Shown piece by piece: positions 1 to 39,967 of a stretch of 39,967 nt of DNA. Made by a program: the position numbers and the translations under genes. The DNA comes from Candidatus Tanganyikabacteria bacterium (GTDB taxonomy: Bacteria; Cyanobacteriota; Sericytochromatia; S15B-MN24; VGJW01): the NCBI GenBank assembly GCA_016867235.1, contig VGJY01000015.1, positions 1 to 39,967 on the forward strand, in the 5' to 3' direction. How positions within the stretch are numbered: position 1 is the stretch's first letter; each line of letters starts with the position of its first letter. A model generated the notes under the pieces. That model was not told the origin of the DNA, ran no database searches, and saw nothing but the letters and a program-made list of their open reading frames with translations.

Positions 1-174
1 GGCCCGGCCGCGACGCCCCACGTTGGCCCGGCCGCGCCGTCCCAGCCCCCGAGCCCCCGCCCGGCCGAACCACGGCCTGCCGTACCGCCCGAAGCGCCCC
101 GCGTCTACGACGCCGGCGATCCGGTGGGCCTGGCCAAGGACATCTTCCTGGGCAAGGTCATCGACGATCGCTGA
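1..174 (+). CDS. C-terminal end of an unidentified protein (5' end outside window)
   Basis: Frame 1 is open from the window edge to a TGA at 172-174 and encodes 57 residues. The first part is a proline/alanine-rich linker. It is followed by a compact tail reading VYDAGDPVGLAKDIFLGKV then IDDR, which looks like a conserved C-terminus rather than random translation. The next gene, mltG, starts 16 nt downstream on the same strand, so the two probably share an operon. In many bacteria the gene before mltG is a small DUF1292/DUF3727-type protein, but too little is visible here to assign it. The call as coding rests on the open frame, the codon pattern and the spacing to mltG. Confidence 0.55.
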   Translation, partial: GPAATPHVGPAAPSQPPSPRPAEPRPAVPPEAPRVYDAGDPVGLAKDIFLGKVIDDR

Positions 175-190
175 CCCGTACGCCGTTGCC

Positions 191-1216
191 GTGAAACGCG
201 ACTTACCTTTCATCCTTGCGGCGTTCCTGGCCGCCTTCTTCCTCGCGACCGGCGGCTTCATGCTTGCCGCCGACATGCTGTCGGCGCCCGACCCGTCCGA
301 CGGCCGCCCCCAGGCGTTCGAGGTCGCCCGCGGCGAGAGCTTCCGCCAGGTGGCGGCAAAGCTGGAGGCGGAGGGGTTCATCCGCAATGCCGCGGCATTC
401 CGCTTGCTGGGCGAGGTGCGCGGCGCCGGCCGCAAGATCAAGGCCGGGTTCTACTCGCTTAGCCGCACGCTGGCCGCCGCCGACGTCCTCACGGTCCTCA
501 CGGCGTCCGGCGGCGACCAGGTGAGAGTGACCATCCCCGAGGGCTGGGAGTTGCGGCAAATAGCGGCCGGCCTGGCGCGCAAGGGCGTGGCCGGCGCCGA
601 CGAATTCCTCGCGGCCGCGACCGATCCCGCGCCGTATCAATCGCGCTTCGCCTGGCTGGCCCTGTTGCCGGCGGGCGCGACCCTCGAGGGTTTCCTGTTC
701 CCGGATACCTACATGGTCGCGGCAGGCATGCCGGTGCGCAGCCTGATCGAGATGATGCTGGCCCGCTTCGAGCAGGTGGCCTGGGCCGAGATCAAGGATC
801 GTGCGGAGCCGCTGCCGCCCTTCGAGAGCGTCGTGCTGGCCTCCATCGTCGAGCGCGAGGCCGCCCGCGCCCAGGAACGGCCGCTGATCGCCGGCATCTA
901 CCTCAATCGCCTGCGGCTGGGCATGAAGCTCGGCGCGGATCCCACGGTCGAGTACGCCCTGGGCCGCCGGCAAGATGCCGAGCACAACCTCACTTACGCC
1001 GACATCGCCATCGAATCCCCCTACAACACCTACAAGCACAAGGGGTTGCCGCCGGGGCCCATCGCCAACCCCGGCCTGGCGTCCCTGCGCGCCGTGCTGC
1101 GCCCGGAACGCACCGAGTACCTCTACTTCGTGGCGCGCGGCGACGGCTCGCACGAATTCTCACGCTCCTATCGCGAGCAGATAGCGGCCCAGCGGCGGTT
1201 CCAGCGGCACCGATGA
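191..1216 (+). CDS. mltG: Endolytic murein transglycosylase MltG (YceG family)
   Basis: MltG is an inner-membrane lytic transglycosylase that cleaves nascent glycan strands and sets their length. I start it at GTG 191, giving 341 aa. This places the single membrane anchor (about residues 5-27, hydrophobic from LPFILAAFLAAFF onward) at the N-terminus, whereas the longer open frame from 23 adds only an arginine/proline-rich stretch. A small LysM-like region (about 45-110) precedes the YceG catalytic domain. The family motif ASIVERE places the catalytic glutamate at about E221, close to E218 of the E. coli enzyme. Other family blocks are DPTVEYALG and SPYNTYKHKGLPPGPIANPG. Length is normal. No Shine-Dalgarno is obvious at 191. 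The gene ends 124 nt before the acetyltransferase frame becomes recognisable. Confidence 0.93.
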   Translation: MKRDLPFILAAFLAAFFLATGGFMLAADMLSAPDPSDGRPQAFEVARGESFRQVAAKLEAEGFIRNAAAFRLLGEVRGAGRKIKAGFYSLSRTLAAADVLTVLTASGGDQVRVTIPEGWELRQIAAGLARKGVAGADEFLAAATDPAPYQSRFAWLALLPAGATLEGFLFPDTYMVAAGMPVRSLIEMMLARFEQVAWAEIKDRAEPLPPFESVVLASIVEREAARAQERPLIAGIYLNRLRLGMKLGADPTVEYALGRRQDAEHNLTYADIAIESPYNTYKHKGLPPGPIANPGLASLRAVLRPERTEYLYFVARGDGSHEFSRSYREQIAAQRRFQRHR

Positions 1217-1268
1217 GCTACTCACCGGCTGCTTCGACACCAGTGCACGAGCCCGGCGCCGGGCAGGG

Positions 1269-1859
1269 ATGCCCGGCGGATCGTCACGGACGGCACTGCG
1301 GGGGGGCTCGGGGGGGCGGCCCCCCCCCGAGGAGGCTCTAATCACCCACTTCGAACTCTCGCTTTCCCGGGTGCGGCCGTGGCGCCTGGCCGACAAGCCC
1401 GCGTTGCTGCGCTACGCCGACAACCCCCGGGTCTCGCGCGCCCTTGCCGACCGCTTCCCCTACCCGTACACGCCCGCCGACGCCGACATGTGGCTCGGCA
1501 TGGCCAGCGCCGAAGATCCCGTCTGCAACTTCGCCATCGAGGTGGGCGGCGAGGCGATCGGCGGCATCGGCGTCGAGGTCCTCGAAGCGGAGCGCCGCGC
1601 CGGGGCGGAGATCGGCTACTGGCTGGGCGAGCCGTTCTGGGGCCGCGGCATCGCCAGCGAGGCCCTGGTCGCGGTGGCGGGCTATGCGTTCGAGAGGTTC
1701 GACATCGTCAGGCTGCAGGCCGGCGTCTACTCCAGCAACCCGGCGTCGGCGCGGGTCCTGGAGAAGGCGGGGTTCGTGCGGGAGGCCACCATGCGCTGGG
1801 CCATCATCAAGCGCGGCGAGATACACGATCTGTGGATGTACGCCAGGCTCAGGCCTTGA
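1269..1859 (+). CDS. GNAT family N-acetyltransferase (RimJ/RimL-like)
   Basis: Acetyl-CoA-dependent N-acetyltransferase; substrate unknown. The RimJ/RimL-type sequence begins at ITHFELSLSRVRPWRLADK (codon 1341), followed by a FPYPYTPADADMWL segment and the acetyl-CoA-binding loop GEPFWGRGIASEAL. The end NPASARVLEKAGFVREATMR is the usual GNAT C-terminal signature. Upstream of 1341 the only ATG in frame is at 1269, and the codons between translate the G/C hairpin into a glycine/proline stretch that does not look like protein. A good GGAGG lies at 1331-1335, five bases before ATC 1341, so a rare ATC start or a homopolymer length error are both possible. The 3' end overlaps the convergent dehydrogenase gene by 11 nt. 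Confidence 0.85.
   Translation: MPGGSSRTALRGGSGGRPPPEEALITHFELSLSRVRPWRLADKPALLRYADNPRVSRALADRFPYPYTPADADMWLGMASAEDPVCNFAIEVGGEAIGGIGVEVLEAERRAGAEIGYWLGEPFWGRGIASEALVAVAGYAFERFDIVRLQAGVYSSNPASARVLEKAGFVREATMRWAIIKRGEIHDLWMYARLRP
1307..1331. other. G/C-tract hairpin in the acetyltransferase leader
   Basis: CTC followed by seven G pairs with seven C followed by GAG: a perfect 10-bp all-strong stem (1307-1316 with 1322-1331) around a 5-nt loop. A further run of seven G precedes it (1300-1306). The 3' arm runs into GAGGAGG, the likely ribosome-binding site of the next gene, so the hairpin could mask it. It could also be a terminator-like structure for mltG, although no T tract follows. The long homopolymers are also places where read counts may be wrong. 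Confidence 0.6.
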
Positions 1860-3066
1860 AGGTCCAGCCCGCAACCTCGGCGCTCGTGACGCGCATCTTG
1901 CGGAGGCGCAACCGGTCGAAGAAAGGCTTCACCGGCACGCAGGCCTCGGGCGGGCAGACGCCGGTAGCGTTTATCTCCCCGGCTCCCAGCATCTGGACCG
2001 CCACGGCGGGCGGCGAGCCGGTGTCGACCTCCAGCCCGATGCCCCAGGCGGGCATGCCCGTGACGTGCAGGTCCTCGACCAGCGTGACCTTCTTGCCCTT
2101 GCGAGTGCCTTTCACGATGGCCCGCACGACCTCATGCTGGATGCGGCGCCCCTTGGGGACGGGCGCCGGGTGGCTCATGACGACGCGGTTGACCAGTTCG
2201 ATCGGCGCGACGCGCGAGCCGTCCGGAAAGTCGATCTTCTCGGCCGAAGCCAGGCCGAGATCGCGCAGGAAGCAGATCCGGTCGATGAACTCGGGATCGA
2301 ATGCGATCTTGAACGTGCACTCCCGGATGCCCTTGTTCGCGAAGGACAAAGGCAACGTCGCCACCTCCGAATGGAGCGTGTGCATCGGGCGCTGCAGGCC
2401 GACCGGATCCGGGAAGCGGTGGGCCCGGAGGCCGCTCATCGGCGGCACGAAGGTGAACTCGCCGTTCGTGAAGACCGCCGGTTCGAGCGAGAATTCCTCG
2501 AGAATGGTCTGGAGGGAGTAGCCCGCGTCCAGGGGCGTGCGGGTCGCGTACTCGGTCTTGTCCACCGAGGCGACCCGCGTGTGTATCTCCTGCACGGTGT
2601 CCAGGCGGTCGGCGGCCTTGCGGGCCAGGATGTTGGTCACGCCCGGCGCCGCCCCCATGCCGAGCAATGCGAGGCGGCCCGCCTTCTTGAAGCGTCCATC
2701 CAGGCCCAGTTGCTTGCGCGTGACGTGGAAGAGGCCGCCCAGATCGACGTAGTGCGCACCCAGATCGAGCGCCAGTTCCATCGCGTCGAGGTTGAGGTGG
2801 TGGCTGGTCGAGTTGATCAGCGCGAAGGCGGGCCCCAGGGCCTTGATCGCGGGCTTGCGGTCCTTGACGTCCACCCGCACGGCCTGGAGACGGGGATCGT
2901 CGAAAGATGCGACCAGGGCCTTCGCGCGGTCGAGCGACCAGTCGGCAACCTGGATCCGCCAGCTCTCGTCGCGCGGCAAGGTCTCGACCAGATCGCGCAC
3001 GGTGACGCGCCCCATGGCGCCCGCGCCGCCCAGGACTACGACGCTCCTCGCTTCGGTCCGTCCCAA
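1849..3066 (-). CDS. Saccharopine dehydrogenase family protein (Lys9-like, NADP-binding)
   Basis: An oxidoreductase of the COG1748/Lys9 group, 405 aa. The N-terminal Rossmann motif VVVLGGAGAMGRVTVRDL binds NAD(P). It is followed by a segment with INSTSHHLNLDAMELAL and GAHYVDLGG, and by the family block LLGMGAAPGVTNILA. The start is TTG 3066: it lies 2 nt after the stop of the upstream aldehyde dehydrogenase, has GGAG about 8 nt before it, and puts the Rossmann fold near residue 10. The same frame stays open far upstream, but there it is only a shadow of that dehydrogenase. Close relatives include saccharopine dehydrogenase (saccharopine to glutamate plus aminoadipate semialdehyde) and carboxynorspermidine synthase. 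The adjacent aldehyde dehydrogenase makes a lysine/aminoadipate role attractive, but this is inference. Confidence 0.87.
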   Translation of the reverse strand: MGRTEARSVVVLGGAGAMGRVTVRDLVETLPRDESWRIQVADWSLDRAKALVASFDDPRLQAVRVDVKDRKPAIKALGPAFALINSTSHHLNLDAMELALDLGAHYVDLGGLFHVTRKQLGLDGRFKKAGRLALLGMGAAPGVTNILARKAADRLDTVQEIHTRVASVDKTEYATRTPLDAGYSLQTILEEFSLEPAVFTNGEFTFVPPMSGLRAHRFPDPVGLQRPMHTLHSEVATLPLSFANKGIRECTFKIAFDPEFIDRICFLRDLGLASAEKIDFPDGSRVAPIELVNRVVMSHPAPVPKGRRIQHEVVRAIVKGTRKGKKVTLVEDLHVTGMPAWGIGLEVDTGSPPAVAVQMLGAGEINATGVCPPEACVPVKPFFDRLRLRKMRVTSAEVAGWTFKA

Positions 3067-3068
3067 GG

Positions 3069-4547
3069 CTACGAGCTCCGCGCCGCGTTGGGGAACCAGT
3101 AGCTCTTTCTTTCCATGCGATAGTCGATATGGACGTGCTTGGGTTCGCGGAAGGCGTCGAGGCCCTCCTCGCCCAACTCCCGCCCGATGCCGCTGTGGCG
3201 CATTCCCCCGAAGGGGGCCGCGTCGTTGTCCGAGAGCGGATCGTTGACCCAGAAGGTCCCGGCCTTGATGTTCTCCATCGCCTCGAGGGCCAGATCCAGC
3301 CGGTTGGTGTAGATGCAGGCGCCAAGGCCGTACTCCGAGTCGTTGGCGCATTCGATGGCCTGGGCGTTGTCTTCCACGACCGTGATCGCCAGGACCGGCC
3401 CGAATAGCTCTTCGCGCGTCGGCAGCGAGCCGTGCGGGACGTCGGCCAGGATCGTGGGTTCGAAGAAGTGCCCCGGCAGGCCTCCCGGCTGGATGCGCTT
3501 CCCGCCGAGCACCAAGCGCGCGCCTTGCTCGATGCTCTCGGCGACCTGGTTTTCGAGCTTCTCGAGGGCCTCGCGGGTAATCAGCGGCCCGATGTCGGTG
3601 CGTGGATCCATGGGGTCTCCCACGATCAGCGTCTTGACGTGGTCCACCATGCGCCGGAGGAACTCCTCGGCGATGCTCCGCGGCACGTAGATGCGCTTGC
3701 TGGACGTGCAGACCTGCCCCGCATTGAGCAGGCGCGCCCAGGCGACGCCGGGCACCGCCACGTCGAGATCGGCGTCGTCGAAGACGATGAACGGATCGAC
3801 GCCGCCCAGTTCCAGGTTGACTTTCTTGAGTTCGGCACCCGCGAGCGCCGCTATCTTGCGGCCGGTCGCGGTGGAACCGGTGAACGCGATGCAGTCCACC
3901 TCCTTGTGCCGCACCAGGGCATCGCCGGTCTCCGCCGCGCCCGTCAGGAGGTTGACGACGCCGGGCGGCAAGCCTTCGAGCGATTCGAAGAGGCGGAGGG
4001 TCGACAGCGGGTTCTGGTGCGGCGCCTTGCAGACGACCGCGTTGCCCGCCGCGAGCGCGGGGGCGACCTTCCAGGCCATCAGCAGCAAGGGGAAGTTGAA
4101 CGGGGCGATGGCGGCGACCACCCCGAAGGGCTCCTTGACCGTGAAGTTGACCTGGTGGGGCGCCACGGGCGGGACCGAGTTGCCGAAGCTCCGGCGCGCC
4201 ACCTCCCCGTAGTAGTCGAAGCAAGCGGCGACCCAGTCGATGCAGTCGCGCGCCTCGCAATGCGGCTTGCCCGTCTCTTGCGAGAGCAACTTCGCCAGTT
4301 CGTGCTCGTCGGCGCGCAGCCGGGCGGCGGCCTCCCGCAGGAGCACGGCCTTCTCGACCCCCGGAACTCGCCACCAGCCGCGTTGCGCCCGCCGCGCCGC
4401 GGTCACCGCCCGGTCGACGTCCGCCGCGTTGCACATGGCGGCCTCGCCCAGCTTGGCCAGGGTCGCCGGATTCTCGATCGTGAGCCGCCCGGACGCCTCC
4501 GCGGACACCCACTCGCCATTGATGTAGATCGAAGCCGAATCGCGCAT
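3069..4547 (-). CDS. NAD(P)-dependent aldehyde dehydrogenase
   Basis: Oxidises an aldehyde to the carboxylate with NAD(P). Counting from ATG 4547 (492 aa), the key residues are Asn151 in PFNFP (oxyanion), Glu246 in LELGG (general base) and the nucleophile Cys280 in NAGQVCTSS. The usual GGKNP after the glutamate reads GGVDP, which marks a subgroup apart from betaine aldehyde dehydrogenases; succinate- or aminoadipate-semialdehyde-type enzymes are plausible. ATG 4547 is preferred over ATG 4565 because it begins MRDSASIYINGEW, a typical ALDH start, and lies 6 nt after a TACAAT box, fitting a leaderless message. The saccharopine-dehydrogenase-like gene follows after 2 nt, so the two are almost certainly co-transcribed. 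Confidence 0.92.
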   Translation of the reverse strand: MRDSASIYINGEWVSAEASGRLTIENPATLAKLGEAAMCNAADVDRAVTAARRAQRGWWRVPGVEKAVLLREAAARLRADEHELAKLLSQETGKPHCEARDCIDWVAACFDYYGEVARRSFGNSVPPVAPHQVNFTVKEPFGVVAAIAPFNFPLLLMAWKVAPALAAGNAVVCKAPHQNPLSTLRLFESLEGLPPGVVNLLTGAAETGDALVRHKEVDCIAFTGSTATGRKIAALAGAELKKVNLELGGVDPFIVFDDADLDVAVPGVAWARLLNAGQVCTSSKRIYVPRSIAEEFLRRMVDHVKTLIVGDPMDPRTDIGPLITREALEKLENQVAESIEQGARLVLGGKRIQPGGLPGHFFEPTILADVPHGSLPTREELFGPVLAITVVEDNAQAIECANDSEYGLGACIYTNRLDLALEAMENIKAGTFWVNDPLSDNDAAPFGGMRHSGIGRELGEEGLDAFREPKHVHIDYRMERKSYWFPNAARSS

Positions 4548-4553
4548 TGGGTG

Positions 4554-4559
4554 ATTGTA
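4554..4559 (-). promoter_or_regulatory. Candidate -10 box of the minus-strand dehydrogenase operon
   Basis: On the minus strand TACAAT is followed by six bases and then ATG 4547. With the usual -10 to start-site distance, transcription would begin at or next to the A of the ATG, giving a leaderless message. No ribosome-binding site is visible. The -35 region is poor. This is inferred from sequence only. Confidence 0.4.
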
Positions 4560-4666
4560 AAGCATCCCAAGAATCGGGCGAATTGGGTTACCCTGTTCCC
4601 GGAGATGCTATCGGTCGGGCCCCTGGTCCCGGAGGGCGCGCAACGCATGGCTAGCACGGTGTCTCG

Positions 4667-5578
4667 ATGACCACTACCGCTGGGCTGTGGGCCTGGTTCC
4701 TGCCCTCGCTGCTGACGCTGTTCTTCTATGGCATCGGCCAAGGCTTGGTCAAGAAGTGGATCGCCGACGTGCCGCCGGCGCGCTTCTGCCTGTACTTCGT
4801 GGTGGCCAAGTCGATCGTCAACATCGGCTTCGTGATCAGCCAGGGCAACCTGGATCTCACCAATCCCAGGGGGTTCGTCTTCCTGGGCATCGGCATCTTC
4901 GCCTTCATGCTCGACGGCCTGGGCTGGATCCTCTACTTCCAGTCGATCGTCTACGGCCCCATCACGATCGTCGGGACGCTGTCGGCGGCCTATCCCGCCC
5001 TCACCGCGGTCTTCGCGGGGATCTTCCTGGGCGAGACGCTGATTCCGCTGCACTACGGTGCGGTCGCGGTCGTCATCGCGGGCTGCGTGGGGCTGTCCTA
5101 CGATCCGAGCGGCTCGGACACGTCGGCCACCTCGCAGCGGATCAGCCGGCGCTGGATCCCGCTCGCGGCCGCCGCGTTGGTCCTCTGGGCCAGCACGCAG
5201 ACGATTTCGAAGTACACCTACACGCTGCCCATGGCGTCCGAGGGCGGGCTGGCCCTGTGCAACACCATCGGCGGCCTCCTCACCCTCGGCGTGTACGGCC
5301 TCATGCACGGACGCAAGCTGCCCGAGGGCAACATCAAGGTCAAGGGCGAATGGCTCCGCTCGTTCCTCCCGATGGGCCTTATGGCCGGCGGGGACCTGGG
5401 CGTGATCATCGCCAACAAGTTCGGCCCCATCTCGCTGGTCACCCCCATCACCGGCGCCTACCCGGTCGTCACGCTCGGGTTCGCGGCCCTGGTCCTGCGC
5501 GAGCGGGTCGGGAAGTTCCAGTGGTTCTGCGTGGCGCTGATCCTTGTCGGCATGCAGCTTGTGACGTGGTCGCCCTGA
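4667..5578 (+). CDS. DMT superfamily (EamA-type) membrane transporter
   Basis: A 303-aa integral membrane protein of the drug/metabolite transporter superfamily, with about ten hydrophobic segments arranged as two five-helix repeats. The first repeat ends in the EamA-like block GTLSAAYPALTAVFAGIFLGE and the second in VTPITGAYPVVTLGFAAL-VLRER; the two resemble each other as expected for an internally duplicated carrier. Such proteins often export amino acids or other small metabolites, but substrate cannot be read from sequence. It is divergent from the ALDH/saccharopine-dehydrogenase pair (119 nt between start codons) and 34 nt upstream of a second aldehyde dehydrogenase, suggesting transport linked to the same catabolic or detoxification job. 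No clear Shine-Dalgarno precedes ATG 4667. Confidence 0.87.
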   Translation: MTTTAGLWAWFLPSLLTLFFYGIGQGLVKKWIADVPPARFCLYFVVAKSIVNIGFVISQGNLDLTNPRGFVFLGIGIFAFMLDGLGWILYFQSIVYGPITIVGTLSAAYPALTAVFAGIFLGETLIPLHYGAVAVVIAGCVGLSYDPSGSDTSATSQRISRRWIPLAAAALVLWASTQTISKYTYTLPMASEGGLALCNTIGGLLTLGVYGLMHGRKLPEGNIKVKGEWLRSFLPMGLMAGGDLGVIIANKFGPISLVTPITGAYPVVTLGFAALVLRERVGKFQWFCVALILVGMQLVTWSP

Positions 5579-5612
5579 TTCCTCGGGGCTTCATGACAGG
5601 AGGTTTGGACCC

Positions 5613-7076
5613 ATGACGGCGACCCTCTACATCGACGGAAAGTGGCAGGCCGCGCAGCTCGGCGGGACGCGCGAACTGCGCGATCCGGGCAATGGAGCCG
5701 TCCTGGGCGAAGTCTCCGAGGCCTCCCGCGAGGATGCCAGACGCGCCATCGCGGCGGCGCGCAGGGCGTTCGACGACGGCGCCTGGCGAGCCGTCGGTGC
5801 GCTCGACCGCTCCAAGCTCCTGCTCGAGGTGGCCAAGGGCATCCGGGAACGGGCCGCCGACCTGGCGCCGCTCGAGGTCAAGGGTTGCGGCAAGCCCCTG
5901 GCCGAGGCCGAGTACGACGTGGCCGACGCCGCCAACTGTTTCGAGTACTACGCGGGCCTGGCGACCAAGGTCCACGGGCACACGGTGCAGGTGCCGGCCA
6001 ACTCCCTGAGCTTCGTCGTGCGCGAGCCCATCGGCGTATGCGGGCAGATCATCCCGTGGAACTACCCGCTGCTCATGGCGGCCTGGAAGCTGGCGCCGGC
6101 GCTCGCCGCGGGCAACACGCTCGTGCTCAAGCCGTCGGAGCTCACGCCCCTCACGGCGATCGAGCTCTTCAAGATCCTGGACGGTGTCGGCTTCCCGCCG
6201 GGCGTCGTCAACCTGATCACGGGCCCCGGCGCCGGAGCGGGCGAGGAACTGGCCGAGAGCCCGCTCGTGGACAAGGTGGCGTTCACCGGGGGCACGGTCA
6301 CCGGCCGGAAAATAGCCCAGGCCGCCACCGGCAACCTCAAACGCGCCACCCTGGAGCTGGGCGGGAAAAACCCCAACATCGTCTTCGAGAACGCCGATTT
6401 CGAGGCGGCCGTGGACGGCGTGCTCTTCGGGGCCTTCGCCAACCAGGGCGAGGTCTGCACCGCGGGATCGCGCCTGCTGGTCCAGCGCTCCATCCACCGC
6501 CGCCTGGTGGATGCGCTGCTGGCGAAGATCCCCCGCATCAAGCTCGGCCACGGCCTCGCGCCCGACGTGAAGATGGGCCCCCTGGTCTCCGAGGCGCACC
6601 GGGCCAAGGTCGAGTCCTACATCGCGGTGGGCAAGGGCGAGGGGGCGAAGCTGCTGTGCGGCGGCAAGCGGCCGGCCGATCCGGAGCTGTCCGGCGGCTG
6701 GTTCCTCGAACCGACCATCTTCGACGACGTCACGCCCGCCATGCGCATCGCCCGCGAGGAGATCTTCGGTCCCGTGCTGTCGGTCGTCCCATTCGACACC
6801 GAAGAGGATGCCATCCGCATCGCCAACGACACCGAGTACGGCCTGGCCGCCGGCGTCTGGACCCAGGACATCACCCAGGCGCATCGCGTCGTGCGCGAAC
6901 TGCGTGCCGGGATCACCTGGATCAACACCTACCACCCCACCTTCAACGAGCTGCCCTGGGGCGGCTACAAGCAGAGCGGCTGGGGCCGCGAGCTGGGGCT
7001 GCACGGCATCGAGGCCTACCTGGAGATCAAGCAGGTCAACGTCAACCTCGACACGGCGCCGATCGGCTGGTACTGA
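5613..7076 (+). CDS. Aldehyde dehydrogenase, betaine-aldehyde-dehydrogenase-like
   Basis: A 487-aa NAD(P)-dependent ALDH with a complete active site: Asn150 in PWNYP, Glu248 in LELGGKNP and the nucleophile Cys282 in NQGEVCTAGSR. The end YKQSGWGRELG and the overall pattern (YIDGKW start, WAEW-type segment ELPWGGYKQSG) are most like betaine aldehyde and aminobutyraldehyde dehydrogenases. A strong AGGAGG lies just before ATG 5613. The DMT transporter ends 34 nt upstream on the same strand, so the two form a likely operon. It is not a recent duplicate of the ALDH at 3069-4547, since the two differ around the catalytic glutamate and over most surface segments. No betaine operon partner such as betA or betI is nearby, so the substrate stays open. 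Confidence 0.92.
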   Translation: MTATLYIDGKWQAAQLGGTRELRDPGNGAVLGEVSEASREDARRAIAAARRAFDDGAWRAVGALDRSKLLLEVAKGIRERAADLAPLEVKGCGKPLAEAEYDVADAANCFEYYAGLATKVHGHTVQVPANSLSFVVREPIGVCGQIIPWNYPLLMAAWKLAPALAAGNTLVLKPSELTPLTAIELFKILDGVGFPPGVVNLITGPGAGAGEELAESPLVDKVAFTGGTVTGRKIAQAATGNLKRATLELGGKNPNIVFENADFEAAVDGVLFGAFANQGEVCTAGSRLLVQRSIHRRLVDALLAKIPRIKLGHGLAPDVKMGPLVSEAHRAKVESYIAVGKGEGAKLLCGGKRPADPELSGGWFLEPTIFDDVTPAMRIAREEIFGPVLSVVPFDTEEDAIRIANDTEYGLAAGVWTQDITQAHRVVRELRAGITWINTYHPTFNELPWGGYKQSGWGRELGLHGIEAYLEIKQVNVNLDTAPIGWY

Positions 7077-7156
7077 GCGGGCGTCCCCCTCGATCCGGGG
7101 CCCCACACAAACCCCTGGGGTCGCCCTGCGCGCCACGGGAACTTCGTTGCACTTTG

Positions 7157-7172
7157 TTGCCATTTATGGCAA
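7157..7172. promoter_or_regulatory. Inverted repeat before the AbiEi gene, candidate autoregulatory operator
   Basis: TTGCCAT-TT-ATGGCAA is a perfect 7-bp inverted repeat with a 2-bp spacer, ending 9 nt before GTG 7182. AbiEi-type antitoxins are known to repress their own operon through inverted repeats at the promoter, so this is the obvious operator. The rest of the 105-bp gap after the ALDH gene is GC-rich and shows no clear terminator. Confidence 0.5.
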
Positions 7173-7181
7173 GATAGCGCC

Positions 7182-7817
7182 GTGAAGTTCGCGGACCTCC
7201 TTGCCATCGTTGCCGATCGCCCGGTTTTCGAATCGGGCTTCCTGCTGACCGGCGACGTGGATCCAGGTGACGTACGGCGCCAGCTGTCGAGATGGGCCGC
7301 TTGCGGAAAGATCCTGCAACTGCGGCGCGGGGTGTATGCCCTGGCCCCCCCTTACCGGAAGGGGCGACCGGATCCCCTGCTGATTGCGTGCGCGCTGGTC
7401 CGGCCCTCCTACGTGAGCTGCGAGGCCGCCCTCTCCCTTCATGGCCTGATCCCGGAGATGCCGCAGGCCGTCACGAGCATCACCACGCGGCGTCCAGGAA
7501 CCTATTCGACGGCGCTGGGGCGATTCGTGTACCGGCACGTTTCGGTCGACCGCTTCTGGGGTTTCGAGGCGTCGGATTCTGAGGCATCCATCCTCTGCGC
7601 CAGTCCGGAGAAGGCCCTCCTCGACCTGATCTACTTGACGCCCCGAGCTGCGGACGAGGCGTACCTTCGCGAGTTGCGGCTGCAGCGGCTCGACAGGCTC
7701 GATACCGAGGCGCTGGCCCGGATGGCCGCCCGATTCGGGGGGCCAAAACTTGCCGCGGCTGCAATGTTCTTGCAGCGCCTCGCGAGCGAGGAGGCCGCGG
7801 AGTATCGAGCGCGATGA
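7182..7817 (+). CDS. AbiEi-family antitoxin / transcriptional regulator (type IV TA)
   Basis: A 211-aa protein of the AbiEi antitoxin group, which pairs with AbiEii nucleotidyltransferase toxins in type IV toxin-antitoxin and abortive-infection loci. The N-terminal ~60 residues form a winged helix (VRRQLSRWAACGKILQLRRG-VYAL). The C-terminal domain contains the family blocks RPSYVSCEAALSLHGLIPE, ITTRRPG and CASPEKALLDLIYL. Start is GTG 7182. Its stop overlaps the ATG of the next frame by 4 nt (ATGA), the standard abiEi-abiEii arrangement, but that toxin gene is broken here (see 7814-8086). The antitoxin looks intact, so it survives as an orphan regulator or a passive defence against incoming AbiEii. 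Confidence 0.88.
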   Translation: MKFADLLAIVADRPVFESGFLLTGDVDPGDVRRQLSRWAACGKILQLRRGVYALAPPYRKGRPDPLLIACALVRPSYVSCEAALSLHGLIPEMPQAVTSITTRRPGTYSTALGRFVYRHVSVDRFWGFEASDSEASILCASPEKALLDLIYLTPRAADEAYLRELRLQRLDRLDTEALARMAARFGGPKLAAAAMFLQRLASEEAAEYRAR

Positions 7818-8086
7818 AAGCTCGTCTTGCCCAGCTGGTCGGGAGCGAGGCCGACGCGCAGGCGGCGCGAAACCTGGCCAGAGAGTACCTCCAGGCCAGG
7901 ATCCTGGATACGCTGCAGCGAGCCTCGGGTTCTGCCGGGGACATCCCGCCAGGTGTCGACCACGTCGTCGCCACCGGAGTGGCCACCGGTGACGTGGCCG
8001 CCGAGGCCCGGAAGATCGCGGACGTCTCGGTCTCCACCCTGGGCCCCCAATCCTTGATCAACACGGGCGTCGACTACTCGAAGTGA
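7814..8086 (+). pseudogene. Truncated AbiEii-type nucleotidyltransferase toxin remnant
   Basis: The first ~38 residues (MKARLAQLVGSEADAQAARN, then LAREYLQARILDTLQRA) are a good match to the N-terminal helical region that precedes the catalytic domain of AbiEii/AbiGii toxins. In the family this runs into the GGTALR and DLDF motifs of the nucleotidyltransferase. Here the sequence departs after codon 38-39 (about 7930) and continues for ~51 residues of unrelated, unrecognised sequence to a TGA at 8084-8086. No catalytic G-S/T or DxD motif is present in any frame up to 8192. The gene therefore lacks its active site and is a deletion remnant joined to other DNA. The unrelated tail (HVVATGVATGDVAAEARKIA onward) could be the end of another lost gene. 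Confidence 0.7.
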
Positions 8087-8192
8087 CGCTCCGGCCGGCG
8101 GTGGACCCATACGAATCCGACGCTCGACGAAGATCCCCGGAAACCTTGCAACACCTTTTCCGGCAACTCCCGGTCGTCGAAGCTGCCGACGC

Positions 8193-8531
8193 TCACCGGG
8201 CCAGCTGAATACCCGAGCTGTCAAGAACCGCGACGATCTGGTCTATCACTGCAGCCGCCTTGTCGGGCGAGACCTTGTTCGCCCTCTTCATCTCGAGCCT
8301 GTTCAGGCCCTCGTTCAGCACCTTCCTTAGCAGGTCGCTCGGGCTCATGCCCTCGGTCCTGGCCATCGCCTTCAGGCGGACGATCTCCCGGGCGGTCAGT
8401 CGCGCCGAGTACGGCCGGAGGGTCTCGTCCTCGAGAATGACACGGTTAGCCGATCTGCCGGGCGGCCCCTTCGTGCGGCGGGTCTTGGCGTCTTCGGCCA
8501 TCTGCTCCAGGGGGGTCAGCTCCTGATCCAT
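8193..8531 (-). CDS. Ribbon-helix-helix (CopG/Arc-like) DNA-binding protein, antitoxin-like
   Basis: A 112-aa protein. Residues ~40-80 (RPYSARLTAREIVRLKAMAR, then TEGMSPSDLLRKVLNEGL) match a ribbon-helix-helix fold: a short strand, a first helix, a turn around SPSD, and a second helix. The N-terminal 35 residues are charged and probably flexible; the last 30 form one amphipathic helix. The gene begins inside a 55-aa upstream frame (16-nt overlap), which suggests translational coupling. Size and layout are those of an antitoxin or autorepressor, but no recognisable toxin accompanies it. It could also be a stand-alone regulator. A weak hairpin (CCGGAAA/TTTCCGG, 8137-8163) lies downstream and might end transcription. 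Confidence 0.7.
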   Translation of the reverse strand: MDQELTPLEQMAEDAKTRRTKGPPGRSANRVILEDETLRPYSARLTAREIVRLKAMARTEGMSPSDLLRKVLNEGLNRLEMKRANKVSPDKAAAVIDQIVAVLDSSGIQLAR

Positions 8532-8683
8532 TGGTCAAGCTCCTCTTCGTCGGCCTCGGCCGCGAACATGACGAAGGCCGAGCCGCTCCGGTCCTCGAAC
8601 ACGACCTCGAGCAGCGCCGGATTCTCGTGCGGACTTGCGGGGCTGAACACGTACATTCGGCCCTCACGGAGGGGATAAGTCAT
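8516..8683 (-). CDS. Small 55-aa protein coupled to the ribbon-helix-helix gene
   Basis: An open frame of 55 codons from ATG 8683 to TGA 8516-8518. It begins MTYPLREGRMYVFSPASPHE and ends EEELDQWIRS. Third positions are mostly G or C, as in neighbouring genes, and the middle (ALLEVVFEDRSGSAFVMFAA) alternates like beta strands, so it looks like real protein. It overlaps the start of the RHH gene by 16 nt. Its ATG uses the first two bases of the inserted repeat at 8682-8809, so the present N-terminus may be new and the original gene longer. Function unknown; a partner or toxin role is only suggested by position. Confidence 0.5.
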   Translation of the reverse strand: MTYPLREGRMYVFSPASPHENPALLEVVFEDRSGSAFVMFAAEADEEELDQWIRS

Positions 8684-8809
8684 AGCGGCGCTCAAATGAC
8701 CTGGCGCCTATCGGACGCAGGCACGGAGGCCTGCGCCACCGATGCAACGGGCGGGGCCGGCCTCCGTGCCGGCCGCGATGCCGGAGCGAAGTCATCAGAG
8801 CCGCGCTAT
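8682..8809. repeat. 128-bp miniature element with terminal inverted repeats, copy 1
   Basis: The element starts ATAGCGGCGCTCAAATGACC and its other end, read in reverse complement, starts ATAGCGCGGCTCTGATGACT; the outer 26 bases agree at about 19 positions. A second element with related ends is at 28365-28491; the two left ends agree at 23 of 26. The core holds an inverted pair of a REP-type unit: GCAGGCACGGAGGCCTGC (from 8717, followed by GCCACC) and its partner GGGGCCGGCCTCCGTGCC (from 8753). The same unit occurs alone at 29201-29225. No coding capacity, no clear target duplication. It has the size and form of a MITE that would be moved by a transposase elsewhere. Confidence 0.72.
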
Positions 8810-9001
8810 CAGGCCCACGATCCGGAACACGGCGCCTACCTTCTGCACCACGACACGATCGGGATCGGCGATCGCGGCCTCGATGTGGGCGTAGGAGAGA
8901 AATTCATCGTCAAGCCTGGAGAGTACTCGAAAGGCGCCCCGACTCCGTACGTGGTACGGGATCCGCGGCACGAGCCCGTTTCCGCCTTCATACCGCGTCA
9001 C
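8795..9001 (-). CDS. Doubtful 68-aa open frame, possible gene fragment
   Basis: GTG 9001 to TGA 8795-8797, 68 codons. It contains LSYAHIEAAIADPDRVVVQK, which has the look of a small folded domain, vaguely like the helix-then-'PDR' segment of DUF4258-type small proteins. The last four residues and stop come from inside the repeat element 8682-8809, so the frame was probably cut by that insertion. It lies 27 nt downstream of the metallo-hydrolase gene on the same strand. If this frame is not a gene, then 8684-9028 holds only the repeat and degraded sequence. Confidence 0.3.
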   Translation of the reverse strand: MTRYEGGNGLVPRIPYHVRSRGAFRVLSRLDDEFLSYAHIEAAIADPDRVVVQKVGAVFRIVGLIARL

Positions 9002-9028
9002 GTGACGCCCCGGCCGGCCGGGGGACCC

Positions 9029-9943
9029 TCAGCGAATCCGGAACTCGGCGAAGAACCCCGGGAACCCCACCACCGCCACGCGGGGCGCGTCGCGACTGAT
9101 TTCCGGCAGCGCGTCGCGCCAGCGCGAGAACGGGTTTTCGCCCGCGCCGTGTTCGAAGGGCTGCAGGAAGTCGTCGTGGTGCATGGGCAGGATCACAGCG
9201 GGATCCAGCGCCCGGGCGATGCGGGCGAAGATCCGCGGCCGGCGGTACCAGACGCCCACGCTGACCACCGCCACGTCCACCGGGCGATCCACCAGGCGGG
9301 CGTCCAGGGTGTCGGGGGCGTCGAGGTGGGCGATCGTGCGCTCGCCGTGCGACACCAGGAACACCAGCGCCGCCTCGGTCCGCATGTCGGTATAGCGCAC
9401 CGGCAGCGCGGACGCCAGGGGCATCGCCCCGCCCACCAGCCACTGCGTGGCTACCTCGGGGTGCCGCGACGAGACGACACGGACGGCCAGGTCGCCGACC
9501 GCGAAGCGATCGCCACCGCGGATGGGCCGGATGTCGCCCGAGGCGACACCGGCCAGTTCGGCGATGCGGATCCCGTCGTCGGGCAGGTACAGCGGCACGC
9601 CGAAGCGCCGGGCGATGGCCGGAGCGTCGAGCAAGTGGTCGTAGTGGGAGTGGCTCACGAGTACCGCGTCCGGGCGCCGCACGTGCAGCGCGAGCACCTC
9701 CTCCCTGGGCGCCACCGGCCCGAGCGCCAGGTCCCAGACCGACGGCCGCGAGTAGTGCGGGTCGATGAGCAGCGTGGTGGTCGCCGTGCGAATCTCGACC
9801 GCGGCCGTCCCGTGCCAGCCGATCGCGACCTCGCCGGGGGAGACCGGCCGGTCGCGATCGCCCGGGACCAGCCAGTCCGGCGCCGGGACCCCGCCGGCCG
9901 CGATCACCGCCGCCAGCAGCAGCGCCAGGATCGGGGAAAGCAT
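9029..9943 (-). CDS. Exported metallo-beta-lactamase-fold hydrolase (UlaG-like)
   Basis: A 304-aa MBL-fold metal-dependent hydrolase of the UlaG/lactonase-like or lipoprotein-processing-like branch. The metal motif is VSHSHYDHLLD (HxHxDH), preceded by TTLLIDPHYSRPSVWDLAL and followed by the later metal ligands around SSRHPE and PMHHDDF. I start at ATG 9943, which gives a signal peptide (MLSPILALLLAAVIAAGG, then VPAPDW), so the protein is exported or membrane-tethered; the longer open frame upstream runs into the previous gene. It is 38 nt downstream of the MshEN protein gene and probably the last full gene of the queC operon. Substrate not predictable. Confidence 0.85.
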   Translation of the reverse strand: MLSPILALLLAAVIAAGGVPAPDWLVPGDRDRPVSPGEVAIGWHGTAAVEIRTATTTLLIDPHYSRPSVWDLALGPVAPREEVLALHVRRPDAVLVSHSHYDHLLDAPAIARRFGVPLYLPDDGIRIAELAGVASGDIRPIRGGDRFAVGDLAVRVVSSRHPEVATQWLVGGAMPLASALPVRYTDMRTEAALVFLVSHGERTIAHLDAPDTLDARLVDRPVDVAVVSVGVWYRRPRIFARIARALDPAVILPMHHDDFLQPFEHGAGENPFSRWRDALPEISRDAPRVAVVGFPGFFAEFRIR

Positions 9944-9981
9944 CACCACGCCGCCGCCGCGAGCCAGGCGCCTCCCGGCGC

Positions 9982-11979
9982 TCACCGCCCCGACGGGGCA
10001 GCGGGCGCGTCGTCGGCTGTCGGCGCCGCCTGGTAGACCGAGCGGAAGTGCCTGGCCACCTCGCCCGGCGTCATCTCGCCCGCCACGATCTTTCGCACCC
10101 ACTGGTCGTCGGCGTCGGGCGCCCCACGCACGCCGCGGAACTGTTCGTTGAGGTGCGCGACGAATGCGACGGCCCGGTCGGTCGGAATGGCCACCAGGCC
10201 CTGGTCGTGGGCTGCCGCAAACGACGCGTTGAGCGTCTGCGGGGACTGCATGCCGGCGCAGAGCGCCTTGACCATCGGGTTCTGGGCGTCGGCGCCGAAA
10301 TCCACGATGCCGTTGAAATCGAAATTGAGCTGGTTGACGACCGCGATGGCCTCCTCGAGCGACATGCCAGCCTTCTCCACGCCTCCGCCTGCCATGCCGG
10401 CCACCGCGGCGACCTTCTTGCCTTCCCCGAGCCCTCCTCCGGGCGGCCCGCCGCCGAGCAACCCGTCGATCATCGCCTCGATCGCGGCAAGCAGCGTGGA
10501 CGGGTCCGCGCCCTTGGCCCCGCCCAGCGACTGCAGCACCTGCATGATCTGCGCGATGAGCTGCTGGAGCATTTGCTCGATCGCCTTGATCTCGGCTTCC
10601 GAGAGGTTCCCGGACTCCAGCTTCGCGGCCAGCGCCGCGATCTTGCCGGCCAGCTTCGGCGGGATGCTGCCCATGAGCTGCTGGAGCAGTTGCATGAGCT
10701 TCTTGAGGAGCTGCTTGACCTTGATCGACGCCATTTCCTTGCCGTGCACCGCCTCGGCGCGGTCGGCGATCTTGAGCTTGCGTAAGAAGAAGTCGCTCGA
10801 GACGAACGCCTCGTGGAAATGGTCCATGTGGCGCTGCCGGAAGATGGCGAGCGCCTCGCGCAACTCGTCCTCGGTCAGCACCAGTTGCGCCTGCAGGGCC
10901 TTGTCGTTGCGCGAGATGTGGTAGGGGGCGTAGGCCCGGTCGATGCTCTGGTGCAGCATCTGCAGGAAGCGCTTGGCCTGCGCGGCCTGCGGCCCTTCCA
11001 GGGCGCGATCGTAGAAGGCCTCCTCGGCCTGGCTGGCGAAATCGCGCCCGAGGGCCGCGCGAAAGAGCGCCCGTGGCGAGCGTTCCAGGAACTCCTTTTG
11101 CGCGTGCGCCAGATCGAACCCCGGCAGCGTGGCGATTTCGAGCGCGATTTCCAGATCCACCTGGGAGAGCCCGACGACGTCCACGTGGCCCTCGGCGTCG
11201 AACTGCTTGTGCACGAGGTCGCCGCCCACCAGTTGCGTCACGCGGTCGGCGATGACGTTCTGGAAGTAGGTGTCGAGCTTGTCGACCGCCCGTTGCCGGG
11301 CGTCGAGGTTGAACCCGAGGGGCAGCGGATCCGAGAGCTTGCCGGCATTGCCGAAGAGGAACTCGGCCTTGTGCTTGAACTGGGCTGTTTCCTCGCCGCT
11401 GGGCACCCGGCCGAAGGCGCTCTGGAAGGCCTGCGGAAGCACCGCGTCGAGGAACTGCGACCGGGTCGCGAAAGCCTGATCGAGCTTGCCCGTCGCGTGA
11501 TGCTCGGGCTTGCGGACGGTCGCGCCCACGTTCTCGGCCTGGAGCTTCTGCAGCACCGAGTTGCGGCTGCTGAACGCCAGCGAATCCTGCAGGTTGACCG
11601 CGCTGTCGAGGTCCTTCTGGGTGACGAAACCCATCTCGATGAGGACCTCGCCTATTTTCTTCTGGGAAAGCGCCTGCTGCTGCAGCGCCGCCTGCAGTTG
11701 CGCCGGCGAGATCTTGCCCGTCTCGAGCAGCAGGTCGCCAAGCTTCTTGCGGGCGATCATCGGCGCGTTCGGATCGTGGCTCTTCTGCAGGGCCAGCGCG
11801 TAATCCAGTTCCTTCTGGGTCAGCGTGCCGTTCTTGACCAGGACCTCGCCGAGCCGCGTGTTCAGGCGCTTCTGCTCGTCGAGCGCCGCGTCGAGCGTCT
11901 TCTGGTCGACCTTCTTGAGCCCCAGGAGGATCTCGCCCAGGGCCTTCTTGCCGCTATCGAGGAAGTGGACGTTCTCCAT
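9982..11979 (-). CDS. Two MshEN-type nucleotide-binding domains plus DUF4214-like C-terminus
   Basis: A 665-aa soluble protein with no signal peptide. It has two complete MshEN domains, each built as a 24-residue motif, a 5-residue spacer and a 24-residue motif: residues 13-36/42-65 and 79-102/108-131 (for example RLGEVLVKNGTLTQKELDYA at 42). MshEN domains bind c-di-GMP in type II secretion and pilus ATPases, but no ATPase follows here. The first arginine of the motif is Ala13 and Lys79, so binding may be altered. Residues ~170-440 contain FGR/LGR segments like DUF4214 or phycobilisome-linker repeats. A Leu/Gln-rich coiled coil covers ~450-540, a glycine-rich hinge ~560-580, and the end (AFVAHLNEQFRGVRGAPDAD, then VARHF) is DUF4214-like. 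ATG 11979 follows the queC stop by 8 nt. Confidence 0.8.
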   Translation of the reverse strand: MENVHFLDSGKKALGEILLGLKKVDQKTLDAALDEQKRLNTRLGEVLVKNGTLTQKELDYALALQKSHDPNAPMIARKKLGDLLLETGKISPAQLQAALQQQALSQKKIGEVLIEMGFVTQKDLDSAVNLQDSLAFSSRNSVLQKLQAENVGATVRKPEHHATGKLDQAFATRSQFLDAVLPQAFQSAFGRVPSGEETAQFKHKAEFLFGNAGKLSDPLPLGFNLDARQRAVDKLDTYFQNVIADRVTQLVGGDLVHKQFDAEGHVDVVGLSQVDLEIALEIATLPGFDLAHAQKEFLERSPRALFRAALGRDFASQAEEAFYDRALEGPQAAQAKRFLQMLHQSIDRAYAPYHISRNDKALQAQLVLTEDELREALAIFRQRHMDHFHEAFVSSDFFLRKLKIADRAEAVHGKEMASIKVKQLLKKLMQLLQQLMGSIPPKLAGKIAALAAKLESGNLSEAEIKAIEQMLQQLIAQIMQVLQSLGGAKGADPSTLLAAIEAMIDGLLGGGPPGGGLGEGKKVAAVAGMAGGGVEKAGMSLEEAIAVVNQLNFDFNGIVDFGADAQNPMVKALCAGMQSPQTLNASFAAAHDQGLVAIPTDRAVAFVAHLNEQFRGVRGAPDADDQWVRKIVAGEMTPGEVARHFRSVYQAAPTADDAPAAPSGR

Positions 11980-11987
11980 ACTCGAGA

Positions 11988-12641
11988 TCACGTACCCACC
12001 ATGTACGGAGTAGGATCCGCCCGCCCGCACTCCCGGAACGCGCGCCGCCGCTCGGCGCACTTGTTGCACGCGCCGCAAGGCCGCTCCCCGGCGGGGCGCA
12101 GGCACGAGAACGTCAGCTCGAGCGGCAGGGCGGCGGCGCGTGCGAGCACGTCTCGCTTGGTCAGGCCGGCAAACGGGGCGATCACCGCGATCGGCCGGGC
12201 CAGACCGAGCGAAATGGCCTCGCCCAGCGCCGCGAGGAATTCTGGCGTGGCATCCGGAAACGGGTTGCCGGCCAGGATGCCCAGGGCGATGCGGGTCGCC
12301 CCGATCTCGGCCGCCAGGACGGCCGCCTTGGCAACCAGCACCAGGTTCCGCCCCGGGAGGTAGACCGCCTCGTCGGCACTCTCGGCGGTCGGAACCGCCT
12401 CACCCGTCAGGCTCCAGTGGCCCGCCTGGAGATCGCCCATCGGCAGCTCGAGAATCCGCAGGGACGCGAGCCCGGGGCCGGCCATGGCGGCCAGGAAACG
12501 CCGCAGATGCGCCAGTTCGGCTTCTTCCCAGACCAGGCCCTCGCGCACGTAGACGGGCTGGACCGCTTCGCCGGCCGAAAGCAGGTGGCCGACCAGCGCG
12601 CAGCTGTCGATCCCGCCTGAGACCAGCACGACCACGGACAC
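11988..12641 (-). CDS. queC: 7-cyano-7-deazaguanine synthase QueC
   Basis: QueC converts 7-carboxy-7-deazaguanine, with ATP and ammonia, into preQ0, the precursor of queuosine and other deazapurines. The PP-loop SGGIDS sits at residues 8-13. The zinc site is in the C-terminal CLRPAGERPCGACNKC segment (C plus CxxCxxC). A middle block YLPGRNLVLVAKAA is the family's FxPxRN motif. The frame can begin at GTG 12647, but GTG 12641 is preferred: it gives MSVVVLVSGGIDS and lies 6 nt after an extended -10 box. Length is 217 aa, normal. It is divergent from a pteridine reductase/queD pair, so two of the deazaguanine genes flank one promoter. queE and queF are not in the window. Confidence 0.92.
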   Translation of the reverse strand: MSVVVLVSGGIDSCALVGHLLSAGEAVQPVYVREGLVWEEAELAHLRRFLAAMAGPGLASLRILELPMGDLQAGHWSLTGEAVPTAESADEAVYLPGRNLVLVAKAAVLAAEIGATRIALGILAGNPFPDATPEFLAALGEAISLGLARPIAVIAPFAGLTKRDVLARAAALPLELTFSCLRPAGERPCGACNKCAERRRAFRECGRADPTPYMVGT

Positions 12642-12647
12642 GCCCAC

Positions 12648-12672
12648 ACCCTAGCACGGCGGGTGATAGACT
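12648..12672. promoter_or_regulatory. Divergent extended -10 boxes between queC and the reductase/queD operon
   Basis: On the minus strand TGcTAGGGT (12656-12648) precedes GTG 12641 by 6 nt. On the plus strand TGaTAGACT (12664-12672) precedes ATG 12682 by 9 nt. Both match the extended -10 form TGnTAnnnT. Their closeness to the start codons and the lack of ribosome-binding sites suggest leaderless or nearly leaderless messages in both directions. Confidence 0.5.
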
Positions 12673-12681
12673 GCTTGTCCC

Positions 12682-13437
12682 ATGAACACCGCTGGCAAGC
12701 TGGCTGGAAAGGCCGTCCTGGTCACCGGCGCGGGCGTGCGCGTGGGCCGGTCGATCGCCCTGGCCGCCGCCGCCGAGGGGGCCGACGTGGCGGTCCACTA
12801 CTTCCGCAGCGCCGGGCCCGCGGAGGACACCGCGCGGGCGTGCCGCGAAGCGGCCGGCGGCAAGGGCCGCGCCGTCACGGTGAAGGCCGATCTGGCCGAT
12901 CCCGCCCAGGTCGCCGCCATGGTCGAGGCGGCCGCCGCGGGACTGGGCGGCCTCTTCGGGGTGGTCAACAGCGCGAGCGTCTTCTACCGGACTCCTCTCG
13001 ATGAAGTCAGCGACGCGGCCTGGCGCGAGAATCTCGACGTCAACCTGCTTGCGCCGTGGTGGGTGATAAGGGCGGCCCTGCCCCACCTCCGGCGCGAGGC
13101 GTCCGCGCGGGTGATCAACATCGTGGACTGGGCGGGCGAGAAGCCCTACACCGGCTACCTGCCGTACGTCGTTTCGAAGGCCGGCCTCATCTGCATGACC
13201 AAGGCCCTTGCCAAGGAACTCGCGCCCTTCATCACGGTCAACGCCGTCGCCCCCGGCCCGATGCTGCCGCCCGAGGACCTGGCGCCAGAAGACCGGGAGC
13301 GCGTCGCCGCCCGCATCCCGCTCAAGCGCTGGGGCAGGCCCGAGGACGTGGCGGCCGCCGTGCTGTTCTTCCTGGCCGGCAGCGATTTTGCGACCGGATC
13401 CATCCTGCACGTGGACGGGGGTAGCGTCATCGCATGA
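12682..13437 (+). CDS. SDR-family pteridine reductase (PTR1/FolM-like)
   Basis: A 251-aa short-chain dehydrogenase with features of pteridine reductase rather than the common SDR type. The dinucleotide motif is TGAGVRVG, residues 15-22, fitting the TGxxxRxG form of PTR1. The catalytic serine is replaced by Asp149 (INIVDWAG), 13 residues before Tyr162 of YVVSK (Lys166), the same spacing as the Asp-Tyr-Lys triad of Leishmania PTR1. It probably reduces a dihydropterin or dihydrofolate with NADPH. It overlaps queD by 4 nt (ATGA), so the two are translationally coupled. A role in making a reduced pterin from the queD-family product is plausible. A generic acyl-carrier reductase is less likely given the triad. 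Confidence 0.85.
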   Translation: MNTAGKLAGKAVLVTGAGVRVGRSIALAAAAEGADVAVHYFRSAGPAEDTARACREAAGGKGRAVTVKADLADPAQVAAMVEAAAAGLGGLFGVVNSASVFYRTPLDEVSDAAWRENLDVNLLAPWWVIRAALPHLRREASARVINIVDWAGEKPYTGYLPYVVSKAGLICMTKALAKELAPFITVNAVAPGPMLPPEDLAPEDRERVAARIPLKRWGRPEDVAAAVLFFLAGSDFATGSILHVDGGSVIA

Positions 13438-13838
13438 AGCATGAAGTCGTCAAGCAGATCGCCTTCTGCTACGGGCATCGCCTCATGGACTACGAAGGCA
13501 AGTGCCGGCACCCGCACGGCCACAACGGGCTGGCGGAGATTGCCGTGAGTGCCGAAGGCCTGGATGCCCGGGGCATGGTCGTCGACTTCGGGGAGATCAA
13601 GGCGGGCGTCAAGGGCTGGATAGACGAGCATCTCGACCACCAGATGCTGCTGCGGCGCGACGATCCCCTGGTCGAGCTTCTCGGGAACCTCGGGGAGCCC
13701 CTGCACGTCATGGAAGACAACCCGACCGCCGAGAACATCGCTCGCGAGATATTCCTGGCGGCACGGGCCGCCGGCCTCGCCGTCACCCGCGTGACGCTCT
13801 GGGAGACACCCGACAGCAACGCCACGTATCGCGGCTGA
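13434..13838 (+). CDS. queD: 6-carboxytetrahydropterin synthase QueD / 6-pyruvoyltetrahydropterin synthase family
   Basis: A 134-aa member of the PTPS/QueD family, which acts on 7,8-dihydroneopterin triphosphate. Zinc ligands are His15 (FCYGHRL), His28 and His30 of CRHPHGHN. The catalytic cysteine is Cys24, giving CxxxHGH, which is the QueD/PTPS arrangement and not the Glu-type PTPS-III. Later blocks are VVDFGEIK, LDHQMLL and the glutamate near the C-terminus in VTLWETPDSNATY. QueC next door argues for the deazaguanine pathway; the coupled PTR1-like reductase argues for a tetrahydropterin. Both fit the family, so the symbol is provisional. Confidence 0.87.
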   Translation: MKHEVVKQIAFCYGHRLMDYEGKCRHPHGHNGLAEIAVSAEGLDARGMVVDFGEIKAGVKGWIDEHLDHQMLLRRDDPLVELLGNLGEPLHVMEDNPTAENIAREIFLAARAAGLAVTRVTLWETPDSNATYRG

Positions 13839-13912
13839 CGGCTACTCCTCGCTTCCGGCATCGGCTGGACATCTCCACCGCCCGGAGGTGAAATTCCCCC
13901 GCAGTTAGCGAT

Positions 13913-15820
13913 ATGGCTCGAGAGCGCAAGCCAACCCAGTTCGGCGCGAGCCTGCGCACGAGGCTCGTCCTGCTGCTCGTCGCCGTCCTGCTGCCGGTCG
14001 CGGGCCTGCTGGTGCAATCGGCCATCGAGCAGCGCAACCTGGCGACCACGACGGTCGAGGTCGGAGCCATCCGCAGCGTGCGGCCGATCGCGGCCGATCT
14101 GGATCGGCTGGTCGCGGCGGCGCGGCAACTGCTCATGGTGGTCGCCAATCTACCGGCCGTGCGCGATCATCGCGGGGCCGAGGCCGGCCGCTTCTTCGCG
14201 AGGCTCATCGGCGACAATCCCATATACGCCAACATCGGCGCCACCACGGCCGACGGTCGCATCTTCGCGAGCGGCCTGCCGATGCCGACCCCGATCGATG
14301 CCAGCGAGCGCTCCTGGTTCAGGCGCGCGGTCCTGACCCGGCACTTCGCGATCGGCAACTTCCAGGTAGGCCGCATCACGCGCAAGGCCACCATCAATGT
14401 CGCCTACCCGATCCTCGCGCGCGGTGGCAAGGTGGAGACGGTCGTCTTCGCGGCGATCGACCTCGGGTACCTGGACCGCGTGGCGGCGGATCTCGACTTG
14501 CCCCCGGGATCGGCCGTGGTGCTGGTAGACCGGGAAGGTACGCTGCTGGCCCGTCACCCCCGGATGGCCGGAGCGATCGGCCAACGCCTGCCGGACGAGG
14601 CGTTGCGGCGAGCCCTGCTCGTGCAGGATCAGGCGGTGCTCGAAGGGACGGGACTCGACGGCGTGCGCCGCGTCTGGGCATTCGCGCAGATCGGCTGGGA
14701 ACCAGAGGGTCCCGGCGCCTTCGTGGGCGTCGGGTTGCCGCACGCGGCGGTCTACCGGGATGCCGACGCCCGGGTGGCCCGCAACCTTTTCATCCTGGTG
14801 GCCCTCTTCGGCGCCCTCATCGCCCTGGTCTGGGTCGGCGCCGACCGCCTGGCGCTCCGGCCCGTGGATCGCCTGCTGGCCGCGACCCGCAAGCTCGCGG
14901 GGGGCGACCTGCAGGCAAGATCCGGCCCCCCGTACGCCTCGGGCGAGATCGGCGCGCTGGCGCTGGCCTTCGACGAGATGGCGGCCCGCCTGGAATCCCT
15001 GCGAATGCAGCGGGAGCAGGCCGTGCGGGAAGAACGCGAGGCGCAGGCCGAAGCGGCCGCCCTCAAGGAGGTCGACCATCTGCGCCGGCAGTTCGTCAAT
15101 GCGGTCTCGCACGAATTGCGCATCCCGCTGACCTCGATCGTAGGCTTCGCCGAGTTCCTGGAAGACGAGATCGGCGGCCCGTTGACCGAGAAGCAGAGCG
15201 AGTTCGTCGGGCAGATCCGCAGGAGCGCGCTGCGCCTTGCCGGCATCGTCGACGATTTGCTCGACTATGCCCGGATCGAAGCCGGTACCTTCGCCCTGCG
15301 GCGCGAGGCGGCCGACCTGCGCGCCAAGGTGGGCGAAATCGTGGAGAGCATGCGCCCGCAGGCCCAGGAGGCGCGCCTGGCCCTCGACGCCGATCTCCCG
15401 GCCGAGGCGATGGTGCTCGACATGGACCCGCACCGCATCGGCCAGGTCCTGACCAATCTGATCGGCAACGCCATCAAGTTCACGCCTGCCGGCGGGGTGG
15501 TCAAGGTCGCCCTGCGGCCCGCTGACGGCCGCGCGCGCGTCGAAGTCGCCGACACCGGCCCCGGCATCGCGCCCGAAGACCTGGCCAAGCTGTTCAAGCC
15601 CTTCAGCCAGCTCGAGGCCGGCCGCAAGGCCGGCGGCACCGGCCTAGGCCTCAGCATCGCCAAGGCGTTCGTCGAGGGCCATGGAGGCCAGATCGGCGTC
15701 GACAGCCGGCCAGGCGCCGGGTCTGTCTTCTGGTTCACGTTGCCCGCTCTGGATCCGGATAGACAGGCTGAAGACGGCGTATCCGAAATGTCTACGGCGA
15801 GCCGGGGCCTGAAGCCCTAG
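13913..15820 (+). CDS. Membrane sensor histidine kinase with extracytoplasmic Cache-like domain and HAMP
   Basis: A 635-aa sensor kinase. A first membrane helix (about 17-36, LRTRLVLLLVAVLLPVAGLL) and a second (about 290-310) enclose a ~250-residue periplasmic region with dCache-like features (GRIFASGLP, INVAYPIL, VVLVDREGTLLARHP). A HAMP linker (about 315-365) and short coiled coil follow. The HisKA motif SHELRIPLTSIVGFAEFLED carries the phospho-acceptor His400. The ATP-binding domain has NLIGNAIKFTP (N box), DTGPGIAPED (G1) and GGTGLGLSIAKAFVEGHGG (G2), so it looks active. There is no response regulator nearby, making it an orphan kinase. GGAGG is 24 nt before ATG 13913, too far for a normal site. 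Ligand unknown. Confidence 0.92.
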   Translation: MARERKPTQFGASLRTRLVLLLVAVLLPVAGLLVQSAIEQRNLATTTVEVGAIRSVRPIAADLDRLVAAARQLLMVVANLPAVRDHRGAEAGRFFARLIGDNPIYANIGATTADGRIFASGLPMPTPIDASERSWFRRAVLTRHFAIGNFQVGRITRKATINVAYPILARGGKVETVVFAAIDLGYLDRVAADLDLPPGSAVVLVDREGTLLARHPRMAGAIGQRLPDEALRRALLVQDQAVLEGTGLDGVRRVWAFAQIGWEPEGPGAFVGVGLPHAAVYRDADARVARNLFILVALFGALIALVWVGADRLALRPVDRLLAATRKLAGGDLQARSGPPYASGEIGALALAFDEMAARLESLRMQREQAVREEREAQAEAAALKEVDHLRRQFVNAVSHELRIPLTSIVGFAEFLEDEIGGPLTEKQSEFVGQIRRSALRLAGIVDDLLDYARIEAGTFALRREAADLRAKVGEIVESMRPQAQEARLALDADLPAEAMVLDMDPHRIGQVLTNLIGNAIKFTPAGGVVKVALRPADGRARVEVADTGPGIAPEDLAKLFKPFSQLEAGRKAGGTGLGLSIAKAFVEGHGGQIGVDSRPGAGSVFWFTLPALDPDRQAEDGVSEMSTASRGLKP

Positions 15821-15902
15821 CAACATTTTCGCCTTGTAAGCACCTTGCCATGGAGAAATCGATCACCGAATTACTGAATCCAGCTTATCGAATGGCCTGA
15901 CA

Positions 15903-15919
15903 CCGATCATGGAGATCGG
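15903..15919. terminator. Hairpin between convergent kinase and MarR genes
   Basis: CCGATC-ATGGA-GATCGG, a perfect 6-bp stem with a 5-nt loop, lies in the 136-bp gap between two convergent genes. No T tract follows in either direction, so it is at best a weak bidirectional terminator. Nothing else is seen in the gap. Confidence 0.3.
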
Positions 15920-15956
15920 GAGAAGCAGGCAGGAGATCAGTCGACCGACGAACCTG

Positions 15957-16508
15957 TCAAACTGGCTGGATGATTTGTCCGTAAATTGCCAGGTGTGCTT
16001 GGTTGATGACACAACTCTCGAAGCATTCCGAACCGCAGCGCTCGCACGTGCGGCCGACCAGATCGTTGGACGTCATGAACGCGGCGGTCATGAAGCCCCG
16101 CAGGCCACGGATGAGCGCCTTGCGCTCGGCTTCTTCCATCCGGCCGAGCACGGCCCCCAGGCGGTCGGCCTGCGCGGACTTGACGCGATCGAGCAGGTCC
16201 TGGCCGGCCGCGGTGAGCGTCAGCAGGTGCTGCCGGCGATCCTCGGGATCCTCGCGGCGATCGACCAGGCCCTTGCCGACGAGCCGATCCACGGTCTTGG
16301 TCGCGGCCGGCGGCGTGATGGATAGGCCGAAAGACAGCTCCCCCACGAACGCCGGGACGTGCCGCTCGATGTAGCGCAAGGCCGCGACCTGCGTCGCGGT
16401 CACGTCGCCAGCCGCGGCCGCCTCCAGCACGCCCTCTACCAGGTACTCCTGCACCAGCGCGCCGAACCGCAGCGCCAGCTTGTCGGCGTCCCGCAGGAGG
16501 AGGTCCAT
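15957..16508 (-). CDS. MarR-family regulator with a C-terminal four-cysteine motif
   Basis: A 183-aa MarR-type winged-helix repressor. The DNA-binding part covers about 35-105: recognition segment SITPPAATKTVDRLVGKGLV followed by the wing DRREDPEDRRQHLLTLT. Unusually, the C-terminus has Cys155, Cys158, Cys162 and Cys166 (CxxCxxxCxxxC, RTCERCGSECFESC), then a hydrophobic end. Such a cluster could hold an Fe-S cluster or zinc. The ATG overlaps the stop of mrp by one base (TAATG), so the regulator is translationally coupled to an Fe-S cluster carrier. I infer a metal- or cluster-sensing autorepressor of this operon; SufR and IscR are precedents for the logic, not homologues. The start is fixed by the coupling and by MDLLLRDADKL. 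Confidence 0.82.
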   Translation of the reverse strand: MDLLLRDADKLALRFGALVQEYLVEGVLEAAAAGDVTATQVAALRYIERHVPAFVGELSFGLSITPPAATKTVDRLVGKGLVDRREDPEDRRQHLLTLTAAGQDLLDRVKSAQADRLGAVLGRMEEAERKALIRGLRGFMTAAFMTSNDLVGRTCERCGSECFESCVINQAHLAIYGQIIQPV

Positions 16509-17593
16509 TATATTACCGGGAAGCCGACGACCAGCGGCTGCTCGACGCGGAAGTACTCGACCGACAGCCGGCCCGCCATCTTGCGTGCTATCTCGTGGAA
16601 ACTCCTGGCCAGCGCGCTGTCCGGCTCCGCCAGGACGATGGGCTTGCCCTCGTCGCCACCCTTGCGGATGCGCGGGTCGAGCGGCAGGCGCCCGAGAAAC
16701 GGCACGCCCTCCTTGTCGGCGAGCGCCTCGCCGCCGCCCCCGTCGAAGATCTCCGTCGTCTCGTGGCAGTGCGGGCACTCGAAGGCGGCCATGTTCTCGA
16801 TGATGCCCAGGATGGGCACGTTGGTCCTGTCGCCCTGGAACATGCGGAGCGTCTTGGTGCCGATCTGGGTGGCCACCCGCTCTGGCGTGATGACGATGGC
16901 CGCGCCGGAGAGCGGGATGGTCTGGACCAGCGTGAGCGGGATGTCGCCGGTGCCCGGCGGCAGATCGATGAGGAGGTAGTCGAGTTCGCCCCAGGCCACC
17001 TGGCGCAGGAACTGCGTGAGCACGTTGCCCAGCATCGGGCCGCGCCAGATCACGGGATCCTCCGACCGCGGGAGCATGAAGCCGATGCTCATCACCTTGA
17101 TGCCGTGCGCCTCGACCGGGTGGATGGTCTGGCCCTCGCCCGTCGGTCGCTCGTTTTCGACGCCCAGCATCAGCGGGATGCTCGGCCCGTAGATGTCGGC
17201 GTCGAGCAGGCCGACGCGGGCCCCCTCGGCCGCGAGGGCCAGCGCGAGGTTGGCCGCCACGGTCGACTTGCCGACGCCGCCCTTCCCGGAGCCGATGGCC
17301 ACGGTGTTGCGGATGCCCGGCAGCGACGACGCGCTCACCGGATTACGCACCTGCGCGGAGAAGGAGATGGCCACGTCCCCGACGCCGGGCACCGCCCGGA
17401 CCGCTTGCTCGGCCTCGGACTGGATCTGCGCCTTCAGCGGGCAGGCGGGGGTCGTCAACTCGACGGTGAACTCCACTCGCGCGCCGTCCACGCGGACGTC
17501 CTTGACCATTCCGAGCGTGACCAGATCCTTGTGTATCTCGGGATCGTTGACCTTGCGCAGGGCATCCAGAACCTGCTCGACTGTGACTGCCAT
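16508..17593 (-). CDS. mrp: Mrp/NBP35 family iron-sulfur cluster carrier ATPase (ApbC)
   Basis: A 361-aa P-loop ATPase that carries Fe-S clusters to target proteins. Residues 1-80 are a MIP18 (DUF59) domain (VLDALRKVNDPEIHKDLVTL, with Cys51 in TTPACPLK). The deviant Walker A GSGKGGVGKS is at 101-110, followed by LLDADIYGPSIP and LIDLPPGTGD. The cluster-bridging CxxC is Cys273/Cys276 (FECPHCHE). Length and domain order are standard. The downstream MarR gene is coupled through TAATG, and a DUF971 gene is divergent 41 nt away. In plant HCF101 the MIP18, Mrp and DUF971 parts are one polypeptide, so this locus holds the same parts split in two genes. A GAGG ribosome-binding site precedes ATG 17593. 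Confidence 0.95.
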   Translation of the reverse strand: MAVTVEQVLDALRKVNDPEIHKDLVTLGMVKDVRVDGARVEFTVELTTPACPLKAQIQSEAEQAVRAVPGVGDVAISFSAQVRNPVSASSLPGIRNTVAIGSGKGGVGKSTVAANLALALAAEGARVGLLDADIYGPSIPLMLGVENERPTGEGQTIHPVEAHGIKVMSIGFMLPRSEDPVIWRGPMLGNVLTQFLRQVAWGELDYLLIDLPPGTGDIPLTLVQTIPLSGAAIVITPERVATQIGTKTLRMFQGDRTNVPILGIIENMAAFECPHCHETTEIFDGGGGEALADKEGVPFLGRLPLDPRIRKGGDEGKPIVLAEPDSALARSFHEIARKMAGRLSVEYFRVEQPLVVGFPVI

Positions 17594-17634
17594 TGCCTCG
17601 ACCTCTATAGTTAAATGGGTTAAATAATTCTAGC
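17594..17634. promoter_or_regulatory. AT-rich divergent promoter of mrp-marR and DUF971
   Basis: This 41-bp gap is one of the most AT-rich spots in the window. It contains TATAGT (17606-17611 on the plus strand) and two TTAAAT repeats 9 bp apart (17611-17616 and 17620-17625). On the minus strand a GAGG ribosome-binding site precedes mrp; on the plus strand none is visible before ATG 17635. The repeated TTAAAT could be -10 elements or a binding site for the MarR regulator. That last point is inference. Confidence 0.45.
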
Positions 17635-17934
17635 ATGAACCAAGAGAGCATCACGCCGGCGGCCATCGAACGCGCGGGGGTCGCCGACGTGCGGATCCGC
17701 TGGCGGGACGGCCACGAGAGCCTCTACCCCGCACGCGCCCTGCGCCTGCGGTGCCCGTGCGCATCGTGCGTGGAGGAAATGACCGGCCGGCCCCTGCTCG
17801 ATCCGGCCACCGTCCCGGAAGACGTGCATCCCGAGGCCATCGGCCTGGTCGGCCGCTACGCCATCAGTATCAGGTGGAGCGACGGCCATTCCACGGGGAT
17901 CTATACGTTCAAGCTGCTGCGGGACCTGGGCTAG
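17635..17934 (+). CDS. DUF971 (gamma-butyrobetaine hydroxylase-like N-terminal domain) protein
   Basis: A 99-aa stand-alone DUF971 protein. The family pattern is clear: VRIRWRDGHESLYPARALRL, then RCPCASCVEEMTGRPLLDP with Cys40, Cys42 and Cys45, and the end YAISIRWSDGHSTGIYTFKL. The cysteines probably bind metal. DUF971 occurs fused to Mrp in plant HCF101 and to oxygenases elsewhere, and is linked to Fe-S protein maturation. Here it is divergent from mrp over a shared 41-bp promoter region. The TAG stop lies in a CTAG palindrome that also provides the stop of the convergent gene (4-nt overlap). Confidence 0.9.
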   Translation: MNQESITPAAIERAGVADVRIRWRDGHESLYPARALRLRCPCASCVEEMTGRPLLDPATVPEDVHPEAIGLVGRYAISIRWSDGHSTGIYTFKLLRDLG

Positions 17935-19418
17935 GCTTTCATCTCCTCGACCTTGGCATCCGCGCCGATGGTGCGAAAGCGCTCGGCGAGGGATTCGGCC
18001 TCGGCCTGCGGCAGGTTGCGCTTGGCCACCGCCGGCACCTTCTGGAGCACCACCCGCACCTTCTCGACCGGGATGTTGAACAGGGCGGCCATCTGCTTGG
18101 CGACCGCTTCGCGTTCGGACTCGGTACGCCCGGCGCTGTTCAGGACCACCTGGTAGCGCTGGGCGGGAGCGGCCTGGTGCGCCTCTGCCAGTGCCTCGGC
18201 GGGCGACGTGACGGGCGCGGGCGGCGGAGGAGGAGGAGCCTCGCCCTTCTTGACCGCCTTGCCGCGGCAATCCTTGGTGGTGCAGCCGAAATTGGCTTTC
18301 CAGCAGCCTTCGTGGTGCTCGGCCGCGCAGACCGAGCAGACCACCGTGGGATCCTTGAGCGAAAACTTGCAGTAAGGGCACGGCCTGGCTTCCGACACGT
18401 CGCGCATCACCGTGGTCAAGGTCAGCGCGGGATCGGGCGCATCGCCCATCGAGGCCCGCTTCGCCGCCTCGATGGCATCCTGCGAGACCTCCTGCAGGCC
18501 GCCGCGGAGGCCGCTCATCGTGGCGGTCGGGAGGCGGCCGGAGACGGTGGGCGGCCGCTTGGGGACGGAACCCCGGGCTTGACCCGGGAGTGACCCGCCT
18601 GACACCAGGGCGCCGGTCGGCGGCCCGGCGGCATCGGCCCCGTCCCCGGCGTCCTCGCCGCGGCGGGCCGCCCGGTCTCGCTGGGCCTTGCGGATGGCGC
18701 CGTCCAGGATGTCCTTGAGGTGCTTGGCGTACTGCGGGTTTCCACCTTGGGCCCAGAACACCAGGGGCCTGGACTCGCCCGTATCCGCCGTGTAGTCGAT
18801 GACCAGGAAGCGCTGGTTCTTGCGGATGAACTGCTGGAGCTTGCCCAGGGCCGGGTTCTTGGAAGTCTTCGCCTCGGGCAGGTTGACGTCGGCCACCTTG
18901 CGCATCCGGACCTGCACGTGGGATTCCAGCGAAACCTTGGCGATGCGCGACATCGGCATGCGAATTCGGTTGCGAAGGTTCTTGAACACGACGGCGCGCT
19001 CGTAGACCTGGAGGCTGCCCCACTCGGGCTTGTCCACCTTGAGCGTGGGGTGGCCGCCGTAGTAGTTGAGCGAGAATTCGTCGAGGAGGCTGTTGGGCAG
19101 GGCGCCTCCCTTGTCCTTGGGATCGGTCTGCTCGACGATCTCGATCTGGCTAGCCATGTCGTAGATCTTGAGCGAGATCTTCTTCTCGACCTCGTCGTAG
19201 ATCTTCCGGAGCATCGTCGACGCGCCCGCGGCGATCAGCCCCACCACAAGGCCCGTGACGCCCAGTTCACCCCCGGAGAGCGAGAAGCCCGCATAGCCGA
19301 AGCCGACAGCGCCCGCGCCCATCAGGTACCGGGAGTACGGCCACTTCCTCGCGCGCAGCAGGAAGCGCTTCTTGTCTTCCTGGACGGTCTGCTTGAGCTT
19401 GTCCTTGCGGGGGGCCAT
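17931..19418 (-). CDS. Membrane protein with PH-like, prokaryotic RING-finger and L7/L12-like domains
   Basis: 495 aa. A basic N-terminus is followed by two hydrophobic segments (about 31-48 and 52-70). Residues ~110-245 look like a PH/GRAM-type beta domain (GSLQVYERAVVFKN, RIRMPMSRIAKVSLE, RFLVIDYTADTGESRPLVFW). After a linker comes a RING-like zinc module: Cys347, Cys350, Cys361, Cys364, His368/His369, Cys372, Cys379, Cys384 (CPYC, VVCSVC, EHHEGCW, FGC, KDC), the prokaryotic RING family pattern. A proline stretch (395-401) leads to residues 420-495, which resemble the ribosomal L7/L12 C-terminal domain, of ClpS-like fold (YQVVLNSAG; AEAESLAERFRTIGADAKVE). I infer a membrane-tethered adaptor or scaffold; enzymatic activity is unproven. 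It ends the glycan operon, 26 nt after the mutase gene. Confidence 0.8.
   Translation of the reverse strand: MAPRKDKLKQTVQEDKKRFLLRARKWPYSRYLMGAGAVGFGYAGFSLSGGELGVTGLVVGLIAAGASTMLRKIYDEVEKKISLKIYDMASQIEIVEQTDPKDKGGALPNSLLDEFSLNYYGGHPTLKVDKPEWGSLQVYERAVVFKNLRNRIRMPMSRIAKVSLESHVQVRMRKVADVNLPEAKTSKNPALGKLQQFIRKNQRFLVIDYTADTGESRPLVFWAQGGNPQYAKHLKDILDGAIRKAQRDRAARRGEDAGDGADAAGPPTGALVSGGSLPGQARGSVPKRPPTVSGRLPTATMSGLRGGLQEVSQDAIEAAKRASMGDAPDPALTLTTVMRDVSEARPCPYCKFSLKDPTVVCSVCAAEHHEGCWKANFGCTTKDCRGKAVKKGEAPPPPPPAPVTSPAEALAEAHQAAPAQRYQVVLNSAGRTESEREAVAKQMAALFNIPVEKVRVVLQKVPAVAKRNLPQAEAESLAERFRTIGADAKVEEMKA
18566..18596. repeat. REP-like palindrome inside a coding sequence
   Basis: CCCGGG-CTTGA-CCCGGG (18572-18588), flanked on the minus strand by GTCACTCCCGGG and GGGGTTCCG, has the form of widespread REP repeats of the GTCA-CCCGGG type. 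It sits in frame inside the linker of the RING protein and encodes GSLPGQARGSVP (about residues 275-286). Confidence 0.5.
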
Positions 19419-19427
19419 CGCCGGTCA

Positions 19428-19433
19428 ATTATA
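19428..19433 (-). promoter_or_regulatory. Consensus -10 box directly before the RING-protein gene
   Basis: A perfect TATAAT on the minus strand, nine bases before ATG 19418. No ribosome-binding site is visible. This predicts an internal promoter giving a leaderless or 1-3 nt leader message, independent of the upstream mutase operon. The -35 region lies in the end of that gene and is poor. Confidence 0.5.
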
Positions 19434-19444
19434 CCCGTGACAGC

Positions 19445-20869
19445 CTAGTGGCCCGCGGGCTGGGCGGAAACGTCGGCAACGAAGCCGTTGGCAGCCTTAT
19501 GCAACGCCTCCAGGCCCGCGTCGTCGGGCGCCTCCAGGTAGATGCGGATGATGGGCTCGGTCCCCGACGGCCGCGCGAGCAGCCAGCAGTCTCCTTCCAG
19601 GATGAGCTTCACGCCGTCGTCGGTGCGGGTATCCACCACCTTCCGGCCCGCGACCTCTCCGGGCGTCCGGCGGCGGAAGAAGTCCATGACCGCCTCCTTT
19701 GCCGCGGGCGAAAGATGCAGGTCGAGGCGCCGGCTCCGGGGCTCGAAACCTACCTCGGCCACCAGGTCGGCCCAGATGGCCGACAGGGGCTTGCCTTCCC
19801 GGGCGATCATCTCGGCGACCAGCAGATCGGCAAGCACGCCGTCCTTCTCGGGAACATGGCCCAGGACCGACAGCCCGCCGGACTCCTCGCCGCCTATCAG
19901 CACCGGTTCGGCCCGCATGACCGCGCCGACCCACTTGAAGCCCACCGGCGTCTCGCGCAGCGGCAGGCCGTAGCGGGCGGCGAGCCGATCGAGCAGGTGC
20001 GAGGTGGCCACCGTGCGCACGATGGCGCCGCTCATGCCGCGATTGCGGTGGAGGTGCCGGGCAAGCAAGGCGATGACCTGGTTCGGCACGTAGTAGCGGC
20101 CATCCTCGCCCACCACGCCGAAGCGGTCGGCATCTCCGTCGTTGGCGACCCCCAGCGCCATGCCCCCGCCGGTGACGGCGGCGGTGAGATCGGCCAGGAA
20201 GCGCGGCGCCGGTTCGGGCATGGCACCGCCGAAATAGGGATCCACGGACGCCCGCAAGGTCGCGACCGTGCAACCCGCCTGCCGCAGCAACTCGTCGGTG
20301 TATCCGCGGCCGGTGGCGTGCATGGCGTCGTAGGCCACCCGCAGCGCGGCTCCCCGCATGCGCTCGATATCCAGGTACCGGGCGATCGCCTCCCGGTACC
20401 GCGGGCCCGGATCGAAAGCGTCGCCATCCTCGGCTCCCCGGGTCAGCCCGGCTCCGTCGATCGTGCCGATCTCCGCGACGATGCGGTCGGTGATTTCCTT
20501 GGTCGCTGGCCCCGCGTAGTCGGGGATGTACTTGATGCCGCAGTACTGGGGCGGGTTATGGCTCGCCGTGATCATGACCGCGCCGCCGCTGGGCCGATCC
20601 TGCGCGGCATGCGCGATCACCGGCGTGGGAGCGTCCCTGTCGGCCAGCAGCGTAGGCAGGCCCTCGCCCCGCAGCACGGCGACCGCCGTGCGGGCAAAAT
20701 CGCGCGCCAGGAAGCGCGTGTCGTGCGCGACGATCACGGGGCGATCCGTGCCGTAGGTGGCCGCGACGTACCGGCCGATGGCGGCGCTGACGATGCGCAC
20801 GTTGTCGAACGTGAACCCCTCCGCGATGAGATCCCGCCAGCCGTCTGTGCCAAAGGTGATAGCTGCCAT
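19445..20869 (-). CDS. Phosphoglucomutase/phosphomannomutase family protein, active site intact
   Basis: A 474-aa alpha-D-phosphohexomutase interconverting sugar 1- and 6-phosphates. All four family loops are present: phosphoserine Ser103 in TASHNPPQYCG, metal site NDGDADRFG, sugar-binding GGEESGG and phosphate-binding RPSGTEPIIRIY. The start FGTDGWRDLI is standard. GGAGG lies 6 nt before ATG 20869, in the 12-nt gap after the nucleotidyltransferase/mutase-like fusion gene. Since that fusion has lost the mutase motifs, this enzyme probably supplies the hexose-1-phosphate. Glucose- versus mannose-phosphate preference cannot be told from sequence. Confidence 0.93.
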   Translation of the reverse strand: MAAITFGTDGWRDLIAEGFTFDNVRIVSAAIGRYVAATYGTDRPVIVAHDTRFLARDFARTAVAVLRGEGLPTLLADRDAPTPVIAHAAQDRPSGGAVMITASHNPPQYCGIKYIPDYAGPATKEITDRIVAEIGTIDGAGLTRGAEDGDAFDPGPRYREAIARYLDIERMRGAALRVAYDAMHATGRGYTDELLRQAGCTVATLRASVDPYFGGAMPEPAPRFLADLTAAVTGGGMALGVANDGDADRFGVVGEDGRYYVPNQVIALLARHLHRNRGMSGAIVRTVATSHLLDRLAARYGLPLRETPVGFKWVGAVMRAEPVLIGGEESGGLSVLGHVPEKDGVLADLLVAEMIAREGKPLSAIWADLVAEVGFEPRSRRLDLHLSPAAKEAVMDFFRRRTPGEVAGRKVVDTRTDDGVKLILEGDCWLLARPSGTEPIIRIYLEAPDDAGLEALHKAANGFVADVSAQPAGH

Positions 20870-20881
20870 CCGGTCCTCCGC

Positions 20882-23401
20882 CTAGCCTACCCGCGTCAAC
20901 GCGCCGGTCTCGCGCCCGGCCGCGAGCGCTTCGATGATACCGCGGTACTCCTGGAGCAGTTCTTCGGTCTCGATGATCGAGGTGCCGTCGGCGAACAGGT
21001 GGACGGTCGGTTCGACCGGATCGGGCAATGCCAGGACCCAGGCGTCTCCCGAGTAGATCTTGATGCCGTCCAGCAGATCCACCTTGCGGTCCCGGGTCTG
21101 CTCCACCAGCACGCGCATCACGGTGCCCTTCTGCTCCCACGGGCAAGGGATCTTCTCGTGGAAGTGGTAGAACTCGGGGATCTCCGAGCTGACATCGTCG
21201 AGGGACTTGCCGGTGATGCAAAGGGCCTCGGTGATCTTGGCGACCGCGATCATCGCGTCGAAGCCGGGGTGCAGGGCCGGCAGGATGAAGCGGCCTTCGG
21301 TACCCGCGAACACCACCTGGCGGTCCTTGGCGATCTCCATCAGCGCCCGGGCGTTGGCCTTGGTGCGGATGATCCGGCCCTCGTGCCGGGCGGCGATGCG
21401 CTCGAGCGCCGAGGATGCCGTCACCGGCACGCCGATGCTGCTGCCCGGCCTGGCCGCGAACGTGAGGTGCGCCACCGTCGCCAGCAACCGCTCGTCGAAG
21501 ATGATGCGGCCCTTGTTGTCCACGAGCGTGAGCCGCTCGCCATGCGCGTCGATCTGCACGCCGAACTCGGCCTTGAGCGCCGTGACGACGTGCGCGAGCT
21601 GGTTGCGCATCTCGCGCTTCTCTTCGGCGGTGGGGTAGCGCGGGAGCAGGTGGGCGTTGAGCACGACCGTGTCGGCTCCCAGCGAACCCAGCAAGGTCGG
21701 CAGGATGACGTTGACGAAGCTGCCGGCGTAGTCGATGACTATCTTGGGCTTGCGGGCCGCGATGACGTCCGAATCGAAGACCTTGAAGAACCCGCCCTTG
21801 TAGTGCTCGACCACGCGGCTCGGGAACTGGATGTCCCCGATGTCGCCCATTCGCACCCGCCGGAAATCCTCCTTGAAGAAGTTGGCCTCGATCTTCTTCT
21901 CGAGCGCCTTGGCGATGTTGAGGCCGTCCGAGTCGAGGAACTCGATCTGCATTTCGTCGGCCAAGTCGGGATGGATGCGCACGTGCAGGCCGCCGCGCAC
22001 GCTTAGCGTCGGGATCTGGTAGCGCGAGATCGGGATCGAGATGTTTTCCAGGTTGTGCACCGAGACGCCTACGCTCATCAGGCCCGAGATCAGCGCGCGA
22101 TTGATCATGCGGGCGGCCGGCGAGCCGTCGCGCGAGACCGTCACGTGGCTACCAGGCGGCAGCGAGGCGCCGTAGGCCGCGCCCAGGCGCACGGCGAATT
22201 CGGGCGAAACCTCGACGTTGACCAGGCCCTTGACGCCGCTGGTGCCGAAGAGCGTGCGCTGGGCAGCCGAGCCCCAGATCAGGCTGCTGGCGACCATCGC
22301 GCCCGTCTCGATGGTCTTGTTGGGCCAGACCTTCACGTTGGGCTTGATGATCGCCTTCTCGCCGACCACGCAGTCGTTGGCCACGATGGCGCCTTCGAGG
22401 ACCTCGCTGCCGCGCTTGACGCTGGTGTTCTTGGCCAGCACGCAGCCGCGCAACGCCACTTCCTCGCCGATGTAGACGTTGTTCCAGGTGACGGGCCGCT
22501 TCAAGGTGGAGTTGGCGCCGACCTGCACGTTGTCGCCGATGACCGATCCGGCCGAGACCACGGCGCCCGCCCCGATCTGGCAGTTGTTGCCGATGACGCT
22601 GGGCGCTTGCACGGTCGCCGTCGGGTGAATCTCCGTGCCCTCGCCGATCCAGATCCCCGGTTCGCGCTGGGGGTAGGGGATCTCGAGGCGGACCTTCCCC
22701 TCGAGGATGTCGTAATGAGCCTGCCGGTAGGACTGCAGGTTGCCGACATCCTCCCAGTAGCCGTCGGTGATGAAGCCGTACATCGGCTCGCCCTCGCGCA
22801 GCAGGGCGGGGAAGAGGTCCTTCGAGAAATCCAGTTCCTTCTCGGGCTCCAGGTACTCGAGGACTCGCGGTTCGAGGATGTACGTCCCCGTGTTGATCGT
22901 GTCCGAGAAGACCTCCGAGCTGGACGGCTTCTCGAGGAACCGCCGGATACGGCCCTGCTCGTCGATGATGACGACCCCGAACTCCAGCGGGTTGTCCACG
23001 CGCTTGAGCACCAGGGTGGCCACCGAGCCCTTGGCCTTGTGGTAGGCGATGGCCGCGCTGAGGTCCATGTCGGTCAGGGAGTCGCCCGAGATGACGATGA
23101 ACGTGTCGGTCAGCTGATCGGCCACCGCCTTGACCGATCCGGCGGTGCCCAGCGGCATCTTCTCCTCGACGGCGTAGTCTATTTTCACGCCGAAATCGGA
23201 GCCGTCGCCGAAGTAATTCTGGATGACGTGCGGCAGATAGTAGAGCGTCATCGTGATCTCGTCGAAACCGTGGTTTCGCAAGAGGTTGACGATATGCTCG
23301 GCCATCGGCCGGCTCAGCATCGGCGTCATGGGCTTGGGGAGATCGCACGTCAGGGGCCGCAGCCGGGTCCCCGACCCGCCGGCCATGAGAACTGCCTTCA
23401 T
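20882..23401 (-). CDS. Sugar nucleotidyltransferase / left-handed beta-helix / degenerate phosphomutase fusion
   Basis: An 839-aa protein. Residues 1-~235 are a nucleotidyltransferase (MKAVLMAGGSGTRLRPLTCD, with the lysine of LPKP, and ISGDSLTDMD). Residues ~250-370 are hexapeptide repeats of a left-handed beta-helix. From ~380 (LFGTSGVKGLVNVEVSPEF) the protein follows the phosphomannomutase fold, but the catalytic loop TASHNP reads VRIHPD (474-479), the metal site DGDADR reads DAHGER, and GEESGG reads GTEGRF. The mutase part is therefore expected to be inactive, perhaps regulatory. Such fusions are known in cyanobacteria and some other phyla as putative mannose-1-phosphate guanylyltransferases. 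It probably makes an NDP-hexose for the upstream glycosyltransferase. Gap to that gene is 57 nt. Confidence 0.9.
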   Translation of the reverse strand: MKAVLMAGGSGTRLRPLTCDLPKPMTPMLSRPMAEHIVNLLRNHGFDEITMTLYYLPHVIQNYFGDGSDFGVKIDYAVEEKMPLGTAGSVKAVADQLTDTFIVISGDSLTDMDLSAAIAYHKAKGSVATLVLKRVDNPLEFGVVIIDEQGRIRRFLEKPSSSEVFSDTINTGTYILEPRVLEYLEPEKELDFSKDLFPALLREGEPMYGFITDGYWEDVGNLQSYRQAHYDILEGKVRLEIPYPQREPGIWIGEGTEIHPTATVQAPSVIGNNCQIGAGAVVSAGSVIGDNVQVGANSTLKRPVTWNNVYIGEEVALRGCVLAKNTSVKRGSEVLEGAIVANDCVVGEKAIIKPNVKVWPNKTIETGAMVASSLIWGSAAQRTLFGTSGVKGLVNVEVSPEFAVRLGAAYGASLPPGSHVTVSRDGSPAARMINRALISGLMSVGVSVHNLENISIPISRYQIPTLSVRGGLHVRIHPDLADEMQIEFLDSDGLNIAKALEKKIEANFFKEDFRRVRMGDIGDIQFPSRVVEHYKGGFFKVFDSDVIAARKPKIVIDYAGSFVNVILPTLLGSLGADTVVLNAHLLPRYPTAEEKREMRNQLAHVVTALKAEFGVQIDAHGERLTLVDNKGRIIFDERLLATVAHLTFAARPGSSIGVPVTASSALERIAARHEGRIIRTKANARALMEIAKDRQVVFAGTEGRFILPALHPGFDAMIAVAKITEALCITGKSLDDVSSEIPEFYHFHEKIPCPWEQKGTVMRVLVEQTRDRKVDLLDGIKIYSGDAWVLALPDPVEPTVHLFADGTSIIETEELLQEYRGIIEALAAGRETGALTRVG

Positions 23402-23458
23402 CTTCGTAGGCTCCTGGATGATCGCCCTCCGACCTCGAAGGGCATGGGATCGGACTGA

Positions 23459-24736
23459 CTACCGGCTCGGCGCCGGGAAGATCTGGGGCTTGTGGTTGCC
23501 CTCCGAAGCCGGGGTCTGGCTCGCAGGAACACTCGCCTCGCGCTCGGCCGGGACCTGATGTTGATCGCCCGCCACGAGGCGATAGACTCCCTCGGTCTGC
23601 TCGGCGATGCGATCCCAGTTGAAGACGCGCTCGACGCGCTCGAACGCGTTCTGCACCAGCCACTGGGCGTGATCCGGGCGCGAGAGCACCTGGAGGATGC
23701 CCCAGGCCAGCGACTGCACGTCGCCGGCGTAGGTCGTGACGCCCGTGACGTCGTGCTCGATGATCTCCCACAGGCCGCCGGCATCCGACGCCACGACCGG
23801 CACGCCCGCGGCCATACCCTCGAGGGCGACGATGCCGAAGGGCTCGTAGAGGGACGGCGCGACCGACACGTCCGCGACGCGGTACAGGCGCACGAGGGTG
23901 TCATCGTCCACGTAGCCCGTGAACAGGCACTTGTGGCCCAGGCGCAGCGCCGCCGCCCGCGCCTTGAGCTCGTCCACGAAGCCGCCCTTGCCCACGATGA
24001 CGAACTTGGCGTCGGGGTACTGGGCGATGATGTGCGACGCCGCCTCGAGCAGGAACTGGCCGCCCTTCTCGACCACCATCCGCCCGACGAACAGCACGAT
24101 CTTCTCGAAATCCAGCGCGAAGCGGCGCCGGAACGCCATCCGCTCCGGGAAGTCGAAGTGGAACTTCGTGGGATCGATGCCGTTGGGGATGACGTGTATC
24201 TTGTCTTGCGGCACGCCGAACTGGCCCTGCACCTCGTGGAACATCGTGCTGCTGCACACGACGACCTGGTAGGACTCGAAGGTGAGGTACCACTCCTGCT
24301 GCGCGATGTAGCGGCTCATGGCGTGGTGGATGCCCTTGTTGCGGCCCGCCTCGGTCGCGTGCACCGTACCGATGAGCGGCACGTCGACCGACTTCTTGAG
24401 CAGGTTGGCCGCCTGCACGACCAGCCAGTCGTGCGCGTGGAAGACGTCGAACGGCGCGATGCGCTGGGTCTGGAGCGCCATGCGCGCCAGGCCGAAGTTG
24501 AGGTGCAGCACCCACTCGACGAAGTCGCGCGTCGGCGCGGCGACCTCGCCGCCGCGGGCCCGGTGCAAGTGGACGCCCCCGACCACCTCGTGCTCGGCCG
24601 TGTCGGGATGGTCGGCCGTGAAGACGTGGACCTCGTGGCCCTTGCGGACCAGGGCCTGGGACAGTTCTTCCACGTGCCGGGCGATGCCGCCGACTATTCG
24701 CGGCGGGTATTCCCAGCTCAGCATTCCGATGCGCAT
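23459..24736 (-). CDS. Glycosyltransferase family 4 (GT-B, glycogen-synthase-like)
   Basis: A 425-aa retaining GT-B glycosyltransferase. The N-terminal acceptor domain begins MRIGMLSWEYPPRIVGGIAR, the glycogen/starch synthase-like glycine loop, with HAHDWLVVQAAN further on. The C-terminal donor domain has VLFVGRMVVEKGGQFLLEAA and the EPFGIVALEGMAAGVPVVA motif (Ex7E). The last ~35 residues are polar and disordered. The ATG lies one base after the stop of the DUF1537 gene. With the downstream NDP-sugar synthase and hexomutase it forms a compact glucan- or mannan-building set; the precise product (glycogen-like polymer, glucosylglycerate, exopolysaccharide) is not decidable here. Confidence 0.9.
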   Translation of the reverse strand: MRIGMLSWEYPPRIVGGIARHVEELSQALVRKGHEVHVFTADHPDTAEHEVVGGVHLHRARGGEVAAPTRDFVEWVLHLNFGLARMALQTQRIAPFDVFHAHDWLVVQAANLLKKSVDVPLIGTVHATEAGRNKGIHHAMSRYIAQQEWYLTFESYQVVVCSSTMFHEVQGQFGVPQDKIHVIPNGIDPTKFHFDFPERMAFRRRFALDFEKIVLFVGRMVVEKGGQFLLEAASHIIAQYPDAKFVIVGKGGFVDELKARAAALRLGHKCLFTGYVDDDTLVRLYRVADVSVAPSLYEPFGIVALEGMAAGVPVVASDAGGLWEIIEHDVTGVTTYAGDVQSLAWGILQVLSRPDHAQWLVQNAFERVERVFNWDRIAEQTEGVYRLVAGDQHQVPAEREASVPASQTPASEGNHKPQIFPAPSR

Positions 24737-24737
24737 T

Positions 24738-26102
24738 TCAGGCTACTTCCTCTGTCTGACGTAAGTATTCCACTATCACGCGGAGCGTGTCGGGGCTCCC
24801 GAAGCCCCCGGACTTGGTGACGAGGCGCAAGTTCCTCCCGACGACCCGCGAGAGCGGGACGGCGGGGACCACCTCCGCGACGATCTCCAGCCGTTCGCCC
24901 GGCAAGGCCTCGCAAATGGCGGCCGCCGTCTCGCCGCCGGCCGCCACGACGCCCCCGAGAGCCGCCTGCTCGTGCAGGTGGCGTGCGAGGGCGCCCAGGC
25001 CACGAGACAGGCTGCGGCCCACCTGGCTGCCGGTGATGCCGAGCGTGCGCCCCAGTTCGCGATCTTTCTCGACCTGCTCGGGGGAGATCGCGGTGGTCAC
25101 GATGACGTCCCGGCCGGCGATCAGCCCCTGCAGGGCCTGGCGGGCGGCCATGGCGAGCTCGGAGTGGAGCTCCCAGCCAGCGGCGCCGCCTGGCTGATCC
25201 AGCAGCAGGAGGTGCCGGACGTCCACCAGGACCAGGCGCGCCGTGGCGCCCAGGTGCTGGATCTGCTCCAGGGTGGTGGGGTTGGGCGAGCCCGACACGA
25301 TGAGGATCGGCGGCGTCCGGCCCAGCACGCGGCCGGCCGGCGGGCCGAATTCCCGCCGGCCCGGACGATCGAGCTGCATGGGCGTGGCCTTTTTCGGCCG
25401 CACCGCCATCAGCGCGGCGGCCAGTCCCGCCGAACCGACCGGCAGGACGCGGTAGCCGAGCCGCCAGACGGCGCGGGCGATCTGCTCGAGATCGGCGGTG
25501 CGGGCCGCGTCGACCACCACGACGCGCATGCCGGCTGCCTTGGCGCGGGCGATCGCCCCGGCGACCGCCTCCCAGCCGGCCAGCACGGTTCGGAGGTCGA
25601 TGGAAGTTACGGGCAGGCCGCTGGTCGCGGCGACCGTGGGAACGTGCGACTCGCTGGCCGGGGCGATGGGATCGGCGCCGTACTCGGTGAGGGCCACCGG
25701 GGTACCCGCGACGAGCTGGAAGCCGCCGATGGTGGTGCGCCCGTGCTCGGGGAAGGCCGGCGCCACGACCGCCAGATCGAGGCCGAGTTCGGCGAGCAGG
25801 CCGCGGATCCCGGCACCGACATTGCCGCGCAGCGTGCTGTCTATCTTGAGGTAGAACTCCTGGCAGCCGGCGTCGGCCAGCCAGCGCGCCGCCGCCGCGG
25901 ATCGCTCGGCAGCGGCCTCCGGTTCGAGATGGCGCGAGCCCGCCGCGATCGCCACCGCCGTCACGTCGTCGGGCAGTTCCGCCGTATCGCCGGGCGGGAA
26001 CCGGGTGATGAGCCAGGTGCGAAGGCCGGCACGATGGTACTGGAGGCCGGTATCCCCGGCCCCCGTCAAGTCGTCTGCGACGATACCGAACTTCGCGATC
26101 AG
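24738..26102 (-). CDS. Four-carbon acid sugar kinase family protein (DUF1537/YgbK-like)
   Basis: About 454 aa. The N-terminal signature FGIVADDLTGAGDTGLQYHR and the block FYLKIDSTLRGNVGAGIRGL are those of the OtnK/DtnK (YgbK) kinases, which phosphorylate C4 sugar acids such as threonate and erythronate. The C-terminal nucleotide-binding domain contains LIVSGSPNPTTLEQI and VVAAGGETAAAICEAL. No aldolase (OtnC) or epimerase partner is adjacent; the gene sits between ssb and a glycosyltransferase, so the usual pathway is not supported by context. No ATG, GTG or TTG lies at the expected start: the best is CTG 26102 (then IAKFGIV), 4 nt after the ssb stop, or ATC 26099. Translation may depend on coupling to ssb. 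Confidence 0.85.
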   Translation of the reverse strand: MIAKFGIVADDLTGAGDTGLQYHRAGLRTWLITRFPPGDTAELPDDVTAVAIAAGSRHLEPEAAAERSAAAARWLADAGCQEFYLKIDSTLRGNVGAGIRGLLAELGLDLAVVAPAFPEHGRTTIGGFQLVAGTPVALTEYGADPIAPASESHVPTVAATSGLPVTSIDLRTVLAGWEAVAGAIARAKAAGMRVVVVDAARTADLEQIARAVWRLGYRVLPVGSAGLAAALMAVRPKKATPMQLDRPGRREFGPPAGRVLGRTPPILIVSGSPNPTTLEQIQHLGATARLVLVDVRHLLLLDQPGGAAGWELHSELAMAARQALQGLIAGRDVIVTTAISPEQVEKDRELGRTLGITGSQVGRSLSRGLGALARHLHEQAALGGVVAAGGETAAAICEALPGERLEIVAEVVPAVPLSRVVGRNLRLVTKSGGFGSPDTLRVIVEYLRQTEEVA

Positions 26103-26106
26103 CGGT

Positions 26107-26469
26107 CTACCCGGCCTCGGCTCCCTCGGGGGCCACCCGATCGTCCCGCTTGCCCAGGAGCCGCAGGTTGGTCGCGCGGATGACCGGCATCTCCCGCCAC
26201 TGCCCGGTATTCTGGTCCTTCCACTTCTGGATCTCGAGGCGGCCCTGGATGCCGACCAGCGTGCCCTTCTTGACGAAGTCCGCGGCGACCTGGGCCTGCT
26301 TCTCCCAAAGCTCGATGCGGAACCAGTCGGTCGTGTCCACGCCCTCGGTCCGCTTGACGGGCCGATCCACGGCGAGATTGAACGTCGTCTTGGGCGTGCC
26401 CGAAGGCTCAAGGTAGCGAATCTCGGCGTCGCGCCCGGCGCGCCCCACCAGAACTACGGAATTGACCAT
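26107..26469 (-). CDS. ssb: Single-stranded DNA-binding protein
   Basis: A 120-aa OB-fold SSB. It begins MVNSVVLVGRAGRDAEIRYL and contains FNLAVDRPV, TTDWFRIELWEKQAQVAADF, VKKGTLVGIQGRLEIQKW and ATNLRLLGKR. ATG 26469 has GGGGAG 8 nt before it, so the upstream in-frame ATG at 26499 is not used. The protein stops soon after the OB domain (DDRVAPEGAEAG) and lacks the DDDIPF-type acidic tip that recruits partner proteins in most bacteria. Short tail-less SSBs of this type are typical of cyanobacteria. It leads the operon that continues into the DUF1537 and glycan genes. Confidence 0.93.
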   Translation of the reverse strand: MVNSVVLVGRAGRDAEIRYLEPSGTPKTTFNLAVDRPVKRTEGVDTTDWFRIELWEKQAQVAADFVKKGTLVGIQGRLEIQKWKDQNTGQWREMPVIRATNLRLLGKRDDRVAPEGAEAG

Positions 26470-26598
26470 GTGCGCTCTCCCCGAAAAAGGTCCATGCATG
26501 ATAGGCCGGACCCGGTGTTACGTCCACGTTAGATATAGTAAGTCATGATTTAAATTGTGTCAATAGAAATTTCGCTCCGGCGTGTTAGCCTCTTAGGC
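26470..26598. promoter_or_regulatory. AT-rich divergent promoter region of ssb and the tRNA nucleotidyltransferase
   Basis: The middle of this 129-bp gap (26530-26572) is strikingly AT-rich, with TATATC on the minus strand (26537-26532) as a possible -10 for ssb. On the plus strand an extended -10 TGtTAGCCT (26583-26591) precedes ATG 26599 by 7 nt, predicting a leaderless message. No operator-like palindrome is obvious. Confidence 0.45.
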
Positions 26599-28365
26599 AT
26601 GTCAGGCGAGATCATTGCCGTGCCGGCCGACATTCCGGCGGCACGGCTCATGAGCCGCCCGGTGCAGACCGTCGCGCCCGATACGCCTCTGGCCGAGGCG
26701 CATGGCGCGTTCATGCGCACCGGCCACCGCACCCTGCCGGTCGTCAGCGATGGGCGCCCCGTCGGCTTGCTTGGCCGCACCGATTGCGAGCGCGCCGTCC
26801 GGCATGGCCTTGGCGATCACGTCGTCTCGCAGGCCATGGGCCCCGCCCCGCCGGCCGTGACGACCGACGCGTCCGCCGGCGAGGTGCTGCGCATCCTGGG
26901 CGCCCCCGGGCCGGGCCGCGTGCTCGTCACGGGCGAAACGGGCGAACTCTGCGGCATCATCTCGCGATCGGACCTGCTGGTGCGCCTGCTCGGCCAGGCC
27001 GGCGACGGGGGCCCCCCGGGCGCGGTCGCGACCGACATGCCGCCGGGATTCACGGTCCTCGAAATCGCCAGCCTCCTGGAAGCTCGCTGGGCGCCGGCCG
27101 AACTGCAGCTCCTGCGCCGCATCAGCCGCGAATGCTCCGGCCGGCGCCTCTACCTGGTCGGCGGGGCGGTACGCGACCTCCTGCTGGGCCGCCCGAGCTA
27201 CGACCTCGACCTGATGGTCGAGGATTCCGGGCAGCAGGCTGCCCGGCACCTGGCCACGGTCCTGGGTGCCGAGGTGTCCGTCCACGAGCCCTTCGGCACG
27301 GCGACGCTGGTGCTGCCCGGGGGGCGCCGCATCGACGTGGCGACGAGCCGCGCCGAGCTTTACTCCAGGCCGGGCGCCCTGCCGGAGGTCACGCCCGCCG
27401 GCCTCCTGCACGACCTGGCGCGGCGCGACTTCACGCTCAACGCGCTGGCGATGCGCGTGGATCCCGGTGCCTGGGGCCGAGTGATCGATCCGTATGGTGG
27501 ACTCGACGACCTCGAGCATGGCCGCCTGCGGGTGCTTTACACCATCAGCTTCATCGAGGATCCCACCCGCCTCGTGCGGGGCGTTCGTTTCGAGCGGAAG
27601 TTCGGTTTGCGGCTGGAGCCCAGGACGGCCGAGCTGGCCCGTTTCGCGCTCGCGTCGGGGAAACTGGACGCCCTCGGCGGGGAGCGGCTCAAGAACGAAC
27701 TGCGCAAGCTTCTCGCGCTGCCCGATCTGGCCGGCGCGGTCTCGCGGCTGGCCGAATTCGACGCGTGGCGCCTGCTGCATCCGGCACTCGCCGGCACCGC
27801 TCCGGATGCCGGCACGCTCGAACGCCTGGAGGCGGTCCTGCGGGAGTGGCCCGAGCTTGCGGGCGACGACGCGCTGGCGGCTCGCTATCGGGGCACGCTG
27901 GCGGTCGTGCTCGCTCCGCTGGGCCCGGAGCGGGCCCGCGAGGCGCTGGCGAGCCTGCACTCGGCCGGCGAGGACATCCGGGGGATCGTGCAGGCCATCC
28001 AGGCCGGCGCGGATCTCGGGGATCGGCTCCGCGACCTGCTGGCGGGCCAGGCGAGCGAGCGGTTCAGGGCGTTCCGGCAGCTCGGCGCCGACGCCCTGCG
28101 TCACCTGGCGGCCCTGTCGGGCCTCCCGGCCGTGCGGGCCGCCGCGGTAGAGCACCTGGCGGTCCGCGAGGTGCGCCTGCTGGCCGTCGACGGGGACTGG
28201 CTCAAGGCGCAGGGGGTGGCGCCAGGTCCCCTGCTCGGCAAGGTCCTGGACGACACGCTGATGGCGGTGATTGACCGTATCGTTCCCCCGGACCCGGAGG
28301 CGCAGCGCCGCTTCGCGCTCGCCCGGGCGCGGGAACTCGGCGCCGTCCCCGGCGGTCGGAGCTGA
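26599..28365 (+). CDS. CBS-domain tRNA nucleotidyltransferase / poly(A) polymerase family protein
   Basis: 588 aa. Residues ~10-140 carry two CBS motifs (ARLMSRPVQTVAPDTPLAEA... HRTLPVVSDGRPVGLLGRTD; then a second copy ending GIISRSDLLVRLL), an adenosyl-ligand sensor. The class II polymerase domain follows: YLVGGAVRDLLLGRPSYDLD with the GGxVRD and DxD motifs, RRDFTLNALAM, and FIEDPTRLVRGVRFERKFG. The C-terminal part is helical. The enzyme adds CCA, CC or A to tRNA 3' ends, or tails RNA; which one cannot be told, and lineages with split CC- and A-adding enzymes often carry CBS-fused forms. ATG 26599 is preferred over GTG 26557 because an extended -10 box lies 7 nt upstream. Its TGA stop shares its last base with the repeat element 28365-28491. 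Confidence 0.88.
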   Translation: MSGEIIAVPADIPAARLMSRPVQTVAPDTPLAEAHGAFMRTGHRTLPVVSDGRPVGLLGRTDCERAVRHGLGDHVVSQAMGPAPPAVTTDASAGEVLRILGAPGPGRVLVTGETGELCGIISRSDLLVRLLGQAGDGGPPGAVATDMPPGFTVLEIASLLEARWAPAELQLLRRISRECSGRRLYLVGGAVRDLLLGRPSYDLDLMVEDSGQQAARHLATVLGAEVSVHEPFGTATLVLPGGRRIDVATSRAELYSRPGALPEVTPAGLLHDLARRDFTLNALAMRVDPGAWGRVIDPYGGLDDLEHGRLRVLYTISFIEDPTRLVRGVRFERKFGLRLEPRTAELARFALASGKLDALGGERLKNELRKLLALPDLAGAVSRLAEFDAWRLLHPALAGTAPDAGTLERLEAVLREWPELAGDDALAARYRGTLAVVLAPLGPERAREALASLHSAGEDIRGIVQAIQAGADLGDRLRDLLAGQASERFRAFRQLGADALRHLAALSGLPAVRAAAVEHLAVREVRLLAVDGDWLKAQGVAPGPLLGKVLDDTLMAVIDRIVPPDPEAQRRFALARARELGAVPGGRS

Positions 28366-28491
28366 TAGCGGCGCCCAGATGACCTTGCGCTGTCTTCGTC
28401 ACCCCGGCGAAAGCCGGGGTCTAGCCGAGGTCTGGCTAGATTCCGGCTTCCGCCGGAATGACGCGGGGCGGAGTCGTGTGAGCGGCGCTAT
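28365..28491. repeat. 127-bp miniature element with terminal inverted repeats, copy 2
   Basis: It begins ATAGCGGCGCCCAGATGACC and ends, in reverse complement, ATAGCGCCGCTCACACGACT (about 18 of 26 terminal positions agree). The ends match those of the element at 8682-8809 (left 23 of 26, right about 20 of 26) and the lengths differ by one base, so the two are one family. The core is different: here an inverted pair of GTCA-CCCGG-type REP units. The first base is the A of the preceding gene's TGA. No obvious target duplication. Confidence 0.72.
28398..28462. repeat. REPIN: inverted pair of 29-bp REP hairpins
   Basis: Unit 1 (28398-28426) holds the hairpin CCCCGGC-GAAA-GCCGGGG; unit 2 (28434-28462, inverted) holds TTCCGGC-TTCC-GCCGGAA. 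Reverse-complementing unit 2 gives 24 of 29 identities with unit 1. Two of the differences are paired (CC:GG against TT:AA), so the stem is conserved by compensation. The form matches REP doublets common in bacterial intergenic DNA. Confidence 0.7.
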
Positions 28492-28555
28492 GAGTGAGTA
28501 TGAGATTCACACAGGCCCCCTCGATGAGGCTCTGACGAAAGGTCTCGCATAGAAG

Positions 28556-29200
28556 GTGTTCGGATTCCTCGACTTCTCGGACGCGCCGGAGACGCTGGTG
28601 CGGAAGATCCTCATCCTGCTGCCGATCTTCCTGATCTCCATCACGATTCACGAGTTCGCGCACGCCTTCGTCGCGCGCTCCCTGGGCGATCCCACCCCGG
28701 AGGAGGCCGGCCGCGTGACCCTCAACCCCGTCGCCCATCTCGATCCGCTGGGAACGCTCATGATCCTGTTCGGCCCGATCGGCTGGGCCAAGCCGGTGCC
28801 GATCGATCCCGGCCGCCTGGGCCGCTGGGGTACGTTGCTCACCGCCGCTGCCGGTCCGTTCTCCAATCTCGTCCTGGCTATCGTGTCGATCGCCGCGCTC
28901 AAGCACCTGCCAGGGATCATGGCCGGCACGGGAGCGCCAGGGGACCTGCTCCTGCCCTTCGCCGTCGCCCTGTCGCTCAATCTCGGCCTCGCGGTCTTCA
29001 ACATGCTGCCCATCCCCCCGCTGGACGGCTCGCAGATCGTCTACAGCCTGCTGCCGCCGCGCCTCCTGCCCGCCTACCACAATCTCATGCCTTACGGCGT
29101 CATCGCCCTGGTCGCCCTGGTGATGCTGCCGGTCGGCGGCGTGTTCCTTGATGGCATCATGCGGGCCGCGCGTGCCTTCCTCGTGGACCTCGTGCCTTGA
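28556..29200 (+). CDS. Site-2 protease family membrane metalloprotease (M50)
   Basis: A 214-aa polytopic protease of the SpoIVFB-like M50 branch, which cuts within the membrane. The zinc motif is ITIHEFAHAF (His32, Glu33, His36) in the first helix region. The third ligand is Asp157 in NMLPIPPLDGSQI (NxxPxPxLDG). The segment GRVTLNPVAHLDPLGTLMIL between them is typical of the short family without PDZ or CBS domains. Start is GTG 28556; AGAAGG abuts it too closely to be a good ribosome-binding site. A TIR element lies 64 nt upstream and a REP unit begins immediately after the stop. Substrate unknown. Confidence 0.9.
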   Translation: MFGFLDFSDAPETLVRKILILLPIFLISITIHEFAHAFVARSLGDPTPEEAGRVTLNPVAHLDPLGTLMILFGPIGWAKPVPIDPGRLGRWGTLLTAAAGPFSNLVLAIVSIAALKHLPGIMAGTGAPGDLLLPFAVALSLNLGLAVFNMLPIPPLDGSQIVYSLLPPRLLPAYHNLMPYGVIALVALVMLPVGGVFLDGIMRAARAFLVDLVP

Positions 29201-29225
29201 GGCCGGCACGGAGGCCGGCCCCACC
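29201..29225 (+). repeat. Solo REP unit after the S2P gene
   Basis: GGCCGGCACGGAGGCCGGCC followed by CCACC starts at the base after the TGA stop. It is the same unit as both core repeats of the element at 8682-8809 (8717-8740 and inverted 8753-8774), here without the terminal inverted repeats. Confidence 0.65.
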
Positions 29226-29235
29226 GTGAGGTAGG

Positions 29236-29706
29236 ATGGGCGCGCTCGGGAGGCTGATCCAGGTAGGTCACTACCTGCTTTCGCGGCCGACGGCCGACGA
29301 TCTGCGGCTGGCGGCCCTCCGGCTGGATCCGGCGGAGTTCGAGATCTTCGCGGCGATGGGGCCCGCCGATCAGGCCCACGGGGCGCGGGTCGCCGACCGC
29401 CTGGTCCAGGGCGGGGCGCCTCCCGGGGTCGTCGCGGCCGGCTACTTGCATGACGCCGGAAAACCCCCGTCGTTCGGCCTGTTCTGGCGATCGTTCGCGG
29501 TGCTCTGGCCGGATCCCCGGCCGCCCGCCGACCCGCCCGAGCGCGCTCCATGGAAGCGCGCACGGCAGATCTACCACTGGCACGGCCACTATGCCGCGGC
29601 CGCCCTGGCCCGCGCCGGCGCGTCCGCCGAGGTGCAGGCCCTTGTTCGGGGCGAGGGCATGGGCCCATGGGCCGACGCGCTTCGCACGGCGGATGATCGC
29701 GGCTGA
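29236..29706 (+). CDS. Small HD-domain protein
   Basis: A 156-aa HD-superfamily protein, probably a metal-dependent phosphohydrolase. Ligands visible are His48 (ADQAHGARVA), His72-Asp73 (YLHDAGKPPSFG), a later histidine in YHWHGHYAA, and an aspartate in WADALRTADDR. The helix after LHDAGK carries an FWRSFAVLW stretch. GAGG lies just before ATG 29236. It is coupled to the next gene by a one-base overlap (TGATG). Substrate unknown; the DUF167 neighbour gives no clear clue. Confidence 0.8.
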   Translation: MGALGRLIQVGHYLLSRPTADDLRLAALRLDPAEFEIFAAMGPADQAHGARVADRLVQGGAPPGVVAAGYLHDAGKPPSFGLFWRSFAVLWPDPRPPADPPERAPWKRARQIYHWHGHYAAAALARAGASAEVQALVRGEGMGPWADALRTADDRG

Positions 29707-30005
29707 TGGCGGCCTGCGAGGCGCGGCGCGACGGCGTCGTTCTTGACGTGCGCGTGCAGCCGCGGGCAGGAAGGGACGGTATTCTCGGCGTGCAAGGCGA
29801 CAGGCTGCGGCTGCGTGTCGCGGCCCCGCCCGTCGACGGTGAAGCCACGGCCGCCTGCCGGAGCCTCCTTGCGGAGGCCTTCGGGGTGCCTCTTTCGGCC
29901 GTTCGGCTCCTCAAGGGGGAGCGGAGCCGGGACAAGACCTTCGCCATCTCCGGCGATCCGGCTGCCCTGGAATCGGCTTTCGCTGCCGTCGAAAAACCGG
30001 TTTAG
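29706..30005 (+). CDS. DUF167 (YggU) family protein
   Basis: A 99-aa protein of the widespread DUF167/YggU family, of unknown biochemical role. Family blocks: VLDVRVQPRAGRDGILGVQG, LRLRVAAPPVDGEATAACRS and VRLLKGERSRDKTFAISG (the GxxSRxK motif). The start overlaps the HD gene stop by one base, so the two are translationally coupled. Normal length, nothing odd. Confidence 0.92.
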   Translation: MAACEARRDGVVLDVRVQPRAGRDGILGVQGDRLRLRVAAPPVDGEATAACRSLLAEAFGVPLSAVRLLKGERSRDKTFAISGDPAALESAFAAVEKPV

Positions 30006-30023
30006 CAGGCAGACATAACTGGG

Positions 30024-30029
30024 TATAAG
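30024..30029 (+). promoter_or_regulatory. Possible -10 box before the first secreted-protein gene
   Basis: TATAAG lies in the 87-bp gap between the DUF167 gene and ATG 30093, with a poor -35 (TTTAGC) 17 bp upstream. A small hairpin GAGCC/GGCTC sits between it and the AAGGAG ribosome-binding site. Weak evidence. Confidence 0.25.
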
Positions 30030-30092
30030 GGCAGATGGGGGAACACTGATTTCGTCGAGCCTTGGAAGGGGCTCAGCTGGAAGGAGCAAGCC

Positions 30093-30992
30093 ATGGGGGG
30101 TAAGAGCCTCGTCTGGGCGGTCGCGCTGGTATTTGCCCTTAGCCTGCCCGCGTATGCCCAGAAGAAGAACTATTCCGAGCAGGCCAACTCGTCACGCTCG
30201 GAGAAGAAGGAGACCCACACCACCGAGGTGAAGGCAAAGGTTCAAAAGCGGACCACCGTCGGGGACGATACGTACCTGCAGGAGGCCGACACCAGCCAGA
30301 TCACCAAGCACTTCAAGACGGATACGTACACCACCTACACGTGCACCTGGTTGGAGTCCGTGACCAAGTCGCGCACGGTGACGTACGAGATCGAGCGCTT
30401 CTGGGAGTATCCGTGCCCGCCCGGGGCGCGGGAGGTGATCCGGTACGGGACCCGGACCGAGACCTACGAGGAAGACGAGCCCCGTAGCGACAACGTCACC
30501 CGCCTGACCAACACGTCGTACTCGTCCGAGGTGCAACCCAAGACGACCGGCTCGTTCCGCACCGTCTCGCGGCTCAGCAGCGGCGCCATCGCCTCGATGG
30601 CCACCGCCGCGGGCGCCGCGGGCGCGGGCCGGGACATCGGCTTCTCGGGCGACACCGGCTCCGGCTCCGACGGCGCGCGGGTCTCGAGCGCCGGCAAGAC
30701 CAAGAAGATCGCCGGGGCCACGAAGGCCATCAAGGCCGGCGGCGCCAAGGACTTCGACGCATCCGGTTCATACTCTGGCGGCGGCCTGACCCTCGTCGTC
30801 GCAGGCAAGGGCGGCGACGACTACGACCTGACCTTCGGCGCATTCAAGACCGAAGCGAAGTTCAACCGCGGCAAGGGCAAGATCGAAGCCGGCAAGGGCA
30901 AGAACGAGACCGTGGATTTGACCTTCGGCAACGGGGGTAATAGTCTGACGGGCACGATCAGGGGCAACGCCGTCTCGCTGACGAAACAGTAA
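30093..30992 (+). CDS. Secreted protein of unknown function, Lys/Thr-rich then Gly-rich
   Basis: 299 aa with a clear signal peptide (MGGKSLVWAVALVFALSLPA, cut after AYA). AAGGAG lies 7 nt before the ATG. The mature N-terminus is very charged and Thr-rich (SRSEKKETHTTEVKAKVQKR). A middle segment has two cysteines in TYTCTWLES and YPCPPGARE, perhaps a disulfide. The region ~160-230 is Gly/Ala/Ser-rich, and the last ~75 residues alternate strand-like blocks (GGLTLVVAGKGGDDYDLTFG, SLTGTIRGNAVSL), like a small beta-sandwich or lipocalin-type domain. I do not recognise the family. The lipoprotein gene follows after 28 nt, so an operon of exported proteins is likely. Confidence 0.8.
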   Translation: MGGKSLVWAVALVFALSLPAYAQKKNYSEQANSSRSEKKETHTTEVKAKVQKRTTVGDDTYLQEADTSQITKHFKTDTYTTYTCTWLESVTKSRTVTYEIERFWEYPCPPGAREVIRYGTRTETYEEDEPRSDNVTRLTNTSYSSEVQPKTTGSFRTVSRLSSGAIASMATAAGAAGAGRDIGFSGDTGSGSDGARVSSAGKTKKIAGATKAIKAGGAKDFDASGSYSGGGLTLVVAGKGGDDYDLTFGAFKTEAKFNRGKGKIEAGKGKNETVDLTFGNGGNSLTGTIRGNAVSLTKQ

Positions 30993-31020
30993 ACCCCCTG
31001 ATCCCCCGGCAGGAGGGATC

Positions 31021-32247
31021 ATGCGCCAGTTCGTCGTAGCCTTCATCGTTCTAGGCGTCGCAGGCTGCAATCTCGCAACCGGTCCCCGCTCGACCGCCGG
31101 GTCGGGCGGGGACGATGCTTCGGGCACGGGCGGCTCGGGCTCCACGGGGGGCAGCGGCGGCGGTTCCACGAAGACCCCGACGCCCTCTCCGGTGACCGAA
31201 ACCCCGGCGCCGATCGCCGCCTCGACCGGCAGCGACCCGGCCACATCAAGTGCCTCGACGGCGAAGTTCCCTTACAAGGCTGCGCGGTTCCCCATGGCCG
31301 TGGTAGACGACCTGATGGTTGCTCCGGGCGGCATCTTCGAACCGGTACCGCCCCAGACTCGCGGCGTCATCAATAATGTCTTCGCGATGGCAAAGCTCAC
31401 GGCCTCGGGCGGGGGGACTACCGTCGGCACCTGGGCCACGGCGTCCCTGCCTCTCCGGATCTGCGATCAGGAATTGACGGTCGACCACAAGAAGCGCCTC
31501 GTCATGGTCGGCGGAGTCACCCAGGCCGAGGGCACCTTCAACAACTCCCCCATCAAGGACGTGTACCTGGGCACCGTCAATGCGACCACCCCGGCCGTGA
31601 CGTGGGAAAAGCAGGCCGCATCGGCCCTGCCGGCCAATCTGTCCTCGTTCGCCCTGGCAACGGCGGCCGACGGGAAGACCCACTACGTCGCCGGTGGCAT
31701 GGGCCCCCAGGGCCCGGTAGACGAGGTCCTCATCGGCCGCTCGGCGGACGATGGAGCCGTGACCTGGACCAAGTCACCCAACTTCCTGCCTTCGTCCCGC
31801 TCCGGGTCGGCCGCGGTGGCAGCCAACTCGCGCCTGTACGTCATTGGCGGGGTGGTGGGCAGCGACCGCACCAGGTCGGTACTTGCGGCGCAGATCAAGG
31901 CCGACGGCTCCCTGGGCACGTTCGCGGAGGTCGCGCAATTGCCCGAAGGCCGGGGCTTCATGAGGGCATACGTCGACAAGGGCAACAAGATCGTGGTCGT
32001 AGGCGGCAGCAGGGTCGACGAGAGCGATTCGAGCGCCGGTACGACCGGCGGAACGACCAAGACCGTCTTCGTCGGGCGCTTCGACTCCTCCGGAACGCTC
32101 ACCTTCGGCCAGGCGCCGTCTCTGGCGGATGTGAGCCAGCACTTCGGGCTCGCCCTGTCCTCCACGGGTGCGATAATGGCCGGCGGAACCCGGTTTGGCG
32201 AGACCAAGCAGTTCGTCGACCAGGTGCTGCAGATTCCCTTCAACTAA
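31021..32247 (+). CDS. Lipoprotein with Kelch-like beta-propeller
   Basis: 408 aa. Lipoprotein signal peptide ending in the lipobox VAGC (Cys16), followed by a Gly/Ser/Thr/Pro tether of ~65 residues. The rest contains Kelch-like blades: LVMVGGVTQ, THYVAGGMGPQGP, LYVIGGVVGSDRT, IVVVGGSRVDES and GAIMAGGTRFGE, each a GG-ending strand followed by a variable loop. The N-terminal tether and propeller suggest a surface-anchored binding protein; ligand unknown. GGAGG precedes ATG 31021. The next gene starts 10 nt after its stop. Confidence 0.83.
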   Translation: MRQFVVAFIVLGVAGCNLATGPRSTAGSGGDDASGTGGSGSTGGSGGGSTKTPTPSPVTETPAPIAASTGSDPATSSASTAKFPYKAARFPMAVVDDLMVAPGGIFEPVPPQTRGVINNVFAMAKLTASGGGTTVGTWATASLPLRICDQELTVDHKKRLVMVGGVTQAEGTFNNSPIKDVYLGTVNATTPAVTWEKQAASALPANLSSFALATAADGKTHYVAGGMGPQGPVDEVLIGRSADDGAVTWTKSPNFLPSSRSGSAAVAANSRLYVIGGVVGSDRTRSVLAAQIKADGSLGTFAEVAQLPEGRGFMRAYVDKGNKIVVVGGSRVDESDSSAGTTGGTTKTVFVGRFDSSGTLTFGQAPSLADVSQHFGLALSSTGAIMAGGTRFGETKQFVDQVLQIPFN

Positions 32248-32257
32248 GGAGCGCTCC

Positions 32258-33829
32258 TTGACGCGTCGGACCAGCATTTCGGCCACGTTGGGTATCGCGT
32301 GCCTCGCGGCGCCGTTGGTCTGGATGGCCCCGGCCGCGGCGACCCCCTTGTCCGAGGCGGACAGGAAGCTGCTGGTCTTTCACGCCGAGGCGGATCGCCT
32401 CGCGACCAGCTTTGCGGCCAGGAGCTGGCCCGGTTTCGGATGGGACAAGTACGCGTTCGTGGTGTTCGACCCCAATCGCGTGGCCTTTCAATTCAATTCG
32501 AGCCGGCCGTTGCCCGGTTTCTCGCCACTCCAGGGCGCGCCCGCGCGGGGGCGCAATCCGGTCTTCGTCAGGTACGGCTCCACGCAGCAGTTCACGCCTG
32601 GGAAAGGTCCGTTCGAGTTCGTGGTCGCCGTCGGCGGCCAGCGCGTGATTCCCATCGCCGTCTCCGGCATCGAGGCAGCGCTGCCAAACGGGTACTCACC
32701 GGCGTCGCTGCTGTATTTCCCGCTGTTGGTCCACCTGCGCGAGCAGTACTCCTGGTTTGCCGAGTACATGCGAAAGGGCGAGGACTGGATCTCCCAGTAT
32801 CCGCTCGGCGACATCGACAATTTCGCCCTCGCCGACCTCGAGAGCGCATGCCTCAAGTTCGCCGCGACGGCTACCGCGGCCGAAGACGCCATCCGCGCCG
32901 CCAAATGGTTCGTGGCCGTTCGCCTTACCAGGCAAGCCAAGCTCTCGGCCACAAGCGTCAAGCACGAGAACTACCAGGAGATCCTGGTGGCGGCGGCCCG
33001 CTACGGCTCCCTCCACCTCGCGACGCATGGGGCGTCGCCCGAGTACAAGCCCCTGCCCGCCCTGGCCGGCGTGGCCCGCGGCTGGTCGTACCCTACTCAA
33101 GCGGATGTGGCCAAATGGCTGGCGACGGCCCTCGATTCGCCGATGGATGCCCGCGCCCTCACCCGCGAGCGCCTGGGGCTGTCGGGCATGGGCCAGGCCA
33201 TGTTGCTCGACCGCCTGGGGGCCAAGGATTGGCGGCGCCAGTTGGCGACGTCCGGCAGCTACGCGCCGCTTCTGGCCAAAGCCGCAGGATACGACGACGC
33301 CGAGCGTGCGCCGATCGTCGAGGAGGCGAAGAAGGCTCTCAACTTCGAGGTCCTGCAGATTCGGGCACGCGGCATCGTCGAGAACAACCTGCGCATGATC
33401 GAGGCCTTCGACCGGCAACCCGGCTGGATCGTCAAGGTGAACCTGCCGGACGTCGGGACCTCGCCCACTGCCAATCTGGGCCTACGCTGGGAACCCGGGG
33501 GCTACTTCCCGCTGGAAATCGACAGCCGCACCCGCCTGTTCCTGCCGCCCTACCGCGCCATCCACTTCACGACGGCGCACATGAGCATCGAGCTTGCCGC
33601 GGTGCCGGCCAAGTTCTACTCGGTGGACTACTCCAATCCGTTCCGCAACCTGATCCTGCGGCTGCCGCTCAATCCAGGCGACGTCAAGCTGGATGGCCAG
33701 GACCTGGCGCTGCGGCCGGGCAACCGGGCCATTGCGAAGAGCCTGGTCATCAAGGCGCCCAAGGCCACGCTGACGTTCAAGCGCGGGCGGGTGGTCGTCT
33801 CGCGGGACGCGATCGAAGTCAAGCCATGA
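32258..33829 (+). CDS. Exported protein of unknown function
   Basis: 523 aa from TTG 32258, chosen because AAGGAG lies six bases upstream and the product then begins with a signal peptide (MTRRTSISATLGIACLAAPL, cut near AAA). A longer frame from 32195 would overlap the lipoprotein gene. The mature protein has an N-terminal mixed region (FGWDKYAFVVFDPNRVAFQF), a long mostly helical middle (~170-390, with YGSLHLATHGASPEY and a His), and a C-terminal beta-rich domain (~400-523). It contains no motif I recognise. Tight spacing to the Kelch lipoprotein suggests that the two proteins work together outside the cytoplasm. Confidence 0.8.
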   Translation: MTRRTSISATLGIACLAAPLVWMAPAAATPLSEADRKLLVFHAEADRLATSFAARSWPGFGWDKYAFVVFDPNRVAFQFNSSRPLPGFSPLQGAPARGRNPVFVRYGSTQQFTPGKGPFEFVVAVGGQRVIPIAVSGIEAALPNGYSPASLLYFPLLVHLREQYSWFAEYMRKGEDWISQYPLGDIDNFALADLESACLKFAATATAAEDAIRAAKWFVAVRLTRQAKLSATSVKHENYQEILVAAARYGSLHLATHGASPEYKPLPALAGVARGWSYPTQADVAKWLATALDSPMDARALTRERLGLSGMGQAMLLDRLGAKDWRRQLATSGSYAPLLAKAAGYDDAERAPIVEEAKKALNFEVLQIRARGIVENNLRMIEAFDRQPGWIVKVNLPDVGTSPTANLGLRWEPGGYFPLEIDSRTRLFLPPYRAIHFTTAHMSIELAAVPAKFYSVDYSNPFRNLILRLPLNPGDVKLDGQDLALRPGNRAIAKSLVIKAPKATLTFKRGRVVVSRDAIEVKP

Positions 33830-33836
33830 AATAAGA

Positions 33837-33861
33837 GGGGGGACCTGTGATTGGTCCCCCC
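33837..33861 (-). terminator. Terminator hairpin after the second lipoprotein unit
   Basis: GGGGGGACC-N7-GGTCCCCCC, a perfect 9-bp stem, lies between convergent genes. On the minus strand it is followed by CTCTTATTTC, so it best serves the minus-strand propeller gene, though it could act both ways. The GGGGGGAC stem resembles that of the terminator at 36413-36440. Confidence 0.75.
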
Positions 33862-33913
33862 GTCCCGATGCCCATGGTCAGAGTGAGGCTTCCCGCTTAC
33901 AGGGATGCTTACA

Positions 33914-35308
33914 CTAGAACCGGTCGGCAAACACCGGCTGGTTGACCGACGCCTTCCAGACCACGCTGCCCTCGGGCGACAGTTCGACGACGCGGTTGTT
34001 GTCCGTGTCGGCGATCAGCGTGTTGCCGGTCGCAAGGCGCTTGGCGGAACCCGGGTTGTTGAGGTTGCCGGCGTCGCCGCCGCGGCCGGGGACCATCCAG
34101 ACCAGCTGGTTCTGGGCGTTGACTTCCATCACCCGGCTGTTGCCGGCGTCGCAGACCAGGGTGTTGCCGTTCGGCAGCCGCTGGGCTGAACTCGGGTTGT
34201 TGAGTACGTCGGCGCTGCCGTCGCCCAGGCCCCAGACGATACGGCCCGAGCCGTCCACCTCGATCACCCGATTGCGGCCCGAATCGGCGATCAGCGTGTT
34301 GCCCTTGGGCAGTCGCTCGGCCCAGCGAGGGGCTTTCACGCCTTTGTACTCCCAGACGATCTTGTTGGACTTGTCGATCTCCACGACGCGGTCGTTGCCC
34401 GTATCGGCCACCAGGATATTGCCCGACGGCGTACGCGAGGCGCCCTTCGGCTTCTGGACGCCGCCGAAGCCGAGCTGCCAGACGGCGCGGGCCGTGTAGG
34501 TGGCGCGCTTGGCGCCGCCGTCGCCGAACTCCACGACCTTGTCCCCGCCCGCGTCCGCCACGAGGGCGGCGCCGTCGGCGAGGAACACGGCGCTCCAGGC
34601 TTGCGAGGCGCCGAAGGTTCCCACGGTCTGCTGCCAGGTGTCGATCTCGAGGATCTGGCCGGGGGTCGTGACGAGAGTCCGGCCAGCCTTAGGACCGGTG
34701 GCGAGCGGCTGCAGCGCGATGGCCACGGCGCTCGAGGAGCCGGGCTTGACGACCAGGGCCTCGCTGGTCGAGCCGTAGCCGCCGAGCGTGGCCTTCACGG
34801 TCGCCGGACCGGCCGGCACGCCTTCCAGGCGGAACTGGCCGTTGGCATCGGTGGTGGCCTTCTTGCCCGCGACCTCGACCACGACGTTGGCCAGGGGCTT
34901 GTCGGCGCCGGCGATCTTCACCGAGCCGACCACCAGGCCGACCGGGCCACTGCGCTGCGAAAGCACGACCTTCGTCTTGGTGTCCCCGCCGGCGACGTCC
35001 ACCGTGGCGCTGCCCGTGACGCCCTCGAGGGTGGCGATGGCCTGGTAGCCGCTGCCGCTCGGCACGCCCTTGAAGATCGCGTTGCCCTCTTCGTCGGTGC
35101 GGACCTCGGCCACGGGCGTCTGCCGCGAATCGAGCAGCTGCACGATGGCGCCGGGAGCCGGTTGCTCGCCGTACGTCACCAGGACCGTCACGCTGCCGCC
35201 GCCGGTCTCTTCGACCATGACGCCGCCGGGCCGGTTGCCGCAGCCCGTGAGGACCACGAGCACGAAGACCAGGAGGCTGGTAGCGAGGTTACGCAGCATC
35301 ACTTGCAC
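33914..35308 (-). CDS. Lipoprotein with carboxypeptidase-regulatory-like domains and NHL-type propeller (copy 2)
   Basis: 464 aa. Lipobox LTGC near residue 22. Residues ~38-200 hold two Ig-like carboxypeptidase-regulatory-type domains (APGAIVQLLDSRQTPVAEVR; PLANVVVEVAGKKATTDANG). Residues ~215-460 form a beta-propeller with NHL-like repeats built on NILVADTGNDRVVEID, NTLIADSGRNRVIEVD, NTLVCDAGNSRVMEVN and NTLIADTDNNRVVELS. It is clearly paralogous to the gene at 36452-37882 (shared APRWAERL, LNNPxSA blocks). GTG 35308 has AGAGG six bases upstream; ATG 35299 is an alternative. It follows the FN3-like gene by 9 nt. A surface binding or scaffolding role is inferred. Confidence 0.87.
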   Translation of the reverse strand: MQVMLRNLATSLLVFVLVVLTGCGNRPGGVMVEETGGGSVTVLVTYGEQPAPGAIVQLLDSRQTPVAEVRTDEEGNAIFKGVPSGSGYQAIATLEGVTGSATVDVAGGDTKTKVVLSQRSGPVGLVVGSVKIAGADKPLANVVVEVAGKKATTDANGQFRLEGVPAGPATVKATLGGYGSTSEALVVKPGSSSAVAIALQPLATGPKAGRTLVTTPGQILEIDTWQQTVGTFGASQAWSAVFLADGAALVADAGGDKVVEFGDGGAKRATYTARAVWQLGFGGVQKPKGASRTPSGNILVADTGNDRVVEIDKSNKIVWEYKGVKAPRWAERLPKGNTLIADSGRNRVIEVDGSGRIVWGLGDGSADVLNNPSSAQRLPNGNTLVCDAGNSRVMEVNAQNQLVWMVPGRGGDAGNLNNPGSAKRLATGNTLIADTDNNRVVELSPEGSVVWKASVNQPVFADRF

Positions 35309-35317
35309 GCGTGCCCT

Positions 35318-36289
35318 CTACGGCGTGAACAGGAAGCTGGTCGCGTTCGACTCGGCGAATGCCTTGGCCGTCGCTGCGTTGCCGGTATCGGTCTTGTAGG
35401 CCGTGACGGTCCACGTGTAAGGCACGTTGGGTTGCAGGACCATCGTCCAGACCGCGGGCATGAGCCCCGGATAGCCGTCGCCCAGTTCGCCGTACTTCAT
35501 GGTGATGGCTTCCTGGCCGGCGCGGAAGCCGCGCCACTGCGGCAGGAAGTTGCTGCCGGCGAAGACTTCCACGAAGTAGCCGTCGGCGTTGTTGACGCGG
35601 GACCACTGGAACGCGGGCTGGATCCCCGTGCCCTTGGCGTTGTTCTCGGGCGCGATCAGGTTGGGCACGTCGAGGGGGTACAGGGGCGCGGTCTCGTCCA
35701 CGCCCGAGGCGATCACCTTGTTGCTCGTGTTGAGCGCCTCGACCAGGTACTTGTACTTGTTGCCGGGCGTGAGCTGGTTGACCCCCGGGATGCTGTATTC
35801 CCGCCAGTACAGCGGGAGCGACTTGACGATCGAGTTGGCGTTGATCGTCTGCCGAATAGTGAACTGGTCTCCGCCGTCGCCGTTGCGCGAGATGCGGTAG
35901 GCCACAGCGCCCTGCGGGAGCGTCCAGCGCAGATCCACGTGGATGTTGATCAGGCGGTTCTGCTTGCCCCAGGGCGAGAGCGGGTTGCTCGTCACCGAGT
36001 ACGCCGTCGCCTTCACCTTGATCTCGCCGGCCTTGGTGGGCGGATCGGGCGTCGGGATCGGCTTGGGGATGTTCGTCGGCACGGAGCCGGGGTCCGCGGT
36101 CTGGGGACCGCTCGGGACCGGCTCGGAGGCCTGCGACTTCTTCGGGGCTGCGGGTGCCGGCGCGGCCGCGGCGCCTTCGGCGGCACCCTGGCCGGGCAGC
36201 GTCGGATTGTCGCCGCAACCGGCGGAGAGAGAGACCATGGCGACCGCAAGGAGGGCCGCTCCGATGGCCTTCGCTCGCTTGCTCCGCAC
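35318..36289 (-). CDS. FN3-like lipoprotein (copy 2)
   Basis: 323 aa. Lipoprotein signal ending LSAGC (Cys25), then a Pro/Ala-rich tether with VPTNIPKPIPTPDPP. Two FN3/Ig-like beta domains follow: one around LRWTLPQGAVAYRISRNGDG and a second with FQWSRVNNADGYFVEVF and YTWTVTAYKTDTGNAATAKA. It is paralogous to 37905-38876, sharing the tether motif and the second domain strongly. The start is GTG 36289, with AGAGGAG 7 nt upstream. The downstream propeller lipoprotein starts 9 nt after its stop. The 162-bp gap before it holds the terminator of the first unit and presumably its own promoter. Confidence 0.85.
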   Translation of the reverse strand: MRSKRAKAIGAALLAVAMVSLSAGCGDNPTLPGQGAAEGAAAAPAPAAPKKSQASEPVPSGPQTADPGSVPTNIPKPIPTPDPPTKAGEIKVKATAYSVTSNPLSPWGKQNRLINIHVDLRWTLPQGAVAYRISRNGDGGDQFTIRQTINANSIVKSLPLYWREYSIPGVNQLTPGNKYKYLVEALNTSNKVIASGVDETAPLYPLDVPNLIAPENNAKGTGIQPAFQWSRVNNADGYFVEVFAGSNFLPQWRGFRAGQEAITMKYGELGDGYPGLMPAVWTMVLQPNVPYTWTVTAYKTDTGNAATAKAFAESNATSFLFTP

Positions 36290-36412
36290 TGCCTACTCCT
36301 CTCCCTCTGGAATACCGGGTCTTGTCATTGCTTGTCGCCGGAGAAGGCGCGGGAGTTTCCTAAGCGGCAGTTAAACCGAATTCAAGTTTCGGGAATGCTT
36401 CGGCAAAATCCA

Positions 36413-36440
36413 ATCGTCCCCCCGGCGAAGGGGGGACGAT
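36413..36440 (-). terminator. Terminator hairpin after the first lipoprotein unit
   Basis: A perfect 11-bp stem (ATCGTCCCCCC / GGGGGGACGAT) with a 6-nt loop. On the minus strand it comes 11 nt after the stop of the propeller gene and is followed by TGGATTTTG. This is a rho-independent-type terminator, separating the two duplicated units. Confidence 0.75.
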
Positions 36441-36451
36441 CGGGACGACCA

Positions 36452-37882
36452 TCAGATGCGGTCGGCGTACAGCGGGGCCTCGGCCGGCATCTTCCAGACC
36501 ACGCCCAGGCCGGGCTCGATCTCGATGACGCGGTTGTTGCCCGTGTCGGCGATCAGGGTGTTGCCACCGGGAAGGCGCGTCGCGCTGTTGGGGTTGTTGA
36601 GGTTGCCCGCGCCGCCATCCTCGACCTTGCGTGCGCCGCCGGCCATCCAGACCATCTGGGCCTTCCGGTTGATCTCCATCACGCGGTTGTTGCCGGCGTC
36701 GGTGACCAGGTAGGTGTTGGTCTTCTTGAGGAAGGTCGCGTGCGTCGGGTTGTTGAGGATGCCGGCGGTGCCGTCGCCGACGCCGAAGACGATGTCGCCG
36801 CTCGGATTGAGTTCGATCACGCGGTTGTTGCCCGTGTCCACGATCAGCGTGTTGCCATTTTCGAGTCGCTCGGCCCAGCGCGGCGCCTTCAGGCCCTTCT
36901 TGTACTCCCAGACCTTGTTGTTGGACGTGTCGAGTTCGAGCACCCGGTTGTTCTTGGTGTCGGCGATCATCGTGTTGCCGAACTTGGTGCGGCTGGCGCC
37001 GCGGATGCCGCTGACATGGCCGAAGATGCCGAGCTTGGCGCCGTCGAAACTGGCGACCTTGGAGCCGGTGGGGCTCATCTCGACCGCGATGCCGCCCCAG
37101 CGAGCCGCGTCGGCGATCAGGATGGTGCCGGCGCCCGGCACGTAGGTGGCGCTCCAGGCCTCCTGGGTGGGAATCGAGAGCACCGCGTTGTGCCAGGCAT
37201 CGACTTCCACGACCTTGGAGGTCGTCGTGATGACCGTGTGGCCGGCCCGCGGCCCCTTGCTCACCGCGTCGAGCGCAAGGTCCACCGTCTGCGAGGACCC
37301 GGGCTTGAGGGTCAGGTCCTTGGCCGCCGCGGTGTAGCCGGCCGCCTCGGCCTTGAGCGTCACGGCGCCGGCCGCGACCTTGTCGAGCTTGTAGGCGCCG
37401 TCCGCGCCGGCCTCGGCCGCCGCGTCACCCGCGGAGACCTTCGCCCCGGGAATGGGAGCGCCGGTCTGGGAGTCGGTCACCTTGCCGGTGACGACCGCCG
37501 TCGGACCGCCGGCGAGCTTGAGCTCGATCTTCACCTTCACGGCCTCGGAGCCGCCGGCCACCCGGATGCCCTCCGCGGCGCCCGTCGCGCCGCCCTTCTC
37601 GGCCTTGACGACGTACGAATCGCCGGGATTGACCTTCTCGAAGGCCGCCTGGCCGCTCTCGTCGGTCTGCCCCTGGTCGATCGCCGCGCCGCTCCCGTCG
37701 GAGAGCTGCACCAGGGCGCCGGCCACGGCCTTGCCGTCCTGGTTGACCAGGACCGAAATCGTCCCCGTGCTCTTGTCGCCGTCGCCGCCGGCATCGGTGC
37801 CCACGCCGCGCCGGCCGCAGCCGGCCAGCACGAACACCGCCAGCATGGCGACCAGGAGGGTGGTCAGAAAACGCTTCATCAT
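36452..37882 (-). CDS. Lipoprotein with carboxypeptidase-regulatory-like domains and NHL-type propeller (copy 1)
   Basis: 476 aa. Lipobox VLAGC (Cys22), two Ig-like regulatory domains (~42-215; VAGALVQLSDGSGAAIDQGQ, then GKVTDSQTGAPIPGAKV), and a beta-propeller (~225-476) with NHL-like units NTMIADTKNNRVLELD, NTLIVDTGNNRVIELN, TYLVTDAGNNRVMEIN and NTLIADTGNNRVIEIE. Start ATG 37882 (followed by a second ATG) with GGAGAG 7 nt upstream. It lies 22 nt after the FN3-like gene and 11 nt before its own terminator. Compared with copy 2 it has the same order and length; identity is highest in the propeller and low in the Ig-like part. Confidence 0.87.
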   Translation of the reverse strand: MMKRFLTTLLVAMLAVFVLAGCGRRGVGTDAGGDGDKSTGTISVLVNQDGKAVAGALVQLSDGSGAAIDQGQTDESGQAAFEKVNPGDSYVVKAEKGGATGAAEGIRVAGGSEAVKVKIELKLAGGPTAVVTGKVTDSQTGAPIPGAKVSAGDAAAEAGADGAYKLDKVAAGAVTLKAEAAGYTAAAKDLTLKPGSSQTVDLALDAVSKGPRAGHTVITTTSKVVEVDAWHNAVLSIPTQEAWSATYVPGAGTILIADAARWGGIAVEMSPTGSKVASFDGAKLGIFGHVSGIRGASRTKFGNTMIADTKNNRVLELDTSNNKVWEYKKGLKAPRWAERLENGNTLIVDTGNNRVIELNPSGDIVFGVGDGTAGILNNPTHATFLKKTNTYLVTDAGNNRVMEINRKAQMVWMAGGARKVEDGGAGNLNNPNSATRLPGGNTLIADTGNNRVIEIEPGLGVVWKMPAEAPLYADRI

Positions 37883-37904
37883 GAGCTTGCTCTCCGCTCG
37901 GCGC

Positions 37905-38876
37905 CTAAGGCACGAAGATCTGGGACGGCGCGTTGGACTCGGCTATGGCCTTCGCGGTGGCCATGTTGCCGGTGTCGGTCTTTATGGCCGTGACCGTCCA
38001 GGTATAGCGCTGGCCCTGGGTGAGGACCGCGGTCCACACCGCGGGATACGTGCCGGGATAGAAGTCGCCGCCATCGCCGTAGGTCATTGCGATGCGCTCG
38101 GCTCCCGCCCCGTAACCGCGCCAGGTCGGCACGAAGTACATGCCGCTGAAGACTTCCACGAAGTAGCCGTCGGCGTTGTTGACCTTGGTCCACTGGAACT
38201 GCGGCTGGATCGTCGTGCCGGCGGCCCCGTTGGCCGGGCTCACCAGCTTGGGCATGCCCAGCGGGTACAGGGCCTTGGTGCTGTCCTCGCCCTGGGCCAT
38301 GACCTGGCCGCTCGAGTTGAGCGCCTGCACCATGAACTTGTAGGGCCGGTCGACAGCCACCGCGTTGGTCAGCAGGCCGCCGCCGTAGCGGTAACGAGTG
38401 GTCTTCGCGTTCAGCGTGGCCTTGAGGTAGAACTTGTCGTCCGAGCCGTCATTGACCGACACGCGGTAGGACGCGGCTTGCTTGCTGGCCGACCAGGCCA
38501 GGTCGACGTAGGTCGAGACCCGGGCGTAACCCTGCTGGCCCACTCCGGCCAGCGGATTCGAGGTCGAGGAAGTGGCCCGCGCCTTCAGGGCGATCTTGGC
38601 CGGATCGGGCGGCGGCTCCGGATTCGGGATGGCCTTCGGGATGTTGGTCGGTACGCCGTCCGGATCCTTCGAAGGGCTCGAGGGCTGCTCCTCGCGTGGC
38701 GCCGGCGCCTTGTCCTTGTTGGCCGGCGGTTGCGCACCCGGCGCGACCGCCGCCGGATTGGCGGCGACCCCGGCCCCGGCCAAGGAGTCCTGGCCCTCGG
38801 AGGTGGCGCAGCCCGCCACGGGCGCGGTCAAAGCGGTGGCGCAAGCGAAAAGCACAAGGGACCGAGCTGGCCTCAT
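37905..38876 (-). CDS. FN3-like lipoprotein (copy 1)
   Basis: 323 aa from ATG 38876, chosen because AAGGAC lies upstream and the signal peptide then begins MRPARSLVLFACATALTAPV with lipobox VAGC; ATG 38903 would add nine residues. A Pro/Ala-rich tether with VPTNIPKAIPNPEPPP follows, then two FN3/Ig-like domains (VDLAWSASKQAASYRVSVND; FQWTKVNNADGYFVEVFSG; YTWTVTAIKTDTGNMATAKA). Paralogue of 35318-36289. It leads a two-gene unit with the propeller lipoprotein and is probably surface- or outer-membrane-anchored. Confidence 0.85.
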   Translation of the reverse strand: MRPARSLVLFACATALTAPVAGCATSEGQDSLAGAGVAANPAAVAPGAQPPANKDKAPAPREEQPSSPSKDPDGVPTNIPKAIPNPEPPPDPAKIALKARATSSTSNPLAGVGQQGYARVSTYVDLAWSASKQAASYRVSVNDGSDDKFYLKATLNAKTTRYRYGGGLLTNAVAVDRPYKFMVQALNSSGQVMAQGEDSTKALYPLGMPKLVSPANGAAGTTIQPQFQWTKVNNADGYFVEVFSGMYFVPTWRGYGAGAERIAMTYGDGGDFYPGTYPAVWTAVLTQGQRYTWTVTAIKTDTGNMATAKAIAESNAPSQIFVP

Positions 38877-38883
38877 CGGAACC

Positions 38884-38990
38884 GTCCTTAATGACTGAGT
38901 CATCTATTTAATAAGTCCTTAATGAGGTTATGGCTCGTTCCTTGCCAGCTCTTGCCAAGAAACGGCAAAGATAAAATTAAGGTTTGTTTA
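38884..38990 (-). promoter_or_regulatory. AT-rich promoter region with direct repeats and a palindrome, upstream of the lipoprotein units
   Basis: GTCCTTAATGA occurs twice (38884-38894 and 38915-38925), 31 bp apart, or three helical turns. Between them is the palindrome ATGACT-G-AGTCAT (38891-38903). Further upstream TTGCC/GGCAA motifs occur three times (38940-38968). TATTAAAT near 38907-38914 on the minus strand could be a -10. The arrangement suggests a regulated promoter; no specific factor is implied. The stretch up to 39017 shows nothing else. Confidence 0.4.
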
Positions 38991-39017
38991 AGTCCGCGCC
39001 CTGCTTGAAGGAGAGCC

Positions 39018-39967
39018 TCAGTCCTGGAAAAGTCTCAGGTACTCCTGGTACTGGTACTCTTCGATCAGCTCCTTCGGGGGGAAGAGGTCGTTGAGGCTCT
39101 TCCAGCCCAGGCGATTCACCGTTGACCGGGAAATCCGCATCGTCAGGAGGACGCGACTCGGGTAGGCGGCAATCTCCGGCGGGAGCTTGGCCTCGGTGAT
39201 CGCCCGGAGGCGCAGGGTCTCGGCCTGGGGATACGCGCGCAGGGCGTGCTCGATCACCTTGTAGGAGATCTCGGTCAGGTTCTGCCGGAGCTGGATCTTG
39301 TAATCCTCTTCGCCTTCAAGCTGCCCGCGCGTCCACTGGCCGCGGATCTTCCAGGCCAGCGGCTGCGGATCCCACTCGCAAATCACCTCGGCGATCCCGG
39401 GCCGTCTGACCGTCGTCTTGATCTTGCCGCCGACCTGGTCGTAGATCACGAAGGACTCGTCGGGGAAGGCGCCGGGACCCGGTAGGGCCGGCGTGTTGAC
39501 CAGGATCTCGACGGGCGGGCGCGTGGGGATCGCCGCGGGCGGCGCGGTAGGCAGAGATACCGGACGCACCGGCGGGAGTGTGGGCGCAGCTACCGGTGGA
39601 AGCGTGGGCATCGCCACGGGCCTGACCGGCGGCACCGTGGGCACCGCGATCGGCCTGACTGGCGGCAGCGTGGGCATCGCGATCGGCCTGACCGGCGGCG
39701 GCGTGGGGATGGCGGCCGGAGGTGGCGCCGGAACCGGCAGGGCCGGGGGAGTCACGACCGCCGGCGGAGGGGTGAGGATCACCGCGGCGGGCGGCGCGAT
39801 CACCGGTACCGGCGGCGTGACCACGACCGGCGCGGGCGGCGGCGTGATCGCCGGCATTGCGATCGGCACTCCGTGCACGGCCGGGAGGCCCGGCACCGCG
39901 GGCGTGGGCACCGGCGTCGGCCGCGGCGTGGGCCGCGGCGTGGGCACCGGCGTCGGCCGCGGGGTCG
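39018..39967 (-). CDS. Proline-rich protein with unknown C-terminal domain (5' end outside window)
   Basis: The frame is open from the TGA side at 39018 to the window edge with no convincing start; a GTG at 39947 lies inside repeats and is not a credible start. At least 316 residues. The first ~170 visible residues are Pro-rich with units such as PTPRPTPVPTP and PPVRPIAMPTL, forming an extended, probably periplasm- or wall-spanning arm. The last ~145 residues are a folded mixed domain (DESFVIYDQVGGKIKTTVRR; EVICEWDPQPLAWKIRGQWT; SRVLLTMRISRSTVNRLGWK). I do not recognise it. It is 141 nt upstream of the FN3-like lipoprotein gene, with an AT-rich promoter between. Confidence 0.75.
   Translation of the reverse strand, partial: TPRPTPVPTPRPTPRPTPVPTPAVPGLPAVHGVPIAMPAITPPPAPVVVTPPVPVIAPPAAVILTPPPAVVTPPALPVPAPPPAAIPTPPPVRPIAMPTLPPVRPIAVPTVPPVRPVAMPTLPPVAAPTLPPVRPVSLPTAPPAAIPTRPPVEILVNTPALPGPGAFPDESFVIYDQVGGKIKTTVRRPGIAEVICEWDPQPLAWKIRGQWTRGQLEGEEDYKIQLRQNLTEISYKVIEHALRAYPQAETLRLRAITEAKLPPEIAAYPSRVLLTMRISRSTVNRLGWKSLNDLFPPKELIEEYQYQEYLRLFQD
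39530..39967. repeat. Low-complexity repeats coding the proline-rich arm
   Basis: Short imperfect units recur, such as GGCCTGACCGGCGGC followed by GTGGGCATCGC (about 33-36 bp period at 39610-39710), and GGCGTGGGC/ACCGGCGTCGG units at 39900-39967. They encode the PPVRPIAMPT and PTPRPTPVPT repeats. The array is prone to slippage, so length may vary between strains and in assembly. Confidence 0.6.

What the first reader, a model, noticed from the sequence alone, without database searches (positions are those of the whole stretch)
17931..19418. Membrane protein combining PH-like, prokaryotic RING and L7/L12-like (ClpS-fold) domains
The zinc module has the full RING-like ligand set (Cys347/350/361/364, His368/369, Cys372/379/384) and the last 75 residues resemble the L7/L12 C-terminal domain, which has a ClpS-like fold. 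With two membrane segments and a PH-like domain this suggests a membrane-tethered adaptor or a ubiquitin-like/proteolysis scaffold. I know of prokaryotic RING families but not of this combination. It sits at the end of a glycan operon and has its own TATAAT.
Basis: partly seen in the sequence, partly recalled or inferred. Interest (0 to 1): 0.7.

Follow-up and report, generated by a model that had tools for sequence, protein, structure and literature searches.

The report
Membrane-anchored PH–zinc-finger–L12-like scaffold protein
An uncultured relative of cyanobacteria makes a membrane-anchored protein that joins three known types of interaction domain in a combination we found nowhere else; its RING-like zinc finger appears only in the family of genomes that also carry a complete ubiquitin-like gene set, but whether the two work together is untested.

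Summary
Residues 105-250 fold as a PH domain (pLDDT 87, Z up to 12.8). Residues 345-387 are a C4HC3 zinc module of the Prok-RING_1 type. Residues 421-492 are an L7/L12 C-terminal-like domain without the ribosomal factor-binding motif. A basic N-terminus and a weakly hydrophobic helical hairpin suggest a membrane anchor with all domains in the cytoplasm. Orthologues were found only in one order of Sericytochromatia, always behind the same sugar-phosphate/glycosyltransferase genes. The orthologue outside the window's family keeps anchor, PH and L12 but has no zinc finger, so the finger is a lineage-specific addition. I also found a complete E1-E2-Ubl-JAB-RING operon elsewhere in the genome; its E2 and RING are in all five family genomes and in none of 13 other class genomes. 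That parallels the finger's distribution, but it is one clade. The finger's nearest relatives sit on WD40 proteins in genomes without such an E2, and its second half is spaced differently from the operon's RINGs. Best reading: a membrane scaffold for the glycan enzymes; E3 activity is possible, not shown. New combination, known parts.

The parts
17931..19418 (-). Gene of the PH / Prok-RING_1 / L12-CTD-like protein, 495 aa
19209..19328 (-). Helical hairpin, residues 31-70: two hydrophobic stretches (31-49 weak, 52-70 clear) behind a basic N-terminus; probable membrane anchor
   Evidence: hydropathy; helices 29-47 and 49-96 in the model, low confidence
18669..19106 (-). PH-fold domain, residues 105-250
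   Evidence: model m020d8b879521 pLDDT 87, pTM 0.81; Foldseek E 1.7e-4; VIA Z 12.8, 774 of 998 chains Z>=8
18390..18647 (-). Disordered Pro/Gly/Ala-rich linker, residues 258-343
   Evidence: pLDDT 30-50 over most of it; relaxed dN/dS in the corresponding stretch of orthologues
18258..18386 (-). C4HC3 zinc module (Prok-RING_1 type), residues 345-387
17943..18158 (-). L7/L12 C-terminal-domain-like (ClpS-fold) domain, residues 421-492
   Evidence: own ribosomal L12 for comparison
19428..19433 (-). TATAAT, 9 nt before the start codon; -10-like element recurring in related genomes
   Evidence: chance about 3e-4 for this 26-nt gap
19445..20869 (-). Upstream operon neighbour: phosphoglucomutase/phosphomannomutase family, 26 nt away
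20882..23401 (-). Operon neighbour: sugar-nucleotidyltransferase (mannose-1-P guanylyltransferase-like) fused to a hexapeptide and a PGM/PMM domain
23459..24736 (-). Operon neighbour: GT4 glycosyltransferase

Best explanation
A cytoplasm-facing scaffold anchored in the inner membrane by an N-terminal hairpin. Its PH-fold domain and L12-CTD-like tail are the conserved working parts. They most likely hold the sugar-nucleotide/glycosyltransferase enzymes of the neighbouring genes at the membrane, or couple them to a partner. In the window's family a C4HC3 zinc finger sits between two flexible linkers as a further protein-binding module. Shown: gene, domains, conservation, operon constancy, restriction of the finger to one family. 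Inferred: membrane topology, zinc binding, partners, and the role in the glycan pathway.
For: Same-strand position directly behind the sugar-phosphate genes in all six loci where that side is assembled, gaps 26-103 nt, including a genome whose copy lacks the finger (G005). PH fold. L12-like tail that has lost the TGLGLKEAK factor-binding stretch of the genome's own L12, so not a translation-factor stalk. Long disordered linkers between compact domains. Published parallel: single-TM proteins with a zinc ribbon, or an HTH fused to an L12-ClpS domain, in the cytoplasmic region (PMC12419801).
Against: No partner is shown. A gene may sit in an operon for expression reasons only, and this one appears to have its own promoter-like element. 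In G009 the phosphoglucomutase is not next to it. The membrane hairpin is weakly hydrophobic in the window protein.
Confidence: 0.5

Rival explanations
1. Membrane-bound E3: the RING-like finger recruits the genome's own E2~Ubl from the separate E1-E2-Ubl-JAB-RING operon and directs modification to membrane or glycan-enzyme substrates held by PH and L12 domains.
For: Complete operon at G000:C141 (L079): JAB 1-579, UQ_con E2 767-1306 over the cut-off, YukD-like Ubl 1310-1555, ThiF E1 1581-2699, two RING-like proteins. UQ_con E2 and the operon RING in 5 of 5 family genomes, 0 of 13 others. Finger present in the 4 intact family copies, absent in G005, not found anywhere in G009. C4HC3 is the layout reported for prokaryotic RINGs (PMC11354881).
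Against: One clade, one event: Fisher p 0.067 even ignoring kinship. Nearest relatives of the finger are on WD40 proteins in G015/G017, which have no UQ_con E2. Six residues between ligands 6 and 7 and Cx4C at the end, against a longer stretch and CxxC in the operon RINGs. Gene not in the Ubl operon.
Confidence: 0.2
2. Sensor or regulator: zinc or redox state of the finger, or ligand binding by the PH domain, changes the protein's hold on a partner and so regulates glycan synthesis.
For: Cys-rich site on flexible linkers; own -10-like element.
Against: No regulatory output domain; an orthologue without any cysteine keeps the operon position.
Confidence: 0.13
3. Proteolysis adaptor: the ClpS-fold tail delivers substrates to a Clp or FtsH machine at the membrane.
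For: L12-CTD and ClpS share a fold (established knowledge); tail conserved.
Against: Sequence matches are to L7/L12, with no ClpS family match; no protease among the neighbours examined.
Confidence: 0.07

Closest known systems
Prok-RING_1 (PF14446) zinc fingers
   Same: Ligand spacing and HxxCW core; isolated module scores 29.4 bits against the 29.1 cut-off
   Different: Placed between a PH domain and an L12-like tail; short second half (x6, Cx4C)
Zinc-finger WD40 proteins of G015 and G017 (L020, L021)
   Same: Closest finger found: hhalign E 2e-12, shared C-K-G after the last Cys
   Different: Finger at the N-terminus, WD40 propeller at the C-terminus; no PH or L12 part
TM proteins with a zinc ribbon, or an HTH fused to an L12-ClpS domain (lipocone paper, PMC12419801)
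   Same: Membrane anchor, small cytoplasmic domains, L12-ClpS among them
   Different: Single TM, zinc ribbon or HTH rather than a C4HC3 finger, no PH domain described in the passage read
Bacterial PH-like domains (PHb; PMC2817789, abstract)
   Same: PH fold in a bacterial protein
   Different: No Pfam PH family hit for this domain; combined with other modules
Bacterial E1-E2-JAB-Ubl-RING operons (Burroughs, Iyer and Aravind 2011, from own knowledge; cited in PMC7159879)
   Same: Such an operon is in the same genome
   Different: The window gene is not part of it

Membership tests
Prok-RING_1 / binuclear RING-like treble clef | Eight Cys/His ligands in four pairs | tested here: met
   C4HC3 in all 4 intact family copies
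Prok-RING_1 / binuclear RING-like treble clef | Score above the Pfam gathering cut-off | tested here: inconclusive
   29.4 vs 29.1 as an isolated segment, 23.6 in the whole protein
Prok-RING_1 / binuclear RING-like treble clef | Binds two zinc ions with the cross-brace fold | not testable with these tools
   Model of this part has block pLDDT of about 58-80 and no metals
E3 ubiquitin-type ligase | E1, E2 and Ubl available in the genome | tested here: met
   G000:C141 operon
E3 ubiquitin-type ligase | Encoded with, or restricted to genomes with, the E1/E2 set | tested here: inconclusive
   Same family of genomes, but one clade; same finger type in genomes without UQ_con E2
E3 ubiquitin-type ligase | Binds E2 and stimulates Ubl transfer | not testable with these tools
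   Needs biochemistry
PH fold | Seven-stranded barrel capped by a C-terminal helix | tested here: met
   Seven strands, then a helix from 228; Z 12.8
PH fold | Phosphoinositide binding | not tested
   Not a requirement of the fold
L7/L12 C-terminal domain | Sequence and fold of the domain | tested here: met
   Family profile E 4e-5 to 7pao, b-a-a-b-a-b; the single-sequence Pfam score is below the cut-off
Ribosomal protein L7/L12 | Factor-binding TGLGLKEAK stretch | tested here: not met
   FNIPVEKVR in its place; own L12 has TGLGLKEAK. So not a ribosomal L12
ClpS adaptor | ClpS family sequence match | tested here: not met
   No ClpS match in Pfam, NCBIfam or PDB sequences

The most novel reading that the evidence does not exclude
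A bacterial lineage recruited its ubiquitin-like conjugation system to the membrane and to glycan synthesis by inserting a RING-type E3 module into a pre-existing PH-L12 membrane scaffold, giving a eukaryote-like membrane-anchored E3 encoded away from the E1-E2 operon.
Probability: 0.15. Interest if true: 0.78.

Novelty: new variant of a known kind. Interest (0 to 1): 0.42.

Why it matters
Every part is known, but the combination was not found outside one order of Sericytochromatia. If the finger turned out to be an E3, it would be a membrane-anchored bacterial RING ligase acting in trans to its E1-E2 operon and placed in a glycan operon. Even without that, the family gives a before/after case (orthologue without and with the finger) for testing what a RING-like insertion adds.

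Tried and rejected
Plasmid tblastn and the viral-contig scan found no relatives. PHROGs and PADLOC found nothing for the window protein. The genome-contig scan returned only the same six genomes; its single pattern limits its reach, so wider absence is not proven. Weak hits to glucose-1-phosphatase were judged chance. The PDB profile search with the zinc module gave only sub-threshold zinc proteins (eL43, C1 and PHD among them; E >= 0.02). VIA on the full model listed only the PH part, so it does not test the Zn or L12 folds. PF14461 (another prokaryotic E2 family) rang nowhere, controls included, so it is uninformative. Other L12 and Prok-RING hits in the own genome, outside the Ubl operon, are the ribosomal L12 or weak partial matches, at least one of them inside a DNA polymerase III-like ORF and one in a GspE/PilB-like ORF with zinc ribbons (names by eye). 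Burroughs 2011 and the 2024 Nature paper on bacterial ubiquitination were not held.

Full report
Observation. The ORF at 17931-19418 is on the minus strand, begins with ATG and encodes 495 residues. Its stop codon overlaps the end of a convergent GBBH-like_N (DUF971) gene at 17635-17934 by 4 bases. The genome holds one copy. Kinship by search and the titles of the related records (Candidatus Tanganyikabacteria, Sericytochromatia, Cyanobacteria bacterium UBA8530) place it in the Sericytochromatia.

Anatomy. Residues 1-30 are basic. Residues 31-70 form a probable helical hairpin whose second half is clearly hydrophobic and whose first half is weak. By the positive-inside rule both ends should be cytoplasmic (inference). 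Residues 105-250, predicted alone, give pLDDT 87 and pTM 0.81 with seven strands and a C-terminal helix in PH order. Foldseek and VIA match PH, PTB and FERM-F3 domains (best E 1.7e-4; Z 12.8, rmsd 2.6 over 102 residues; 774 of 998 chains at Z 8 or more). No Pfam PH family is hit. A disordered linker follows, then the zinc module at 345-387, a second linker, and an L7/L12-CTD-like domain at 421-492.

Zinc module. Ligands are C347, C350, C361, C364, H369, C372, C379, C384; H368 is not conserved. This is C4HC3, the arrangement a review reports for prokaryotic RINGs (PMC11354881). Taken alone the module just passes the Prok-RING_1 cut-off. Pfam's weaker matches to PHD, ZZ and C1 fingers show that sequence alone does not separate RING from other binuclear treble clefs.

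L12-like tail. The family profile reaches solved L7/L12 at E 4e-5. The genome's ribosomal L12 keeps TGLGLKEAK, and the window tail reads FNIPVEKVR there. It is therefore the fold without the translation-factor surface (the role of that surface is from own knowledge).

Relatives. Class-wide and phylum-wide searches found the gene in seven genomes, all in one order. Of the four other family genomes, G001, G004 and G002 have it full length and G003 has it cut by a contig end. G005, in another family of the order, has anchor, PH and L12 but no cysteine at all. G009 is split at two contig ends, and no matching finger was found anywhere in its assembly. The finger is thus an addition confined, on present data, to the window's family.

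Context. In six loci the gene follows, on the same strand and 26-103 nt away, either the phosphoglucomutase (five loci) or the nucleotidyltransferase-PMM fusion (G009), with the GT4 glycosyltransferase further up. This holds with and without the finger. A TATAAT lies 9 nt before the start (chance about 3e-4 for that gap). The family genomes have GGGTA-like elements at about the same distance and G005 a TATATT somewhat further up, which would suit short-leader transcription (inference). A standard sigma-70 scan did not call it.

The ubiquitin question. A UQ_con E2 above cut-off is in all five family genomes and in none of the 13 others of the class. In the window's genome it lies in a compact operon at G000:C141: RING with a C-terminal OB-like part, RING, E1 (ThiF), YukD-like Ubl, E2, JAB. 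The same order, with one RING, is seen in G002. The operon RING is also confined to the family, while the E1 query finds only weaker ThiF/MoeB-type matches in the other genomes. So finger and operon have the same distribution. This is one clade, hence effectively one observation (Fisher p 0.067 without correction for kinship).

Against a direct link: the finger's nearest relatives are at the N-terminus of WD40 proteins in G015 and G017 (hhalign E 2e-12), genomes without UQ_con E2, whereas the match to the operon RINGs is only E 0.0017 over 19 columns. Its second half is short (six residues between ligands 6 and 7, then Cx4C), whereas the operon RINGs have longer spacing and CxxC, as E3 RINGs usually do (the E3 rule is from own knowledge). 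The orthologue without the finger keeps the same operon slot.

Verdict. A membrane scaffold with interchangeable interaction modules in a glycan operon is the best reading (0.5). A membrane-bound E3 is a live rival (0.2).

Noticed in passing
L079 (G000:C141) 1-3859, minus strand: Complete bacterial ubiquitin-like operon: two RING-like proteins (one with a C-terminal OB-like part), ThiF E1, YukD-like Ubl ending LLEAGA, UQ_con E2, JAB peptidase. Its E2, E1 and RING are in all five genomes of this family.
   Followed up: partly
L020 8760-10649 and L021 8269-9825, minus strand: Proteins with the same type of zinc finger at the N-terminus, recurring P-D/E-Y/F-I-P-D/E-Y/F-V segments and a C-terminal WD40 propeller, in another family of the class without UQ_con E2.
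   Followed up: partly
window 19428-19433: -10-like element 9 nt before the start codon, with similar elements near the start in related genomes: possible short-leader or leaderless transcript inside an operon.
   Followed up: partly
window 17635-17934: DUF971 gene on the opposite strand sits between this gene and Mrp and overlaps its end by 4 bases; in G001 and G002 Mrp follows with only 169 and 45 bases between.
   Followed up: no
L061 (G001:C81) and L062 (G004:C357): Another Prok-RING_1 protein of about 335 aa, above the Pfam cut-off, with a Pro-rich tail, in one genus only.
   Followed up: no
L023 10086-10373 (G009:C8): Fragment joining a piece of the PH domain to an L12-like piece: a possible decayed second copy or an assembly artefact.
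   Followed up: no
L079 3859-5012 and L081 9137-11178: Membrane-protein-like and acetyltransferase-like ORFs directly upstream of the Ubl operon in two genera; no Pfam match for those in L079.
   Followed up: no
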